In this document: positions 1-64,000 of the stretch, one piece after another
Position numbering within the stretch: the stretch's first letter is position 1
Layout: every line of letters begins with the position of its first letter
Program-made: the position numbers and the translations under genes
Origin: Microvirga alba
GTDB lineage: Bacteria; Pseudomonadota; Alphaproteobacteria; Rhizobiales; Beijerinckiaceae
Assembly: GCF_015694465.1 (NCBI RefSeq)
Contig: NZ_JADQDO010000001.1
Coordinates: 868,001 to 932,000, forward strand
DNA length: 64,000 nucleotides
Direction: 5' to 3'
Notes under the pieces: generated by a model
Databases searched by the model: none
The model's input: only the letters and a program-made list of their open reading frames with translations
What the model was told of the DNA's origin: nothing

Positions 1-1
1 G

Positions 2-469
2 CACGCGAAATTCGCGCGCGCCCAAGGCGTGCCGGAGGTGGTGCGCGCCAAGAACGGAACGTTGGTTCGTCTCGCGCCGGGCACAGCCGAGATCATCGAC
101 ACCATTCCCGCAGGGCGCCTCTATAAGGACGGCAATCTCGTGATCCCGGCCGGTGAGCGGGCCTTGCCGGAACGGCGCAAGCTCGCCTTTGCCGGCATCG
201 TCAGCGTTGCCATCGCCATCGACGGCAAGGGCGAGATCGCGGGTGATCCGATCATCGACACGATGGGATTGCCCGAGAAGAACAGGCAGGGCGAGGATCT
301 CAGCGACATCATCGCCGATGTGGTAGGCGACCTCCTCGACAGCATGTCGAAGGCCAAGCGCAAGGACCCGGAAGCGGTGGAGAATGCCGTCGTCCGCGCG
401 GTTCGCGCAGCGGTTAACGAGGCCTGGGGCAAGAAGCCCGCCTGCCATGTTCTCGTGATCGAGGTATAG
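2..469 (+). CDS. rnj: Ribonuclease J family protein, C-terminal part (5' end outside window)
   Basis: The reading frame is open from the left edge, so the start and the metallo-beta-lactamase/beta-CASP core lie outside the window; 155 C-terminal residues are seen. They contain VRAKNGTLVRLAPG, followed by a segment ending in a compact alpha/beta region (AVENAVVRAVRAAVNEAWGKKP), as in the C-terminal domain of RNase J. In alphaproteobacteria RNase J is a 5'-3' exonuclease/endonuclease acting in rRNA maturation and mRNA turnover. The next gene (methylmalonyl-CoA epimerase) starts 21 nt later, the usual neighbour in Rhizobiales. The family call rests on the C-terminus and context only, since no catalytic motif is visible. 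Confidence 0.8.
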   Translation, partial: HAKFARAQGVPEVVRAKNGTLVRLAPGTAEIIDTIPAGRLYKDGNLVIPAGERALPERRKLAFAGIVSVAIAIDGKGEIAGDPIIDTMGLPEKNRQGEDLSDIIADVVGDLLDSMSKAKRKDPEAVENAVVRAVRAAVNEAWGKKPACHVLVIEV

Positions 470-490
470 GGTTCCCTGTCAGGAGCATTC

Positions 491-895
491 ATGATCGGTC
501 GTCTCAACCATGTCGCCATCGCCGTTCGCGATATCGGCGCCGCGTCCCAGCTTTATCGGAACACGCTGGGCGCCGACGTCTCCGCGCCCGAGGCGTTGGC
601 GGAACATGGGGTCACGGTCGTTTTCATTACGCTGCCCAACACCAAGATCGAGCTTCTCGAGCCCCTGGGCGCGGATTCCCCCATCGCCAAGTTTCTCGAA
701 AAGAACCCCGATGGCGGTATCCACCATATCTGCTACGAGGTGGAGGATATCGGCGCGGCGCGTGACCAGCTGACGAAGTCCGGCGCACGCGTGCTGGGCT
801 CCGGCGAGCCGAAGATCGGGGCGCATGGGAAGCCGGTGCTGTTCCTGCACCCCAAGGATTTCAACGGCACGCTCGTCGAACTCGAGCAGGCTTGA
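491..895 (+). CDS. mce: Methylmalonyl-CoA epimerase
   Basis: 134 residues forming a VOC-superfamily protein, the usual length for the family. It opens with LNHVAIAVRDI, contains IHHICYEVEDI in the middle and ends in LVELEQA, giving the His and Glu metal ligands expected at the start of each beta-alpha-beta-beta-beta half. The enzyme interconverts (R)- and (S)-methylmalonyl-CoA in the propionyl-CoA/ethylmalonyl-CoA routes and acts in the cytoplasm. The ATG is preceded by AGGAG (480-484). It sits between the RNase J gene and a DUF1467 gene and is probably cotranscribed with both. Confidence 0.9.
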   Translation: MIGRLNHVAIAVRDIGAASQLYRNTLGADVSAPEALAEHGVTVVFITLPNTKIELLEPLGADSPIAKFLEKNPDGGIHHICYEVEDIGAARDQLTKSGARVLGSGEPKIGAHGKPVLFLHPKDFNGTLVELEQA

Positions 896-905
896 GGGCA
901 AGGCA

Positions 906-1241
906 TTGATTAAACTCGTCAAATCCGTCGCAGGCTCATTCTGGATGACCTCCGCTGTGGTCCTCGCCGTCTCCGCTGTGGCGGTCACGATTGTCGTCAG
1001 TGCCTTCGGGCTTAAGGTCAGCGGCGGCGTTGCCCTTTATTTCATCATCTGGTGGACGCTCCTTTTCGCCGTTCTGCCCTTCGGCGTGCGCAGCCAAGTG
1101 GAAGCCGGGGAGATCGTACATGGCACCGAACCGGGCGCGCCTGCGGCCCCGGCTCTGCGGGAAAAGGCGATCTGGACGACTTTCGTGTCTTCGGCCGTGC
1201 TTGTGTTCACCGCCGGTGTGTTGCCGCTGTCGGGGCTTTAA
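906..1241 (+). CDS. DUF1467 family small membrane protein
   Basis: About 111 residues from a TTG at 906, or 98 from an ATG at 945. I prefer 906 because a GAGGGCAAGG Shine-Dalgarno-like run lies just upstream and overlaps the mce stop. Three hydrophobic segments are visible. The family signature is IIWWTLLFAVLPFGVRSQ followed by a short polar loop (EAGEIVHGTEPGAPAAP) and a last membrane helix. The function of DUF1467 is unknown; the gene commonly follows mce in Rhizobiales. The extra N-terminal hydrophobic stretch before the core is longer than the bare domain needs, so the start is uncertain. Confidence 0.75.
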   Translation: MIKLVKSVAGSFWMTSAVVLAVSAVAVTIVVSAFGLKVSGGVALYFIIWWTLLFAVLPFGVRSQVEAGEIVHGTEPGAPAAPALREKAIWTTFVSSAVLVFTAGVLPLSGL

Positions 1242-1321
1242 GGGCGCGGTCATCCCGCCACGGTCAACCCAACGCCGGCCATGCGGGAGGATCAGACCGC
1301 GGGCAATTCGTGAGCGGCGGT

Positions 1322-1844
1322 TCAGGCGTGTTCGATGACAAACTCCACCCGCTCGGTGACCGAGGCCGGCGGGACCGCGATGAGTTCATAGCCGTATCGG
1401 GAGTAGGTCTCGACCATAGAGTCGTAGGTCCGTTCGGCCTCTTCGAAGGATTGTTTGCGCTCAGCATCTTGCTCGTAGATCTCCGCCCATGGCGGCGCGA
1501 TGAAGACGCGGTGGTTATAGCGGAACGTCCGGGCAGCCCTCTCTAGATGCTCCGGCACAGGGAGGCGCATGAGCCGCAGGTAGCCGATGATGTCGGGCAC
1601 GCCCCTGTCGAAGAAAACCGGACCAACCTGATCCAGCGCCATGCGATGGGAGCGCATTTCCCAAGCCAGCATGATTTCCGCATAGGCGGCCGGGTCCCGC
1701 CATGGCAGTGCACGGCCTCCAATGGCCATTTGGTCCTTGATGATGGCGCGCCCCGCCTCGACGGAATTGGCGTAACCCGAAAGTGCTTTTGCCGGATCCG
1801 GGGCCGCCGGTGAGGACGAACAGGCGGTCAGAGACGTCTGCCAT
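1322..1844 (-). pseudogene. AAA/P-loop ATPase, frame-disrupted
   Basis: Two leftward frames together make one ATP-binding protein of roughly 175 residues. The N-terminal frame (ATG at 1844) reads MADVSDRLFVLTGGPGSGKST, a textbook Walker A. Directly after the GKST codons homology jumps to another frame reading GYANSVEAGRAIIKDQ, then MLAWEMRSHRMA, PVFFDRGVPDIIGYL and a C-terminus at 1322. In relatives I recall about six to nine residues sit between GKST and the Gly-Tyr, so a short deletion that is not a multiple of three best explains the break. It could be a true pseudogene or an assembly error. The rest of the frame is intact, which suggests a recent event. The gene is convergent with the DUF1467 gene. 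Confidence 0.7.
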
Positions 1845-1950
1845 CGGACAGAACCCCGTATGTCAGTCGTGGAATGGGGAGCAGGCGCGCGAACGGGAGC
1901 GCATCCTGTAGTGGCGATCACTGGAGAGAAAATTCGGTCGGGGAGGGGGA

Positions 1951-1978
1951 AAAGAAAAAAGCAAGGCTTTCGCCTTGC
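1951..1978 (-). terminator. Rho-independent terminator, leftward
   Basis: Read on the minus strand, GCAAGGC-GAAA-GCCTTGC is followed by TTTTTTCTTTT: a 7-bp stem, a tetraloop and a T tract. The tract lies only on the leftward side, so it ends a transcript coming from 1979-2317, where no protein gene is recognisable. Confidence 0.65.
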
Positions 1979-2317
1979 CTGAACTGCCTTTTGGCTTTTT
2001 GACCCTTGGCTTTCTTACGCCGTCGCCTGTTATGGCGCACGAGGGTCTTGTTCCTCCCGAAACTCGGACCGTAGCCTCTGACCTTGGAAAGTCTAAGACG
2101 TTAGTGGCTCGTTTATACCCAGCTTACATGCCAGTGTCATCATTTTTGGGCATGATCTGATGCATTTTTTGGCACATGCTGTATTGACCTTTCGTCTAAG
2201 ACACCGCCCGCGGCCTTGTGCTCCAATGACCGCTTGTGTTTTGCCAGATGGCTGTGTTGTGTGCTTGAAACGAGTCGCAATTCGTCATTCCATTCCAGAT
2301 CCCATCGAAGGCGTTCT
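1979..2317 (-). other. Gene-poor stretch upstream of proS; possible leftward small RNA
   Basis: No reading frame here has family resemblance or a convincing ribosome-binding site. What is present: a leftward terminator at its left end; GTCTAAGAC at 2091-2099 and again at 2194-2202, each preceded by TGACCTT; a near repeat of CATTTTTGGGCA / CATTTTTTGGCA around 2140-2175; and a CATGCC/GGCATG hairpin at 2128-2154. An untranslated RNA running from about 2200 to 1951 is a reasonable guess, with part of the stretch acting as the proS promoter region. I could not match it to 6S, SRP or tmRNA. Confidence 0.3.
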
Positions 2318-3649
2318 ATGCGTTTGAGCCGCTTTTTCCTGCCCATTCTCCGCGAGACGCCGAAAGAGGCGGAGATTGTTTCCCACCGCCTGATGCTGCG
2401 CGCCGGCATGATCCGCCAGGAATCGGCGGGCATTTACGCCTGGCTGCCGCTGGGCTTGAAGGTGTTGAACAAGGTCAATGCCATCGTCCGCGAGGAGCAG
2501 AACCGCTCCGGCGCCGTCGAGTTGCTGATGCCGACGATCCAGTCGGCGGATCTCTGGCGGGAATCCGGCCGCTACGATGCCTACGGCAAGGAAATGCTGC
2601 GCATCCAGGACCGGCATGAGCGCGAGATGCTCTTTGGACCGACCAACGAGGAGATGATTACGGAGATCTTCCGGGGCTACGTGCGCTCCTACAAGGATCT
2701 GCCGCTCAACCTCTATCATATTCAATGGAAGTTCCGCGATGAGGTGCGCCCGCGCTTCGGCGTCATGCGCTCACGCGAGTTCCTGATGAAGGACGCCTAT
2801 TCCTTCGACATCGATCAGGCTGGCGCGCGCCACTCCTATAACAGGATGTTCGTGGCCTACCTTCGCACCTTCGCCCGGATGGGTCTGAAGGCGATCCCGA
2901 TGAAGGCCGATACCGGCCCCATCGGCGGGGATTTGAGCCACGAGTTCATCATCCTCGCATCCACCGGCGAGAGCGAGGTGTTCTGTCACAAGGACTATCT
3001 CGATTTCGACATCCCGGCCGTCGAAACCGATTTCGATAGCGTGCCTGGCCTGCAGGGTATCGTGGACAAGTGGACCTCGCTTTACGCTGCGACCTCCGAG
3101 ATGCATGACGCCACCGCCTTCGACGGTCTCTCCGAAGACAAGAAGGTCTCCGCGCGCGGCATCGAAGTGGGGCACATCTTCTATTTCGGCACCAAGTATT
3201 CGAAGCCCATGGGCGCGAAGGTGATGGGCCCGGACGGGCAGGAACATGAAGTCCACATGGGCTCCTACGGCATCGGCCCGAGCCGTCTCATCGCCGCGAT
3301 CATCGAGGCGAGCCACGACGAGAACGGCATCATCTGGCCCGAGGCGGTTGCTCCGTTCGACGTGGCGCTTCTCAACCTCAAGGTGGGCGATGCGGCAACC
3401 GACGAGGCCTGTGGCAAGCTCTATCGCGAACTGACGGCGGCCGGCCGCGACGTGCTCTATGACGACCGCGACGAGCGTCCGGGCGGCAAGTTCGCCACCG
3501 CCGATCTCATCGGCATTCCGTGGCAGGTGGTGATCGGGCCGAAGGGTCTGGCCGAGGGCAAGGTGGAACTGAAGCACCGGGCCACCGGCGAGCGCGAAGT
3601 GCTGCCGCTTGGCGATGTGGTTGCGCGGCTGACGGCTGCTCGCGCGTAA
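2318..3649 (+). CDS. proS: Proline--tRNA ligase, short alphaproteobacterial type
   Basis: 443 residues from the ATG at 2318. The upstream in-frame extension (from 2216) is basic and unlike any ProS, so the start is set at [15 protein letters not shown]. Class II synthetase motifs are visible: [25 protein letters not shown], the motif 2 region [17 protein letters not shown] with its ATP-contacting Arg-Glu, GGDLSHEF, and motif 3 [11 protein letters not shown]. The C-terminal third is an anticodon-binding fold. It is about 130 residues shorter than the E. coli enzyme because it lacks the YbaK-like editing insertion, as is normal for this clade. It charges tRNA-Pro in the cytoplasm. lolC follows after 7 nt, a common alphaproteobacterial pairing. 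Confidence 0.95.
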
Positions 3650-3656
3650 GGGTGTG

Positions 3657-4931
3657 ATGGCAAAGACCGCGACAACAGGAACGAAGCCTTTTTCACTCTT
3701 CGAGTGGATGCTCGCCGGGCGCTACCTGCGCACGCGGCGGCGGGAAGGCTTCGTCTCGGTCATCGCGGGCTTCTCCTTCCTTGGCATCATGCTGGGGGTC
3801 GCGACCCTGATCGTCGTGCTCTCGGTCATGAATGGCTTCCGCAAGGAACTGCTCGACAAGATCGTCGGCATCAACGGTCATATCTTCGTCGCGCCCATCG
3901 ACTCGCCTCTGACCGACTATGCGGACGTCGCCAAGCGTATCGCTGCCGTTCCCGGCGTGAAGCGCGCGATTCCTCTCGTCGAGGGCCAGGCCTTCGGCTC
4001 CTCGCCGTACAATGGAAGCGGCGTCCTGGTGCGGGGCATCCGGGGCGAGGATATTCAGCGGATCGACTACATTTCCGGCAATATCCGCCAGGGGACTCTG
4101 GAAAACTTTGACAGTGGCGAGGGCGTCGCCATCGGGCGGCGGTTGGCGGAATCGTTGTCGCTGCAGGCGGGCGATACCTTCACCCTGATCACGCCGCGCG
4201 GGGCAGCGACACCCTTCGGCACAGCGCCACGCGTGAAGGCCTATCCGGTCAAGGCGATCTTCGAGATCGGCATGTCGGAATTCGACGCCACCTTTGTCTA
4301 CATGCCGCTTGGCGAGGCGCAGAGCTACTTCAATCGGCAGGGCGACGTGCAGCTCATTGAAGTGTTTCTCGACAATGCGGACAAAGTCGACGAAGCCCGC
4401 GCGCGGATCGACGAAGCGGTCGGACGGCCCATTGTCATGACCGATTGGCGTCAGCGCAACCGCACCTTCTTCGCCGCGCTCGAGGTGGAGCGGAACGTGA
4501 TGTTCCTCATTCTTACCCTCATCGTGCTGGTCGCGGCGCTCAACATTATTTCCGGCCTCATCATGCTGGTGAAGGACAAGTCGAGCGACATCGCGATTCT
4601 GCGCACCATGGGAGCGACGCGGGGCGCGGTCATGCGGATCTTCCTGATCACGGGCGCATCCATCGGCATTGTCGGCACGATCGCCGGTTTCGGCCTCGGC
4701 CTGCTGCTGGCGTTGAATGTGGAAAGCATCCGCAGCTTCATCTCCAGCCTGACGAGGACCAATCTGTTCCCGGCGGAACTCTATTTTCTCAGCCGGCTGC
4801 CCGCTGATGTCGATCCGACCGAGGTCATTACCATTCTCGTCATGGCGATGGCCTTGTCGCTTCTCGCCACGCTCTATCCGTCCTGGAAGGCTGCGAAGCT
4901 CGATCCGGTCGAAGCGCTGCGCTACGGTTAA
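3657..4931 (+). CDS. lolC: Lipoprotein-releasing ABC transporter permease LolC/LolE family
   Basis: 424 residues from the ATG at 3657 (a GTG sits one codon earlier). A cytoplasmic N-terminus with RYLRTRRREGFVSVIAGFS is followed by a first membrane helix (about residues 36-58), a large periplasmic MacB-like domain (about 60-280) and three more helices near 285-315, 325-355 and 385-410, ending in the FtsX-type tail WKAAKLDPVEALRYG. It extracts outer-membrane lipoproteins from the inner membrane with LolD. Only one permease gene is present, as expected where a single LolC/E protein forms a homodimer. lolD begins 3 nt downstream, so the two are cotranscribed and probably translationally coupled. 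Confidence 0.92.
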   Translation: MAKTATTGTKPFSLFEWMLAGRYLRTRRREGFVSVIAGFSFLGIMLGVATLIVVLSVMNGFRKELLDKIVGINGHIFVAPIDSPLTDYADVAKRIAAVPGVKRAIPLVEGQAFGSSPYNGSGVLVRGIRGEDIQRIDYISGNIRQGTLENFDSGEGVAIGRRLAESLSLQAGDTFTLITPRGAATPFGTAPRVKAYPVKAIFEIGMSEFDATFVYMPLGEAQSYFNRQGDVQLIEVFLDNADKVDEARARIDEAVGRPIVMTDWRQRNRTFFAALEVERNVMFLILTLIVLVAALNIISGLIMLVKDKSSDIAILRTMGATRGAVMRIFLITGASIGIVGTIAGFGLGLLLALNVESIRSFISSLTRTNLFPAELYFLSRLPADVDPTEVITILVMAMALSLLATLYPSWKAAKLDPVEALRYG

Positions 4932-4934
4932 ACG

Positions 4935-5630
4935 ATGTCATCCGGCCAGTCCCAACCCGCCCTTTTCCTGTCGAAAGTCGAGCGCCGGTACCCGCAAGGG
5001 GAGGGCTTTCTCGAAGTCTTGCGCGGGGCCGACCTGGCGATCTGGCCTGGCGAGATCGTGGCGCTCATCGCGCCCTCGGGCACCGGCAAATCGACCCTGC
5101 TCCATGTGGCGGGGTTGCTCGAGAAGCCCGATGGCGGTGAGGTCTATGTGGGCGCGCAGCCGACAGCCGGCATGAACGACCACGAGCGCACGCGCATCCG
5201 GCGCGAGGAGCTGGGCTTCGTCTATCAGTTTCACCACCTGCTGCCGGAATTCTCGGCGCTGGAGAATGTGGTTATCCCGCAGCTCATTCGTGGATTGCCG
5301 AAGGCGGAAGCGCGCGAGCGCGGCGAGCAGATTTTGACCTTCCTCGGCCTGGGCAAGCGGTTGGAGAACCGGCCCGGCGAGCTTTCCGGCGGCGAGCAGC
5401 AGCGCGTCGCCATCGCGCGGGCGGTCGCCAACGCACCGCGTCTGCTTCTGGCCGACGAGCCGACCGGCAATCTCGATCCCAACACGGCCGACCGCGTCTT
5501 CCAGACCCTCGTGTCCATCGTCCGCGCCTCCAAGCTCGCGGCTCTGATCGCCACGCACAATCTCGACCTCGCCGCCCGCATGGACCGCCGTGTCACCATC
5601 CGCGACGGGCTGATCGTTCAGCTGCGCTGA
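4935..5630 (+). CDS. lolD: Lipoprotein-releasing ABC transporter ATP-binding protein
   Basis: 231 residues with all ABC ATPase motifs: Walker A PSGTGKST, a Q-loop in [18 protein letters not shown], signature [14 protein letters not shown], Walker [13 protein letters not shown] and the switch His in IATHNLDLA. The [12 protein letters not shown] stretch is typical of the LolD/MacB/FtsE group. It forms the cytoplasmic ATPase of the Lol exporter with the permease just upstream (3-nt gap). The downstream 700 nt hold only palindromic repeats, so the operon proS-lolC-lolD ends here, although no classic terminator is visible. Confidence 0.93.
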
Positions 5631-5654
5631 GGCGCTCTTCCTCCCCAAATCCCC

Positions 5655-5795
5655 GTCATTCCGGCGCGCGCCGAGCGCGACCCCGGAACCTATAAACACC
5701 GACCATGCAGGATGAAGCACGGTGATGCCGCGATGTTTTTCCGGAGGCGTCGGCGGTTATGGGTTCCGGGCTCCGCTGCGCGGCCCCGGAATGAC
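5655..5795. repeat. GTCATTCCGG extragenic palindromic element, copy a
   Basis: The left arm GTCATTCCGG...CCCGGAACC and the right arm GGTTCCGGG...CCCCGGAATGAC are inverted repeats separated by a variable middle, so the whole could fold into one long hairpin. First of three tandem units after lolD. Confidence 0.85.
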
Positions 5796-5862
5796 ACTGG
5801 GGAAGCCGCAGATCGTTCAACTGCGATAGATGCCTGACGTGCAGCCCGGTCTCGCCCCCCTC

Positions 5863-6000
5863 GTCATTCCGGGGCGAGCGGTAGCGAGAGGCCGGAATCC
5901 ATAAACACGGATCGTCCAGAATGAGGCCCGGCGCATGCGGCGGTTTTCCAGAAGCTGGTGGTTATGGGTTCCTGGCTCCGCTGCGCGGCCCCCAAATGAC
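5863..6000. repeat. GTCATTCCGG extragenic palindromic element, copy b
   Basis: Same architecture as copy a. The right end is decayed (CCCCCAAATGAC instead of CCCCGGAATGAC), which suggests an older copy or drift in one arm. Confidence 0.85.
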
Positions 6001-6068
6001 AGAGGGGAAGGGGCAGATTGGTCCACTGCCATAGATGTCTGACGTGCAGCCCCCTGTCTCGCCTCCCC

Positions 6069-6210
6069 GTCATTCCGGGGCGAGCGGTAGCGAGAGCCCG
6101 GAACCCATAAACACGGATCGTTCAGGATGAAGCACAGCGATGCCGCGTTGTTTTTCCGGAGGCGTCGATGGTCATGGGTTCCGGGCACCGCTGAGTGCCC
6201 CCGGAATGAC
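6069..6210. repeat. GTCATTCCGG extragenic palindromic element, copy c
   Basis: Both ends are intact (GTCATTCCGGGGCGAGCG and CCCCCGGAATGAC). The linker in front of it repeats the linker in front of copy b. Confidence 0.85.
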
Positions 6211-6345
6211 GGCCAATGCCATCCCCGTGTTCGGTTTCCTCTTTTAAGGCTTTGTTGACTCCACACTCACTGTACGGCATCCCCATACTTTACACAGAAC
6301 ATACAATGAACAATGATGAACATGTCAGGAACATGGAGATCCAAC

Positions 6346-6447
6346 ATGGCTCGCGCTCTTCTTGAAACCACTGCCGAAATCACCTCGCTCGCCCTGTTCG
6401 GGAGCATGGTGGCGATCTGGGCTCTCGTGCTCTCGCCGCTGGCATAA
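6346..6447 (+). CDS. 33-residue hydrophobic peptide
   Basis: A short frame encoding a polar/acidic start (MARALLETTAEI) and one membrane-length helix (SLALFGSMVAIWALVLSPLA). GGAGAT lies 7-10 nt before the ATG, and a strong terminator-like hairpin follows the stop by about 20 nt, so it looks like a complete single-gene unit in front of dnaE. It is not a shadow of any longer gene. The product would be a single-pass inner-membrane micropeptide of unknown role. The call rests on the ribosome-binding site, hydrophobicity and terminator; I do not recognise the sequence. Confidence 0.5.
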   Translation: MARALLETTAEITSLALFGSMVAIWALVLSPLA

Positions 6448-6467
6448 TTCCCACAGTTCACAGGCTC

Positions 6468-6504
6468 GGGGCCTTCGCGCAGCGTGCGGCCCCGTTTGCC
6501 ATGG
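6468..6504 (+). terminator. Terminator-like hairpin after the small peptide gene
   Basis: CGGGGCC...GGCCCCG forms a 7-bp GC stem with a 14-nt loop followed by a short TTT. It separates the peptide gene from dnaE. Confidence 0.5.
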
Positions 6505-6554
6505 TGAGCATCCGACGACTCATGCGAAACTAGCGTCCTGTTGAGTCGAGAGTC

Positions 6555-9500
6555 ATGACGCGCATTCTTCAAGATATCGGGTTCGTCCACCTGCATGTGC
6601 ATTCCTCGTATTCCTTGCTCGAGGGTGCGCTGAAGATCGCGCAATTGGCAAAGCTGGCGACGGCGGACAAACAGCCCGCGCTGGCCTTGACCGACACCAA
6701 CAATCTGTTCGGGGCGCTGGAGTTCTCGGAAAAGCTCGCGGGCTCGGGCATCCAGCCCATCGCGGGCGTTCAGCTCTCGGTTCTGTTCGAGGAGCCCGAT
6801 CCGGCTGCGCGCCTCGCACCGCTGCCCAGCAATATCGTGCTGCTGGCGCAGAACGATGAGGGCTACCGCAACCTGATGCGGCTCGTGAGCCACGCCTATT
6901 TCGGCGTCCCGCTCGGCGAGGCCCCGCGCGTCGCGGCCCCGATATTGTCGACCCATTGCGAGGGGCTGATCGCGCTCACCGGCGGGTTCACCGGCCCGCT
7001 CGACAATGCCTTGCGCAACGGCGGACGCCAGGATCTGGCGCAGGCGCGGCTCGATGTGCTCAAGCACGCGTTCGGCCATCAGCTTTATGTCGAAATCCAG
7101 CGCCACGGGCTTACCGATGAGCGGTTGGTCGAGGGCGAGCTGATTGCGCTTGCCGACCGCAATGGCCTGCCGATCGTCGCCGCCAACGAGCCGTTTTTCT
7201 CGACGGCGAGCGACTACGAAGCGCATGACGCGCTGCTCGCCATCGCCGACGGGCGCATCGTCTCCGACGACAATCGCCGCCGCTTGTCGCCGCAGCATGA
7301 TTTCAAGACGCGCAAGCAGATGATGGAGCTTTTTGCCGATCTGCCGGACGCGTTGCATGCCAGCGTCGAGATCGCCATGCGCTGCGCCACCCGCGTCACC
7401 ACGCGCAAGCCGATCCTGCCAAGCTTCGGCGTCGGCTCCGACGCGGTGGTCTTCGACGAGGGCGAGGAGCTCAAGCGGCAGGCGGAGGCGGGGCTGGTCC
7501 AGCGCCTGGCGGCGCACGGCCCGGCTCCCGGCCTGACCGAGCAGGATTATCATGACCGGCTCGCGTTCGAGGTCGAGGTCATTCGCCGGATGAAATATCC
7601 GGGCTACTTCCTCATCGTGGCCGACTTCATCAAATGGGCGAAGGACCACAACATCCCGGTTGGGCCGGGCCGTGGGTCTGGCGCGGGTTCGCTCGTCGCC
7701 TATGCGCTGACGATTACCGATCTCGATCCGTTGCGGTTCGGCCTGCTGTTCGAGCGCTTCCTCAACCCGGAACGCGTCTCGATGCCCGACTTCGATATCG
7801 ACTTCTGCGTCGAGGGGCGCGAGCGCGTCATCGAATACGTGCAGCAGCGCTACGGCGAGGAGCAGGTCGCGCAGATCATCACGTTCGGTACGCTGCTGGC
7901 GCGCGGCGTGATGCGCGACGTCGGCCGCGTGCTCGAAATGCCCTACGGCCAGGTGGACAAGCTGACGAAGCTCGTTCCGCAGAACCCGGCCAACCCCGTC
8001 ACCCTGGCCCAGGCCATCGAGGGCGAGCCCAAGCTCCAGGCCGCGATCGAGGAGGAGCCCGTCGTCGCGCGCATGCTCAACATGGCGCAGAAACTGGAGG
8101 GCCTGCACCGCCACGCTTCGACCCACGCGGCGGGCGTGGTGATCGGCGACCGTCCGTTGCAGGAACTCGTGCCGCTCTATCGCGACCCGAAGACCGGCAT
8201 GCGCGTGACCCAGTACAACATGAAATGGGTCGAGCAGGCTGGGCTGGTGAAGTTCGACTTCCTCGGCCTCAAAACGCTGACCGTGCTGAACACTGCCGTG
8301 GAGCTGATCCGGCGCACGGGCGTCGAGGTCGATCTCTCGGCCCTGCCGCTCGACGACAGGAAAACCTACGAAATGCTCTGCCGTGGCGAGACGGTCGGCG
8401 TGTTCCAGGTGGAAAGTGTCGGCATGCGCAAGGCCCTCGTGGAGATGGAGACCGACCGCTTCGAGGACATCATCGCCCTCGTCGCGCTCTATCGCCCGGG
8501 CCCGATGGCGAACATCCCGGTCTATTGCGCGCGCAAGCTCGGCAAGGACGAGCACAACAAGAAGGACTGGTACTCGCACCCCAAGCTGGAGCCGGTTCTG
8601 AGGGAGACCTTCGGCATCATCGTCTATCAGGAGCAGGTGATGGAGGTGGCGAAAGTCCTCTCCGGCTACTCGCTCGGTGACGCCGACTTGCTGCGCCGCG
8701 CCATGGGTAAGAAGATCAAATCGGAGATGGACGCGCAGCGCGAGCGCTTCGTCTCCGGCGCGGTCGGTGGCGATCTCGATAAGGTCAAGGCGAACGAAAT
8801 CTTCGATCTTCTCGCCAAGTTCGCGGATTACGGCTTCAACAAGAGCCACGCGGCGGCCTATGCGCTGGTCGCCTTCCAGACGGCTTATCTGAAGGCCAAT
8901 TTCCCGGTCGAGTTCATGGCGGCGTCGATGACGCTCGATCTCGACAACACGGACAAGCTCTCTGAATTCCGCCGCGAGGCCCAGCGCCTCGGCATCAAGG
9001 TCGAGCCGCCGTCGGTCAATCGCTCGGGCGTGGTCTTCGACGTGAAATACGACGCGGAGGGCAAGGGCGCGATTCTCTACGCGCTCGCCGCGGTCAAGGG
9101 CGTCGGGCGGCAGGCCATCGAATCGCTCATCGAAGCGCGCGGCGACAAGCCCTTCAAGGATCTTGCCGATTTCGCCCGGCGCATCAATCCGCGCATGCTC
9201 AACAAGCGCACCCTTGAGAACCTGATCGCGGCGGGCGCGTTCGATGAGCTGGAGCCGGATCGCGCCAAGGCGAGCGCGTCGGTCGATGCCATGATGAGTC
9301 TCGCCCAGCAATCGCACGAAGCCGCGAATGGCGGCATGATCGACATGTTCGGCGGCGTCGCCTCCGCGGATGTGCAGCTGCGCATTTCGCACTACGAGCC
9401 CTGGCCGCCCTCAATCAAGCTGCAGAAGGAATACGACGCGGTCGGCTTCTTCCTGTCAGGGCATCCGCTCGATGAGTACGGCGACCTGTTGAAGAAGCTG

Positions 9501-10028
9501 CGGGTACAGACCTGGGTCGATTTCGCCCGGTCCGTGAAAGCGGGCAACTCGGTCGGGCGCGTCGCCGCCACCGTGCTCGACCGCCAGGAGCGCCGCACCA
9601 AGACCGGCAACAAGATGGGCATTCTCACCCTCTCGGATCAGACCGGGCATTTCGAGGCCATCATCTTCTCCGAAGGGCTGCAGCGCCTGCGCGAGGTTTT
9701 GGAACCCGGCAGCGCCGTCGTCCTCATGCTCCAGGCGGGCGTCGAGGGCGAAGAGGTGAGGGCGCGGATCGGCATGGCCGAGCCGCTGGAAGAGGCTGTC
9801 GCCAAATTCCAGAAGGGCATGCGCATCTTCCTGCGCGACGAGCGCCCCATCGCCAGCGTCTATGAACGGCTACGGGCGCGCGGGGAGGGGGAAGTGTCCC
9901 TTGTCCTGATCCTCGACGAGGGCGACCGGGAGGTAGAGGTGAAGCTTCCCGGTAAGTACCTCGCCACGCCCCAGATCGCCGGCGCGCTCCGCGCCGTGCC
10001 GGGGGTGGTTGACGTGCAGATGAGTTGA
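6555..10028 (+). CDS. dnaE: DNA polymerase III subunit alpha
   Basis: 1157 residues, the normal DnaE1 length. An N-terminal PHP domain starts at FVHLHVHSSYSLLEGA (about residues 10-25) and continues in ALTDTNNLFGALEF. The C-family polymerase core has GPGRGSGAGSLVAYAL near residue 370 and the catalytic aspartates in MPDFDIDFC near residue 412. Helix-hairpin-helix and OB-fold regions (VGRVAATVLDRQERRTKTG near residue 1000) follow. It is the replicative polymerase subunit of the Pol III holoenzyme. It is transcribed alone after the peptide gene's terminator; a palindromic repeat follows directly. The antisense strand carries very long open frames caused by GC-rich codon use, with no protein resemblance. 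Confidence 0.97.
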   Translation: MTRILQDIGFVHLHVHSSYSLLEGALKIAQLAKLATADKQPALALTDTNNLFGALEFSEKLAGSGIQPIAGVQLSVLFEEPDPAARLAPLPSNIVLLAQNDEGYRNLMRLVSHAYFGVPLGEAPRVAAPILSTHCEGLIALTGGFTGPLDNALRNGGRQDLAQARLDVLKHAFGHQLYVEIQRHGLTDERLVEGELIALADRNGLPIVAANEPFFSTASDYEAHDALLAIADGRIVSDDNRRRLSPQHDFKTRKQMMELFADLPDALHASVEIAMRCATRVTTRKPILPSFGVGSDAVVFDEGEELKRQAEAGLVQRLAAHGPAPGLTEQDYHDRLAFEVEVIRRMKYPGYFLIVADFIKWAKDHNIPVGPGRGSGAGSLVAYALTITDLDPLRFGLLFERFLNPERVSMPDFDIDFCVEGRERVIEYVQQRYGEEQVAQIITFGTLLARGVMRDVGRVLEMPYGQVDKLTKLVPQNPANPVTLAQAIEGEPKLQAAIEEEPVVARMLNMAQKLEGLHRHASTHAAGVVIGDRPLQELVPLYRDPKTGMRVTQYNMKWVEQAGLVKFDFLGLKTLTVLNTAVELIRRTGVEVDLSALPLDDRKTYEMLCRGETVGVFQVESVGMRKALVEMETDRFEDIIALVALYRPGPMANIPVYCARKLGKDEHNKKDWYSHPKLEPVLRETFGIIVYQEQVMEVAKVLSGYSLGDADLLRRAMGKKIKSEMDAQRERFVSGAVGGDLDKVKANEIFDLLAKFADYGFNKSHAAAYALVAFQTAYLKANFPVEFMAASMTLDLDNTDKLSEFRREAQRLGIKVEPPSVNRSGVVFDVKYDAEGKGAILYALAAVKGVGRQAIESLIEARGDKPFKDLADFARRINPRMLNKRTLENLIAAGAFDELEPDRAKASASVDAMMSLAQQSHEAANGGMIDMFGGVASADVQLRISHYEPWPPSIKLQKEYDAVGFFLSGHPLDEYGDLLKKLRVQTWVDFARSVKAGNSVGRVAATVLDRQERRTKTGNKMGILTLSDQTGHFEAIIFSEGLQRLREVLEPGSAVVLMLQAGVEGEEVRARIGMAEPLEEAVAKFQKGMRIFLRDERPIASVYERLRARGEGEVSLVLILDEGDREVEVKLPGKYLATPQIAGALRAVPGVVDVQMS

Positions 10029-10038
10029 TAGCGCGCCG

Positions 10039-10179
10039 TCATTCCGGGGCCGCGCAGCGGAGCCCGGAACCCAGAACCGTCGACGTGCTGGGACAAGCCA
10101 CGCCCGTTCCCGCTGCATCCTTTCCGGAACCGTTGCGTTTATGGGTTCCGGGTTCTCGCTCCGCTCGCCCCGGAATGAC
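10039..10179. repeat. GTCATTCCGG extragenic palindromic element, copy d
   Basis: Left arm GTCATTCCGGGGCCGCGC and right arm CCGCTCGCCCCGGAATGAC flank a middle of about 60 nt. It begins only 11 nt after the dnaE stop, so it would form the 3' end of the dnaE mRNA. Confidence 0.85.
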
Positions 10180-10187
10180 GCAATCCC

Positions 10188-10293
10188 CTTCCGATGTCTC
10201 GCCCTCAGCCGAAGGTTGCATCTCGAAGGAGGGTCCAGCGCTGGAGACGCCTCGCCCTTCGAGACGGGCTTTAGGCCCTCCTCAGGGTGAGGC
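10188..10293. repeat. CTTCGAGACGGGC / CCTCAGGGTGAGG type extragenic repeat
   Basis: Contains CTCGCCCTTCGAGACGGGC...GGCCCTCCTCAGGGTGAGG, an imperfect inverted repeat that recurs before pyrH (14430-14526). Together with copy d it fills the 330-nt gap between dnaE and the ABC genes; nothing else is visible there. Confidence 0.7.
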
Positions 10294-10362
10294 TCTGTTG
10301 AGGCTGGGAAGGGGACTGGAAAAGGTTCAGCGCGACGGCATTTCATGCTAGGCAGCGTTCCC

Positions 10363-11334
10363 ATGAAACCGCTCGACAACAGACACGCTCAGCCTTCCGG
10401 CAACCCGGCGGGTTCGGTCATTTCGGTCACGGGGCTAGGCAAGACCTACGCTTCCGGCTTCCAGGCGCTGCGGAATGTGGATCTTGAGATTCGCCGGGGC
10501 GAGATTTTCGCGCTGCTGGGGCCGAACGGGGCCGGGAAGACGACGCTGATCAGCATTATCTGCGGCATCGTCAATCCGAGCACGGGCGTCGTGCTTGCCG
10601 ACGGCCATGACATCGTTCGCGATTACCGGGCAGCCCGCACGAAGATCGGCCTCGTTCCGCAGGAATTGTCGACGGACGCCTTCGAGAGCGTCTGGGACAC
10701 GGTGAAGTTCAGTCGCGGCCTGTTCGGCAAGGCGGCAAACCCAGCCCTTATCGAGAAGATCCTCAAGGACCTGTCCCTCTGGGAGAAGAAGGACAGTAAG
10801 ATCATGACGCTCTCCGGCGGCATGAAGCGCCGTGTCATGATCGCCAAGGCCCTGTCGCACGAGCCGACGATCCTGTTTCTCGACGAGCCGACCGCGGGTG
10901 TCGATGTGGAGTTGCGGCGGGACATGTGGGAGATGGTCCGCGCCTTGAGAGACAACGGCGTCACCATCATCCTGACCACCCACTACATCGAGGAGGCCGA
11001 GGAAATGGCCGACCGGATCGGGGTGATCAACAAGGGCGAGATCATCCTGGTCGAAGACAAGACCGTGCTGATGCATAAGCTCGGAAGGAAGCAGCTCATC
11101 CTGCAGCTCCAGAATCCGCTCATGGCGCTTCCCGCTGCCCTTTCCGGCTACGATCTCGCCTTGGCGGAAGGGGGCTTCCAGCTCGTCTATACCTTCGACG
11201 CGCAGAGCGAAGAGACCGGCATTGCCGGTCTGCTGCGGCTGCTCGGGGAGCAGGGAATCGACTTCAAGGATCTTCAGACCTCGCAAAGCTCGCTGGAAGA
11301 CATCTTCGTCGATCTGGTCAGGGGGCGCGCATGA
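10363..11334 (+). CDS. ABC transporter ATP-binding protein (YadG/DrrA-like)
   Basis: 323 residues from the ATG at 10363; an ATG at 10345 would add six. Motifs: Walker [10 protein letters not shown] (about residues 52-60), Q-loop [10 protein letters not shown], signature LSGGMKRR (near 148), Walker [13 protein letters not shown] (near 170) and switch His TTHYIEE. A C-terminal extension of about 90 residues follows, ending in [16 protein letters not shown], the usual tail of ABC-2 drug/polysaccharide-type exporters. It overlaps the permease gene by 4 nt (ATGA), so the two form an export complex. The substrate is unknown. Confidence 0.88.
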
Positions 11335-12092
11335 ACCTTCACGCGATCAAGGCCATCTATCTCTTCGAGATGGCGCGCACCTGGCGCACGCTGATGGAGA
11401 GCATCGCCTCGCCGGTGATCTCCACCTCGCTCTATTTCATCGTCTTCGGCTCGGCCATCGGCTCGCGCATCGCGGACGTCGACGGGATCAGCTATGGCGC
11501 GTTCATCGTCCCGGGGTTGATCATGCTGTCGATCCTCACCGAGAGCATCTCGAATGCGGCCTTCGGCATCTACATGCCGAAATTCTCAGGCACCATCTAC
11601 GAGCTGCTCTCGGCTCCCGTCTCCGCAATGGAGACGGTGATCGGCTATGTGGGGGCGGCCGCGAGCAAGTCGATCATTCTCGGCACCATCATTCTGGTGA
11701 CCGCCCGGCTGTTCGTGGATTTTTCCGTCGACCATCCCGTCTGGATGGTGGCCTTCCTCGTGCTGACCGCCGTCACCTTCAGCCTGTTCGGCTTCATCAT
11801 CGGGATCTGGGCGGACAGTTTCCAAAGGCTGCAGTTGATCCCCCTGATGATCGTGACGCCGCTCACCTTCCTGGGCGGGAGCTTCTATTCCATCAACATG
11901 CTGCCGCCGTTCTGGCAGAATGTCGCCCTGTTCAACCCCGTGGTCTACCTCGTCAGCGGCTTCCGCTGGAGCTTTTACGGGGTGGCGGACGTGAATATCG
12001 CGGTCAGCCTCGGCATGACCCTGGTCTTCATGCTGGCCTGCCTGACGGGGATATGGTGGATTTTCCGTACGGGGTATCGGCTCAAGGCCTGA
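11331..12092 (+). CDS. ABC-2 type transporter permease (YadH-like)
   Basis: 253 residues with about six membrane helices and the ABC-2 signature near the C-terminal half ([19 protein letters not shown], then [17 protein letters not shown]). The start overlaps the stop of the ATPase gene (ATGA). With that ATPase it forms a two-gene exporter of the YadGH/NodIJ-like group; the cargo cannot be told from sequence. The pair stands alone between dnaE and rpsB. Confidence 0.88.
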
Positions 12093-12104
12093 GGCGGGGA
12101 GAGC

Positions 12105-12152
12105 ATTTCGGTTCGTTCGGGGCAGTTTTCGCGTCTAGCGTGACCGAAATCG
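12105..12152. repeat. Inverted repeat ATTTCGGT...ACCGAAAT after the ABC exporter
   Basis: Eight-base inverted arms about 30 nt apart in the gap between the exporter and the rpsB promoter. There is no T tract, so it may be a processing/termination structure or another repeat type. Confidence 0.35.
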
Positions 12153-12181
12153 CCCGATCCCGCCCCTGATGGCGCTCTGAC

Positions 12182-12210
12182 TTGCCATTCGATGGGTTTT
12201 CCCTTATACG
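12182..12210 (+). promoter_or_regulatory. Candidate rpsB promoter
   Basis: TTGCCA (12182-12187) and TATACG (12205-12210) are 17 nt apart, matching the sigma-70 consensus at five and four positions. The implied leader of about 95 nt contains the 12-bp palindrome CCGGTCGACCGG (12266-12277), a possible hairpin in front of rpsB. Confidence 0.5.
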
Positions 12211-12314
12211 CGCGTCCATCCCACACGCGGAGCTTGCCTCATGATTCAATGAGGTGTCCCGGTGGCCGGTCGACCGGTCCACTGCTCCGCGGAGGCTCAA
12301 CCGGAGAAAAGACA

Positions 12315-13325
12315 ATGGCTCTTCCTGAATTTTCCATGCGTTCGCTGCTCGAAGCCGGCGCGCATTTCGGCCACCAATCCCACCGCTGGAACCCGAAGAT
12401 GGGTCAATACATCTTCGGCACCCGCAACAACATCCATATCATCGACCTCGCCCAGACGGTTCCGATGCTGCACCGCGCCCTCCAGGCCGTCAGCGATACG
12501 GTCGCCAAGGGCGGTCGCGTGCTGTTCGTCGGCACGAAGCGTCAGGCTGCCGATTCGGTCGCCGATGCGGCCAAGCGTTCGGCTCAGTACTACGTGAATG
12601 CTCGCTGGCTCGGCGGCATGCTGACCAACTGGAAGACGATTTCTGGCTCGATCTCGCGTCTGCGCAAGGTCGACGAGATCCTCGCCGGCGGCGGCCAGGG
12701 CCTCACGAAGAAAGAGCGCCTCATGCTCGCTCGTGAGAAGGACAAGCTCGAGCGCGCTCTCGGCGGCATCAAGGACATGGGCGGCACGCCCGACCTGATC
12801 TTCGTCATCGACACCAACAAGGAGCAGCTCGCGATCCAGGAGGCCCGTCGCCTCGGTATCCCGGTTGCAGCGATCGTCGACACCAACTCCGATCCGGACG
12901 GCATCACCTTCCCGGTCCCGGCGAACGACGACGCGGGCCGCGCGATCCAGCTCTATTGCGACCTGATCGCCCGCGCTGCGCTCGACGGTATTTCCCGTGG
13001 CGCTGGCGCCATGGGCATCGATATCGGCGAGTCCGAGAACCCGATGGCTGAAGAGCTTCCGGCTCACGACGCCGGTTCGGAGCAGGGCGAGACGTTCGAG
13101 CGCCTGGCCGCTCCGCGTGGCGCGCCGGACGATTTGACCAAGCTCACGGGCGTTGGCCCGCAGCTCGAGAAGAAGCTCAACGAGGCTGGCGTGTTCCATT
13201 ACTGGCAGTTCGCCGCCATGCAGCCGGGCGACGTCGCCCAGCTCGACAAGGACCTGAAGCTCAACGGCCGCGTCGAGCGCGATGGCTGGCTTGGCCAGGC
13301 CCGGGCGATGATCGAAGCCGCCTAA
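12315..13325 (+). CDS. rpsB: 30S ribosomal protein S2 with C-terminal helix-hairpin-helix extension
   Basis: 336 residues from the ATG at 12315, which has GGAG 9-12 nt upstream; the in-frame sequence before it is not S2-like. Residues 1 to about 230 are canonical S2 ([52 protein letters not shown]). An acidic linker then leads to a tail (about 272-336) with [30 protein letters not shown] and [16 protein letters not shown]. This resembles the helix-hairpin-helix tail also seen on some alphaproteobacterial L21 proteins. Standard S2 is about 240-260 residues, so the tail is a lineage feature. It is followed by tsf, the nearly universal partner. Confidence 0.95.
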
Positions 13326-13375
13326 GACCGGCTTGGCGCCGCACGTTTTTGCGGTGCTGCTTGAGTGAAGTGATC

Positions 13376-13402
13376 GAGCCCGGCGTTCCTTGAGCGCCGG
13401 GC
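13376..13402 (+). terminator. Intercistronic hairpin rpsB-tsf
   Basis: GAGCCCGGCG-TTCCTTGA-GCGCCGGGCTC is a strong stem followed by CCTATT, with no proper T tract. It lies in the rpsB-tsf gap, where many bacteria attenuate transcription or process mRNA to set the S2:EF-Ts ratio. A smaller CCGCA/TGCGG hairpin sits at 13338-13357. Confidence 0.5.
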
Positions 13403-13435
13403 TCCCTATTGTATGAACCCGTGAAAGGACGAGCC

Positions 13436-14365
13436 ATGGCGAACATTACCGCTGCGATGGTGAAAGAGCTGCGCGAGACGACCAGCGCCGGCATGATGGA
13501 CTGCAAGACGGCCCTCAACGAGACCAACGGCGACCTTGAGGCGGCGATCGACTGGCTGCGCAAGAAGGGCCTCTCGAAGGCCGCCAAGAAGGCTGGCCGC
13601 GTTGCGGCTGAGGGCCTTGTCGCAGTGGAATCGTCGGGCCACACGGCTACGATCCTCGAAGTGAACTCCGAGACGGACTTCGTCGCCCGTAACGACCAGT
13701 TCCAGGCTTTCGCCCGCGAAGCGGCCAAGATCGCTCTCATGGGCAAGGGCACGGTTGAGGATCTCGAAGCCGCGCATTTCCCGGGTTCGCAGACGACCGT
13801 GAAGGACCGCCTTCAGGAGCTGATCGCCACCATCGGCGAGAACATGACCCTGCGCCGCGTCTCGAAGCTTGAAGTCTCCAAGGGTGTGATCGCATCTTAC
13901 GTCCACAACGTGGTCAGCGAAGGCCTCGGCAAGATCGGCGTTCTTGTGGCGTTGGAATCGGAAGGCGACGTGACCTCCCTGAGCACGCTGGGCCGCCAGA
14001 TCGCCATGCACATCGCCGCGACCAACCCGGTCGCCGTCGACGCGTCGGGCGTCGATGCCGCGACGGTCGAGCGCGAGAGCAACATTCTGCGTGAGAAGAA
14101 TGCCGGCAAGCCGGAGAACGTCATGCAGAAGATCATCGAGAGCGGCCTCAAGAGCTACTACAAGGAGGTCACCCTCCTCGAGCAGCCCTTCGTGCACGAT
14201 TCCTCGAAGACCGTGGCTCAGGTTCTGAAAGAGGCCGAGTCGAAGGCTGGTAAGCCGGTGACCCTCAAGAGCTTCGTCCGCTATGCCCTCGGGGAGGGCA
14301 TCGAGAAGGAGGAAGCTCCTGACTTCGCCGCCGAGGTCGCCGCGGCGGCCGGTACGAAGGCCTAA
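13436..14365 (+). CDS. tsf: Translation elongation factor Ts
   Basis: 309 residues from the ATG at 13436, preceded by AAAGGAC. The N-terminal UBA-like module is [20 protein letters not shown]. The EF-Tu-contacting core has the TDFVARN motif near residue 80, followed by two subdomains (KIGVLVALE and [12 protein letters not shown]). The length is close to the 307-310 usual in Rhizobiales. EF-Ts recycles EF-Tu-GDP in the cytoplasm. It lies between rpsB and pyrH and ends in a clear terminator. Confidence 0.97.
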
Positions 14366-14380
14366 AATCGAACAAATACA

Positions 14381-14406
14381 AACGGCGGCGCTTCAGCCGC
14401 CGTTTT
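14381..14406 (+). terminator. Rho-independent terminator after tsf
   Basis: AACGGCGGC-GCTTCA-GCCGCCGTT followed by TT: a 9-bp perfect stem ending in a T run, 16 nt after the tsf stop. It separates rpsB-tsf from pyrH-frr. Confidence 0.8.
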
Positions 14407-14429
14407 CATGAGAGGCATAGGGCATGCCC

Positions 14430-14526
14430 CTCATCCTGAGGAGCCGCAAAGCTCCAAGGATGTTCAGCGTGCACTGGAAACGCCTCATCCTTCGAGACGG
14501 GCCTTGCGGCCCTCCTCGGGATGAGG
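14430..14526. repeat. CTTCGAGACGGGC / CCTCGGGATGAGG type extragenic repeat
   Basis: Same family as 10188-10293: CTCATCCTTCGAGACGGGC...GCCCTCCTCGGGATGAGG forms an imperfect palindrome, preceded by a second arm CTCATCCTGAGGAGC. It lies between the tsf terminator and pyrH, so pyrH must have its own promoter inside or after it. Confidence 0.7.
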
Positions 14527-14570
14527 CTGCGGTGACGCTTCTGAGTGCAATGAGAGAGAGAGGTCTGACG

Positions 14571-15284
14571 GTGACGAAGTTTCGGCGCATCCTGGTGAAG
14601 CTCTCGGGTGAGGCTTTGATGGCCCCCGATGGATATTGGCTCGATCCCCAGACCCTGTCGGGTCTTGCCGAGGACCTTGCCGAGGCGACCCGCGCCGGAT
14701 TCGAGATCGCCCTGGTCATCGGCGGCGGCAACATCATCCGTGGTGCGCGCATGAGCGCCGCCGGCTGGATCGACCGCCCCACGGCCGATTCCATGGGTAT
14801 GCTCGGCACGGTCATGAACTCGCTTGCCATCGAGACCGCCCTGAACGCTGCCGGCGTCGATGCCCGCACCATGTCGGCGGTGTCGATGCCGACGATTTGC
14901 GAGACCTACGCCCGTCAACCGGCCCTGCACCACCTCGACAAGGGCCAGGTCTTGGTTCTCGCCGGCGGCACCGGCAATCCGTTCTTCACCACGGACACCG
15001 CCGCCGTGCTCCGGGCGGCCGAATTGCGTTGCGACGCGGTTCTCAAGGCCACTCAGGTCGATGGCGTCTATTCCGCAGACCCCAAGCAGGACCCCAATGC
15101 GGTCCGCTTCGACCGCCTGACCCATGACGAGGCCATCGCCAAGGATTTGAAGGTGATGGACACGGCGGCCTTCGCGCTTGCCCGTGAAAGCCGCCTCCCG
15201 ATCATCGTCGGCTCGGTCCATGCGCCGAGTTCGGTGACGGCACTTCTCCTGGGAAAAGTCCACTCCACCGTTGTGGCTCCTTGA
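14571..15284 (+). CDS. pyrH: UMP kinase
   Basis: 237 residues from the GTG at 14571, chosen because GAGAGAGAGG lies 8-16 nt upstream and the family begins near FRRILVKLSGEAL. An in-frame ATG at 14550 would add seven residues. Motifs of the amino-acid kinase fold: KLSGEALM, VIGGGNIIRG, DSMGMLGTVMN, VLAGGTGNPFFTTDTAA and ATQVDGVYSADPK. It phosphorylates UMP to UDP in pyrimidine synthesis. frr follows 71 nt downstream. Confidence 0.94.
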   Translation: MTKFRRILVKLSGEALMAPDGYWLDPQTLSGLAEDLAEATRAGFEIALVIGGGNIIRGARMSAAGWIDRPTADSMGMLGTVMNSLAIETALNAAGVDARTMSAVSMPTICETYARQPALHHLDKGQVLVLAGGTGNPFFTTDTAAVLRAAELRCDAVLKATQVDGVYSADPKQDPNAVRFDRLTHDEAIAKDLKVMDTAAFALARESRLPIIVGSVHAPSSVTALLLGKVHSTVVAP

Positions 15285-15355
15285 TTTATGGGCCTTGATG
15301 CAAGGGCTTCGGAAGCGTAAGCCCGTTTGAATAGTTCGCGTAAGGACAGACTACG

Positions 15356-15916
15356 ATGGCCAACACTTTTGACCTCGCTGATGTGAAGCGCCGCATGCAG
15401 GGCGCGATCAATGCTTTCAAGCATGATTTGGGCAGTCTCCGCACCGGCCGTGCCTCGCCCGGTCTTCTCGATCCGCTCCAGATCGACGCCTACGGCTCCC
15501 TGATGCCGATTTCCCAGGTCGCGACGGTCAGCGTGCCTGAGCCGCGCCTGCTCAGCGTTCAAGTCTGGGACCGGAGCATGGTTGCTGCCGTGGAGAAGGC
15601 CATTCGGGAATCCGATCTCGGTCTCAACCCGCAGACCGAAGGCCAGGTGATCCGCCTGCGCATCCCCGAGATGAACGAGCAGCGCCGCAAGGAGATGGTG
15701 AAGGTTTCGCACAAATACGCGGAAGAGGCGCGCGTCGCCGTCCGCCATGTCCGCCGCGACGGCCTCGACCTGCTCAAGAAACTCGAGAAGGACCACGCGA
15801 TCAGCGAGGACGACAGCAAGCGTCACGGCGATCAGGTTCAGAAAGCGACCGATCAGTTCGTCGCCGAAATCGACAGCCTCGTGGCGGCGAAGGAAAAGGA
15901 AATCATGCAGGTTTAA
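15356..15916 (+). CDS. frr: Ribosome recycling factor
   Basis: 186 residues, the family's normal size. Signatures: [13 protein letters not shown] near the start, then [22 protein letters not shown], and the C-terminal helix with [14 protein letters not shown] and [18 protein letters not shown]. With EF-G it splits post-termination ribosomes. Preceded by AAGGAC and followed after 28 nt by uppS. Confidence 0.96.
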
Positions 15917-15944
15917 GACCAGCCTGCATTTGGAAAACGCGCTC

Positions 15945-16712
15945 ATGAGTGGTGAAGCCAAGCGATCGGCCCCGAACCCAGCCCGTGAACCAACGGGCGA
16001 GGGCGCGCCGGCGCATGTCGCCATCATCATGGACGGGAATGGCCGGTGGGCCGCCCAACGCGGCTTGCCCCGCTTCGAGGGCCATCGGCGTGGTGTCGAG
16101 GCGATCCGGCGGGCCGTGCGCACGGCGGGCGATCTCGGGATTCGGTATCTGACGGTGTACAGCTTCTCGGCAGAGAACTGGCGGCGTCCGGCTCAGGAGG
16201 TCTCCGACCTCATGGGCCTCCTGAAGCGCTTCGTCCGGCACGATCTCGCCGACCTGCACGCCAGCAACATCCGTGTCAGAATCATCGGAGAGCGGGAGGC
16301 GCTTGCCGCCGATATCCGGCTTCTCCTCGATGAAGCCGAGCAGCTGACCCGGGCGAATACCGGCCTGACCCTTGTCATCGCCTTCAATTATGGCGGCCGG
16401 CAGGAAATCGTGCAGGCGATGCGGTCGCTTGCGCGGCAGGTCCAGGCGGGGACGCTCGATCCGGCCGCTATCGATGTTGCGACGGTCGAGGGCGCGCTCG
16501 ACACCCACGGAATCCCTGATCCGGATCTCGTGATCCGAACCTCCGGCGAGCAGCGGATTTCGAACTTCCTGACCTGGCAGACGGCCTATTCCGAATTCAT
16601 CTTCATCCCGACCTATTGGCCGGACTTCGACGACGCAACCTTCCGGGCCGCCATCGAGGAGTACAACAGGCGCGAGCGCCGCTTCGGCGGCCTGAGCGTT
16701 CGGGCGGGCTGA
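15945..16712 (+). CDS. uppS: Isoprenyl transferase (undecaprenyl diphosphate synthase)
   Basis: 255 residues from the ATG at 15945. Catalytic Asp30 lies in [23 protein letters not shown] and the substrate-binding segment [15 protein letters not shown] follow, as in cis-prenyltransferases. It builds the C55 lipid carrier for peptidoglycan and LPS from IPP and FPP. The N-terminal 22 residues are a polar, variable extension. The cdsA start is 2 nt past its stop, so the genes are translationally coupled. Confidence 0.95.
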
Positions 16713-16714
16713 GG

Positions 16715-17572
16715 ATGGGGGGAGAACAAGGGACTTCCCTGAAGCACAACACGAAGCAAGGCGCTTCGAGGGAGTTGAGCGCCCGCGTCGCGTCCGCTCT
16801 CGTGCTGATCCCCGTGGCCCTTTTGGCTGCTTATTGGGGCGGCGTGCCGTTCGCCCTGTTCTGGCTTGCTGCCGGCGTCGCCATGATGGTCGAGTGGACC
16901 AACATGACCCGTGTCGCGCCTTTGAGGCCGGTGCAGATCGTCTTTGGAATCGGCCTGGCGGCCCTGACGTTCCTCCATATGACCGACGCCGCTTTCGGGG
17001 TGTCGGTTCTTGCCAGTATCGCGTTCATGCTCGCGGGCTCTGTTCTCGCACGAGGCGCCAGCGGCAAGGCCTGGGCGGTTTCCGGCTTCGCCTACGGCGC
17101 CATTATCGTTCTTGTCCCGCCGATTGTCCGCGCGCACCCAAATCTCGGCCTGATCGGGCTTTTGTGGATGTTCGCGGTCGTTTGGGCGACGGACATCGCG
17201 GCTTACTTCACGGGGCGGGCCCTCGGCGGCCCGAAATTGTGGCCGCAGGTCAGCCCGAAGAAGACGTGGTCCGGTTTCGCCGGTGGCCTCGTCGCCGGTG
17301 CGGCCGGTGGTGTCCTCGTCGCCTGGGGCGCGCAGCACTTCGGCCTGATGCCGCCCTTCAGCCTTCGCAACACGCTGATGCTGTCCATGGTCGCTTCGGT
17401 TGCAAGCCAGCTCGGCGATTTGGGCGAGTCGGCGCTCAAACGGCATTGCGACGTGAAAGATTCGAGCCATTTAATACCCGGCCATGGCGGCGTCATGGAC
17501 CGGCTCGATGGTTTTTGGGCCGTATCTCTGATTCTTGGGCTCGTTCTCCTGACCATTCGATTGGCAGAATAG
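16715..17572 (+). CDS. cdsA: Phosphatidate cytidylyltransferase
   Basis: 285 residues with about seven to eight membrane helices. The CDP-alcohol synthase signature is near the C-terminus: ESALKRHCDVKDSSHLIPGH, then GGVMDRLDGF. Start set at the ATG at 16715, 2 nt after uppS and preceded by GAGG; upstream in-frame sequence lies inside uppS. It makes CDP-diacylglycerol for phospholipid synthesis at the inner membrane. dxr starts 6 nt after its stop. Confidence 0.94.
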   Translation: MGGEQGTSLKHNTKQGASRELSARVASALVLIPVALLAAYWGGVPFALFWLAAGVAMMVEWTNMTRVAPLRPVQIVFGIGLAALTFLHMTDAAFGVSVLASIAFMLAGSVLARGASGKAWAVSGFAYGAIIVLVPPIVRAHPNLGLIGLLWMFAVVWATDIAAYFTGRALGGPKLWPQVSPKKTWSGFAGGLVAGAAGGVLVAWGAQHFGLMPPFSLRNTLMLSMVASVASQLGDLGESALKRHCDVKDSSHLIPGHGGVMDRLDGFWAVSLILGLVLLTIRLAE

Positions 17573-17578
17573 ATCAAT

Positions 17579-18739
17579 ATGGCACGTTCTCTGACGATTC
17601 TCGGAGCGACCGGCTCAATCGGCCGCTCCACGGTCGACGTGATTTTGGCTCATCAAGGGGAGCTGCGTGTCGAGGCCGTGGTCGGTGGAAGCAATGCCGA
17701 AGCGCTGGCCAATGTCGCTCGCAAGCTCGGCGCGCGCTTTGCTGCTCTGGCCGATGAAAGGGCCGGGGCGGCGCTGAGGGATGCGCTCTCGGGTTCGGGG
17801 ATCGCAAGCGGAGCGGGTGATTCAGCCGTGCTGGAGGCCGCCGCACGTGAAGCCGACGTGGTTCTGGCCGCGATCAGCGGAACGGCAGGCTTGCGGCCAA
17901 CCCATGCCGCCTTGAAGGCGGGGAGACGGATCGCGCTCGCCAACAAGGAAAGCCTTGTTTGCGCCGGGGCCGCCTTCATGGCGGATGCCCGTCGTCTCGG
18001 CGTCGAGATCATGCCGGTCGATTCCGAACACAACGCCCTGGACCAGGCCCTTGCCGCCGGGCGCAACGGAGACGTGGAAAAGGCGATCATCACCGCCTCG
18101 GGTGGACCATTTCGGACCTGGACCCGAGAGCGGATTACCGCCGCCAGTGCCGAGCAGGCCTCGGCCCACCCGGTCTGGTCGATGGGCTCCAAGATCAATA
18201 TCGATTCCGCGACCCTGATGAACAAAGGGCTGGAACTCATTGAAGCCCATCACTTGTTCGGCCTCGAAGCCGAGCGCCTCGATGTCATCGTGCACCCGGA
18301 AGCGATCGTCCACGGTCTCGTGCAATGGAAAGACGGGGCGGTGACCGCAGGATTGGCCCTGCCGGATATGAAAGTCCCCATCGCTAACGCCCTGCGGCAT
18401 CATGAGCGCCTGCCCATGGACCTGCCCCGTCTCGATCTTGCCGCTATTGGCCGTTTAAGTTTCGAGAAGCCGGACGAGACGCGGTTTCCCTGTCTCTCCT
18501 TGGCCAAAGCCGCGCTTGAAGCCGGCGGCGCGATGCCGACGATCCTGAATGCAGCCAATGAGATCGCCGTGGCGGCTTATATGGCAGGGCATATCGGATT
18601 TTATGATATATCTAAATATGTTGAGCGCGTTTGCTCAAGCTTTGCGGGAGGCAGCGTCGCGGCGCCCGCGACTGTTTCTGACGCTCTTGTGATTGACGGA
18701 GAAGCGCGGGAAGCTGCGCGGCGTCTTATCTCTGCCTAG
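17579..18739 (+). CDS. dxr: 1-deoxy-D-xylulose-5-phosphate reductoisomerase
   Basis: 386 residues. The NADPH-binding start is LTILGATGSIGRSTVDV; LANKESLVCAG and the metal-binding PVDSEHNALDQAL follow, then WSMGSKINIDSATLMNKGLE, a hallmark of DXR, and HPEAIVHGLV. It converts DXP to MEP in isoprenoid synthesis, feeding uppS just upstream. Followed by a hairpin and rseP. Confidence 0.96.
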   Translation: MARSLTILGATGSIGRSTVDVILAHQGELRVEAVVGGSNAEALANVARKLGARFAALADERAGAALRDALSGSGIASGAGDSAVLEAAAREADVVLAAISGTAGLRPTHAALKAGRRIALANKESLVCAGAAFMADARRLGVEIMPVDSEHNALDQALAAGRNGDVEKAIITASGGPFRTWTRERITAASAEQASAHPVWSMGSKINIDSATLMNKGLELIEAHHLFGLEAERLDVIVHPEAIVHGLVQWKDGAVTAGLALPDMKVPIANALRHHERLPMDLPRLDLAAIGRLSFEKPDETRFPCLSLAKAALEAGGAMPTILNAANEIAVAAYMAGHIGFYDISKYVERVCSSFAGGSVAAPATVSDALVIDGEAREAARRLISA

Positions 18740-18740
18740 G

Positions 18741-18761
18741 GCGTGATTCAAAAAATCACGC
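18741..18761 (+). repeat. Hairpin GCGTGATT-AATCACGC between dxr and rseP
   Basis: A perfect 8-bp inverted repeat with a 5-nt A-rich loop directly after the dxr stop. There is no T tract; it may be a weak terminator, an mRNA-processing stem or a protein-binding palindrome in front of rseP. Confidence 0.45.
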
Positions 18762-18857
18762 TGCATCAAGAGGTTAGAATTCGATCCTGATTCACGGGGC
18801 ATGATCGGATTCTCGCCTCACATCAACGCTGCCCTCAAGGGCGCGAAAGGAATGATG

Positions 18858-20021
18858 ATGGATTGGCTTGCTATGATCGGTGGCGCGACGGGATCTGCGT
18901 TCCTGAACCTGTTCTCCTTCGTTGCGGTTCTCAGCGTCGTCGTCTTCATCCATGAACTCGGCCATTTCTGGGTCGGACGACGTTGCGGCGTGGGAGTGAC
19001 GGCGTTCTCCATCGGATTCGGGCGCGAGCTTTTCGGCTGGACGGACAGGCATGGGACCCGCTGGAAGATCTCGGCGATTCCCCTGGGCGGCTACGTGAAA
19101 TTCGTGGGGGATCTCAACGCGGCCAGCGTTCCGGACCAGCCTCATCTCGATGGGATGTCCGCAGCCGAGCGGGCGGTGAGTTTTCCCCACCAAAACGTCG
19201 CCAAGCGGGCCGCCATCGTGGCCGCGGGTCCGATCGCCAACTTTCTCCTCGCGATTCTCATCTTCGCGGGCTTCAACTATTTCAGCGGCCGCCAGGTGCT
19301 TGAGCCGCGGATCGAGGCCGTGCAGGCCGGAAGCGCGGCGGAAAAGGCCGGTTTCCTGCCGAAGGATCTCATCCTGACCATTGATGGCAAGCGGATCGAG
19401 ACCTTCGCCGACATGCAGGTTCTCGTGAGTTCTAGCGCTGGCGAAAGTCTCGCTTTCACGGTGGATCGCGGTGGGCGGACCGTGTCCTTGGACGCGATCC
19501 CGAACTTCGTCGAGCGGACGACACCCTTTGGAAAGCAGCGGATCGGCCTTTTGGGGGTTGAAGCTTCCCGGGACCCCGGCGCCGTCAAGCGGGTGTCCTA
19601 CACCGTCGTCGGCGCGCTGAAGGCCGGCGCGGCCGAGACCTGGAGCCAGGTCGACCGGACCATGAACTTCCTGCGCCGGCTCGTTCTGGGGCGGGAATCA
19701 GCCGATCAGCTTTCCGGGCCGCTCGGTATCGCCAGGGCCGCCGGGACGGCGTTCGAGATCGGCGGGGTCTACAGCCTCGTCAGTTTGATCGGATTCCTAT
19801 CGGTCTCGATAGGTCTCATTAACCTTTTTCCGATTCCACTCCTCGACGGCGGTCACCTGCTTTTTTATGCGATCGAGGCCATTCGGGGGCGTCCGCTCAG
19901 CGAAAAGGCGCAGGAATTCGGCTTTAAGATCGGCTTCGCAATCGTTGCAATGCTTATGATTTTTGCCACCTGGAATGATCTTGTTCACCTTGGCACAACT
20001 TTTATGGCCCGCGGCACGTGA
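18858..20021 (+). CDS. rseP: Site-2 metalloprotease RseP
   Basis: 387 residues from the third of three consecutive ATGs (18852, 18855, 18858), chosen because AAAGGA ends 6 nt before it. The zinc motif HELGH (His32, Glu33, His36) lies in the first membrane helix. A periplasmic PDZ domain is seen around GFLPKDLILTIDGKRIETF, and the second active-site motif is PIPLLDGGHLLFY near residue 328, with a final membrane helix. RseP cleaves anti-sigma factors and remnant signal peptides. Its place before bamA is canonical in proteobacteria. Confidence 0.93.
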   Translation: MDWLAMIGGATGSAFLNLFSFVAVLSVVVFIHELGHFWVGRRCGVGVTAFSIGFGRELFGWTDRHGTRWKISAIPLGGYVKFVGDLNAASVPDQPHLDGMSAAERAVSFPHQNVAKRAAIVAAGPIANFLLAILIFAGFNYFSGRQVLEPRIEAVQAGSAAEKAGFLPKDLILTIDGKRIETFADMQVLVSSSAGESLAFTVDRGGRTVSLDAIPNFVERTTPFGKQRIGLLGVEASRDPGAVKRVSYTVVGALKAGAAETWSQVDRTMNFLRRLVLGRESADQLSGPLGIARAAGTAFEIGGVYSLVSLIGFLSVSIGLINLFPIPLLDGGHLLFYAIEAIRGRPLSEKAQEFGFKIGFAIVAMLMIFATWNDLVHLGTTFMARGT

Positions 20022-20116
20022 CAAGGACGCCACGCCCGGTAAAAATGCTACGGTGTTGGGCAAAGTGCCGTTTGCAATGACGGCGAAAATTTGTACAAGC
20101 GGGGCCGCACCGATAA

Positions 20117-20138
20117 GTTGGAGATATGTGTCTCCAAC
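20117..20138 (+). promoter_or_regulatory. Hairpin in the bamA leader
   Basis: GTTGGAGA-TATGTG-TCTCCAAC is a perfect 8-bp inverted repeat 50 nt upstream of the bamA start. It is followed by no T tract, so it is more likely an mRNA structure or operator than a terminator. Confidence 0.4.
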
Positions 20139-20188
20139 CGGCGGGGAAGTCCTCGCTGTGGGATAAAGATAAAGAGACGGGCCAGTTG

Positions 20189-22588
20189 ATGATGTCGACG
20201 ACCACGCGACGCCGGGGAAAACCGGCAGCCACCGCAGTTATCGCCGTGAGCGCGATGATGGCGGGACTTACAGCGGCGGAGACCGCGTTCGCCCAGCAGG
20301 TGGCGCAGGGGAGTAGCCGTCGCGCTGCCGTTTCTCAGCAGCCGGTCATCAACCGGGTCGTCATCGAGGGTAACAAGCGCGTCGAGAAAGGGATGATCGA
20401 AGGCGATCTCCAGCTCCGCGCCCGCACGCCTTACAATCAAGCGACCGTGGATGCCGACGTTCAGCGCATCCTCGAGGTCTATCGTCGGTCGGGCCGTGGC
20501 CTTGCGCAGGTCACGCCTCGCGTCGTCGATCTGCCGAATGGCCGCGTCGACGTCGTGTACACGATCGTCGAGGGTGAAAAGACCGGCGTTAAGGAAATCC
20601 GCTTCGTCGGAAACAGCCAGATCTCGTCCAGCCGCCTGCGTGGTCTCATGCAGACGACCGAGATGAACCTCCTGAGCTTCCTCAAGACCTCCGACGTCTA
20701 TGATCCGGATCGCATCGCTGCGGATCTCGAGCTGATCCGTCGCTACTACCTCAAGAACGGCTATGCCGACTTCCGCGTCATCTCCAGCGACGTGACCTTC
20801 GATCCCAGCGGCGGCGGCTATATCGTCACCGTCTCTTTGAACGAGGGCGAGCAGTACCGTGTCGGCCGGGTCAACGTCGATTCGCGCATTTCGGAGATCC
20901 CCGCGGCTTCGGTCGAGGGTGATGTGGCGACGTCCGCCGGGGCGGTTTACAACGCCGATGCAGTCGAGAAGTCGCTGACCGCGATCACGACCAATGTCGC
21001 CCGCCGTGGCTATGCTTTCGCGCAGGTTCGCCCCGTGGGTAATCGCAACCCGGCGACCCAGACGATCGATCTTGCCTACGTCATCGAAGAGGGGCCGCGC
21101 GTTTACATCGAGCGCATCAACGTGCGTGGTAACACCCGCACCCGCGACTACGTGGTCCGTCGCGAGATCGACCTCGGCGAAGGCGATGCCTACAACAAGG
21201 TCCTGGTGGATCGCGCGGAACGCCGCCTCAACAATCTCGGCTACTTCAAGCGCGTCCGAATTTCGAACGAGCCGGGCTCGGCTCCTGACCGCGTGGTGAT
21301 GAACGTGGACGTGGAGGATCAATCCACCGGCGCGTTCTCGATCTCCGGCGGTTACTCGACCTCGGACGGTTTCATCGGCGAAGTTGCCGTCACCGAGACG
21401 AACTTCCTCGGCCGTGGCCAGTTCGTCCGCGTGGCCGGTCAGCTCGGTCAGCGCACCAACGGCGTCGATTTCTCGTTCACGGAGCCGTATTTCCTCGGCT
21501 ACCGCATGGCCGCTGGTATCGATCTGTTCTCGAAGTTCAGCGATCAGACCAAGTACGCCCGCTACGAGAACCGCGTGACCGGTGGTCAGCTTCGCTTGGG
21601 CTTGCCGTTCACGGAAGAGTTCACGCTGACCCTGCGTTACTCGCTGTATCAGCAGGATCTGCACATCCCGAACGATTACAAGCAGCCCTACAACGACTGC
21701 TCGCTTCCGTTGCCCGGTTACACGCAGCTGAATGCGAATGGCACGCCCAACCGCTTCTTCTGTGAAGGCAATGGTGAGGCGTCGCTCGCGATCAAGGAAT
21801 CGCAGGGCAAGACTCTGACGTCGCTCGCGGGCCTGACCTTCAACTACAACTCGCTCGACAACACCAAGGACCCGCGCAACGGCTTCTATGGTGAGGTGAA
21901 GACCGATTTCGCTGGGCTCGGTGGCGACTCGCGCTACTTCCGTACGACCGGCGACGCGCGTTACTACCGCGAATTGTGGGAAGACATCATCGGTGTGGCC
22001 CGCGTCCAGGGTGGTTACATCAAGGGCCTCGGCAGCGGCGACAAGGGTACGTTTGGCAGCGGGGGCAATCTCCGCATCGTCGACCAGTTCTTCCTTGGCC
22101 CGTCGCTGGTGCGTGGCTTCGCCACCAACGGTATCGGACCGCGTGACATCTCGAGCCTCGACACCAACGCCAACGCTATCGGCGGCACCACCTATTTCGG
22201 CGGTACGCTTGAAGTTCAGTTCCCGATCTTCGGCTTGCCGCGCGATCTGGGCCTGAAGGGCGCGGTGTTCGCCGATGCCGGTACGCTGTATGGCTACGAC
22301 GGACCGACGCGCTTCTCCGGTGCGGGCAACGCGATCCTTGATGGCTTTGCTCCTGGGGCTTGCGTTCGGGATCCGAGCGTGCCGCAGAACTGCATCGTGG
22401 TCCGCGACAGCAAGACGATCCGCTCCTCGGTGGGCGCCTCGATCCTGTGGGCTTCGCCGCTCGGCCCGCTCCGCTTCGACTACGCTTTCGCCCTCTCGAA
22501 GGATGAAGGCATCCTCGCGGCGAATGGCGCTCGGATCGGTGGTGACCGCACGCAAGCCTTCCGGTTCTCGGGTGGCACTCGCTTCTAA
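20189..22588 (+). CDS. bamA: Outer membrane protein assembly factor BamA
   Basis: 799 residues from the ATG at 20189 (a second ATG follows immediately). The signal peptide is RRRGKPAATAVIAVSAMMAG... with an Ala-x-Ala site before QQVAQ (about residue 36). Five POTRA repeats follow (INRVVIEGNKRVE, VKEIRFVGNSQIS, ... IERINVRGNTRTRDYVVRRE), then a 16-strand barrel with the VRGF motif in SLVRGFATNGIGPRD and a C-terminal aromatic residue (GGTRF). It inserts beta-barrel proteins into the outer membrane. No skp/ompH gene lies between it and lpxD. Confidence 0.95.
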   Translation: MMSTTTRRRGKPAATAVIAVSAMMAGLTAAETAFAQQVAQGSSRRAAVSQQPVINRVVIEGNKRVEKGMIEGDLQLRARTPYNQATVDADVQRILEVYRRSGRGLAQVTPRVVDLPNGRVDVVYTIVEGEKTGVKEIRFVGNSQISSSRLRGLMQTTEMNLLSFLKTSDVYDPDRIAADLELIRRYYLKNGYADFRVISSDVTFDPSGGGYIVTVSLNEGEQYRVGRVNVDSRISEIPAASVEGDVATSAGAVYNADAVEKSLTAITTNVARRGYAFAQVRPVGNRNPATQTIDLAYVIEEGPRVYIERINVRGNTRTRDYVVRREIDLGEGDAYNKVLVDRAERRLNNLGYFKRVRISNEPGSAPDRVVMNVDVEDQSTGAFSISGGYSTSDGFIGEVAVTETNFLGRGQFVRVAGQLGQRTNGVDFSFTEPYFLGYRMAAGIDLFSKFSDQTKYARYENRVTGGQLRLGLPFTEEFTLTLRYSLYQQDLHIPNDYKQPYNDCSLPLPGYTQLNANGTPNRFFCEGNGEASLAIKESQGKTLTSLAGLTFNYNSLDNTKDPRNGFYGEVKTDFAGLGGDSRYFRTTGDARYYRELWEDIIGVARVQGGYIKGLGSGDKGTFGSGGNLRIVDQFFLGPSLVRGFATNGIGPRDISSLDTNANAIGGTTYFGGTLEVQFPIFGLPRDLGLKGAVFADAGTLYGYDGPTRFSGAGNAILDGFAPGACVRDPSVPQNCIVVRDSKTIRSSVGASILWASPLGPLRFDYAFALSKDEGILAANGARIGGDRTQAFRFSGGTRF

Positions 22589-22593
22589 TCGGA

Positions 22594-22623
22594 GAGGGCG
22601 CCGCGAAGGCGCCCTCACTTTTT
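22594..22623 (+). terminator. Rho-independent terminator after bamA, abutting lpxD
   Basis: GAGGGCGCC-GCGAA-GGCGCCCTC is followed by ACTTTTTC: a 9-bp perfect stem plus T run. The T run ends about 5 nt before the lpxD ATG, so the hairpin both limits bamA readthrough and occupies the place where an lpxD ribosome-binding site would be. Confidence 0.8.
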
Positions 22624-22627
22624 CTTC

Positions 22628-23707
22628 ATGACCGAAACCAGTTTTTTTCCGCAAGCCCAGGTGCTTCGCCTCGGGCAGGTGGCGGAGATGGCGAATATAG
22701 CGCTCCCCGACGGTGTCGACGGGGAGTTTTTGCTTAAGGGTGTCGCTCCTCTCGAGAGTGCCGGCCCTAACGATCTCGCCTATATGGACAATGCAGCTTA
22801 CGGCGGCGCGCTGAGCGCGACGCGGGCGGGCGCTTGCCTTGTTGCTCCCCGTTTCGCCGCGAAGGTTCCTCCGGGCACAATCGCGCTCAAGACGCCGCAG
22901 GCTTATCGCGTTTTCGCGCAGGTTCTCGGCGTGATGTTTCCGACTGCCCTGCGTCCGGAAACCTCCTTTGGGGCCACCGGAGTCTCTCCCGGCTCGTTCG
23001 TGCATCCGTCCGCCCGCCTGGAACACGGCGTAAAGGTCGATCCGGGCGCGGTCATCGGGCCTTATGCTGAAATCGGCGCGGGGACCCTGATCGGGGCTCA
23101 CACGGTTATCGGGCCGCACGTGAAGATCGGGCGGGATTGCTCGATCGGCCCGCAAGCAACCGTGTCTCACGCCTTCATCGGCAACCGCGTCATTCTGCAT
23201 CCGGGCGTGCGCATCGGGCAGGACGGCTTTGGCTTTGCCATGGGACCTCAAGGCCATCTGAAGGTGCCGCAGGTCGGGCGCGTGATCATCCAGGACGATG
23301 TGGAAATCGGCTCCAACAGCACGGTTGACCGGGGCGCGAGCCGCGACACGGTGATCGGCGAGGGGACGAAAATCGACAATCTCGTCCAGATCGGCCACAA
23401 CGTGGTGATCGGTCGTCATTGCGTGATCGTGGCTCAGGTCGGGATCGCTGGTTCGACGACGATTGAGGATTTCGTGGCTCTCGGCGGCAAGGTCGCGGTC
23501 AAGGGGCATGTGCGGATTGGCATGGGCGCGCAGATCGCGGCGACCAGTGGCGTCAATGGCGATGTCCCTCCCGGTGCTCGGTGGGGTGGCTCTCCGGCCC
23601 GCCCGATGCGCGAATGGTTCCGCGAGATCACTGCTTTGAAAAAACTGGCGTCGCGGGGCAATCCCGGCGATTCCGCTAAAGATGACGGTATGTCTTCCGA
23701 AGCGTGA
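22628..23707 (+). CDS. lpxD: UDP-3-O-(3-hydroxyacyl)glucosamine N-acyltransferase
   Basis: 359 residues. A uridine-binding N-terminal domain ([20 protein letters not shown]) is followed by a left-handed beta-helix of hexapeptide repeats from about residue 125 ([20 protein letters not shown]) with the catalytic-His region [12 protein letters not shown], then a helical C-terminus. It adds the N-linked 3-hydroxyacyl chains in lipid A synthesis. The N-terminus aligns with family starts, so the ATG at 22628 is kept although no Shine-Dalgarno is visible. It is first of the lpxD-fabZ-lpxA-lpxI-lpxB operon. Confidence 0.95.
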
Positions 23708-23737
23708 AGACATCTGACTGTATCCGGAGTTCATGCC

Positions 23738-24202
23738 ATGTCCGAAGCACCGAAGACGCTTCAAACCGCTGACATCATGCAGATTCTCGATCTGCTGCCG
23801 CATCGCTATCCTTTTCTCCTGGTCGATAAGATCATCGAGATCGATGGCGACAATTCGTGCATCGGCATCAAGAATGTGACCTTCAATGAGCCACAATTCA
23901 CGGGCCATTTCCCGTCGCGTCCGATTTTCCCGGGCGTGTTCCTGATCGAGGGAATGGCTCAAACGGCTGGGGCCATCTGCGTGGCGTCGAAGATCGCCGA
24001 GCAGGTCAAGCCGAAGCAGGTTTTCTTCATGACGATCGACAAGGTGAAGTTCCGCCGGCCCGTCGAACCGGGTGACCGGGTCGAGTTCCATATGCGTAAG
24101 CTCAACAACCGCCGTAACATGTGGTGGTATAAGGGCGAGGCGAAGGTGGACGGCAATCTCGTCTGCGAGGCCGAAGTCAGCGCCATGCTGGTGCTCGAGT
24201 AA
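23738..24202 (+). CDS. fabZ: 3-hydroxyacyl-ACP dehydratase FabZ
   Basis: 154 residues with the hot-dog fold signature: [14 protein letters not shown], catalytic His57 in [14 protein letters not shown], and Glu71 in [10 protein letters not shown]. It dehydrates 3-hydroxyacyl-ACP in fatty acid elongation, competing with LpxA and LpxD for the same hydroxyacyl-ACPs; hence the conserved operon position. Its TAA overlaps the lpxA ATG by one base. Confidence 0.96.
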
Positions 24203-25008
24203 TGGCAACGGTGATCCATCCGACGGCAGTTGTCGAGGACGGCGCGAAGATCGGCGAGGGCGCGAAGATCGGCCCCTTCTGCATGGTCGGCCCTGAAGTC
24301 GAGCTCGGCGAGGGTTGCCAGCTGATGAGCCATGTGGCGCTCGCGGGCCGCACCACCATCGGCCCGCGCACGCGGATCTTCCCGTTCGCTTCCATCGGCC
24401 ATATCCCGCAGGACCTGAAATATCGCGGCGAGGTTTCGACCCTGACGATCGGCGCGGATTGCATGATCCGCGAAGGCGTGACTATGAACCCCGGCACCGA
24501 GGGCGGCGGGCTCAAGACCGTCATCGGCGATCGTTGCACCTTCCTCGCCAATTCCCACGTCGGCCATGACACCCGGGTCGGAAACGACGTCATCCTGTCG
24601 AACAACGTGATGCTCGCGGGCCATGTCACGGTCGGCGACTTCGTGATCTTCGGCGGCGGCTCCGCCGTCATCCAGTTCGCCCGCGTCGGCTCTCACGCCT
24701 TCGTCGGCGGCATGTCGGGTCTGGAAAACGACCTCATTCCCTATGGCATGGCCATGGGCAACCGGGCGCATCTGGCCGGGCTCAACATCATCGGGCTGCG
24801 CCGCCGCAACTTCACGCGGGAGCAGATCCACGATATCCGGCGCGCTTATCGTCTGCTGTTCGCGGATGAAGGCACATTGTCCGAGCGCGTCGAGGATGTG
24901 GCGGGGGAATTCGCGACCCATCCCTTCGTTCACGAGATCCTCGATTTCATTCGTGAGGGCAAGGACCGGGCGATCTGCACGCCTCGGGAGCCCGTCGGTT
25001 CTGCGTGA
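24202..25008 (+). CDS. lpxA: UDP-N-acetylglucosamine O-acyltransferase
   Basis: 268 residues, a hexapeptide-repeat beta-helix from the first residues (IHPTAVVEDGAKIGEGAKIG). Conserved features are PFASIGHIPQDLKYRGE, ANSHVGHDTRVGN (catalytic His region) and a helical C-terminal third with ALIVL-type LAGLNIIGLRRRNFT. First committed acylation of lipid A. Overlaps fabZ and lpxI by one base each. Confidence 0.96.
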   Translation: MATVIHPTAVVEDGAKIGEGAKIGPFCMVGPEVELGEGCQLMSHVALAGRTTIGPRTRIFPFASIGHIPQDLKYRGEVSTLTIGADCMIREGVTMNPGTEGGGLKTVIGDRCTFLANSHVGHDTRVGNDVILSNNVMLAGHVTVGDFVIFGGGSAVIQFARVGSHAFVGGMSGLENDLIPYGMAMGNRAHLAGLNIIGLRRRNFTREQIHDIRRAYRLLFADEGTLSERVEDVAGEFATHPFVHEILDFIREGKDRAICTPREPVGSA

Positions 25009-25874
25009 TGGCGTCAAACGGCCCGATCGCGATTCTCGCCGGGTCCGGGCAGCTTCCGATCCAGCTTTTGAAGCACCTCGAACAGACGGGGCGGGATTAC
25101 CGCGTTCTGGCGTTTAGAGGCTTCGCCGCGCCGGAGCTGCGGCGTCGCGCCCATGCGAGTGCGGATCTGCTCGATCTCAAGACGATCATGAGGGTGCTCG
25201 ATGGGTGGCAGCCCAAAGCCGTCGCGCTGGTCGGCGCCGTGCGCCGCCCCGGCTTTTCGGCCTTGCTCGGAGCCTATTCCCTCCTGCGCAACCGCCAGGA
25301 GGTGAAGGAGGTCATCGCACGTGGAGACGATCAGGTCCTGCGCGGCGCGGTGATGCTGTTGGAGGAGCGGGGACACAAGGTCGTAGGCGCGCATGAACTG
25401 GCTCCGGGTCTCGTCGCGCCTCAAGACCTGCGCGGCGCTCTTGTCCCAGGTGAGGATGACCGTCAGGCCATCGCGGTTGGCCTCGACCTTTTGAACTCGC
25501 TCTCTGCTTTCGATATCGGTCAGGCTGCAATTGTCGCCCGCGAGCATGTCCTGGCCATCGAGGGTCCTGAGGGAACCGACCGCATGCTGCGGCGGGTGAT
25601 GAGGCTTCGCCAGTCCTGGTTCGGCCTTCGCCGCCGTAAGGAAGGCGGTGTGCTCATCAAGGCCGCCAAGCGCGGGCAGGATCTGCGCGTCGATATGCCG
25701 ACCATCGGGCCCAAAACGCTCGTCGAGGCGGCGCAGGCGGGCCTGTCCGGAATCGCTATCGGCATGGGCTCGACCTTCGTGCTCGAGCAGGAAGAAACCC
25801 TGCGCACCGCGGACCGGTTGGGGCTGTTCCTCGTTTCGGTCGAACTCCCGTGGATGGAGGCGGATCATGGCTGA
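25008..25874 (+). CDS. lpxI: UDP-2,3-diacylglucosamine diphosphatase LpxI
   Basis: 288 residues, matching the LpxI (DUF1009) family: start IAILAGSGQLPIQLLK, middle VKEVIARGDDQVLRGAVMLL, and the C-terminal domain DMPTIGPKTLVEAAQAG followed by GSTFVLEQEE. It hydrolyses UDP-diacylglucosamine to lipid X, replacing LpxH in alphaproteobacteria. ATG at 25008 shares its A with the lpxA TGA; its own stop lies 8 nt inside lpxB. Confidence 0.94.
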   Translation: MASNGPIAILAGSGQLPIQLLKHLEQTGRDYRVLAFRGFAAPELRRRAHASADLLDLKTIMRVLDGWQPKAVALVGAVRRPGFSALLGAYSLLRNRQEVKEVIARGDDQVLRGAVMLLEERGHKVVGAHELAPGLVAPQDLRGALVPGEDDRQAIAVGLDLLNSLSAFDIGQAAIVAREHVLAIEGPEGTDRMLRRVMRLRQSWFGLRRRKEGGVLIKAAKRGQDLRVDMPTIGPKTLVEAAQAGLSGIAIGMGSTFVLEQEETLRTADRLGLFLVSVELPWMEADHG

Positions 25875-27042
25875 CGGGACGCCTCTGTCGATCTGGATCG
25901 TCTCCGGCGAGGAATCCGGCGACCAACTCGGCGCAAAACTCATGCGGGCCTTGAAGGCGCGTCTGGGAGCGCACCGCCTTACCTTCGGCGGCGTCGGCGG
26001 TCATGCCATGGCCAAGGAAGGGCTGAACAGCATCTTCCCGCTCGAAGACATCGCGGTGATGGGCATATCGGCGGTCATCGCCCGCCTGCCGACCGTCCTG
26101 AAGCGCATCAGGTTCACCGTCGACGCGGTCGCGGCGGCAAAGCCCGACATGCTCGTCATCATCGACAGCCCGGATTTCACGCACCGCGTGGCGAAGGCGG
26201 TGAGAAAGCGCGCGCCACACATTCCCATCGTCGATTACGTGAGCCCGTCCGTGTGGGCGTGGCGTCCCGGCCGCGCGCCAAAGATGCGCGCCTATGTGGA
26301 TCATCTGCTGGCACTCTTGCCCTTCGAGCCGGAGGCGCATCGCCGTCTCGGCGGTCCTCCGACGACCTATGTGGGCCATCCGCTGATCGAGCGGCTCGAT
26401 GAAATCAGACCCGCCGGCGCGAGGATGCTCTCCCACGATGGTTCGTTGAAGCTCCTGGTTCTGCCGGGCAGCCGCCGTTCGGAAGTCACCCGCCTCATGG
26501 AGCCTTTCGGCGAGGCTTTGGCGCTGTTGCAGGGACGTTCCTCACGCCCGTTCGAGGTCACGATCCCTGCCGTGCCTCATCTGGTGGAGGAGATCAAAGC
26601 GCGCGCCGCATCGTGGAGCGTGAAGCCCAGGATCGTCCAGGGCGAGGTTGCGAAATGGGCGACGTTCCGCGAGGCGGATGTCGCGCTTGCGGCCTCCGGC
26701 ACCGTGACCCTGGAGCTTGGTCTCTCCGGCGTCCCGATGGTCGTGGCCTATCGCGTGTCGAAGATCGAGGAAGTGCTGAAGTACCTCATCAAAGCGCCGT
26801 CCATCGTTCTGACCAATCTGGTTCTCGGCGAGAACGTCATCCCGGAACTGATTCAGTGGGATTGCACGCCTGAAAAGCTGGCGGATTCACTGCTGCCGCT
26901 CTTCAGCGAAACGCCCGAACGCCGCCGCCAGGCCGAGGCCTTCGCCAAGATGGATGGCCTCATGCGGATTGGCGACGAAGCGCCTAGCGAACGCGCGGCG
27001 CGGATCGTGGCCGAAGTGTTGGAGCAGCCGCACCGCGCCTGA
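25867..27042 (+). CDS. lpxB: Lipid-A-disaccharide synthase
   Basis: 391 residues from the ATG at 25867. Family motifs: IVSGEESGDQLGAKLM, FGGVGGHAMAKEG, VMGISAVIARLP, IDSPDFTHRVAK, YVSPSVWAWRPGRAPKM, LPGSRRSEVTRL and LAASGTVTLELGLSGVPMVV. A GT-B family 19 glycosyltransferase condensing lipid X with UDP-diacylglucosamine at the inner membrane. Overlaps lpxI by 8 nt; last gene of the lipid A operon, followed by a palindromic repeat and convergent gltA. Confidence 0.95.
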   Translation: MADGTPLSIWIVSGEESGDQLGAKLMRALKARLGAHRLTFGGVGGHAMAKEGLNSIFPLEDIAVMGISAVIARLPTVLKRIRFTVDAVAAAKPDMLVIIDSPDFTHRVAKAVRKRAPHIPIVDYVSPSVWAWRPGRAPKMRAYVDHLLALLPFEPEAHRRLGGPPTTYVGHPLIERLDEIRPAGARMLSHDGSLKLLVLPGSRRSEVTRLMEPFGEALALLQGRSSRPFEVTIPAVPHLVEEIKARAASWSVKPRIVQGEVAKWATFREADVALAASGTVTLELGLSGVPMVVAYRVSKIEEVLKYLIKAPSIVLTNLVLGENVIPELIQWDCTPEKLADSLLPLFSETPERRRQAEAFAKMDGLMRIGDEAPSERAARIVAEVLEQPHRA

Positions 27043-27065
27043 GATGACGGGTCATGCCGTGCGCC

Positions 27066-27210
27066 GTCATTCCGGGGCGCCGAAGGCGAACCCGGAACCC
27101 ATAAACACGACCGAAGACGGGTCAACTCATCGGTGATCGCGGCGACTTTTCCGATGCCGCCAGCGTTTCTGGGTTCCGGGCCCGGCTCTCGCGAGCCGCC
27201 CCGGAATGAC
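27066..27210. repeat. GTCATTCCGG extragenic palindromic element, copy e
   Basis: Complete copy with intact arms in the convergent gap between lpxB and gltA; the right end CCGCCCCGGAATGAC lies 19 nt from the gltA terminator. Confidence 0.85.
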
Positions 27211-27228
27211 GGTGGAGCGGATACCCTA

Positions 27229-27262
27229 AAACAAAAAAGGAGCGCCCCTCAGGACGCTCCTT
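27229..27262 (-). terminator. Rho-independent terminator of gltA
   Basis: On the minus strand AAGGAGCG-TCCTGAGGGG-CGCTCCTT is followed by TTTTGTTTT, 24 nt past the gltA stop. An 8-bp stem and long T tract. Confidence 0.85.
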
Positions 27263-27285
27263 GTCACTCTTCAGATGCCGCGCGC

Positions 27286-28578
27286 TTACCCGCGCTGCGC
27301 AACCGTCACGTAATCGCGCTGCGGAGCGCCCGTGTAGAGCTGGCGCGGGCGGCCGATGCGCTGGGACGGGTCCTCGATCATCTCGCTCCACTGGGCGATC
27401 CAGCCGACCGTGCGGGCGAGAGCGAAGAGCACCGTGAACATCGAGGTCGGGAAGCCCATCGCCTTGAGGGTGATGCCCGAATAGAAGTCGATGTTCGGGT
27501 AGAGCTTCTTCTCGAGGAAGTATTCGTCCTTGAGCGCGATCTGCTCGAGTTCGACCGCGACGTCGAGGAGCGGATCGTCCTTGATGCCGAGCTCGTTCAG
27601 AACCTCGTGCGTGGTCTTCTGCATGATGCGGGCGCGCGGGTCGTAGTTCTTGTAGACCCGGTGGCCGAAGCCCATGAGACGGAACGGATCGCTCTTGTCC
27701 TTCGCCTTGGCGATGTACATCGGGATGCGGTCGGGCGTGCCGATCTCTTCGAGCATCTTGAGCGCCGCTTCGTTGGCGCCGCCATGGGCGGGGCCCCACA
27801 GGCAGGCGATGCCGGCGGCGATGCAGGCGAAGGGGTTCGCGCCGGAGGAACCGGCGAGACGCACCGTCGAGGTCGAGGCGTTCTGCTCGTGATCGGCGTG
27901 CAGGATGAAGATGCGGTCAAGCGCCCGTGAGAGCACCGGATTGACCTTGTACTCCTCGCACGGCACCGCAAAGCACATGCGCAGGAAGTTCGACGTGTAG
28001 TCGAGATCGTTCTGCGGATACACGAAGGGCTGGCCGATTGAGTACTTGTAGGCCATCGCGGCGAGCGTCGGCATCTTGGCGATCATGCGCATGGAGGCGA
28101 TCATGCGCTGCTGCGGATCGGAGATGTCGGTCGAGTCGTGATAGAAGGCCGAGAGCGCGCCGACGCAGGCGACCATGATCGCCATCGGGTGCGCGTCGCG
28201 GCGGAAGCCCTGGAAGAAGCGGTTCATCTGGTCATGCACCATGGTGTGGCGCGTGACGCGATAGTCGAAATCGGCCTTCTGAGCTGCTGTCGGCAGCTCT
28301 CCGTAGAGAAGCAGGTAGCAGGTCTCTAGGAAGTCGCCATGCTCGGCGAGCTGTTCGATGGGGTAGCCACGATAGAGAAGAAGGCCCGCATCGCCGTCGA
28401 TATAGGTGATCTTCGACTCGCAAGCCGCTGTCGAGGTGAAGCCGGGGTCGTAGGTGAACATCCCGGTCTGGCCGTAGAGCTTCGAAATGTCGATGACGCT
28501 CGGACCGATGGTCCCGTCTTTGACCGCCAGTTCAACCGATTTGCTATCGACATTAAGCGTGCTGGTGCTGGAACTCAT
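27286..28578 (-). CDS. gltA: Citrate synthase
   Basis: 430 residues from the ATG at 28578 ([17 protein letters not shown]); an in-frame ATG 11 codons earlier is less likely because AAAGGG sits about 10 nt before 28578. This is the type II hexameric citrate synthase: [19 protein letters not shown], catalytic His segments [14 protein letters not shown] and [15 protein letters not shown], and the C-terminal Asp in PNIDFYSGI. It condenses oxaloacetate with acetyl-CoA, the product of the pdh cluster further right. It is the downstream neighbour of gltX on the same strand with about 180 nt between. Confidence 0.97.
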
Positions 28579-28747
28579 ACGTCGTGGCCCTTTCAACAGG
28601 AGGCCGGGCATAACCTAGTGCAACCGAGGGATCGGAGAAGGGCCTCCGGGCAGGGCTGCAGAACCGAGGTACGCCGGTCGGAAGGATTTAATGGAGGCTT
28701 CGGTAGCTTATCCTTATGGACGCGGCAAGCGCATCTAAAGGCGATAG

Positions 28748-28769
28748 GCGCCCGCTATGCAGCGGGCGC
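28748..28769 (-). terminator. Hairpin overlapping the gltX stop
   Basis: GCGCCCGCT-GCAT-AGCGGGCGC, a 9-bp perfect stem whose loop contains the gltX stop codon TAG. Only a weak T-rich stretch follows, so it may be a weak terminator or an mRNA-stabilising stem. Confidence 0.4.
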
Positions 28770-30182
28770 ATCCTTCACTTGAAAGCGAAGGCGTGACAGG
28801 GTTTCATCGCGGCCGAGCACCTCCATCACATCGAACAAGCCCGGCGAGGTCGCGCGGCCCGTCAAGGCCGCGCGCAGAGGCTGCGCCACCTGGCCGAGCT
28901 TGGCTCCAATCGCTTCCGCGTGCTCCCGCACGACCGCCTCGACGCTTGCCGCATTCCAATCGGCGACCGCCTCCAGTTTCGCGGCAATCCCGGTCAAACG
29001 ATCGCGTCCGTCGGCAAGCAGGCTCGCCGCCTTCTCGTCCAGGTGGAGGGGATGCTGCGCGTAGAGGTAGTAGGCGCTGTCCAAAAGCTCGACGAGGGTC
29101 TTGGCACGCTCCTTCAGCCCCGGCATAGCCGCGACCAACCTTTCCCGAAGGACGGGAGCGAACTTGCGACCGATGTGGCGCTCCTCGCCGAGCTCTGGCA
29201 GGAGATCCTCCATCGCGGTCACCAAATCCTCGTCATTCGCCTGACGCATATAGTGCCCGTTGAGGTTTTCGAGCTTGGCGAAGTCGAAGCGGGCAGGGGA
29301 GCGACCGATGCTCGACAGATCGAAGGCGTCAATCATTTCCTGCGTTGAGAAAATTTCCTGGTCGCCATGGCTCCAGCCGAGGCGCACGAGATAATTCCGC
29401 ACAGCGGAAGGCAAATAGCCCATGCTGCGATAGGCCTCGACGCCGAGCGCGCCGTGACGCTTCGATAGCTTGGCTCCGTCGGGACCGTGAATGAGTGGGA
29501 TATGCGCCATCTTCGGCACGCTCCACCCCAGCGCCTGATAGATCTGGGTCTGGCGTGCGCCGTTGGTCAGATGATCGTCGCCGCGGATGATGTGGGTGAT
29601 GTCCATGTCATGGTCGTCCACCACAACGGCGAGCATATAGGTCGGCGTGCCGTCAGAGCGCAGCAGCACGAGATCGTCGAGATCCTTGTTCTGCCACACG
29701 ACGCGGCCCTGAACCTCATCCTCGACCACCGTCTCGCCCTCCAACGGGGCCTTCAGGCGGATGACCGGCTTGACGCCTGCGGGTGCCTCGGACGGATCGC
29801 GGTCGCGCCAGCGGCCGTCGTAGCGCATGGGACGTCCCTCGCGGCGGGCGCTCTCGCGCATCTCCTCGAGCTCCTGTGGGGAGGCGTAGCAGTAATAGGC
29901 GCGGCCCTCAGCGAGCAGGGATTCCGCCACTTCCTTGTGACGGGCGGCGCGGGAGAATTGATAGACGACGTCGCCGTCCCAATCGAGGCCGAGCCAGCGC
30001 AGGCCGTCCAGGATCGCCTGGATGGCGGCTTCCGTCGAGCGTTCCCGGTCCGTGTCCTCGATGCGCAGCAGCATCTTGCCACCATGCCTCTTGGCATAGA
30101 GCCAGTTGAACAGGGCCGTGCGCCCACCGCCGATATGCAGGAATCCGGTGGGCGAAGGGGCGAAACGGGTGACGACGGTCAT
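28755..30182 (-). CDS. gltX: Glutamate--tRNA ligase
   Basis: 475 residues from the ATG at 30182; further in-frame upstream sequence is not synthetase-like. HIGH-type motif: [20 protein letters not shown]. Further class I features: [23 protein letters not shown], and KMSKS-type GAKLSKRHG; the C-terminal third is the helical anticodon-binding domain. It makes Glu-tRNA-Glu, and in species with GatCAB also Glu-tRNA-Gln. Divergent from comEC with a 139-nt shared upstream region. Confidence 0.96.
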
Positions 30183-30321
30183 CGGCGGGGGAACCTTACA
30201 TACAAACACTTGGTACGCGCCTTTTCGGGCGCGGCGCTCCAGCGACTCATCCACAAGTCGGCTTTGGCGCGGGACGCGCCGTCCTCTACCATGTAAATGG
30301 ACCCCGCGTTAAGCCGAACCG

Positions 30322-32598
30322 ATGGCCGAAGACAACAGACCAGAGCATCGACAGATCCCGCGCCTTCCCGCGCGGGTCTTGGCGTTGCCCCGGCCCTGGC
30401 CCATCGCTCTCGATTGGAGGCTGGTCGGTGGGCGGGACTGGCTGGCGAAAAACCTTTCCCGGGAGATCGAACAGCGGCGATTGTTCCCCTGGCTCGCGGT
30501 CTGCTTCGGCCTTGGGATCGTTCTCTATTTTCAAGCGGATGCACCATCTCTCTGGGCTCCGCTTGTGGCCTTCTTCATCGCCTGTTCGAGTGCCGTGCTG
30601 CTCCGCCGCAACTTCGCTGCCCTGTCCATCGTCATTGGGCTTGCGGCGCTCTTTGCCGGGTTTTCGGCCGGCGTGATCCGCGCGAGGAGCGTCGCAGCTC
30701 CCGTTTTGGCCCGCATGACGATCGCGCCCATGACCGGCTTCATCGAAGCGGTGGAGGATCGGCCGGCGGGAAAACGGCTTCTCCTGCGCGTGGCCGACGT
30801 CAAGGGGATCGCGGAGGCCGACCGGCCCCGGCTCGTGCGGGTGTCGGTGCGCAAGGGGGATGGGCTCGTCGCGGGGCAGTTCATCGGCGGCAATGCCCGC
30901 CTGCTGCCGCCGCCGCAACCGGCTTGGCCCGGCGGCTATGACTTCGCGCGGGACGCCTATTTCAAGGGCATCGGAGCGGTTGGCTCCTTCACGGGAGCAG
31001 TCAGACATCTCGATGCGCCGGTCGCGCCGGATTGGCCCTTGCTGGTCGCGGCGAGCATCGACGACGCACGCAACACGCTCACCCAGCGCATCGCCTCGTC
31101 CATCGGCGGCGCGGCGGGCGGGGTTGGTGCTGCGCTCGTAACCGGCAAGCGCGGCCTGATCGGGGAACCGACGAACGACGTCCTGCGCTCGGCGGGGATC
31201 TACCACATCGTTTCCATTTCGGGGCTCCACATGGTGCTCGCCGCCGGCACGTTCTTCTGGCTGGCGCGGGCGCTTTTGAGCCTCGCGCCCGCGCTGGTTC
31301 TGCTCTGGCCGGTGAAGAAAATCGCTGCCGTGGCCGCCATGATCGGGGCGACGATCTATTGCGTATTTTCCGGCTCGGATGTTGCCACCGAGCGTTCGCT
31401 CATCATGACGCTGGTGATGTTCGGCGCGATCCTGGTCGATCGACCGGCGCTGAGCACACGAAACCTCGCCATCGCGGCTCTCCTCGTACTCGCTCGCGAA
31501 CCGGAGGCGCTTCTCGGGCCAAGCTTTCAGATGTCCTTCGGAGCGGTTGCTGCGATGATGGCGCTGGTGCCGTTGATGCAAGGGAGACGGCCCGAGAGCC
31601 GGCAGCGCTCGCTGATCGAGCGGGCGTTCCACGCGACAAGCCAAAGCGTCCTCGGACTGCTGACGACGACGCTGGTCGCGAGCCTCGCGACCGCGCCGTT
31701 CTCCGTCTACCATTTTCAGACCCTGAATCCTTACGGCCTGATCGGCAACACGCTGGCGCTGCCGCTGGTCTCGTTTGTGGTCATGCCATCAGCCGTTCTC
31801 GGGGTCCTGGCCTTTCCCTTCGGCCTCGACCGGCCGATCTGGCAGGTCATGGGGATAGCGGTGTCGCGGGTTCTCGAGGTGTCGTCCTGGGTGGGGGGGC
31901 TCGAAGGCTCGACGGTCGTCATCCCGGCCTTGGGGCTCGGCGCTTTCGCGTTTCTAAGCGCGGCGCTGCTCGTCCTGACGCTTCCCGCCTCGTCGTTGCG
32001 CTGGCTTGCCGTCGTTCCGGCGGCAGCGGGGCTCGCTTTGGCGGCGACACCCAACCGCTTCGATACCTATGTGGATCGCGATGGCGCGGGCGCGGCGATC
32101 CGCAACCGCACGGGACAGCTGACCCTCGTCGGAAAAGCCTCCGGCTTCGTCGCTGAACAATGGCTGCGTGCCGATGGCGACGGACGAAGCGCGGATGACG
32201 CGGGCCTGCGACGCGATGCGCGCTGCGACAAGGTGGGCTGCATCGTCGAGAACGCGCCCCAACGCAGCGTCGCCTTTGTGCAGGATGTCTCCGCCTTCGA
32301 CGAGGATTGCCGTCGGGCGACGGTCGTCATCACGCGTCTCAAGGCCCCGCTGACCTGTGACGCACCGCTCGTCCTCGATAGGCAAGCTCTCGCGGCAAGA
32401 GGCGCGACGACGTTGCGGTTCGACGGAGAGGCTGTTGAAATCCGCTCGGTTCGGGCCGCCGCTGAAAGGCGGATCCTGTCCGGTCAGAAAACCGCCAAGG
32501 CCGACAGCCCCTCCTCGCAAACCCAGCCGCGGCAGCCGCGACCGATCCCCGAGCAGGATTTGTCCGAGGACGAGATCAGTACCGGCGAACCAGACTGA
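30322..32598 (+). CDS. comEC: ComEC/Rec2-family membrane protein
   Basis: 758 residues. After a soluble N-terminus there are two or three membrane helices (about 50-115), an OB-like periplasmic domain (about 125-220) and the multi-helix Competence domain (about 260-570) with the family hallmark [28 protein letters not shown] and [11 protein letters not shown]. The C-terminal part (about 590-758) is not a recognisable metallo-beta-lactamase: no HxHxDH motif is present, only a degenerate domain with [18 protein letters not shown]. In transformable bacteria ComEC moves DNA across the inner membrane. Without the nuclease domain its role here is uncertain. Its last 23 nt overlap the end of lexA tail to tail. 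Confidence 0.88.
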
Positions 32599-33280
32599 CG
32601 AGCTTGCCCTGGATCTTGACCCGATCCGGTCCGAGGACACGCGTCTCGTAGGCCTGGTTGGCGGCCTCCAGTGCGATGGAAGATCCGCGCCGGCGGAACC
32701 GCTTGAGGGTCGCTTCCTCCTCGTCGATGAGCGCGACGATGATGTCGCCCGTATTGGCCGTATCCTGCTTGCGGATCACGACGAGGTCGCCATCGAGAAT
32801 GCCAGCCTCGACCATCGAGTCGCCGCGCACTTCGAGGGCGTAATGCTCTCCCTGAGCCAGAAAATCGCTGGAAAGCGTGATCGAATGGCTGCGGCTCTGG
32901 ATCGCGGAGATCGGCGTACCGGCCGCGATCCGGCCCATGACGGGAATGGAGAGATCGCGGGTGCGGTCATCCGCAACAGGCGGAGGCGGGGCCTTGGCGC
33001 GGGTCGCCAAGCCACCTTCCACCACGCTCGGCGTAAAGCGGCGCTGACCGGCTGCGCCGCCGACGGTCTCGGGGAGCCGCAAAACCTCCAGCGCGCGAGC
33101 GCGGTTGGGAAGCCGCCGAATGAAACCGCGCTCCTCAAGTGCGGTGATGAGGCGGTGAATGCCCGATTTCGACTTGAGGTCGAGTGCATCCTTCATCTCA
33201 TCGAACGACGGCGGAACGCCCGATTCCCTCAGGCGCTCATGGATAAAGCGGAGCAATTCGTGCTGTTTGCGCGTCAGCAT
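32576..33280 (-). CDS. lexA: SOS-response repressor LexA
   Basis: 234 residues. Winged helix-turn-helix at 1-65 ([26 protein letters not shown]), a Pro-rich linker, then the S24 peptidase domain with the self-cleavage site Ala120-Gly121 (GRIAAGTPI), Ser155 (RGDSM) and Lys193 (ATLKRF). It represses DNA-damage genes and cleaves itself on RecA filaments. An alphaproteobacterial SOS box lies 60-75 nt upstream of the start, showing autoregulation. It follows moeA on the same strand and is convergent with comEC. Confidence 0.96.
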
Positions 33281-33340
33281 GGCTGGCCTTTACTGCCCCA
33301 ATGGGGAGCGATTCTGAAACAAAGCAGGAACAGGGTAGTC

Positions 33341-33355
33341 GTTCTTGCTGTGTTC
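33341..33355. promoter_or_regulatory. LexA box (GTTC-N7-GTTC)
   Basis: GTTC-TTGCTGT-GTTC exactly fits the direct-repeat SOS operator of alphaproteobacteria. It lies in the 144-nt gap between the end of moeA and the start of lexA, at 61-75 nt before the lexA ATG, so it should control lexA itself. Confidence 0.85.
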
Positions 33356-33424
33356 CGCAAGGCCAAGGCTAAGCTATTGCCTGTCTTTGATTCAGCTTCG
33401 GGAGATCAGGCTTCGTTCACCACC

Positions 33425-34677
33425 TCAGCAGAAGCGCCTGAGGCGGATGATACGGCATGGGTCTCCGGCTTTCGCTGGGGGCGCATGGGGTGGTCTGACG
33501 ATCAAAGCGTCCGAGCGCTTGAGAATGCTCAGCATGGACGAATCTTGGGTTGCATGGGCGGTCGCGACCGGAAGATGCAGCCGCATTGACCCACCAGACA
33601 GGGAGAGAGCCACCTCCTGAGAGGATAATTCTGCCCGCATGTAATCCTGCCGGGTTTGGTTGGCGGGAAGGTCGGTGCCGAGAATCGCGGTTTCCGCCGG
33701 GTCTGCGCCCGCCTCCGGGTCGCCGAGGAGCGCGCGGATCGCTGGAACCAGGAAGAGGATGCCGCAGACAAGGGATGACACCGGATTGCCGGGCAGGCCG
33801 AGCAGGAGGGTCGATCCGAGCCGCCCATGCATCAGGGGCTTTCCGGGCCGAAGCGCCACACGCCAGAAGCCGAGATTCATGCCTTGCCGTGCGAGGGCTG
33901 TCTGAACCAGATCGTGCTCGCCGACCGACGCGCCGCCCAACGTCACGAGGATGTCCGCGCGGGCATCCCGCGCCGCCTGGATTCGTTCGTTCAACGATTC
34001 GAGGGTGTCCCGCGCAATGCCGAGGTCGATGGCGTCTCCGCCCGCCTTCTCGACCATTGCCGTCGTGGCGGGCAGGCTCGATGCCGTGATCTGATCGGGG
34101 CCGGGCGCTTCGCCCGCGCGCACCAGTTCGTCGCCAGTCGCGAGGATGGCGATGCGTGGTTTACGGCGCACGGTAAGTTCGCCATGTCCCATGGCGGCGG
34201 CGAGCGCGATGTGGCGGGTGTCGAGGCGGGAGCCTGCCTGAAGCAGCATGTCACCGGTTTTGAAATCGAGGCCCGCCGCACGAATATGGCGATGGGCGCG
34301 CGGAATCTCCCTTACCACGACCCGGTCCCCGGAGGCTTCCGTATCCTCCTGGATCACGATCGCGTCCGCTCCTTCGGGCAGCGGAGCGCCGGTAAAGATT
34401 CTCACCGCCTGGAAGGCGCCGACCGTGCCCGGAAATCGTTGGCCGGCGGCGCTGGTGCCGATGACCTGCAGGGTTTGCGGAGCTTTCGTGATGTCGGCGC
34501 TGCGCACCGCGTAGCCGTCCATGGCGGAAGCCGGGAAGGGCGGCTGGTCGCGCAACGCCGCGACATCTTCGGCCAGCGTCCGTCCGGCGCAAGCCGCGAG
34601 AGGTGCGCGCTCGATCTCCACCGGCTTCTCGACGCTCGCGAGCACAAGGCGCAGCGCCTCTTCCACCGGGATCAGGT

Positions 34678-34681
<4 letters not shown>
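33425..34681 (-). CDS. moeA: Molybdopterin molybdotransferase
   Basis: 418 residues. Motifs: [72 protein letters not shown] and [12 protein letters not shown]. It inserts molybdate into adenylylated molybdopterin to give the molybdenum cofactor. The start overlaps the moaC stop by 4 nt. Both sit downstream of the trp genes in the conserved trpC-moaC-moeA-lexA order. Confidence 0.95.
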
Positions 34682-35150
<469 letters not shown>

Positions 35151-35154
<4 letters not shown>

Positions 35155-35951
35155 GCGGCTTCGCCGAACAGGAGACGATGGGTTGCGGCGGCGACATCCG
35201 CCTGCCGCATCAGGCTCTCGCCGACGAGGAAGGTGCGGATGTTCACTTTGCTCAGGCGCTCAATGTCGGACACGGTGAAGATGCCGCTTTCGCCGACGAT
35301 GATGCGGTCTGCCGGGATGAGCGGAGCCAGCTCCTCGCTCACGCCGAGCGACACCTCGAAGGTGCGAAGGTTACGGTTGTTGATGCCCACAAGCTTCGTG
35401 CCGAGCGGCAGCGCGCGTTCCAGCTCAGCGCGGTCATGGACTTCGACCAGAACATCCATGCCGAGATCGTGGGCGGTGTCGATGAGGACGCGCGCCTCGG
35501 AATCGGTGACGCTCGCCATGATGACGAGAATGCAATCCGCGCCCCAGGCCCGCGCCTCGTAGACCTGATACGGCTCGAACATGAAGTCCTTGCGCAAAGC
35601 CGGAAGGCCGGAGGATTCGCGCGCCTGGGTCAGATATTCGGGCTTGCCCTGAAAGGACGGCTCGTCGGTGAGAACCGAAAGGCACGTCGCGCCGCCCTCA
35701 GCGTAGGCCTTCGCCAGCGACGGCGGGTCGAAATCGGCACGGATCAGGCCCTTTGAAGGGCTCGCTTTCTTCACCTCGGCGATGAGCGCGGGGCGTCCTT
35801 CCGAGAGATGACGCTCGATGGCAGCCGCAAACCCGCGCGCGGGCGCGGCGGCGCGAGCGCGACGCTCGATTTCCGAAAGGGGCACGAGCGCCTTCGCGGC
35901 GGCGATTTCCTGGCGCTTATAGGCTTCGATGCGGGCGAGGACGTCGCTCAT
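35151..35951 (-). CDS. trpC: Indole-3-glycerol phosphate synthase
   Basis: 266 residues from the ATG at 35951, which has CGGAG just upstream; a TTG six codons earlier overlaps the trpD stop and is less likely. TIM-barrel motifs: [15 protein letters not shown] (catalytic Lys), [33 protein letters not shown] and IIVGESGI. Converts CdRP to indole-3-glycerol phosphate. It is a stand-alone enzyme, not fused to TrpF. Confidence 0.95.
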
Positions 35952-35965
35952 TCCGGGCTCCGACT

Positions 35966-36979
35966 TCAAGCGTTCGAGGCGTGGACGAGACGCTCAAGAG
36001 TAGCCTTCGCAGCGCCGCTGTCGAGAGCACGCGATGCGCGGTCGAGGCCGTCACGCAAATTCGCGGCCTGATCCGCCACCACCAAAGCGGCGGCGGCGTT
36101 GAGAAGCGCGATATCGCGATAGGGGATGCGCGCGCCTTCCAGAACGGCGCGAAGCTGCGCCGCGTTATGCTCCGGATCGCCACCCTTCAGATCCTCGAGC
36201 TTCGCGGTCGGAAGCCCGACTTCGTCCGGGGTCACGGTAAAGCGGCGGATGACGCCGTTCTCAAGCGCGGCGACGTGGCTCGGTCCGGTTGTGGTCATCT
36301 CGTCGAGACCGTCCGACCCATGCACGGTCCAGAGCTTCTTGGAACCGAGCTCTTTCATGACCTTGGTGAGCGGTTCGAGCCAAGCTTCTGAAAACACGCC
36401 AAGAAGTTGGCGTTGAACGCTGGCGGGATTCGAGAGCGGGCCGAGCAGGTTGAAGATCGTCCGCGTCCCCAGTTCCACCCGCACCGGGCCCACATGGCGC
36501 ATGGCGGCATGATGAGTCTGGGCGAACATGAAGCACAGACCCGCGTCGCCGAGGCAGCGTTCCAGGCCCTTGGGGTCGAGCCCCAGCTTGACGCCGAGGG
36601 CTGCAAGCACATCCGCCGTGCCGGACTTGGAGGACGCCGCCCGGTTGCCGTGCTTGGCGACAGGAACGCCGCAAGCCGCCACAATGATCGAGGCGAGGGT
36701 CGAGATGTTGTAGCTGCCGGAATGATCGCCGCCCGTACCGACAATATCGACCGCGTTCTCCGGAGCCTTCACCGTCAGCATGCGCCCGCGCATGGCGGAG
36801 ACCGCACCGACGATCTCCTCGAGAGCCTCTCCGCGCACGCGCAGTGCCATCAGAAACGCGCCGCTCTGGGCGGGCGTGACTTCACCGGAGAGAAGATCGT
36901 CGAAGGCGGCGCGGGCTTCGTCGCGCGACAGCGACGCGCCCGTTGCGACTTTGGCGAGATAGGGTTTGAAGGATTCCAT
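35966..36979 (-). CDS. trpD: Anthranilate phosphoribosyltransferase
   Basis: 337 residues. PRPP-binding glycine loop [19 protein letters not shown], then [31 protein letters not shown] and the VHGSDGLDE segment, all diagnostic of TrpD. Lies 13 nt after trpG on the minus strand and is followed by trpC with only a few nt between. Confidence 0.96.
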
Positions 36980-36992
36980 CGGTGCTCAATGC

Positions 36993-37604
36993 CTACGTGT
37001 GGCGACTGGCTTGGTTCTGGACATTCCACGCCGCCGCAAGGTCGAAGAAGTTCTTCATGATCGTCACGCCGTGCTCCGAGAGAATGCTCTCCGGATGGAA
37101 CTGCACCCCGTGGATCGGCAACATACGATGAGATAGTCCCATGATGAGGCCGTCCGCGGTCTCGGCGGTGACGGTCAGATCCACAGGGCAGGTTTCCCGG
37201 TCCACGATCAGCGAATGATAACGCGTCGCCTTGAACGGCCCGTTGATGCCGCGAAAAACGGTTTGGCCGCGATGCTCCACTTCCGAGACCTTGCCGTGCA
37301 TCGGCAACGGCGCGCGGGAGACCGTGCCGCCAAAAACCTGGCCGATGGTCTGCAGACCGAGGCAGACGCCGAAGGTCGGGATCTGGCGTGAGGCCCGGTT
37401 CACGAGATCGAGGCAGATGCCTGCCTCATTAGGTGTGCAGGGCCCGGGCGAAAGCACGATGGCGTCGGGCGGCGAGGCCAACACCTGATCGGTCGTGATC
37501 GCATCATTGCGCACGACATCGACCGAGGTCGCGAGCGGGCCGAGCAGGTGCACCAGGTTCCAGGTGAAGCTGTCGTAGTTATCGATAACGAGAACGCGGG
37601 TCAT
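36993..37604 (-). CDS. trpG: Anthranilate synthase component II (glutamine amidotransferase)
   Basis: 203 residues from the ATG at 37604. Class I amidotransferase triad: Cys81 in PTFGVCLGLQTIGQ and the His-x-Glu in GVQFHPESILSEHG. VLVIDNYDSFTWNLV at the N-terminus is typical of TrpG/PabA. It supplies ammonia to TrpE, encoded immediately upstream (43-nt gap). It is separate from TrpE rather than fused, unlike the TrpE(G) of Rhizobiaceae. Confidence 0.95.
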   Translation of the reverse strand: MTRVLVIDNYDSFTWNLVHLLGPLATSVDVVRNDAITTDQVLASPPDAIVLSPGPCTPNEAGICLDLVNRASRQIPTFGVCLGLQTIGQVFGGTVSRAPLPMHGKVSEVEHRGQTVFRGINGPFKATRYHSLIVDRETCPVDLTVTAETADGLIMGLSHRMLPIHGVQFHPESILSEHGVTIMKNFFDLAAAWNVQNQASRHT

Positions 37605-37647
37605 GGCGCACCGACGTTTGCGCAAGGGACGAAGCGGGTCAAGCCGA

Positions 37648-39168
37648 TCATTGTCCGAACCTCGCGCGGCTGGCGAAGCGCACGGCTTCTTCCGCCGCCT
37701 TGAACAGGGCCTTCGCCTTGTTGACGCATTCCTGCTGCTCGGAGGCCGGATCGGAATCGTAAACGATGCCCGCGCCGGATTGGACCGCCATCCGACCATC
37801 CTTCACCACGGCGGTGCGCAGGACGATGCAGGTGTCCATTTCGCCATTGGCGCCGAAATAGCCGATGCAGCCGGCATAAGGTCCGCGCTTGTCCTTCTCC
37901 AGTTCGTCGATGATCTCCATGGCGCGCACTTTCGGCGCACCGGACACCGTGCCCGCCGGGAAGCCGGCGACGAGAGCATCAAGCGCATCGAAGCAGGTGT
38001 CGAGCGTGCCTTCCACGTTCGAGACGATGTGCATGACCTGGCTGTAATATTCGAGGAAGAACGAATCCGTGACCTGGACCGAGCCCATTTCCGCCACGCG
38101 GCCCACATCGTTGCGGCCGAGATCGAGCAGCATCAGATGCTCGGCGCGCTCCTTCTGGTCGGCGAGAAGGCTCTCGGCATTGGCGCGGTCCTCCGCAACC
38201 GTCGCGCCGCGCGGGCGCGTCCCGGCAAGCGGGCGGATCGAGACCTTGCCGTCCCGTACCCGCACCAGAATTTCCGGCGAGGAGCAGACGATCTGAAAAT
38301 CCTCGAAATCGAGATAGCAGAGGAACGGGGCCGGGTTGACCCGCCGCAGCGAGCGATAGAGCGCGAAAGCGGGCAGGGGAAATGCCGACTCGAAGCGCTG
38401 GGACAGCACGACCTGAAAGACATCGCCTGCGCGAATGTATTCCTTGGCCCTCGCGACCATGCCCGCGAATTCCGTGGGCGTCGTGTTCGAGACCGGAGGC
38501 TCGAAATCGATCTGCGTCGGGTCCGAACGGTCTTCGAACGGCAGGGGACGTTCCAGCGCCCAGGTGACTTCCTCAAGGCGTGCAAGCGCCGTCTCATAAG
38601 CGGCTCTGGCCGATATTCCTTCCTGATGGCGGACGGGCGTGATGAGAGAAATCTCATCCTTCACCGCATCGAACACGACCATGACGGTGGGGCGCACGAG
38701 GATGGCGTCGGGAACCTTCAGGACGTCCGGATTGGGCGCGGGCAGACGCTCCATCTGCCGCACCATGTCGTACCCGAGATAGCCGAACAGGCCCGCCGCC
38801 ATGGGCGGAAAATCATCGCCGATCGGCAGGGCGCTTTCCGCGATCAGGGCGCGCAGGCTCTCCAATGGCGGGCGGTCGTCGGCTTTGAAGTCATGACCAT
38901 GGCTGAGCGCCTTGCGGTCGATGGATGCCACGCCATCCTGGCAGCGCCAGACGAGGTCCGGGTCGAGACCGATCATGGAAAAGCGCCCGCGAACCGTGCC
39001 GCCTTCCACAGATTCCAGCAGAAAGGCGGAGCCCTTCCGGTCATGCCGCAGCTTCATGAAAGCCGCGACAGGTGTCAGCAGGTCGCCAACCAGCGTGGCG
39101 CGAAGAACGCCCGCCTCACCGGCGGAGTAGGTCTTCGCGAAAGTGTCGAAATCCGGAGTGACGGTCAT
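37648..39168 (-). CDS. trpE: Anthranilate synthase component I
   Basis: 506 residues. N-terminal feedback domain with LLESVEGGTVRGRFSMIG (LLES is the Trp-binding element). Chorismate-binding domain with RFESAFPLPAFALYRSLR, ILVRVRDGKVSIRPLAGTRP, LLDLGRNDVGRV, and FPAGTVSGAPKVRAMEIID. Converts chorismate to anthranilate with TrpG. The start is 4 nt after the ppiD stop, leaving no room for a trp leader peptide/attenuator directly before trpE. Confidence 0.96.
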   Translation of the reverse strand: MTVTPDFDTFAKTYSAGEAGVLRATLVGDLLTPVAAFMKLRHDRKGSAFLLESVEGGTVRGRFSMIGLDPDLVWRCQDGVASIDRKALSHGHDFKADDRPPLESLRALIAESALPIGDDFPPMAAGLFGYLGYDMVRQMERLPAPNPDVLKVPDAILVRPTVMVVFDAVKDEISLITPVRHQEGISARAAYETALARLEEVTWALERPLPFEDRSDPTQIDFEPPVSNTTPTEFAGMVARAKEYIRAGDVFQVVLSQRFESAFPLPAFALYRSLRRVNPAPFLCYLDFEDFQIVCSSPEILVRVRDGKVSIRPLAGTRPRGATVAEDRANAESLLADQKERAEHLMLLDLGRNDVGRVAEMGSVQVTDSFFLEYYSQVMHIVSNVEGTLDTCFDALDALVAGFPAGTVSGAPKVRAMEIIDELEKDKRGPYAGCIGYFGANGEMDTCIVLRTAVVKDGRMAVQSGAGIVYDSDPASEQQECVNKAKALFKAAEEAVRFASRARFGQ

Positions 39169-39172
39169 CGGT

Positions 39173-41071
39173 CTAGATTTCGCCGCCTGTCGCCTGACGC
39201 AGCGCCTGTTGGTTGATGGTGACGCCGAGATCCTGGCGGGCCTGGGCGATGTACTCGCTGATGAGATCGTCGCTCATGCCGTTGCGCAGCTGGGTCTCGA
39301 ACCGCTGGGCTTCCGGCGTCGTGGTGAGAAGCGGAGCCACCGTGGCGGCGGTCACCTTGAAGACGCCGCGCATATCGGTGCCATTCGCCGCGTTGCCCGA
39401 CTTTCCGACGGGAACGGCGAAGATGCGGTTCACCGCTTCGGCGGTCAGATCATCCTTGGCCGCGTTGCGGGCGAGATCGGTAACCGATTTCACCGGAGCG
39501 CCGACGTCCTGGCCGACCGCTTCGATGGCCTCGCCCTTTTCCAGCCGCTCGGTCAATTGGCGGGCCTTCTCGGACAGGCGCTGCGCGATCTCGTCTTCAC
39601 GCCAGAGGGTGGCGACCTGATCCCGCACCTCGTCGAGGGTCTTTTCGCGCGACGGCTCGATGCCGGTCACGTCGTACCAGACATAGCCGCCCTTCGATGC
39701 GCGAAGAGGCTCGTTGTCGACGCCGATATCCGACGCGAAGGCAGCCTTCAGAACCGCATCGCGCTCGGGCAGGTCGACCGTGTTTCCGGTCTTGTCGAGA
39801 CCCCTCGTATCCACGGCGGGGATCTGGACGAGGGTCAGGCCCTTTTCCTTGGCGATGTCAGCAAGCGGACGAGCGCCGGCGCGCGCATCCTCGATCGAGT
39901 CATGCACGCTCTCGATGGCATCCTTGGCGCGGGACTGGGCGAGTTCCTGACGGATTTCGCCCGCAACCTCTTCGAAGGGACGCACGGACTCGGGCTCGAC
40001 CTTCGTCACGCGGACGATCACCGGTCCGAAGCGGCCCGCGACCGGACCGCTGGTCGCGCCTTCCGCAAGAGCGAAAGCAGCCTCGGCAACGGTGGGGTCG
40101 AGCATTTCGCCCTTGGTGAAAGTGCCCAGTTCCAGGTCCTGCGGCGAGACATTCCGCTCGGCCGCGACGGTGTCGAAGGTCGTGCCTTCCTTGATCTTGG
40201 CGAAGGCCGCCTCCGCCTCCTGCTGGGACGGGAAGACGATCTGCTGGATCGTGCGGCGCTCGGGCGTGCCGAACTTGGCCTTTTCCTGTTCGTAGCGTTG
40301 GCGCGCGTCCACGTCCGACACCGCATCCGGCTTTGCAACCGTCGACGCATCGACGGACAAGAGCGAGAGAGCCCGATATTCAGGGGCCTGGAACGCGCTC
40401 TTGCGCTCGTTGAAGAAGCTCTGCAGCTGCTCATTGGTCGGGGCGGGGATTTCTCCCGCCATTGCCGCGGTCAGCAACAGATAGGAGGCCGCGCGCTTCT
40501 CGTTCGTGTACCGGTTCAGGGCTTCGCGGGCCGCCAAGGGCACGTTCAGATCGCCGGCGATCGCCTCGCCCAGGTGGATCCGGGCCATGGCCTTCCGTTG
40601 CTCGCTGATGAAGCCGGCCTCAGAGAGAGAGGCATTCCGCAGGATCTGGTCGAAGAGAGCGCGGTTGAACTGGCCGTCGGCGCCCTTGAAGTTCGGGTCA
40701 TCCACGATGGAGCGGACGACGGTCTGATCGGACACGCTCAGGCCGAGCTTTCTTGCCTGCTCCGCCATCACGGCTTCGCTCACGAGAGTATTCAAAACCT
40801 GCTGGTCGATGCCGTAGAGCCTGGCCTGATCCGGTGAAATGACCGTGCGGAACTGTCGGCCAAGACGCTGCAGCTCATTATTATAAGCGTTGCGGAATTG
40901 GTCGACCGTAATGTCCGTATGGCCGACGCGGGCGACGGTCGAGTGCGGCGAGGTCCGGAAGATGTCGCCGATGCCCCAGATCGCGAAGCTGACGATCAGG
41001 ATTCCGAAAAGGACCGTGAAAATGGTCTTCCCGATCAGGCTGTGCCCGATATTGCGCATTCCTCGAAGCAT
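39173..41071 (-). CDS. ppiD: SurA/PpiD-type peptidyl-prolyl cis-trans isomerase
   Basis: 632 residues from the ATG at 41071. One N-terminal membrane anchor (about residues 14-34, TVLFGILIVSFAIWGIGDIF), then a SurA-N-like chaperone domain (VARVGHTDITVDQFRNAYNN), a parvulin-like region in the middle (TIQQIVFPSQQEAEAAFAKI, ... LGTFTKGEM) and a long helical C-terminus. It is a periplasmic folding factor tethered to the inner membrane at the SecYEG exit. Divergent from tpiA and directly upstream of trpE, a conserved alphaproteobacterial order. Confidence 0.92.
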   Translation of the reverse strand: MLRGMRNIGHSLIGKTIFTVLFGILIVSFAIWGIGDIFRTSPHSTVARVGHTDITVDQFRNAYNNELQRLGRQFRTVISPDQARLYGIDQQVLNTLVSEAVMAEQARKLGLSVSDQTVVRSIVDDPNFKGADGQFNRALFDQILRNASLSEAGFISEQRKAMARIHLGEAIAGDLNVPLAAREALNRYTNEKRAASYLLLTAAMAGEIPAPTNEQLQSFFNERKSAFQAPEYRALSLLSVDASTVAKPDAVSDVDARQRYEQEKAKFGTPERRTIQQIVFPSQQEAEAAFAKIKEGTTFDTVAAERNVSPQDLELGTFTKGEMLDPTVAEAAFALAEGATSGPVAGRFGPVIVRVTKVEPESVRPFEEVAGEIRQELAQSRAKDAIESVHDSIEDARAGARPLADIAKEKGLTLVQIPAVDTRGLDKTGNTVDLPERDAVLKAAFASDIGVDNEPLRASKGGYVWYDVTGIEPSREKTLDEVRDQVATLWREDEIAQRLSEKARQLTERLEKGEAIEAVGQDVGAPVKSVTDLARNAAKDDLTAEAVNRIFAVPVGKSGNAANGTDMRGVFKVTAATVAPLLTTTPEAQRFETQLRNGMSDDLISEYIAQARQDLGVTINQQALRQATGGEI

Positions 41072-41205
41072 CGTGAACCCGTTCAATAAAACTCTTGAAA
41101 GACGGCGATAGCCGATCAGAGGCTCCGCGAAAAGGGCAAGTCTGGTTGAAAGAGCCCCTCGGCCTCTGCTACTGCGGGCCGATGAAGCGTGACAGGAGTG
41201 CCTGA

Positions 41206-41973
41206 ATGAGCGTCGATCGGCCGCGCCCGCTGGTTGCGGGGAACTGGAAAATGAACGGCCTGCGGGCCTCGGCCAAGGTCCTGGGGGAGATCCAGGCAGG
41301 CTATACGGCTGCCCTGAAATCCAAGGTCGATCTGGCGATCTGCCCTCCCGCGACGCTTGTCGGCAGCTTCGCCGTCCTGTCGGTCGGATCACGGGTCGCC
41401 ATTGGCGGCCAGGATTGCCATGCCAAGGAATCGGGCGCCTATACCGGCGAGATTTCAGCCGAAATGCTGGCCGATGCCGGGGCGACCTATGTGCTCGCCG
41501 GCCACTCGGAGCGCCGCCAGTATAATGGCGAAAAGGACGCTGATGTCGCCGCCAAGGCCGCTGCCGCCCAGCGCGCGGGCCTCACCGCCATCGTCTGCGT
41601 CGGCGAAACCAAGGCCGAGCGCGAGGCCGGACGCACGCTCAACGTCGTCCGCAAGCAGCTTCGTGGTTCGATTCCGGCCGATTCGACGAGCCAGAACCTT
41701 GTGGTCGCCTATGAGCCGGTCTGGGCCATCGGGACCGGGCTGACGCCGACCGCCGCCGATGTGGCCGAGGTGCATGCGGCTATTCGCGAGGAGCTGCGGC
41801 GTCTTGTCGGCAAAGCCGAGCAGAGCCGGGTCCGAATCCTCTACGGCGGCTCGGTGAAGCCCTCGAATGCGGCCGAACTGATGGCGGTGGATAACGTCGA
41901 CGGAGCCCTCGTGGGCGGGGCGAGCCTTATAGCCGCAGACTTCCTTGGTATCGCCGGGGCCTATCTCGGCTGA
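41206..41973 (+). CDS. tpiA: Triose-phosphate isomerase
   Basis: 255 residues. Catalytic residues are all visible: Lys15 in AGNWKMNG, His100 in VLAGHSERR, Glu170 in [12 protein letters not shown], plus the phosphate loop YGGSVKPSN. Interconverts DHAP and GAP. AGGAG lies before the ATG. It shares a 134-nt divergent upstream region with ppiD. Confidence 0.97.
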
Positions 41974-42300
41974 GAACGCCATGGCCTGCGAGCCGACAAG
42001 CGACACACTGTCATTCCGGGGCGAGCACAGCGAGAGCCCGGAACCCATAAACGTTGACGGCTGGCAAAAGAGGGCAACGGTGTCCATCGCGTCTTATTTC
42101 CGCCACGCCAGCGGTTATGGGTTCCGGGCTAGGCTCTCTGAGCCGCCCCGGAATGACGGGGTGGGATTGTTCGAAACTCCGGGCCAAAAGGGTGCTTGCA
42201 GGTCTTTGATCCCGCACACACCTATGCTACAGCGCGCCTAACTGAAGAAATGCGAGCGGCTGACGCCATTCCGGCGCGGCCGCTTGAGGTTTTGGGATCG
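41974..42300. other. tpiA-secG intergenic region
   Basis: About 330 nt. It is mostly one copy of the palindromic element (42010-42157); the remaining 140 nt before secG contain a short in-frame extension of secG (ATG at 42250) that is not needed for a family-like start and probably carries the secG promoter. Confidence 0.6.
42010..42157. repeat. GTCATTCCGG extragenic palindromic element, copy f
   Basis: Left arm GTCATTCCGGGGCGAGC...CCCGGAACCCATAA and right arm TTATGGGTTCCGGG...CCCCGGAATGAC are intact, 37 nt after tpiA. Confidence 0.85.
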
Positions 42301-42717
42301 ATGCAAACAGTTCTCATCATTGTTCACCTGATCATCGTCCTTGCGCTGATCGGCGTGGTTCTCCTGCAACGCTCAGAGGGCGGCGGCATGGGCCTCGGCG
42401 GCGGCGGGGGAGGCGGAGGCGTTTCCGGCTTTATGACCGGGCGCGGCCAGGCGAACGCGCTCACCCGCGCGACTGCGGTGCTGGCGGCTCTGTTCTTCCT
42501 GACGAGCCTTGCTCTCTCCATCATGGCGAGCCGCGGCTCTGCGCCGCGTTCGATTCTCGACGGCGCGGCTCCGGCAGGTCAGCAAGCTCCGGCAGGTGCG
42601 CAGGGCGGCAATGTGCTCGAGCAGCTGCAGCGGCTCCAGGGCGAACAGCCGGCCAATCCGGCCCCAAGCTCTCCAGCGACAGCGCCGACAGCGCCGCAAG
42701 TGCCTCAGTCTCAGTAA
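42301..42717 (+). CDS. secG: Preprotein translocase subunit SecG
   Basis: 138 residues from the ATG at 42301. Two membrane helices (TVLIIVHLIIVLALIGVVLL and ATAVLAALFFLTSLALSIMA) flank the conserved loop QRSEGGGMG...GFMTGRGQANALTRAT. The glycine run after GGGMGLGG is longer than usual, and a Pro/Gln/Ala-rich disordered tail of about 50 residues follows, common in Rhizobiales SecG. It is the third subunit of the SecYEG channel. A terminator follows at once. Confidence 0.94.
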   Translation: MQTVLIIVHLIIVLALIGVVLLQRSEGGGMGLGGGGGGGGVSGFMTGRGQANALTRATAVLAALFFLTSLALSIMASRGSAPRSILDGAAPAGQQAPAGAQGGNVLEQLQRLQGEQPANPAPSSPATAPTAPQVPQSQ

Positions 42718-42727
42718 GCTGAAGATC

Positions 42728-42756
42728 AGGGCCGGTCCTTCCGGCCCTCTCTTTTT
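42728..42756 (+). terminator. Rho-independent terminator after secG
   Basis: AGGGCCGG-TCCTT-CCGGCCCT followed by CTCTTTTT: an 8-bp perfect stem and T run, 10 nt after the stop. Confidence 0.85.
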
Positions 42757-42818
42757 GTGGATAGTCATCGAGTGGCTCGATTCGTCATTGCGAATCGGCA
42801 CTCCTTATTTTTGGATAG

Positions 42819-44453
<1,635 letters not shown>

Positions 44454-44475
44454 CGAATTCGTCTTCTTGCGTGAG

Positions 44476-44504
44476 TGGCCGGGCTTGACCCGGCCATTTG
44501 CATT
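44476..44504 (+). terminator. Terminator-like hairpin after pyrG
   Basis: TGGCCGGG-CTTGA-CCCGGCCA followed by TTTGCATTTC. The same stem recurs after eno (50260-50280), there without the T-rich tail. Confidence 0.65.
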
Positions 44505-44571
44505 TCTAAGGCTCTTCTGAAGGGAAACGTGGACGCTCGGCTCTACAAACAACAACAATCAAAGGTGCCTC

Positions 44572-45435
44572 ATGACCCGCCGCATCGATCACCTCGTCAT
44601 CGCCGTCCATGATCTCGATAAGGCTGCCGCGCTCTATCAGCGGCTCGGCTTCCATGTCGGTTCGCGCAACCGCCATCCCTGGGGCACCGAGAACCGGATC
44701 GTTCAGCTCCGCTCTTCCTTCATCGAGCTGATCACGGTCGGCGAGGGAGCCGAGATTGCTCCCCACGGGCCCAATACCTTCAGCTTCGGCGCGTTCGTCC
44801 GGGACTATCTCAAGCGTCGCGAAGGTCTGGCGATGCTGGTGCTCGACAGCGCGGATGCGAAGGCGGATGCGGCCTTGTTCTCCAAAGAGGGAATCGGCGC
44901 ATTTGAACCTTTCTTCTTCGAGCGCCGTGGGCGTCGCCCGGATGGCGCGCCGGTCCATGTGGCCTTCACACTCGCCTTTGCCCGCGACGAAGGTGCGGCC
45001 GGTGCCGGCTTTTTCGTCTGCGAGCAGCATTTTCCCGAGAATTTCTGGAACGCCGAGTTTCAGCGCCACGACAACAAGGCCATCGATATTGCATCCGTCG
45101 CCCTCGTTTCGACAAAGCCGGAGCGGCATGAGGATTTCCTCACGGCGTTTACGGGCGTCGATCCGGCCAGGCCTGCCGATCACGATCTGTCGTTCCGCCT
45201 CGCGCAGGGCCATGTGGACGTGCTGAACCCGGACGATGCCTGCGTCGTCTATGGCTCCATCGAGCTCGATCTGGACCAACCGTGTTTCGTGGCCTTTTCG
45301 ATCCGCGTCGAGGACATCGTGCGGCAGGCGAGGTGGCTCGAGGCGGCCGAGGTTCCGTATCAGGATATAGGCAGCAGGCTTATTGTCCCAGCGAGTGCCG
45401 CTTTCGGCGTCGCGATTGCGTTCGAGGCGACGTAA
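44572..45435 (+). CDS. VOC family (glyoxalase-like) protein
   Basis: 287 residues. Starts with IDHLVIAVHDLDKAAALYQRLGF, the metal-binding first strand of the VOC fold, then a long tail with LGF..RNRHPWGTENRIVQL. A second glyoxalase-like half is visible around IDIASVALVSTKPERHEDFL. It resembles the Glyoxalase_5-type single-chain lyase-like proteins; the substrate is unknown. Stand-alone between the pyrG terminator and a DUF350 gene. Confidence 0.8.
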   Translation: MTRRIDHLVIAVHDLDKAAALYQRLGFHVGSRNRHPWGTENRIVQLRSSFIELITVGEGAEIAPHGPNTFSFGAFVRDYLKRREGLAMLVLDSADAKADAALFSKEGIGAFEPFFFERRGRRPDGAPVHVAFTLAFARDEGAAGAGFFVCEQHFPENFWNAEFQRHDNKAIDIASVALVSTKPERHEDFLTAFTGVDPARPADHDLSFRLAQGHVDVLNPDDACVVYGSIELDLDQPCFVAFSIRVEDIVRQARWLEAAEVPYQDIGSRLIVPASAAFGVAIAFEAT

Positions 45436-45477
45436 GATCGCTCGCGAATCAAAAAGCGCTTCCTGGGGGAATGGATT

Positions 45478-45879
45478 ATGGCTGCATCACTGGCTGGTTT
45501 GCCCAGCTTCCTTGTCTTTTTCGGCATCGCCATCGTGCTCGTGGCGCTCTACCTCACCGTTTACACCCTCGCGACGATGCACAACGAGTTCGCCCTGATC
45601 CGCCAGAACGTGATCTCGGCGGCGACTGCGCTCGGCTTCAGCCTCGTCGGGTTCGCCCTACCGCTCGCCAGCGCCATCGTGCATGCGCAGACCATCGTCG
45701 ATTGCCTTGTCTGGGGGCTGGTGGCCCTGGCAGTCCAGATCCTCGTCTATTGGCTCGTTCGCATCGTGATGCCGAACCTGTCCCAGCGCATCGCCTCGGG
45801 CGAGATGGGTGCGGCCCTTTTCCTCGGCGCGGCCTCGCTGTCGGCGGGCATCATCAACGCTGCGGCCATGACGTTCTGA
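45478..45879 (+). CDS. DUF350 (UPF0719) membrane protein
   Basis: 133 residues, four predicted membrane helices (about 8-30, 45-65, 72-93 and 108-130). Family features: IRQNVISAATALGFSLVGFALPLASAI and the C-terminal GEMGAALFLGAASLSAGIINAAAM. Function is not established; the family is often found near envelope or stress genes. It starts 42 nt after the VOC gene and may be cotranscribed. Confidence 0.8.
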   Translation: MAASLAGLPSFLVFFGIAIVLVALYLTVYTLATMHNEFALIRQNVISAATALGFSLVGFALPLASAIVHAQTIVDCLVWGLVALAVQILVYWLVRIVMPNLSQRIASGEMGAALFLGAASLSAGIINAAAMTF

Positions 45880-45903
45880 GGCGCGGGAGGACATCCGCTA
45901 CCC

Positions 45904-46041
45904 GTCATTCCGGGGCCGCGCAGCGGAGCCCGGAACCCATAGCCGCTGCGGCGACTGGATAAGGCGGGAGGCCTTGCGCTCCGCTCTGACACATAGCGTT
46001 TGTGGGTTCCGGCCTCTCGCTAACGCTCGCCCCGGAATGAC
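45904..46041. repeat. GTCATTCCGG extragenic palindromic element, copy g
   Basis: Full copy filling most of the 225-nt gap between the DUF350 gene and kdsA. Right arm CTAACGCTCGCCCCGGAATGAC. Confidence 0.85.
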
Positions 46042-46104
46042 GGGGGAGGTCAGGGCTCATCCTTCCCTCTTTGCCTCCGGCTCCAAACAGGCTAGGTCAC
46101 GACC

Positions 46105-46944
46105 ATGACCGATCAAAAGCACCGCTCCGCCATCGTCGAGGCTGGCTCCGTCCGCTTCGGCAATCACCTCCCGCTCAGCATCATCGCCGGGCCCTGCGCC
46201 ATGGAGAGCCGCGATCACGCGCTTGAAATGGCCTCGGCGCTTAAGGAAATTACGACGAGGCTCGGCATGGGGCTCGTTTATAAGTCATCCTTCGACAAGG
46301 CGAACCGGACCTCGCTCTCCAGCGGGCGCGGCATCGGCCTCGACAAGGCGCTCTCGGTTTTCGCCGAGGTGAAGGAAAAGCTCGGGCTTCCGGTCATCAC
46401 GGACGTGCACGAGAACGAGCAATGCGCCATCGTCGGCGAGGTGGTGGACATCTTGCAGATCCCGGCCTTCCTCTGCCGCCAGACCGACCTTCTGGTTGCC
46501 GCCGCCAAGACCGGGCGGGTCGTGAATGTGAAAAAGGGCCAGTTCCTGGCCCCCTGGGACATGGCCAATGTCGTGGCCAAGGTGACGGGCGCGGGCAATC
46601 CGAACGTCATGCTCACCGAGCGCGGCGCATCCTTCGGCTACAACACCCTCGTCTCCGACATGCGCTCCCTGCCGATCATGGCCGAGACCGGCGCGCCGGT
46701 GATTTTCGACGCCACCCACTCGGTGCAGCAGCCGGGCGGAAAGGGGACAACCACGGGCGGACAGCGCGAGTTCGTGCCGGTCCTCGCCCGCGCTGCGGTT
46801 GCCGTGGGCGTTGCCGGGGTCTTCATCGAGACACATCAGGATCCGGACAAGGCTCCGTCCGACGGTCCCAACATGGTGCCGCTGAAGGAGCTTGAAGGGC
46901 TTTTGGCTCAGCTCAAGGCATTCGACGCGCTGGCGAAGGGATAA
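46105..46944 (+). CDS. kdsA: 3-deoxy-8-phosphooctulonate synthase (KDO-8-P synthase)
   Basis: 279 residues. Family motifs: [78 protein letters not shown], and [12 protein letters not shown]. It condenses PEP with arabinose-5-phosphate to make KDO-8-P for LPS inner core, matching the lipid A operon at 22-27 kb. Asn in the metal-site position (KANRTS) versus Cys elsewhere in the fold (CR, CA) was not resolved, so the metal dependence is left open. Confidence 0.95.
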
Positions 46945-46964
46945 GCAGCGCGGCGCCACGCACT

Positions 46965-47078
46965 GTCATTCCGGGGCCGCGCAGCGGAGCCCGGAACCCA
47001 TACCCGCCAAGGTCGCCGGAAAACCCGCAACGAGACCCGGCGCGTTCGGGGCTCTCCCTGCGCTCGCCCCGGAATGAC
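46965..47078. repeat. GTCATTCCGG extragenic palindromic element, copy h (shorter)
   Basis: About 114 nt, shorter than the others: the left arm is intact, but the right arm lacks the usual TATGGGTTCC part and keeps only CGGGGCTCTCCCTGCGCTCG...CCCCGGAATGAC. Lies 20 nt after kdsA. Confidence 0.8.
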
Positions 47079-47209
47079 TGCGGTGGGTGGGCAGGCGTCA
47101 GGCCATGCTGTAAGGAGGGGGCAGGCTTGCGTTCCCGCCGCTCTCCCCCAAGCGAGGCCATGATATGGAGCGAGACGTCCCGCTTTCGGGCCTCGAAGAA
47201 TAGAGCGCC

Positions 47210-48382
47210 ATGTCCCCTCGCAATCTCATCCTGATCCTCGGCACGAGCGGTTTCGCGGGGACTTTCTCCTCCCGAGCTGTGGAGCCGATGGTCGGGGTGA
47301 TCGCCCGAGACCTTCATACCGATCCTCAGACGATCGCGCTTCTCTCCGCCGCCTTCACACTGCCTTACGCCTTCATCCAGCCGATCCTCGGGCCGATTGG
47401 CGATGCGCTCGGCAAGGAGCGGGTCATGAAGGTGGCGCTGTCGATCCTGTTCGTGGCGCTCGCCTGTTCCTTCCTCGCGCCCGATGCGCAGACGCTGTTT
47501 GGTCTGCGCATTGTCGCGGGAGCGGCAGCCGGAGGCGCGGTGCCGCTGTCCATTGCGCTCATCGGCGACCGAGTGGATGTGGCCCGGCGACAGGTGGCGC
47601 TCAGCCGTTATCTCGTGGCGGTCATCGTCGGCCAGCTCGCCGGGTCGTCTCTTGCCGGATTGCTGGCGGAGATGATCGGCTGGCGTGGCGTCTTCGTCCT
47701 CTCCACCCTCATGATGGCGTGTGCCCTGGCCGCCACCATCATCGGTTTCCGGGGCGCCAAGGCTGGCGGCAGGTTCGACGCGCGGAGCGCGGCTCTCCGC
47801 TATCGAGACATTCTCTCGAACCCGCGCGCGCTGGCGCTGTTCAGTTTCGTCTTCATCGAGGCCATCGCGATCTTCGGCATCTTTCCCTACGTCGCGCCGT
47901 TGCTCGAAGAACGTGGCGGGGGCGGGGCCGCGCAGGCGGGTTTTGCCATCGGCGGTTTTGCCATCGGCGGCCTGGTCTATTCGGTGCTTGTGGGCTGGAT
48001 GCTCCGGCATCTCGGCATCCCCCGCATTTTGGCCGGAGGCGGCATGTTCGCGGCCGCCGCGCTCGTCACGATGGGTTTTGGCGGCGACTGGACGCTCGAT
48101 GCCGCTGCCATGCTGGCTATGGGCTTAGGCTTCTACATGCTGCACAACACCTTCCAGACCCAGGTGACGGAGGTCGCGCCTCATGCCCGCGCCTCGGCGG
48201 TTGCCTTGCACGCCTTCTCATTCTTCTGCGGTCAGGCGCTCGGGGTCGTGATCATGGGCTTCGGCCTGCGCAATGTTGGCCTGATGGCCTCGACCGCGAC
48301 GGCCGCTCTGGTGATCCTCGGCGTTGGCCTGACCGCCTCCATGGTCCTGAGGCGGCCGGCGGTTCAGGTGCGGGCGCGATAG
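47210..48382 (+). CDS. MFS transporter
   Basis: 390 residues with about twelve membrane helices; an N-terminal half with [17 protein letters not shown] (the motif A loop between helices 2 and 3) and a second half beginning near [14 protein letters not shown]. Resembles the drug/H+ antiporter or arabinose-efflux (AraJ/YdhP-like) group; substrate unknown. A small duplicated [11 protein letters not shown] occurs near residue 245. Its 3' end overlaps that of queF by 19 nt (tail to tail). Confidence 0.82.
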
Positions 48383-48816
48383 GGCGCGACGCCCTGATCG
48401 GGGAGCCACAGGCTTTTGGGCATCTCACCGGTTTGCCAGAACACATCGATGGGGATGCCCCCGCGCGGATACCAATAGCCGCCGATGCGCAGGTATCGCG
48501 GCTCCAGCAACTCCGCGAGCCGCTTGCCGATGGCCACCGTGCAATCCTCATGGAACGCGCCGTGGTTGCGGAAGCTGTGCATGTAGAGCTTCAGCGACTT
48601 CGACTCGACGAGCCATGGGCCGGGCACGTAGTCGATCACCAAAATCGCAAAATCCGGCTGGCCGGTGACAGGGCAGAGCGAGGTGAATTCGGGAACGGTG
48701 AAGCGCGCCACGTAATCGGTGTCAGCGTGCGGGTTCGGCACCCGGTCGAGCTTCGCGTCGTCGGGGGATTGGGGCAGGGCGCTGGCGTGGCCGAGCTGGA
48801 GGTGAGTGTCCGTCAC
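48364..48816 (-). CDS. queF: NADPH-dependent 7-cyano-7-deazaguanine reductase
   Basis: 150 residues from the GTG at 48816; an ATG at 48867 would add 17 residues with no family resemblance. Short (unimodular) QueF: Cys48 in [12 protein letters not shown] with Asp55, substrate segment [20 protein letters not shown] and NADPH-binding [19 protein letters not shown]. Reduces preQ0 to preQ1 in queuosine synthesis. It stands alone on the minus strand between the MFS and eno genes; no preQ1 riboswitch is visible upstream. Confidence 0.92.
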
Positions 48817-48844
48817 TGCAATTCGCCTTGAATGATTGTGATGA

Positions 48845-50230
<1,386 letters not shown>

Positions 50231-50259
50231 GGCAAGGCGGCTCAATAAAATCGAAAAGA

Positions 50260-50280
50260 TGGCCGGGCTTGTCCCGGCCA
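50260..50280 (+). terminator. Hairpin after eno
   Basis: TGGCCGGG-CTTGT-CCCGGCCA, an 8-bp perfect stem 30 nt after the eno stop, nearly identical to the hairpin after pyrG. No T tract follows, so termination is uncertain. Confidence 0.45.
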
Positions 50281-50292
50281 CAACGCCCGCCC

Positions 50293-50435
50293 GTCATTCC
50301 GGGGTCGCGCAGCGGAGCCCGGAACCCAGAGCCGCTCGTCTCACAAAACGATGAGCAACGGTCGCCGATGCGGTCGATCCTGGAACGTCGGCGGCTATGG
50401 GTTCCGGGCTCTCGCAACGCTCGCCCCGGAATGAC
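50293..50435. repeat. GTCATTCCGG extragenic palindromic element, copy i
   Basis: Both arms intact: GTCATTCCGGGGTCGCGC and ACGCTCGCCCCGGAATGAC. Confidence 0.85.
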
Positions 50436-50480
50436 GGGGGGAGGGTCGCTCCCGACCTTCTTTTTGCGTGTGCGCTTTTT

Positions 50481-50530
50481 CCCTCCCCCTTGCGGGGAGG
50501 GTCAGGGTGGGGGTGGTTCGACGGGGTGAG
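50481..50530. repeat. CCCTCCCCCTTGCGGGG...GGGTGGGGGTGG repeat, copy 1
   Basis: A short GC-rich element CCCTCCCCCTTGCGGGGAGG followed by GTCAGGGTGGGGGTGGTTCG; it recurs almost identically after pdhC (56080-56128). CCCTCCCC/GGGGAGGG forms a hairpin. Confidence 0.75.
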
Positions 50531-50743
50531 TGCTCTGTCGAAAAGTTCACTCTATGAAGCGCATCGCTCGACCGCCGAGGGAACGTTCCCACTTTCCGAC
50601 CTCTACCCTCGATCCCCCCACGGGAGAGGGAAGGCGCTCGGGGCGGCCCGTAAGTGCCCCAATTCTCAAGAAACCGTGAGGGTGATGACGCGTTGAGAGG
50701 GTGAGCGCTGGCGAGAGGCGCTCGACCGATCACGGAGAACGTC

Positions 50744-51301
50744 ATGGCCCGCAATCCTTTATCCCCCTATCGCTTTGGCCTGCCGATGGAAATGAGCTTC
50801 GGGCAGGACCCGTTCATGTCGTTGCACCGCGAGATGAATCGGCTGTTCGATGATGTGCTGCGTGGCGGCGGAGGCGGAGGTGGGCTCCTCGCGATGCCGG
50901 AGGCGTCAACGGCCGGCGTGATGCTGATGCCGAAGATCAATGTCAGCGAGACCGAACAGGAGATGCGGATTTCCGCCGAGTTGCCGGGCGTGACGGAAAA
51001 GGACATCGATGTCAGCCTGGACGGCGATATGCTGACCATCCGTGCCGAGAAGAAATTCGAGCGTAAGGAAGACAAAGAGGACTTCCACTTCGTGGAACGG
51101 TCCTTTGGGACGTTCCAGCGGTCTCTCCGGCTGCCGTATTCCATCAAACCGGATCAGGTGAAGGCGAAGTTCGAGAATGGCGTCCTCATGGTGAGCTTGC
51201 CCAAGAGCAAGGAAGAGGAGCGCACGCATCGCATTCAGGTTGAGGCGGCCAGCAGCGCCGGTAGCGGAAAAGACACCTCAAGCAGCAAACAAAGCAGCTG
51301 A
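50744..51301 (+). CDS. Small heat-shock protein (Hsp20/alpha-crystallin)
   Basis: 185 residues. N-terminal arm SPYRFGLPMEMSFGQDPF and DDVLRGGGGGGG, then the alpha-crystallin domain (about 60-160): KINVSETEQEMRISAELPGV, MLTIRAEKKFE, FQRSLRLPYSI and ENGVLMVSLPKS, then a Ser-rich tail. An ATP-independent holdase. It has GGAG 9 nt before the ATG. It sits between eno and ftsB, flanked by repeats, and interrupts the usual eno-ftsB-pdhA order. I did not find a clear heat-shock promoter or ROSE thermometer. Confidence 0.9.
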   Translation: MARNPLSPYRFGLPMEMSFGQDPFMSLHREMNRLFDDVLRGGGGGGGLLAMPEASTAGVMLMPKINVSETEQEMRISAELPGVTEKDIDVSLDGDMLTIRAEKKFERKEDKEDFHFVERSFGTFQRSLRLPYSIKPDQVKAKFENGVLMVSLPKSKEEERTHRIQVEAASSAGSGKDTSSSKQSS

Positions 51302-51378
51302 CGGCGGCGGTTCCGATCCTGCGCGCCGCGTATCACCGTTGCGGAAGGTCCTAACGGCTCTTTAACCATGGCGGCGTT

Positions 51379-51705
51379 ATGAGTCGGGCCATGGTTGTTC
51401 GCAGACGCGCCCGCAAAATTCTGATCCCGCTGCTGGTCTACAGTGTTTCAGCGGGCGTGGTGGGTTATTTCGTTCATCACGCCCATAGCGGCGCGCGCGG
51501 CATCGAGGCGCGCGAGCAGTTCGAGGCGCAAGCCGCGGGCCTCACACGCGAACTCGACGCCGTGAAGACCGAGCGTGCCGATTGGGAGCGCCGCATCGCA
51601 TTGCTCCGGAATGATCAGATCGATCGTGATTTGTTGGAGGAGCGCGCCCGGATCATGTTGGGACGTGTGCACCGCAACGATCTCGTCATCATTATGGGCC
51701 AATAA
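51379..51705 (+). CDS. ftsB: Septum formation initiator FtsB/DivIC family protein
   Basis: 108 residues. One membrane anchor (about 14-34), then a coiled coil (EQFEAQAAGLTRELDAVKTE) and the family end motif DLLEERARIMLGRVHRNDLV. It is a late divisome protein linking FtsQ and FtsL. The ATG at 51391 is an alternative start. It lies directly before pdhA, the usual alphaproteobacterial context; the gap to pdhA is AT-rich. Confidence 0.88.
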   Translation: MSRAMVVRRRARKILIPLLVYSVSAGVVGYFVHHAHSGARGIEAREQFEAQAAGLTRELDAVKTERADWERRIALLRNDQIDRDLLEERARIMLGRVHRNDLVIIMGQ

Positions 51706-51876
51706 GCGTAACTGCTCAAAATTTCCACTTAACTGAAATCAAGTTAATTCGAAATAGATTATGTAAATCAATAACTTGTGGTGTTCACTGTGCCGTGAAA
51801 ACACATTGTTCCCCCTCTCGATTTCCGATTCCGTCTGCGCTACAACTTTCGTCGAGGAAACCCTTCGGAGGACCCG
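51706..51876 (+). promoter_or_regulatory. AT-rich upstream region of the pdh operon
   Basis: About 170 nt, noticeably AT-richer than its surroundings. It contains a TTAACT-N7-AGTTAA inverted repeat (51729-51747) and an imperfect GTGTTCAC...GTGAAAACAC inverted repeat (51781-51804), both plausible operator sites; no consensus PdhR box or clear promoter pair is seen. CGGAGG precedes the pdhA start. Confidence 0.4.
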
Positions 51877-52938
51877 ATGGCTGTTGCTGCCCGCAAGGCG
51901 GGTCGCGCTGGTTCCAGCGCGGCTAACAAGTCCACTGCCAATAAAGGATCGGCACGTAAGGCCGTCCCCAATACCCCGCAATTCGACAAGAGCCAGGATC
52001 TGGCTGCTTACAACGAGATGCTTCTGATCCGCCGCTTCGAAGAGAAGTCCGGCCAGATGTATGGCATGGGCCTCATCGGAGGTTTCTGCCATCTCTATAT
52101 CGGTCAGGAAGCGGTCGTCGTCGGCATGCAGATGGCGACGAAGCCGGGCGATCAGGTGATCACCGGTTATCGTGACCACGGCCACATGCTGGCCTGCGGC
52201 ATGGACGCGAAGGGCGTCATGGCCGAACTCACCGGGCGTCGCGGCGGCTTGTCGAAAGGCAAGGGCGGCTCGATGCACATGTTCTCGAAGGAGAAGCATT
52301 TCTACGGCGGCCACGGCATCGTCGGCGCGCAGGTGTCGCTCGGCACCGGCATCGCCTTCGCGAACCGCTATCGCGACAACGGCAATGTCTGCCTGACCTA
52401 TTTCGGCGACGGCGCGGCCAACCAGGGCCAGGTCTACGAGAGCTTCAACATGGCGGAGCTGTGGAAGCTGCCGGTCGTGTACGTGATCGAGAACAACCGT
52501 TACGCCATGGGTACGGCGGTGAGCCGCGCCTCGGCGCAGACCGATTTCTCGAAGCGCGGCGTGTCCTTCAACATCCCCGGCGAGCAGGTCGACGGCATGG
52601 ACGTGCGCGCGGTTTACGCGGCTGGCCAGCGCGCTGTCGAACACGCGCGCTCCGGCAAGGGCCCGTACATCCTCGAGATGCAGACCTATCGCTATCGCGG
52701 CCACTCCATGTCCGATCCGGCGAAATATCGCACGAAGGACGAAGTGACCCGCATGCGCGAGGAGCACGATCCCATCGAGCAGGTGCGCCGCCGTCTCCTG
52801 GAAAGCTGGAAGCTGTCGGAAGACGAGCTGAAGGTGATCGACGGCAAGGTGCGCGAGATCGTCAACGAGGCGGCCGAGTTCGCCACGCACGATCCGGAGC
52901 CCGATCCGTCAGAGCTTTACACCGACATTCTGCTCTAA
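51877..52938 (+). CDS. pdhA: Pyruvate dehydrogenase E1 component subunit alpha
   Basis: 353 residues. Low-complexity N-terminus, then YNEMLLIRRFEEKSGQMYGM, GFCHLYIGQEAVVVGM, YRDHGHMLACG and the thiamine diphosphate motif GDGAANQGQVYESFNMAELW ending in the NN of VIENNRYAMG. The phosphorylation-loop-like segment YRYRGHSMSDPAKYRT is present. It decarboxylates pyruvate with PdhB. First gene of the pdhA-pdhB-DUF5076-pdhC-lpdA cluster. Confidence 0.97.
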   Translation: MAVAARKAGRAGSSAANKSTANKGSARKAVPNTPQFDKSQDLAAYNEMLLIRRFEEKSGQMYGMGLIGGFCHLYIGQEAVVVGMQMATKPGDQVITGYRDHGHMLACGMDAKGVMAELTGRRGGLSKGKGGSMHMFSKEKHFYGGHGIVGAQVSLGTGIAFANRYRDNGNVCLTYFGDGAANQGQVYESFNMAELWKLPVVYVIENNRYAMGTAVSRASAQTDFSKRGVSFNIPGEQVDGMDVRAVYAAGQRAVEHARSGKGPYILEMQTYRYRGHSMSDPAKYRTKDEVTRMREEHDPIEQVRRRLLESWKLSEDELKVIDGKVREIVNEAAEFATHDPEPDPSELYTDILL

Positions 52939-52994
52939 GCGCGTTCGCGCTCTGAAGAATTCGCTGAAAGCATAACTGGATAAACGAGTCTTCC

Positions 52995-54383
52995 ATGGCG
53001 ATCGATATTCTCATGCCCGCTCTCTCCCCGACGATGGAGCAGGGCAAATTGGCCAAGTGGCTGAAAAAAGAAGGCGATAAGGTCAAGCCCGGTGACGTGC
53101 TGGCCGAAATCGAAACCGACAAGGCGACGATGGAAGTCGAAGCCGTGGATGAAGGCGTTCTCGCCAAGATCCTGGTCGGCGACGGCACCGACAATGTGGC
53201 CGTCAACACCCCCATCGCGGTTCTGGCCGACGTGGGCGAGGATCTCGCCTCCGCCGTCGCGAGCGCGAAGATGCCGGACCTTGTCGCTCTGCCCGCAGCC
53301 GCGCCAGTCGCGAGCGAAGCTGCTCCGGCGACCGTCCCTGCCGCTCCCGCAGCACCACAGGTGGCCTATGACGCGGGCACGGAAGTCCCGGCCGGCACCG
53401 AAATGGTCAACATGACCGTGCGCGAAGCGCTTCGCGACGCGATGGCGGAAGAGATGCGCCGCGACGGGAATGTCTTCGTCATGGGCGAAGAGGTTGCCGA
53501 GTACCAGGGCGCCTACAAGGTCACGCAGGGGCTCCTGCAGGAGTTCGGCGCGAAGCGCGTCGTCGATACGCCGATCACCGAGCACGGCTTCGCCGGCATC
53601 GGCGTCGGCGCGGCGTTCACCGGCCTGCGCCCCATCGTCGAGTTCATGACCTTCAACTTCGCCATGCAGGCGATTGACCAGATCATCAACTCGGCGGCCA
53701 AGACCCTCTACATGTCCGGCGGCCAGCTCGGCGCGCCAATCGTGTTCCGTGGCCCGAACGGCGCTGCGGCTCGCGTGGCCGCGCAGCACAGCCAGGATTT
53801 CGCGGCGTGGTATTCCGCCATTCCCGGCCTCAAGGTCGTGGCGCCTTACTCCGCCGCCGACGCGAAGGGTCTGCTCAAGAGCGCGATCCGCGATCCGAAC
53901 CCGATCATCTTCCTCGAGAACGAGATCCTCTACGGTCAGTCGTTCCCGGTGCCGGTGCTGGATGACTTCACGCTTCCGATCGGCAAGGCGCGCATCCATC
54001 GCCAGGGCAAGGACGTCACCATCGTCTCCTTCGGCATGGGTATGACCTACGCTATCAAGGCCGCGCAGGAGCTGGAGAAGGAAGGCATCGACGTTGAGAT
54101 CGTCGATCTTCGCACCATCCGCCCGATGGATACGGACACCATCGTCGCCTCGGTCATGAAGACGGGCCGCTGCATCACGGTGGAAGAGGGCTATCCGCAA
54201 TCCGGTGTTGGCGCTGAAATCGTCGCGCGGATCATGGAGAAGGCCTTCGACTATCTCGATGCGCCGGTTCTCCGCGTCACGGGCAAGGACGTTCCGATGC
54301 CCTACGCCGCGAACCTCGAAAAGCTCGCTTTGCCGAATGTCGGCGAAGTCGTGCAGGCCGTGAAGGCCGTGACCTATCGGTGA
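52995..54383 (+). CDS. pdhB: Pyruvate dehydrogenase E1 component subunit beta, with N-terminal lipoyl domain
   Basis: 462 residues. Residues 1-78 are a biotinyl/lipoyl domain ([20 protein letters not shown]; lipoylated Lys in [17 protein letters not shown]), followed by an Ala/Pro-rich linker. The transketolase-like E1-beta begins near 135 ([20 protein letters not shown]) and includes [32 protein letters not shown] and [13 protein letters not shown]. The lipoyl fusion is typical of alphaproteobacterial PdhB. The DUF5076 gene begins 3 nt after its stop. Confidence 0.96.
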
Positions 54384-54386
54384 TCC

Positions 54387-54683
54387 ATGGCTGAACGGAA
54401 ATTCGAAGCGCTGAACGTACCACCTGACGCCCTCGAAAAGGGCGGCGTCGAGATCCTTCGGGCTTCGGTGGTCGAGGGGGCGGTGAGCATCGCGCTGCGC
54501 CGCGCCTTCGACGATCCGTTCACCTGGGGCGTGCTCCTCGTGGACCTCGCCCATCACGCCGCGCGCGTCTATGCCATGGAAACCGACCTCTCCGAGGAAG
54601 AGGCCCTGGCCGAGATCATCGCAGGCATCCAGACCGAGCTGGAAGATCCCTCCGATCCCAGCACGTCCCAATCGCTCAACTAA
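54387..54683 (+). CDS. DUF5076 domain protein
   Basis: 98 residues, soluble, acidic C-terminus. Visible features: [20 protein letters not shown], then [29 protein letters not shown] and a helical end ([19 protein letters not shown]). It lies 3 nt after pdhB and 25 nt before pdhC, so it is embedded in the pdh operon. The domain's function is unknown; the position suggests a role connected with the pyruvate dehydrogenase complex, which is inference from context only. Confidence 0.8.
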
Positions 54684-54708
54684 AACACTCGCTCAGGATC
54701 AAAACGCC

Positions 54709-56061
54709 ATGCCCATCAATGTCCTGATGCCCGCCCTCTCGCCGACCATGGAAAAGGGCAACCTTGCCAAGTGGTTGAAGAAGGAAGGCGACACGATCAA
54801 GTCCGGCGACGTCATCGCCGAGATCGAAACCGACAAGGCCACCATGGAAGTCGAGGCTGTGGACGAGGGCGTCCTCGCCAAGATCGTGGTGCCGGAAGGC
54901 TCCGCCGACGTGCCCGTGAACCAGCTCATCGCGCTGATCGCAGGCGAGGGCGAGGATCCGAAATCGGTCGCGGCCTCGGGCGGCACTGCCGCTCCCGCGC
55001 CGGCTCCCGCCGCTGCGCCCGCGCCGAAGGCTGAAGCTCCCGCTGCTCCCGCGCCTCAAGCTGCCCCGAGTGCTCCGGCTCCTGCCGCGAAGCCGAACGG
55101 CGCGGCTGCCGGGCAGGGCGCTCGCGTGTTCGCCTCGCCGCTCGCCAAGCGCATCGCGAAGGACGCGGGCATCGATCTTTCCGCCATTCAGGGCTCCGGC
55201 CCCCATGGCCGCGTCGTCGAGAAGGACGTGCGTGCCGCTGCTGCCGGTGGTGGTGCGAAGCGCGCTCCCGCTGCTGCGCCCGCAGCCGCTCCGACCGCCG
55301 CCGCGCCGCTGGCGGCAAGCGCTTCCGCCGATCAGGTCAAGGCCATGTTCGAGCCGGGATCATACGAGGAAATCCCCCTCGACGGCATGCGCAAGACCAT
55401 CGCCAAGCGCCTTGTCGAGTCGAAGCAAACGGTGCCGCATTTCTATCTGGCGCTCGACTGCGAACTCGACGCGCTCATGGCCATTCGCGAGCAGATCAAT
55501 TCGGCTGCACCGAAGGACAAGGACGGCAAGCCCGCCTACAAGCTCTCGGTGAACGATTTTGTCATCAAGGCTCTGGCCGTCGCGCTCCAGCGCGTGCCGA
55601 ACGCCAACGCCGTGTGGGCGGATGACCGGATTCTTCGCTTCAAGCATTCGGATGTGGGTGTGGCGGTTGCCGTCGAAGGCGGCCTGTTCACGCCGTTGAT
55701 CCGCAAAGCGGATACCAAGACCCTTACTGCCATCTCCGCCGAGATGAAGGACCTCGCGGCCCGCGCCCGCAACCGTCGCCTGAAGCCGGAAGAATACACC
55801 GGCGGCACGACGGCGGTTTCCAACCTCGGCATGTTCGGCATCAAGGACTTCCAGGCCGTCATCAACCCGCCGCACGGCACGATCCTCGCCGTCGGCGCGG
55901 GCGAGCAGCGCGTCGTGGTGAAGAACAACGCCCCCGCCATCGTGCAAGCCATGACCGTCACGCTCTCCTGCGACCACCGCGTGGTGGACGGGGCGCTCGG
56001 CGCGGAACTCTTGGCGGCGTTCAAGGGGCTGATCGAGAACCCGATGGGGATGCTGGTTTAA
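54709..56061 (+). CDS. pdhC: Pyruvate dehydrogenase E2 (dihydrolipoyllysine-residue acetyltransferase)
   Basis: 450 residues from the ATG at 54709; in-frame codons before it lie inside the DUF5076 gene. Lipoyl domain 1-78 ([19 protein letters not shown]; Lys in [14 protein letters not shown]), Ala/Pro linker, peripheral subunit-binding domain ([28 protein letters not shown]; about 140-178), a second linker, then the catalytic domain with [13 protein letters not shown] near the C-terminus. It transfers acetyl to CoA and forms the core of the complex. A GC-rich repeat follows the stop. Confidence 0.96.
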
Positions 56062-56079
56062 GGAATCACTGCACCTTTT

Positions 56080-56128
56080 CCCTCCCCCTTGCGGGGAGGG
56101 CTAGGGTGGGGGTGGTTCGACGGGGTGA
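56080..56128. repeat. CCCTCCCCCTTGCGGGG...GGGTGGGGGTGG repeat, copy 2
   Basis: Nearly identical to 50481-50530, here immediately after pdhC. The sequence to the right (TTCGACGGGGTG) also matches that of copy 1, so the shared element is about 55 nt. Confidence 0.75.
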
Positions 56129-56206
56129 AAGATTGGGAGAGTGAGGAAGTTCGGGGCTGTAAGACCCTTCGAGCCTCCTTACTGGGAATGTCGGGGGAAG
56201 AAGCTG

Positions 56207-56587
56207 ATGCCATTGACCCGGATCTCGCTGAGAAAAGGCAAGTCGCCGGAGTACCGCAAGGCGATTGTCGATGGCATCTATCTCGCCCTGCGCGAGACGT
56301 TCAACGTGCCCGAGGACGATCTTTTTATGGTCGTTAGCGAGCACGATGCGGACGGCTTCTTCTATGGCGCGACCTATCTCGACATCGCGCGCAGCGACGA
56401 TCTCGTGATCATTCAGGTCACGGTGAGCAACACGCGCAGCGTCGAACAGAAAAAAGCGCTCTTCAAGCGCATCGCCGAGGTGCTGACCGAGCGCCCCGGC
56501 TTGCGGCCTGAAGATGTCTTCATCAACCTTCTCGAAGTCGAGAAGGAAAACTGGTCCTTCGGTCACGGCCTTGCGCAGTACGCCTGA
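56207..56587 (+). CDS. Tautomerase family protein
   Basis: 126 residues from the ATG at 56207, which has GGGGGAAGAAG upstream and places Pro as the second residue (MPLTRISLRKGKS), the catalytic N-terminal Pro of the 4-oxalocrotonate tautomerase superfamily. The body YRKAIVDGIYLALRETFNVP and VSNTRSVEQKKALFKRIAE, ending in ENWSFGHGLAQ, is that of the longer Tautomerase_2-type proteins. Substrate unknown. It lies between pdhC and lpdA, separated from lpdA by a repeat, so membership in the operon is doubtful. Confidence 0.82.
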   Translation: MPLTRISLRKGKSPEYRKAIVDGIYLALRETFNVPEDDLFMVVSEHDADGFFYGATYLDIARSDDLVIIQVTVSNTRSVEQKKALFKRIAEVLTERPGLRPEDVFINLLEVEKENWSFGHGLAQYA

Positions 56588-56646
56588 AATAATGCGTTGC
56601 TGATCAAGCTGCGGTCGAGAGCCGTAGAATGCTTGTTTGAGAGGGC

Positions 56647-56749
56647 GTCATCCCGGCCGAAGCGCCAGCGCAGAGCCGGGATCGCTTGACGAGACAAGCT
56701 CCATTTTCTGATAGCGATCCCGGTACTCGCTGTGCTCGACCGGGATGAC
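56647..56749. repeat. GTCATCCCGG long inverted repeat before lpdA
   Basis: Left arm GTCATCCCGGCC...GAGCCGGGATCGCT and right arm AGCGATCCCGGT...CGACCGGGATGAC form a long hairpin. Same plan as the GTCATTCCGG elements but with a distinct core, so a second subfamily. It ends 16 nt before the lpdA ATG. Confidence 0.75.
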
Positions 56750-56765
56750 GAGTGGGGAAACCACC

Positions 56766-58202
56766 ATGGCAGACCAATACGACATCATCGTCATCGGCGG
56801 CGGGCCGGGCGGGTATGTGGCGGCGATCCGCGCCGCGCAGCTTGGGTTCAAGACCGCTGTCGTGGAGCGCGAGCACCTGGGTGGCATCTGTCTGAACTGG
56901 GGCTGCATTCCCACGAAGGCGCTGCTGCGCTCGGCGGAAATCTACCATTACATGGAGCACGCCAAGGATTACGGGCTCTCGGCCGAAAAGATCGGCTTCG
57001 ATGCGGCGGCCATCGTGCAGCGCTCGCGCGGCGTCTCGGGCCGTCTCAACATGGGCGTTGGCGGTCTTCTCAAGAAGAACAAGGTCGACGTGATCTGGGG
57101 CGAGGCGACGCTGACGAAGCCCGGCGAGGTCGTCGTCGCCGCGCCGAAGAAGGCCGCGATGCAGCCGCAGAACCCGGCCCCGCGCGGCACGCTTCCGGCC
57201 GGCACTTATGCCGCCAAGCACATCATCGTCGCGACCGGCGCGCGTCCGCGCGTGCTGCCGGGCATCGAGCCGGACGGCAAGCTGATCTGGACCTACTTCG
57301 AAGCGATGGTGCCGCCCACCATGCCGAAGTCGGTCCTGGTCATGGGCTCCGGTGCCATCGGCATCGAGTTCGCCTCGTTCTACCGCACCATGGGTGCGGA
57401 GGTGACGGTGGTCGAAGTGCTGCCGCAGATCCTGCCCGTGGAAGATGCGGAGATTGCAGGCCTTGCCCGCAAGCGCTTCGAAAAGCAGGGCATCAAGATT
57501 ATCACCGGTGCGAAGGTGACCAAGGTCGCGAAGGGCGCGAACTCCGTCACCGCCACCATCGACGACGGCAAGGGCACGCAGGACATCACCGCCGAGCGGA
57601 TGATTTCGGCGGTCGGCGTCGTCGGCAACGTGGAAAATCTCGGCCTCGAAAAGCTCGGGGTGAAGATGGATCGCGGCACCATCGTCACGGATGGGCTCGG
57701 ACGCACCAACGTGCCCGGCCTCTATGCCATTGGCGACGTGGCGGGCCCGCCCATGCTGGCGCACAAGGCCGAGCATGAGGGCGTGATCTGCGTCGAGACC
57801 ATCAAGGGTCTCCACACCCACGCCATGGACAAGCTCAAGATCCCCGGCTGCACCTATTGCAACCCGCAGATCGCTTCCGTTGGGCTCACCGAGGCCAAGG
57901 CGAAGGAAGCGGGCTACGACATCCGCGTCGGCCGCTTCCCCTTCCTCGGCAATGGCAAGGCCATCGCTCTCGGCGAGCCGGACGGCCTCGTGAAGACCAT
58001 CTTCGACAAGAAGACCGGCCAATTGCTCGGCGCGCACATGATCGGCGCGGAAGTGACCGAGCTGATCCAGGGTTTCGTGATCGCCATGAACCTGGAGACC
58101 ACCGAGGAAGAACTGATCCACGCCGTCTTCCCGCATCCGACGCTGTCCGAGATGATGCATGAGAGCGTCATGGATGCCTATGGACGGGCGATCCACATCT
58201 AG
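56766..58202 (+). CDS. lpdA: Dihydrolipoyl dehydrogenase (E3)
   Basis: 478 residues from the ATG at 56766. FAD site IIVIGGGPGGYVAAI, redox-active disulfide GGICLNWGCIPTKAL, NAD site LVMGSGAIGIEFASFYR, second FAD site LYAIGDVAGPPMLAHKAEHE, and the active-site His-Glu region VFPHPTLSEMMHES. Reoxidises the lipoyl groups of PdhB/PdhC. Its TAG stop is immediately followed by the left end of an IS remnant. Confidence 0.96.
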   Translation: MADQYDIIVIGGGPGGYVAAIRAAQLGFKTAVVEREHLGGICLNWGCIPTKALLRSAEIYHYMEHAKDYGLSAEKIGFDAAAIVQRSRGVSGRLNMGVGGLLKKNKVDVIWGEATLTKPGEVVVAAPKKAAMQPQNPAPRGTLPAGTYAAKHIIVATGARPRVLPGIEPDGKLIWTYFEAMVPPTMPKSVLVMGSGAIGIEFASFYRTMGAEVTVVEVLPQILPVEDAEIAGLARKRFEKQGIKIITGAKVTKVAKGANSVTATIDDGKGTQDITAERMISAVGVVGNVENLGLEKLGVKMDRGTIVTDGLGRTNVPGLYAIGDVAGPPMLAHKAEHEGVICVETIKGLHTHAMDKLKIPGCTYCNPQIASVGLTEAKAKEAGYDIRVGRFPFLGNGKAIALGEPDGLVKTIFDKKTGQLLGAHMIGAEVTELIQGFVIAMNLETTEEELIHAVFPHPTLSEMMHESVMDAYGRAIHI

Positions 58203-58204
58203 GC

Positions 58205-58720
58205 TCAGGACTCATAGCCAGAAGATGATGGCTGCTGCGATTGCGATGGCGCTCATGAAGGCGTGAGCGCCAACGGTCCTGTCCGGTCGCGATCCGTCGG
58301 CGTCCTGCAGGGACGGTAACATGGTCGGGGCTGGCCTTTGGTGAGCAACAAGATCAAAGGCTTGCCCTCGGCGTCGCAAACCGCATGCAGCTCGGAGTTC
58401 GGGCCGCCTTTTGTCCGGCCGACACGATCTAATCAAGCTGCCTGCTGTGCGGCGGCGAGCGTGGCGAAAGTTCGATTGAAGACGCCCGCCTTGCTCCGGC
58501 GGATGAAGCGGTTGTCGAGCGTCTTCGACGGGGCCGTAGCGGCCTGAGCATCCCGCCATCTCAGGCTATTCCGGGTGACATGGGTTACCCGCTGATGGCG
58601 CGCCGGTCCTCGACACGCGGCCGGCCATGTGTCGCGGAAACTACGCTTGATACGTTCGACTTGGGCTTCGTTGGTCCGGTCATGATCTGACTTGGGACAG
58701 GTCTTCCTACCCTGAATCAC
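58205..58720 (-). pseudogene. IS5-family transposase remnant
   Basis: Leftward fragments in more than one frame: LDNRFIRRSKAGVFNRTFAT near 58450-58515, then a GRTKGG.NSELHAVCD-like stretch with KPLILLLTKG about 58320-58420, and a C-terminus AFMSAIAIAAAIIFWL ending at about 58217, which is characteristic of IS5-group transposases. The stretch from the second third of the DDE domain to just before the C-terminus is missing and frames are broken, so it is inactive. The fragment ends at the inverted repeat at 58202. Confidence 0.7.
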
Positions 58721-58766
58721 GGCTTGCGCGAAAACGGAACCCTCAAGGTGGGGGCTTAGCTGTCAT

Positions 58767-58796
58767 TTGACATGCAGGTATTCGCCTGCATATTAT
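58767..58796 (+). promoter_or_regulatory. arsR promoter with palindromic operator in the spacer
   Basis: TTGACA (58767-58772, perfect -35) is followed after 17-18 nt by ATATTA/TATTAT (58790-58796). The spacer contains ATGCAGG-TATTCG-CCTGCAT (58772-58791), a perfect 7-bp inverted repeat covering the region between the hexamers. A repressor bound there would block RNA polymerase, as in ArsR-type autoregulation. The ArsR start lies about 25 nt downstream. Confidence 0.75.
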
Positions 58797-58819
58797 GTTC
58801 TCACATACGAGAGGGACCG

Positions 58820-59134
58820 ATGCACGCCGACAAGGTTTTCAAAGCGCTGGGCGACCCGACACGCAGAAAACTGCTTGACCTTCTTTGTGAAAAGAACGGG
58901 CAGACGCTCGGCGAGCTTTGCGAAAACCTGGACATGGCCCGGCAATCCGCCACGCAGCACCTCGGGATATTGGAGGAGGCCAATCTGGTGAGCACGGTGA
59001 GGCGTGGCCGGGAAAAGCTCCATTTCATCAATCCCGTGCCGCTCCACGAGGTCTACGAACGGTGGGTGCGGAAATTCGAACGTCAGCGGCTCAGCCTGCT
59101 GCACGATCTGAAGAAAGAACTCGAAGGAGGGTAA
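58820..59134 (+). CDS. ArsR-family transcriptional regulator
   Basis: 104 residues from the ATG at 58820 (GAGGG 5-9 nt upstream). Winged helix-turn-helix: DKVFKALGDPTRRKLLDLLC, the recognition helix MARQSATQHLGILEEANLV and wing VRRGREKLHFINP. No Cys-x-Cys metal motif is present; only two Cys (LLCEKN, GELCEN), so this is the metal-independent subgroup typically paired with AHSA1/SRPBCC genes. It very likely represses its own operon through the palindrome in the promoter. The SRPBCC gene starts 2 nt after its stop. Confidence 0.9.
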   Translation: MHADKVFKALGDPTRRKLLDLLCEKNGQTLGELCENLDMARQSATQHLGILEEANLVSTVRRGREKLHFINPVPLHEVYERWVRKFERQRLSLLHDLKKELEGG

Positions 59135-59136
59135 CG

Positions 59137-59601
59137 ATGACCAAAGAGACGACCAGTTTTGTTTACGTGACCTATGTTCTCTCGACGCCGGAAAAGGTGT
59201 TCGAGGCCATCACGAGACCGGACGTCGCAAGGCGCTACTGGGGCCACGAGAACGTCTCCGACTGGAATCCCGGATCGAAATGGGAACATATCCGAGCCAA
59301 TGATGAGCGGACTGTCGAACTCGTCGGCAGGGTCATTGAGGTCTCGCCGCCGACCCGTCTCGTCATCACCTGGGCGAACGCCTCGCAAGCCTCCGATCCG
59401 GCAGCCTACAGCCGGGTGACGTTCGAGATCGAGGAATACGAGAACATGGTCCGGCTGACCGTCACCCATGACGAGCTCGAAGCCGGCAGCGGGATGGCGA
59501 ACGGCATCAAAAAAGGTTGGCCGGCCGTGCTCTCCAGCCTGAAATCTTTCTTGGAAACCGGCCGCGGCATTGACCTTTTCGCCAAGCCGAAATCGGCCTG
59601 A
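59137..59601 (+). CDS. SRPBCC (AHSA1-type) domain protein
   Basis: 154 residues from the ATG at 59137, preceded by the strong AAGGAGG. Bet v1-like fold: FVYVTYVLSTPEKVFEAITR, RRYWGHENVSDWNPGSKWEH, PPTRLVITWANASQ, and the C-terminal helix IKKGWPAVLSSLKSFLETG. The family binds hydrophobic ligands in a cavity; the ligand is unknown. ArsR-SRPBCC pairs are common and suggest a small-molecule response unit. Confidence 0.88.
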   Translation: MTKETTSFVYVTYVLSTPEKVFEAITRPDVARRYWGHENVSDWNPGSKWEHIRANDERTVELVGRVIEVSPPTRLVITWANASQASDPAAYSRVTFEIEEYENMVRLTVTHDELEAGSGMANGIKKGWPAVLSSLKSFLETGRGIDLFAKPKSA

Positions 59602-59647
59602 GCCCTAGCGGTGCCAATTAAGAGGTCTGTCAGCGGGAGGAAAGACA

Positions 59648-60064
59648 ATGACCAAGCCCTATACCGGCGGATGTGCGTGCGGCGCGATCCGTTATGAAAC
59701 GAGCAGCGAACCCATCGTCGAGATCCACTGCCAATGCCGCGATTGCCAGAAACGAAGTGGCACGGGGCATGGGTCCTATCTGACCTTCCCCCAGCGAGCC
59801 GATGTGACCATTACGGGGGACGCGAAAAACTGGCGGGTCGCGGGCGACAGCGGGAACGAAAAGGTCCACGCCTTCTGCCCGACCTGTGGAACGCCGGTCT
59901 ACCTGACATTCGCCGCAACGCCGGAACTGATAGCGGTCCACGCGACCAGCCTTGACGACCCAAGCCAATTCAATCCGCAGATGGTCACATACAGCATCCG
60001 CGGCAATGCGTGGGATACGATCGATTCCTCATTGCAGAAATTCGATCGAATGCCGCCCGGATAA
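59648..60064 (+). CDS. GFA/CENP-V domain protein
   Basis: 138 residues with the complete zinc ligand set of the family: Cys9 and Cys11 (GGCACGAIRYE), Cys28, Cys30 and Cys33 (HCQCRDCQKRSG) and Cys77 and Cys80 (FCPTCGTPVY). The family is named for glutathione-dependent formaldehyde-activating enzyme, but most members have no proven activity. It has GGAGG before the ATG, follows the SRPBCC gene by 46 nt and ends about 80 nt before the right-hand inverted repeat, so it is the last gene of the cassette. Confidence 0.9.
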   Translation: MTKPYTGGCACGAIRYETSSEPIVEIHCQCRDCQKRSGTGHGSYLTFPQRADVTITGDAKNWRVAGDSGNEKVHAFCPTCGTPVYLTFAATPELIAVHATSLDDPSQFNPQMVTYSIRGNAWDTIDSSLQKFDRMPPG

Positions 60065-60178
60065 GTTCGGCTGGGAGCAATACGAAACCGCCGACAATGT
60101 TCGTGGGGGGGCGACGTGCTGCAGGATCAATAGGTCCTGAGCCTGGGTCTTGGAAATGAGATTGTCTGGATGACCTGA

Positions 60179-60211
60179 TTTGGGTGGCAATTTCGAGAAA
60201 ATCCACCCAAA
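60179..60211. promoter_or_regulatory. Inverted repeat upstream of dctA
   Basis: TTTGGGTGG-type arms: TTGGGTGG...CCACCCAA, 9-bp perfect arms (60179-60187 and 60203-60211) with a 15-nt AT-rich spacer, about 100 nt before the dctA start. A candidate regulator-binding site. I could not find a sigma-54 promoter of the kind that drives rhizobial dctA. Confidence 0.4.
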
Positions 60212-60313
60212 CGGTGCTATATTGTTGTCTCATAGCGCTTCCGTGCCTCAAACATGACAGGCCCGAGGGCGAGACTTGATCGTGAGCCATGACCGCTTCA
60301 CGAGGAGAGTGCG

Positions 60314-61645
60314 ATGACAAGCGTCACCATTGGCGGCGATGTCGGGGCCTCGAGACCCAAAAAGCCCTGGTACAAGGTGCTCTATGTCCAGGTCCTGATC
60401 GCCATCGTTCTCGGCGCTGCCATCGGCTGGCTGTTTCCGACTTTCGCCAAGAACGACTGGATCAGGGCGCTCGGAGAGGGCTTCATCAAGCTGATCAAGA
60501 TGGTCATTGCGCCGATCATCTTCTGCACCGTGGTGTCCGGCATCGCGCACATTCAGGATGCCAAGAAGGTGGGACGCGTTGGCGTCAAGGCGCTGGTTTA
60601 TTTCGAAGTCGTCTCGACCTTTGCGCTCATCATCGGCCTTCTCGTCGGCAACATCGTGAAGCCGGGCGCAGGTTTCACCGGGACGCCCGACGCCACCGCC
60701 GTCGCGACTTACGCGAAACAGGCGAGCGAGCAGAAACCGGTCGACTTTCTCCTGCACATCATCCCGGACAGCGTCGTCGGCGCGTTCGCGCAGGGCGACA
60801 TCCTTCAGGTCCTCCTGTTCGCCATCCTCTTCGGGTTCGCGCTTCTCGCTCTCGGCGAGCGCGCAGCCTTTGTCCGCAAGGTCATCGACGAGGTCGCCCA
60901 TGGGATGTTCGGCGTCATCGCCATCGTGATGAAAGCCGCCCCGGTCGGCGCTTTCGGTGCGATGGCCTACACCATCGGCCGGTTCGGACCCCAGGCGCTC
61001 GGCAATCTCGTGGGGCTGATCGCGACCTTCTACGCGACGGCGGCCCTGTTCGTCGTCGTCGTCCTCGGGACCATCGCTCGCATCGCGGGCTTCAGCATCT
61101 TCAAGTTCCTGGCCTACATCAAAGACGAACTCCTGATCGTTCTCGGAACGAGTTCGTCCGAGAGCGCGCTGCCCCAGTTGATGGAAAAACTGGAGCGGCT
61201 CGGTTGCTCGAAGTCGGTGGTGGGCCTGGTCGTGCCGACAGGCTATTCCTTCAATCTCGACGGGACGAACATCTATATGACGCTCGCCACCCTGTTCATC
61301 GCGCAGGCGCTGGGCTTCGATCTGACCTTCGGCCAGCAGACGACGATCTTGGTGGTGGCGCTGCTGACCTCGAAAGGGGCCAGCGGCGTGACAGGCGCGG
61401 GTTTCATCACGCTCGCGGCGACGCTCGCGGTGGTCAATCCTGCGCTTGTGCCCGGCATGGCCATCGTTCTGGGTATTGACAAGTTCATGAGCGAGGTCCG
61501 CGCGCTGACGAACATCATCGGCAACGGGGTCGCGACCATCGTCGTGTCGGCGTGGGAAGGCGAGCTTGATCGGGACAAGCTCACAGCCGGCCTCAACCGG
61601 CGGATCGACACGTCCGACATCGAAACGGCGGTCACGACGGATTAG
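60314..61645 (+). CDS. dctA: C4-dicarboxylate transporter DctA
   Basis: 443 residues, a DAACS-family sodium/proton symporter. Eight helices and two re-entrant loops: [20 protein letters not shown], the serine-rich loop [40 protein letters not shown] and the second hairpin [20 protein letters not shown]. Imports succinate, fumarate and malate. GAGGAGAG precedes the ATG. It lies just outside the accessory segment and is convergent with the hydrolase gene. No dctBD genes are near. Confidence 0.94.
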
Positions 61646-61674
61646 AGCTTTTCCCTGACGCCTGTTTCGCAAGA

Positions 61675-62559
61675 TCAAAGATGCCGGCGCATGAACGCTC
61701 CGGCGCCAGCCAGCGCCTGACGTCCGGGCTCCAAATGTGCGTTCCACATGGGCCAAGCGTGGATCATATGGGGCCAGATCTCGAGCGTAACCGCCACATC
61801 CGCCTCGCCCGCCGCAGCCGCGAAACGCGTCGCATCCGCAAGCAGCGCCTCATCCGAGCCTACTTGGATCAGGAGCGGCGGCAGGCCCCTCAGATCGGCA
61901 TAGAGAGGCGACACGCGCGGATCCGCACGGTTGATCCCCGACGAGAGATAGGCATTGGCAAGCTCGCGAAGATAGTCTTTGTGAATGAGCGGATCGATCG
62001 TGTCCTTGGTGGCAAGTGTCGTGCCTGACAAGGTCAGATCCGTCCAGGGAGACACCAGCCAGCCGCAGGCCGGCAAAGTCGCCTGTGCATCGCGCAAAGC
62101 ATTGATGAGCGCCACCGTGAGCCCACCGCCCGCGCTGTCCCCGCCGACCGCGATGTTCTTGGCCGCAAGGCCTTGTTCGAGCAGAAAGCGCCACGCGAGC
62201 ATGGCATCCTCAAGGGCGGCAGGGAAGGGGTTCTCCGGCGCGAGCCGATAGGCGACGGCCAGGGTTCGCACGCCCGCCGCCCGGCCGGCCTCGGTCACCA
62301 GGCGGCGGTGGCTGAGGATGGAGCCCGAGCAATAACCGCCGCCGTGAAAGAACAACAGCACGCGCGACGCATCGCTGCCCGGTGCGATCGACCATTCCGC
62401 GGATACGCCGCCCCGCTCTACCTGCTCAAGCTTGATGTCATTGGCGACAGGCCAGAGCGAGCCCACTTCATCGATGCGCCGCCTCCGCTCAACCCAACCG
62501 ACGGGCCGAGGCTTGGACCCCAGCAACGCGCGAACGGCATCGATCTCGCTTTGGCCCAC
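61675..62559 (-). CDS. Alpha/beta hydrolase (HSL/esterase family)
   Basis: 294 residues from the GTG at 62559, chosen because GAGGGCGAG lies just upstream; a TTG 15 codons earlier is possible. Oxyanion motif FFHGGGYCSGS, nucleophile Ser in VGGDSAGGGLT, and acid/His near the C-terminus (GSDEALLAD, HMIHAWPMW). The hormone-sensitive lipase group of carboxylesterases; substrate unknown. Convergent with dctA across about 30 nt. Confidence 0.88.
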   Translation of the reverse strand: MGQSEIDAVRALLGSKPRPVGWVERRRRIDEVGSLWPVANDIKLEQVERGGVSAEWSIAPGSDASRVLLFFHGGGYCSGSILSHRRLVTEAGRAAGVRTLAVAYRLAPENPFPAALEDAMLAWRFLLEQGLAAKNIAVGGDSAGGGLTVALINALRDAQATLPACGWLVSPWTDLTLSGTTLATKDTIDPLIHKDYLRELANAYLSSGINRADPRVSPLYADLRGLPPLLIQVGSDEALLADATRFAAAAGEADVAVTLEIWPHMIHAWPMWNAHLEPGRQALAGAGAFMRRHL

Positions 62560-62665
62560 CGTCTCGCCCTCACCATGGAAGCACCGAAAGCAGTGTCGGG
62601 ACAACGCGCGAGAGGGGCAAAAAGGTGTCTCGCTGTGGGAGCCATCATGGGTCGCCAGTCGCGTT

Positions 62666-63691
62666 CTATGGCCTTTTGTTGAGCCCGATCATGCCCTCGA
62701 TCCGGCCTGCCACACCGCCAAGCCCTATCTTTGACATCCAAACGGTGAAGATGCTCGGTTTGTTGGGCGTGTCGGCGCCGCCATCGCTTTTCAGCCAGAA
62801 GCGCTTGACCGTGGAGATTTTCGTCAGGTCAATATCCCTGAATCCGAATGGCGGCAGGGTGTGCGCCGCAAATCCTGGATAACCCGCATATCCGCCGCTG
62901 CCGGGATGCACCACGAACCCCGCTTCACGCTTTTTTTTCGGATCACGTTTGATCTTTTCGTAAATGCGGTTTCCGTCCATCACGACGCCGAGATACTGAC
63001 CGCTGGGATCAACGATCTCCGTGTCGTCCCACGGGAACGAGCCGATCCAGTTGCCTCTTTTATCGAACAGGTAACGATCGCCTTGATAACGACTGTAGGC
63101 GATCCAGTCGCCGACCGAATTGAAATAATGCACCACTCTTGCGGGTGCGTCTCCGACTTTTAATTGCGGAATGGGCAATTGCGGATCGGGAGCGGGCAGC
63201 GCGGTTGCATCGGCAGGAGCGGACGGCGGCGCATCCAAGCTCTCATTCGGCAGGCCGGAAGGAACCGGGCGCGGCTGTGTTGCTTTGTCCCGAGGCTTTT
63301 TCAGGGGCACGAGCGTATGCGTGGACACCCAACCGATCTCCCGATCGTCCGGCACGATGTAGGCGCGACCTTGTTCCATCCGCTCGACGCGGCAGGTGAG
63401 TGTTCTCTTGTCGCCAGGAGGGCGGTACGTAACAGTCGCTCCGACGTGGAGCTGGTTCCCCTCGGCATCCTTGAGTGCTTGGCCGTCAACGGGGCCGTTC
63501 GTTGCCGAGCCGGCGCCCGCACTCATCTCGCTAGCCGCTTGAGAGCGCTCGACGGAGGCAAGGATGAGCCGAGCGACTTCGCGATGGCGATTGCCGACGC
63601 TTCCCTGCGTTGGTCGCGTCCGTTCCGGATGCCAGGTGCCGCCGATTTTGGCGAGCAGCTCTGCCACAAGCTCGACTTCTACATCGGACAA
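62666..63691 (-). CDS. Uncharacterised multi-domain protein, paralogue A
   Basis: 341 residues from the TTG at 63691, which has GAGGAAACC upstream. Three parts are visible. An N-terminal helical segment has VAELLAKIGGTWHPERTRP and REVARLILASVE (1-60). A small beta domain has GATVTYRPPG, LTCRVERMEQGRAYIVP and REIGWVSTHTL (about 82-130). After a Pro-rich linker comes a beta-repeat region RYLFDKRGNWIGSFPWDDTE / IVDPSGQYLGVVMDGNRIYE (about 200-250), which looks like the 4-fold beta-flap arrangement of WG-type strands. The last third is Gly/Pro-rich. No signal peptide or membrane helix. I do not recognise the family with confidence. The next leftward gene repeats its second domain. Confidence 0.7.
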   Translation of the reverse strand: MSDVEVELVAELLAKIGGTWHPERTRPTQGSVGNRHREVARLILASVERSQAASEMSAGAGSATNGPVDGQALKDAEGNQLHVGATVTYRPPGDKRTLTCRVERMEQGRAYIVPDDREIGWVSTHTLVPLKKPRDKATQPRPVPSGLPNESLDAPPSAPADATALPAPDPQLPIPQLKVGDAPARVVHYFNSVGDWIAYSRYQGDRYLFDKRGNWIGSFPWDDTEIVDPSGQYLGVVMDGNRIYEKIKRDPKKKREAGFVVHPGSGGYAGYPGFAAHTLPPFGFRDIDLTKISTVKRFWLKSDGGADTPNKPSIFTVWMSKIGLGGVAGRIEGMIGLNKRP

Positions 63692-63850
63692 TTTGGTTTC
63701 CTCACTAGACCGTGTTTTTACGACTTCTTTAGAGAGTCGCTTGCCCCATCGTTTAGCAAAACATTGTGCGCTTGTTGACGTTGAGGAAGAGAAAGAATTC
63801 GTTCCTTTCGAGGAGAAGCCCAGTCGGTGCAGCGCTGCTCGAAAGGGATT

Positions 63851-64000
63851 TCACTGCTTCGATAGCAGGAGTGTTTCGGGAGACACCCAACCGATCTCGC
63901 GATGGGCCGGGACGAGATAGGCGCGTCCGCGTTCCATTCGCTCGATGCGGCAGGTGAGCGCTCTCTTTTCACCGGGAGGGCGATAGATCACGGTCGCTCC
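63851..64000 (-). CDS. Uncharacterised protein, paralogue B, C-terminal end (5' part outside window)
   Basis: 49 codons plus stop, open to the right edge. The sequence GATVIYRPPG...LTCRIERMERGRAYLVP..REIGWVSPETL matches the second domain of paralogue A at about 35 of 49 positions, but the protein ends there (stop at 63851), without linker or beta-repeat region. It is therefore a shorter relative, or one with only the first two domains, encoded just upstream of paralogue A on the same strand. Confidence 0.65.
   Translation of the reverse strand, partial: GATVIYRPPGEKRALTCRIERMERGRAYLVPAHREIGWVSPETLLLSKQ

What the first reader, a model, noticed from the sequence alone, without database searches (positions are those of the whole stretch)
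62666..64000. Two adjacent paralogues of an uncharacterised protein family
The GATV-YRPPG / LTCR-ERME-GRAY / REIGWVS domain occurs in a 341-residue protein and again, at about 35 of 49 identical positions, at the end of the next gene. The domains following it differ (beta-repeat region in one, immediate stop in the other). Tandem duplication with C-terminal change is typical of rapidly evolving surface, toxin or conflict systems, although no such function can be shown here.
Basis: partly seen in the sequence, partly recalled or inferred. Interest (0 to 1): 0.55.

Follow-up and report, generated by a model that had tools for sequence, protein, structure and literature searches.

The report
Microvirga paired proteins, one flower-tailed
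Two neighbouring genes of a soil bacterium belong to an unnamed protein family found here only in the genus Microvirga, and one of them carries an extra flower-shaped beta domain related to Tubby proteins; it looks like an old, conserved pair of unknown function rather than a fast-evolving weapon.

Summary
Protein A (341 aa, window 62666-63691, minus strand) and gene B (141 aa; ends at 63851, starts outside the window at 64276) are alike over most of B, not only its last 49 residues. Both are coding and under purifying selection. The shared unit is a predicted helical hairpin plus a small barrel (tentatively Tudor/KOW-like). It was found in 48 of 48 genomes of the genus (Microvirga) searched, at 1-13 places each, and in no other genus searched. 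Eleven of 48 have a tandem A/B-type locus, eight of them intact. The tree favours an old duplication and a single fusion. A's C-terminus is most likely a 4-fold beta-flower (PF21784): 11 of 11 flower-bearing relatives match at E <= 1, A itself below cut-off, and the predicted model has eight strands. The closest other flowers found lie on phage contigs and an Actinomyces plasmid. Nothing found supports a toxin, surface or conflict role. Most likely A is a soluble two-module adaptor: the shared module binds a partner, the flower docks to a membrane or second partner, and B is the module without the dock. Sequence anatomy is well supported; folds are predictions; mechanism is inference.

The parts
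62666..63691 (-). gene A, 341 aa (hairpin + small barrel + linker + beta-flower + C-terminal helices)
63518..63691 (-). A residues 1-58: predicted two-helix hairpin shared with B and the other genus copies
   Evidence: helices 3-16 and 34-58; its profile gave only weak short matches outside the genus
63296..63460 (-). A residues 78-132: predicted five-stranded small beta-barrel, tentatively Tudor/KOW-like, shared with B
   Evidence: (best Z 8.6, rmsd 1.9 over 58 residues; local pLDDT only 49-62 per block)
63140..63295 (-). A residues 133-184: low-confidence linker
   Evidence: pLDDT about 27-31
62822..63139 (-). A residues 185-290: probable 4-fold beta-flower (PF21784): seven strands, a Gly/Tyr/Pro stretch, then a short eighth strand (284-286)
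62690..62752 (-). A residues 314-334: predicted C-terminal helices in a basic tail
   Evidence: (pLDDT under 50)
63851..64000 (-). 3' end of gene B (last 49 codons and stop); the gene continues to position 64276 outside the window (L003:3852-4277), 141 aa in all
63692..63850 (-). 159-nt gap between B (upstream) and A; no sigma-70-like promoter and no coding-strand terminator-like site found by simple consensus scans

Best explanation
A and B are soluble modular adaptors of a genus-specific family. Shown from sequence: both contain one ~135-residue unit; only A adds a linker and a domain that matches the 4-fold beta-flower family; the genes are under purifying selection, and the tree favours an old duplication. 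Predicted: the unit is a helical hairpin plus a small Tudor/KOW-type barrel, and the flower has eight strands, the last one lying after a flexible stretch. Inferred, not shown: the hairpin-barrel unit binds a protein or nucleic-acid partner; A's flower, with its basic C-terminal tail, docks A to a membrane or a second partner, as proposed for the Tubby clan; B, the same unit without the dock, pairs or competes with A and so tunes how much partner is tethered.
For: Unit aligned in 35 copies, 34 with both halves and one (G028's broken B) cut short. The unit is used as a module: alone, twice in one 418-aa frame in G038, or with a flower. PF21784 matches 11 of 11 flower-bearing members at E <= 1, best 4.9e-5; the phage-contig relative passes the cut-off. 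Flower model: blocks of pLDDT 79-86 over residues 1-60, eight strands. Middle domain resembles mostly Tudor and KOW chains. Tandem A/B-type locus in 11 of 48 genomes, with gaps of 1-82 nt in 8 of them (G046, G014, G018, G015, G021, G036, G023, G043; the gaps depend on the start codons chosen). Old duplication. Purifying selection. No membrane helix by hydropathy.
Against: The full-length model is poor (mean pLDDT 48.9) and the barrel region reaches only 49-62 per block, so its Tudor/KOW likeness is tentative. A itself scores PF21784 below the cut-off (13.9 against 25 bits) and the genome search at E <= 0.001 finds no match in the own genome. A's C-terminal helix is only weakly amphipathic (moment 0.26; 0.29-0.71 in the other ten rows). 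No ligand, partner, localisation or expression is known. The flower's membrane role is itself a suggestion in the founding paper (PMC10584680, passages read). 37 of 48 genomes show no A/B-type locus in the listed matches, so the pair is dispensable in the genus. Its surroundings differ between genomes. In the own genome the gap is 159 nt and co-transcription is not shown.
Confidence: 0.38

Rival explanations
1. A/B are a toxin-immunity or other conflict pair, or surface proteins, diversifying fast.
For: Tandem paralogues with a changed C-terminus; related flowers turn up on phage contigs and on an Actinomyces plasmid with an AbiH-family gene about 2 kb away; in G021 the locus lies between very long repeat-rich frames (by eye).
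Against: Purifying selection, an old duplication, no membrane helix by hydropathy, no PADLOC match to A, no toxin domain for A in Pfam or NCBIfam.
Confidence: 0.1
2. A's flower is phage- or plasmid-borne cargo fused by chance to a resident gene, without a specific partnership with the hairpin-barrel unit.
For: Flowers are sporadic (a PF21784 match over the cut-off in 9 of 398 genomes of the phylum); the nearest non-Microvirga flowers found are on phage contigs and an actinobacterial plasmid; flower without the unit in G007 and as a separate frame in G023.
Against: The fused form is kept in 9 of 48 genomes with one apparent origin, and the C-terminal stretch after the flower is recognisable in these rows.
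Confidence: 0.2
3. The C-terminal domain is not a beta-flower but a MORN/YwqK-like or other beta-repeat, and the weak PF21784 match is chance.
For: Sub-threshold score for A; no chain among the 261 aligned resembles the model well (best Z 3.8); nothing at E <= 0.001 among viral models; three spaced [DNEQ]xxG motifs arise in 255 of 20000 shuffles.
Against: All 11 relatives match the same Pfam model at E <= 1; homologues in G036 and G007 are over the cut-off, the phage-contig relative too; the core of an eight-strand model comes out at pLDDT 79-86.
Confidence: 0.07

Closest known systems
[quoted passage not shown]
   Same: C-terminal half of A: eight short strands predicted, [DNEQ]xxG-type tips, last strand after a flexible Gly/Pro-rich stretch
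   Different: A's own score is below the curated cut-off; the flower is fused behind a hairpin-barrel unit and a linker, while the close non-genus flowers read here (L080, L110, L111, L074, L149, L152) are stand-alone; weaker matches also lie in frames of 636-1144 aa
Tudor / KOW small beta-barrels (SH3-like)
   Same: Middle domain of the model, five strands; 49-64 residues aligned at 1.4-3.2 A in the 50 listed rows, mostly Tudor or KOW chains
   Different: No sequence match to a solved chain better than E 0.18; ligand unknown; model confidence low there
Tubby and phospholipid-scramblase superfamily
   Same: Same Pfam clan as PF21784; phosphoinositide binding or scramblase function cited for Tubby-like proteins
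   Different: Four-fold and shorter, no demonstrated lipid binding; the clan placement is the paper's, not tested here

Membership tests
PF21784 4-fold beta-flower (A, C-terminal half) | score over the curated Pfam cut-off (25 bits) | tested here: inconclusive
   A itself 13.9 bits, not met; all 11 members of A1 match at E <= 1, best 4.9e-5; homologues in G036 and G007 over it in the genome search, those in G043, G023 and G028 below; phage-contig relative L080 25.8
PF21784 4-fold beta-flower (A, C-terminal half) | eight short strands in a shallow barrel | tested here: met
   AlphaFold2 model: eight strands, pLDDT blocks 79-86 over residues 1-60, 70-79 around the last strand; 6-row alignment; mean 62.2 over all 158 residues. 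A prediction, not a solved structure
PF21784 4-fold beta-flower (A, C-terminal half) | semi-conserved [DNEQ]xxG motif at hairpin tips | tested here: met
   Three spaced motifs in A; over the 11 A1 rows the full motif fits in 5, 11 and 8 of 11 rows, the Gly in 11 of 11 at each; 255 of 20000 shuffles of A's segment also give three spaced motifs
PF21784 4-fold beta-flower (A, C-terminal half) | hydrophobic C-terminal helix enclosed by the barrel (many, not all, members) | tested here: inconclusive
   C-terminal helices predicted at pLDDT under 50
Tudor/KOW SH3-like barrel (middle domain) | five-stranded small barrel fold | tested here: inconclusive
   Z 7.4-8.6 in the 50 listed rows, but local pLDDT 49-62 per block
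Tudor/KOW SH3-like barrel (middle domain) | binding of methylated peptide or of nucleic acid/polymerase | not testable with these tools
   no ligand data
Toxin-immunity or defence system | match to a known toxin, immunity or defence family | tested here: not met
   A: none in PADLOC or NCBIfam, only PF21784 in Pfam; B: one PADLOC match at E 0.058 over 39 residues
Secreted or surface protein | signal peptide or transmembrane segment | tested here: not met
   hydropathy only: maximum 19-residue mean 1.00 (A), 0.44 (B); for windows starting in the first 12 residues 0.73 and 0.28; no dedicated predictor was used

The most novel reading that the evidence does not exclude
A is a bacterial counterpart of Tubby-type membrane-tethered regulators: a Tudor/KOW-type reader barrel with a helical hairpin, held at the inner membrane by a Tubby-clan beta-flower and its tail, with B as its untethered twin that releases or competes for the shared partner.
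Probability: 0.1. Interest if true: 0.65.

Novelty: new variant of a known kind. Interest (0 to 1): 0.3.

Why it matters
Beta-flowers were recognised from predicted structures, and the passages read give no tested function (PMC10584680). A fused form with a soluble binding module, next to a paralogue that lacks the flower, offers a ready-made comparison of the same module with and without the dock. The unit itself looks like a genus-wide family that the libraries searched here do not name.

Tried and rejected
Fast evolution or conflict: rejected on selection, tree and library results. Non-coding repeat or pseudogene: rejected by frame statistics. The lack of annotation at the best place of all nine Microvirga plasmid records first looked odd, but two of the three records opened carry 3 and 1 features in all (the third has 478), so it says little. 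Phage origin of the hairpin-barrel unit: no relative on a viral contig, weak PHROG matches only, best 0.016; phrog_24395 gave one marginal match in 81 genomes. Wider homologues of either half: at E <= 0.1 the hairpin profile also matched in 41 of 143 genomes outside the genus and the barrel profile in 15 of 143, but only with short weak matches, best 0.0021 and 0.0049; I read these as chance. A 76-aa neighbour in G023 resembles the hairpin by eye, but hhalign gave probability 1.1%. A constant neighbour: one copy lies beside an mscS-like gene in 5 of the 14 same-genus genomes where that gene was found (against 65), so not general; 18 of the 48 same-genus genomes were not in that search. No Rfam family at the gathering threshold in L003:1-8000. 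Solved structures like the flower: best Z 3.8 among 261 chains. Viral models: nothing at E <= 0.001. No relative of the flower in the annotated phage records. Papers: none found for this family or for a function of the 4-fold flower in the searches-85 of the held library; only PMC10584680 was opened (passages), the other papers were seen in search listings, and the 2009 paper on Tubby-like proteins only as a reference line.

Full report
OBSERVATION. The window is a stretch of a 4.42-Mb genome (G000:C11:868001-932000). Gene A is 341 codons on the minus strand with a TTG start; by eye a GAGGAA stretch precedes it. The 49 residues at the window edge end a second gene, B, identical to A at 35 of 49 positions there. 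The flank shows B complete: 141 aa, 159 nt upstream of A, same strand. The likeness covers most of B and is visible in DNA as two direct repeats.

GENES, NOT NOISE. In codon alignments of 9 A, 10 B and 13 single-copy relatives, the frame has no stop, while the five other frames sum to 10-97 stops each per set, and synonymous change exceeds non-synonymous (mean pS and pN 0.58/0.30, 0.57/0.24, 0.69/0.24). This is purifying selection. Left out of these sets: the flowerless A-like copy of G021, the broken B copy of G028, and the other single copies.

DISTRIBUTION. With A or B as query, 48 of 101 genomes match, all 48 in the own genus, and 0 of 53 others. With a profile, 24 of 298 genomes of the family match, in 1 of 43 genera; in a sample of the order, 1 of 297, the own genome. 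Two contigs of the same length as named records (523,723 and 106,250 bases: Microvirga terricola and M. puerhi) place the genus as Microvirga, and all 9 plasmid records matched by B are Microvirga. Matches number 1 to 13 per genome (the genome with 13 is listed at 18% contamination, and a broken copy can count twice). The own genome has three: A, B and one on contig 19. Each half of the unit alone gives only weak short matches outside the genus. Pfam, NCBIfam and PHROGs give no match to the unit at E below 0.01.

THE PAIR. Of 48 genomes, 9 carry A with its flower (G000, G043, G028, G046, G001, G014, G018, G015, G036), each with a B-like copy next to it; in G028 the B copy falls into two frames, and in G036 the order is A then B. 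So 8 are intact by this reading. G021 has a B copy and an A-like unit without the flower. G023 has a B-like unit followed after 1 nt by a separate 172-aa flower frame. G007 has a flower frame without the unit. A tree of 38 units (10 A, 11 B, 17 single copies) puts A+B on one side of a 100/100 branch, A as one group (93/88; 89% of bootstrap trees) and B as paraphyletic (2 changes). So duplication and fusion look old relative to these species; the split in G023 and the loss in G021 would be later, by inference. A separate case: in G038 two units of the single-copy type stand in one 418-aa frame. By eye the pair lies within a few kb of a lipA-like gene in G000 and G043; the surroundings read in the other genomes differ.

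DOMAINS. The model of A is weak overall (mean pLDDT 48.9, 7-row alignment) but gives two helices (3-16, 34-58), five strands (86-129), a linker, eight strands (185-286) and C-terminal helices. The middle part resembles mostly Tudor and KOW barrels (best Z 8.6, 58 residues, 1.9 A); with local pLDDT of 49-62 per block this is tentative. The C-terminal half matches Pfam PF21784 in 11 of 11 members at E <= 1, A itself below cut-off. Modelled alone with two genus and three phage-contig relatives, blocks of its first 60 residues reach pLDDT 79-86, with eight strands in all. The alignment shows seven strands, then in the phage-contig proteins a Gly-Tyr-Pro repeat, and then a closing motif where the eighth strand is predicted. 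Stand-alone flowers in L074, L149 and L152 also end with a low-complexity linker and a short aromatic motif.

RELATIVES OF THE FLOWER. Outside the genus the nearest found are on three phage contigs (39-41% identity) and an Actinomyces oris plasmid (41.7% over A residues 189-292). PF21784 is sporadic: E <= 0.001 in 10 of 398 genomes of the phylum, 9 of the 398 with a match over the cut-off.

MECHANISM. The founding paper (PMC10584680, passages) places flowers in the Tubby clan and suggests membrane association for some. A's tail after residue 250 is basic (net +8), but its C-terminal helix is only weakly amphipathic (moment 0.26; 0.29-0.71 in the other ten rows). The hairpin-barrel unit, shared by B and the other copies and used singly, doubled or with a flower, would bind the partner. 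B would be the undocked form. These last steps are inference. Against it: no partner, no ligand, weak models, and a pair that most genomes of the genus do without.

VERDICT. It is an uncharacterised, apparently genus-specific family with an unusual fused architecture for the beta-flower; modest interest.

Noticed in passing
L080:4995-5306, L110:2998-3306, L111:3001-3318: Phage-contig proteins of 102-105 aa: beta-flower followed by GYPG repeats and a closing motif; in L080 large neighbouring frames on the other strand look by eye like portal and terminase genes.
   Followed up: partly
L161:1420-2676 (G038:C70): Two units of the family in one 418-aa frame, followed by a small protein of the YYFNL...DEEG pattern.
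   Followed up: partly
L100:6227-6721 (own contig 19), L103, L108: The third own copy sits beside an mscS-like gene; same in 5 of the 14 same-genus genomes having that gene (own included), plus L103 and L108 by reading.
   Followed up: partly
L104:6951-7181, L105:6232-6459, L107:8362-8616, L161:2689-3024: Small proteins of a YYFHL...DxEG pattern (recalled as DUF6894-like, not tested) near copies of the unit.
   Followed up: no
L097:2467-5733 and 7764-14000: In G021 the A/B-type locus lies between very long repeat-rich frames (RTX-like by eye).
   Followed up: no
L084:2992-3312: Actinomyces oris plasmid flower about 2 kb from an AbiH-family gene.
   Followed up: no
L099:6954-11733: In G007 a flower frame without the unit lies among many short frames and near a reverse-transcriptase-like frame (recalled, not tested).
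   Followed up: no
L003:4677-6087 (right of the window end): PAS-HWE histidine kinase and a receiver-domain protein, divergent from B.
   Followed up: partly
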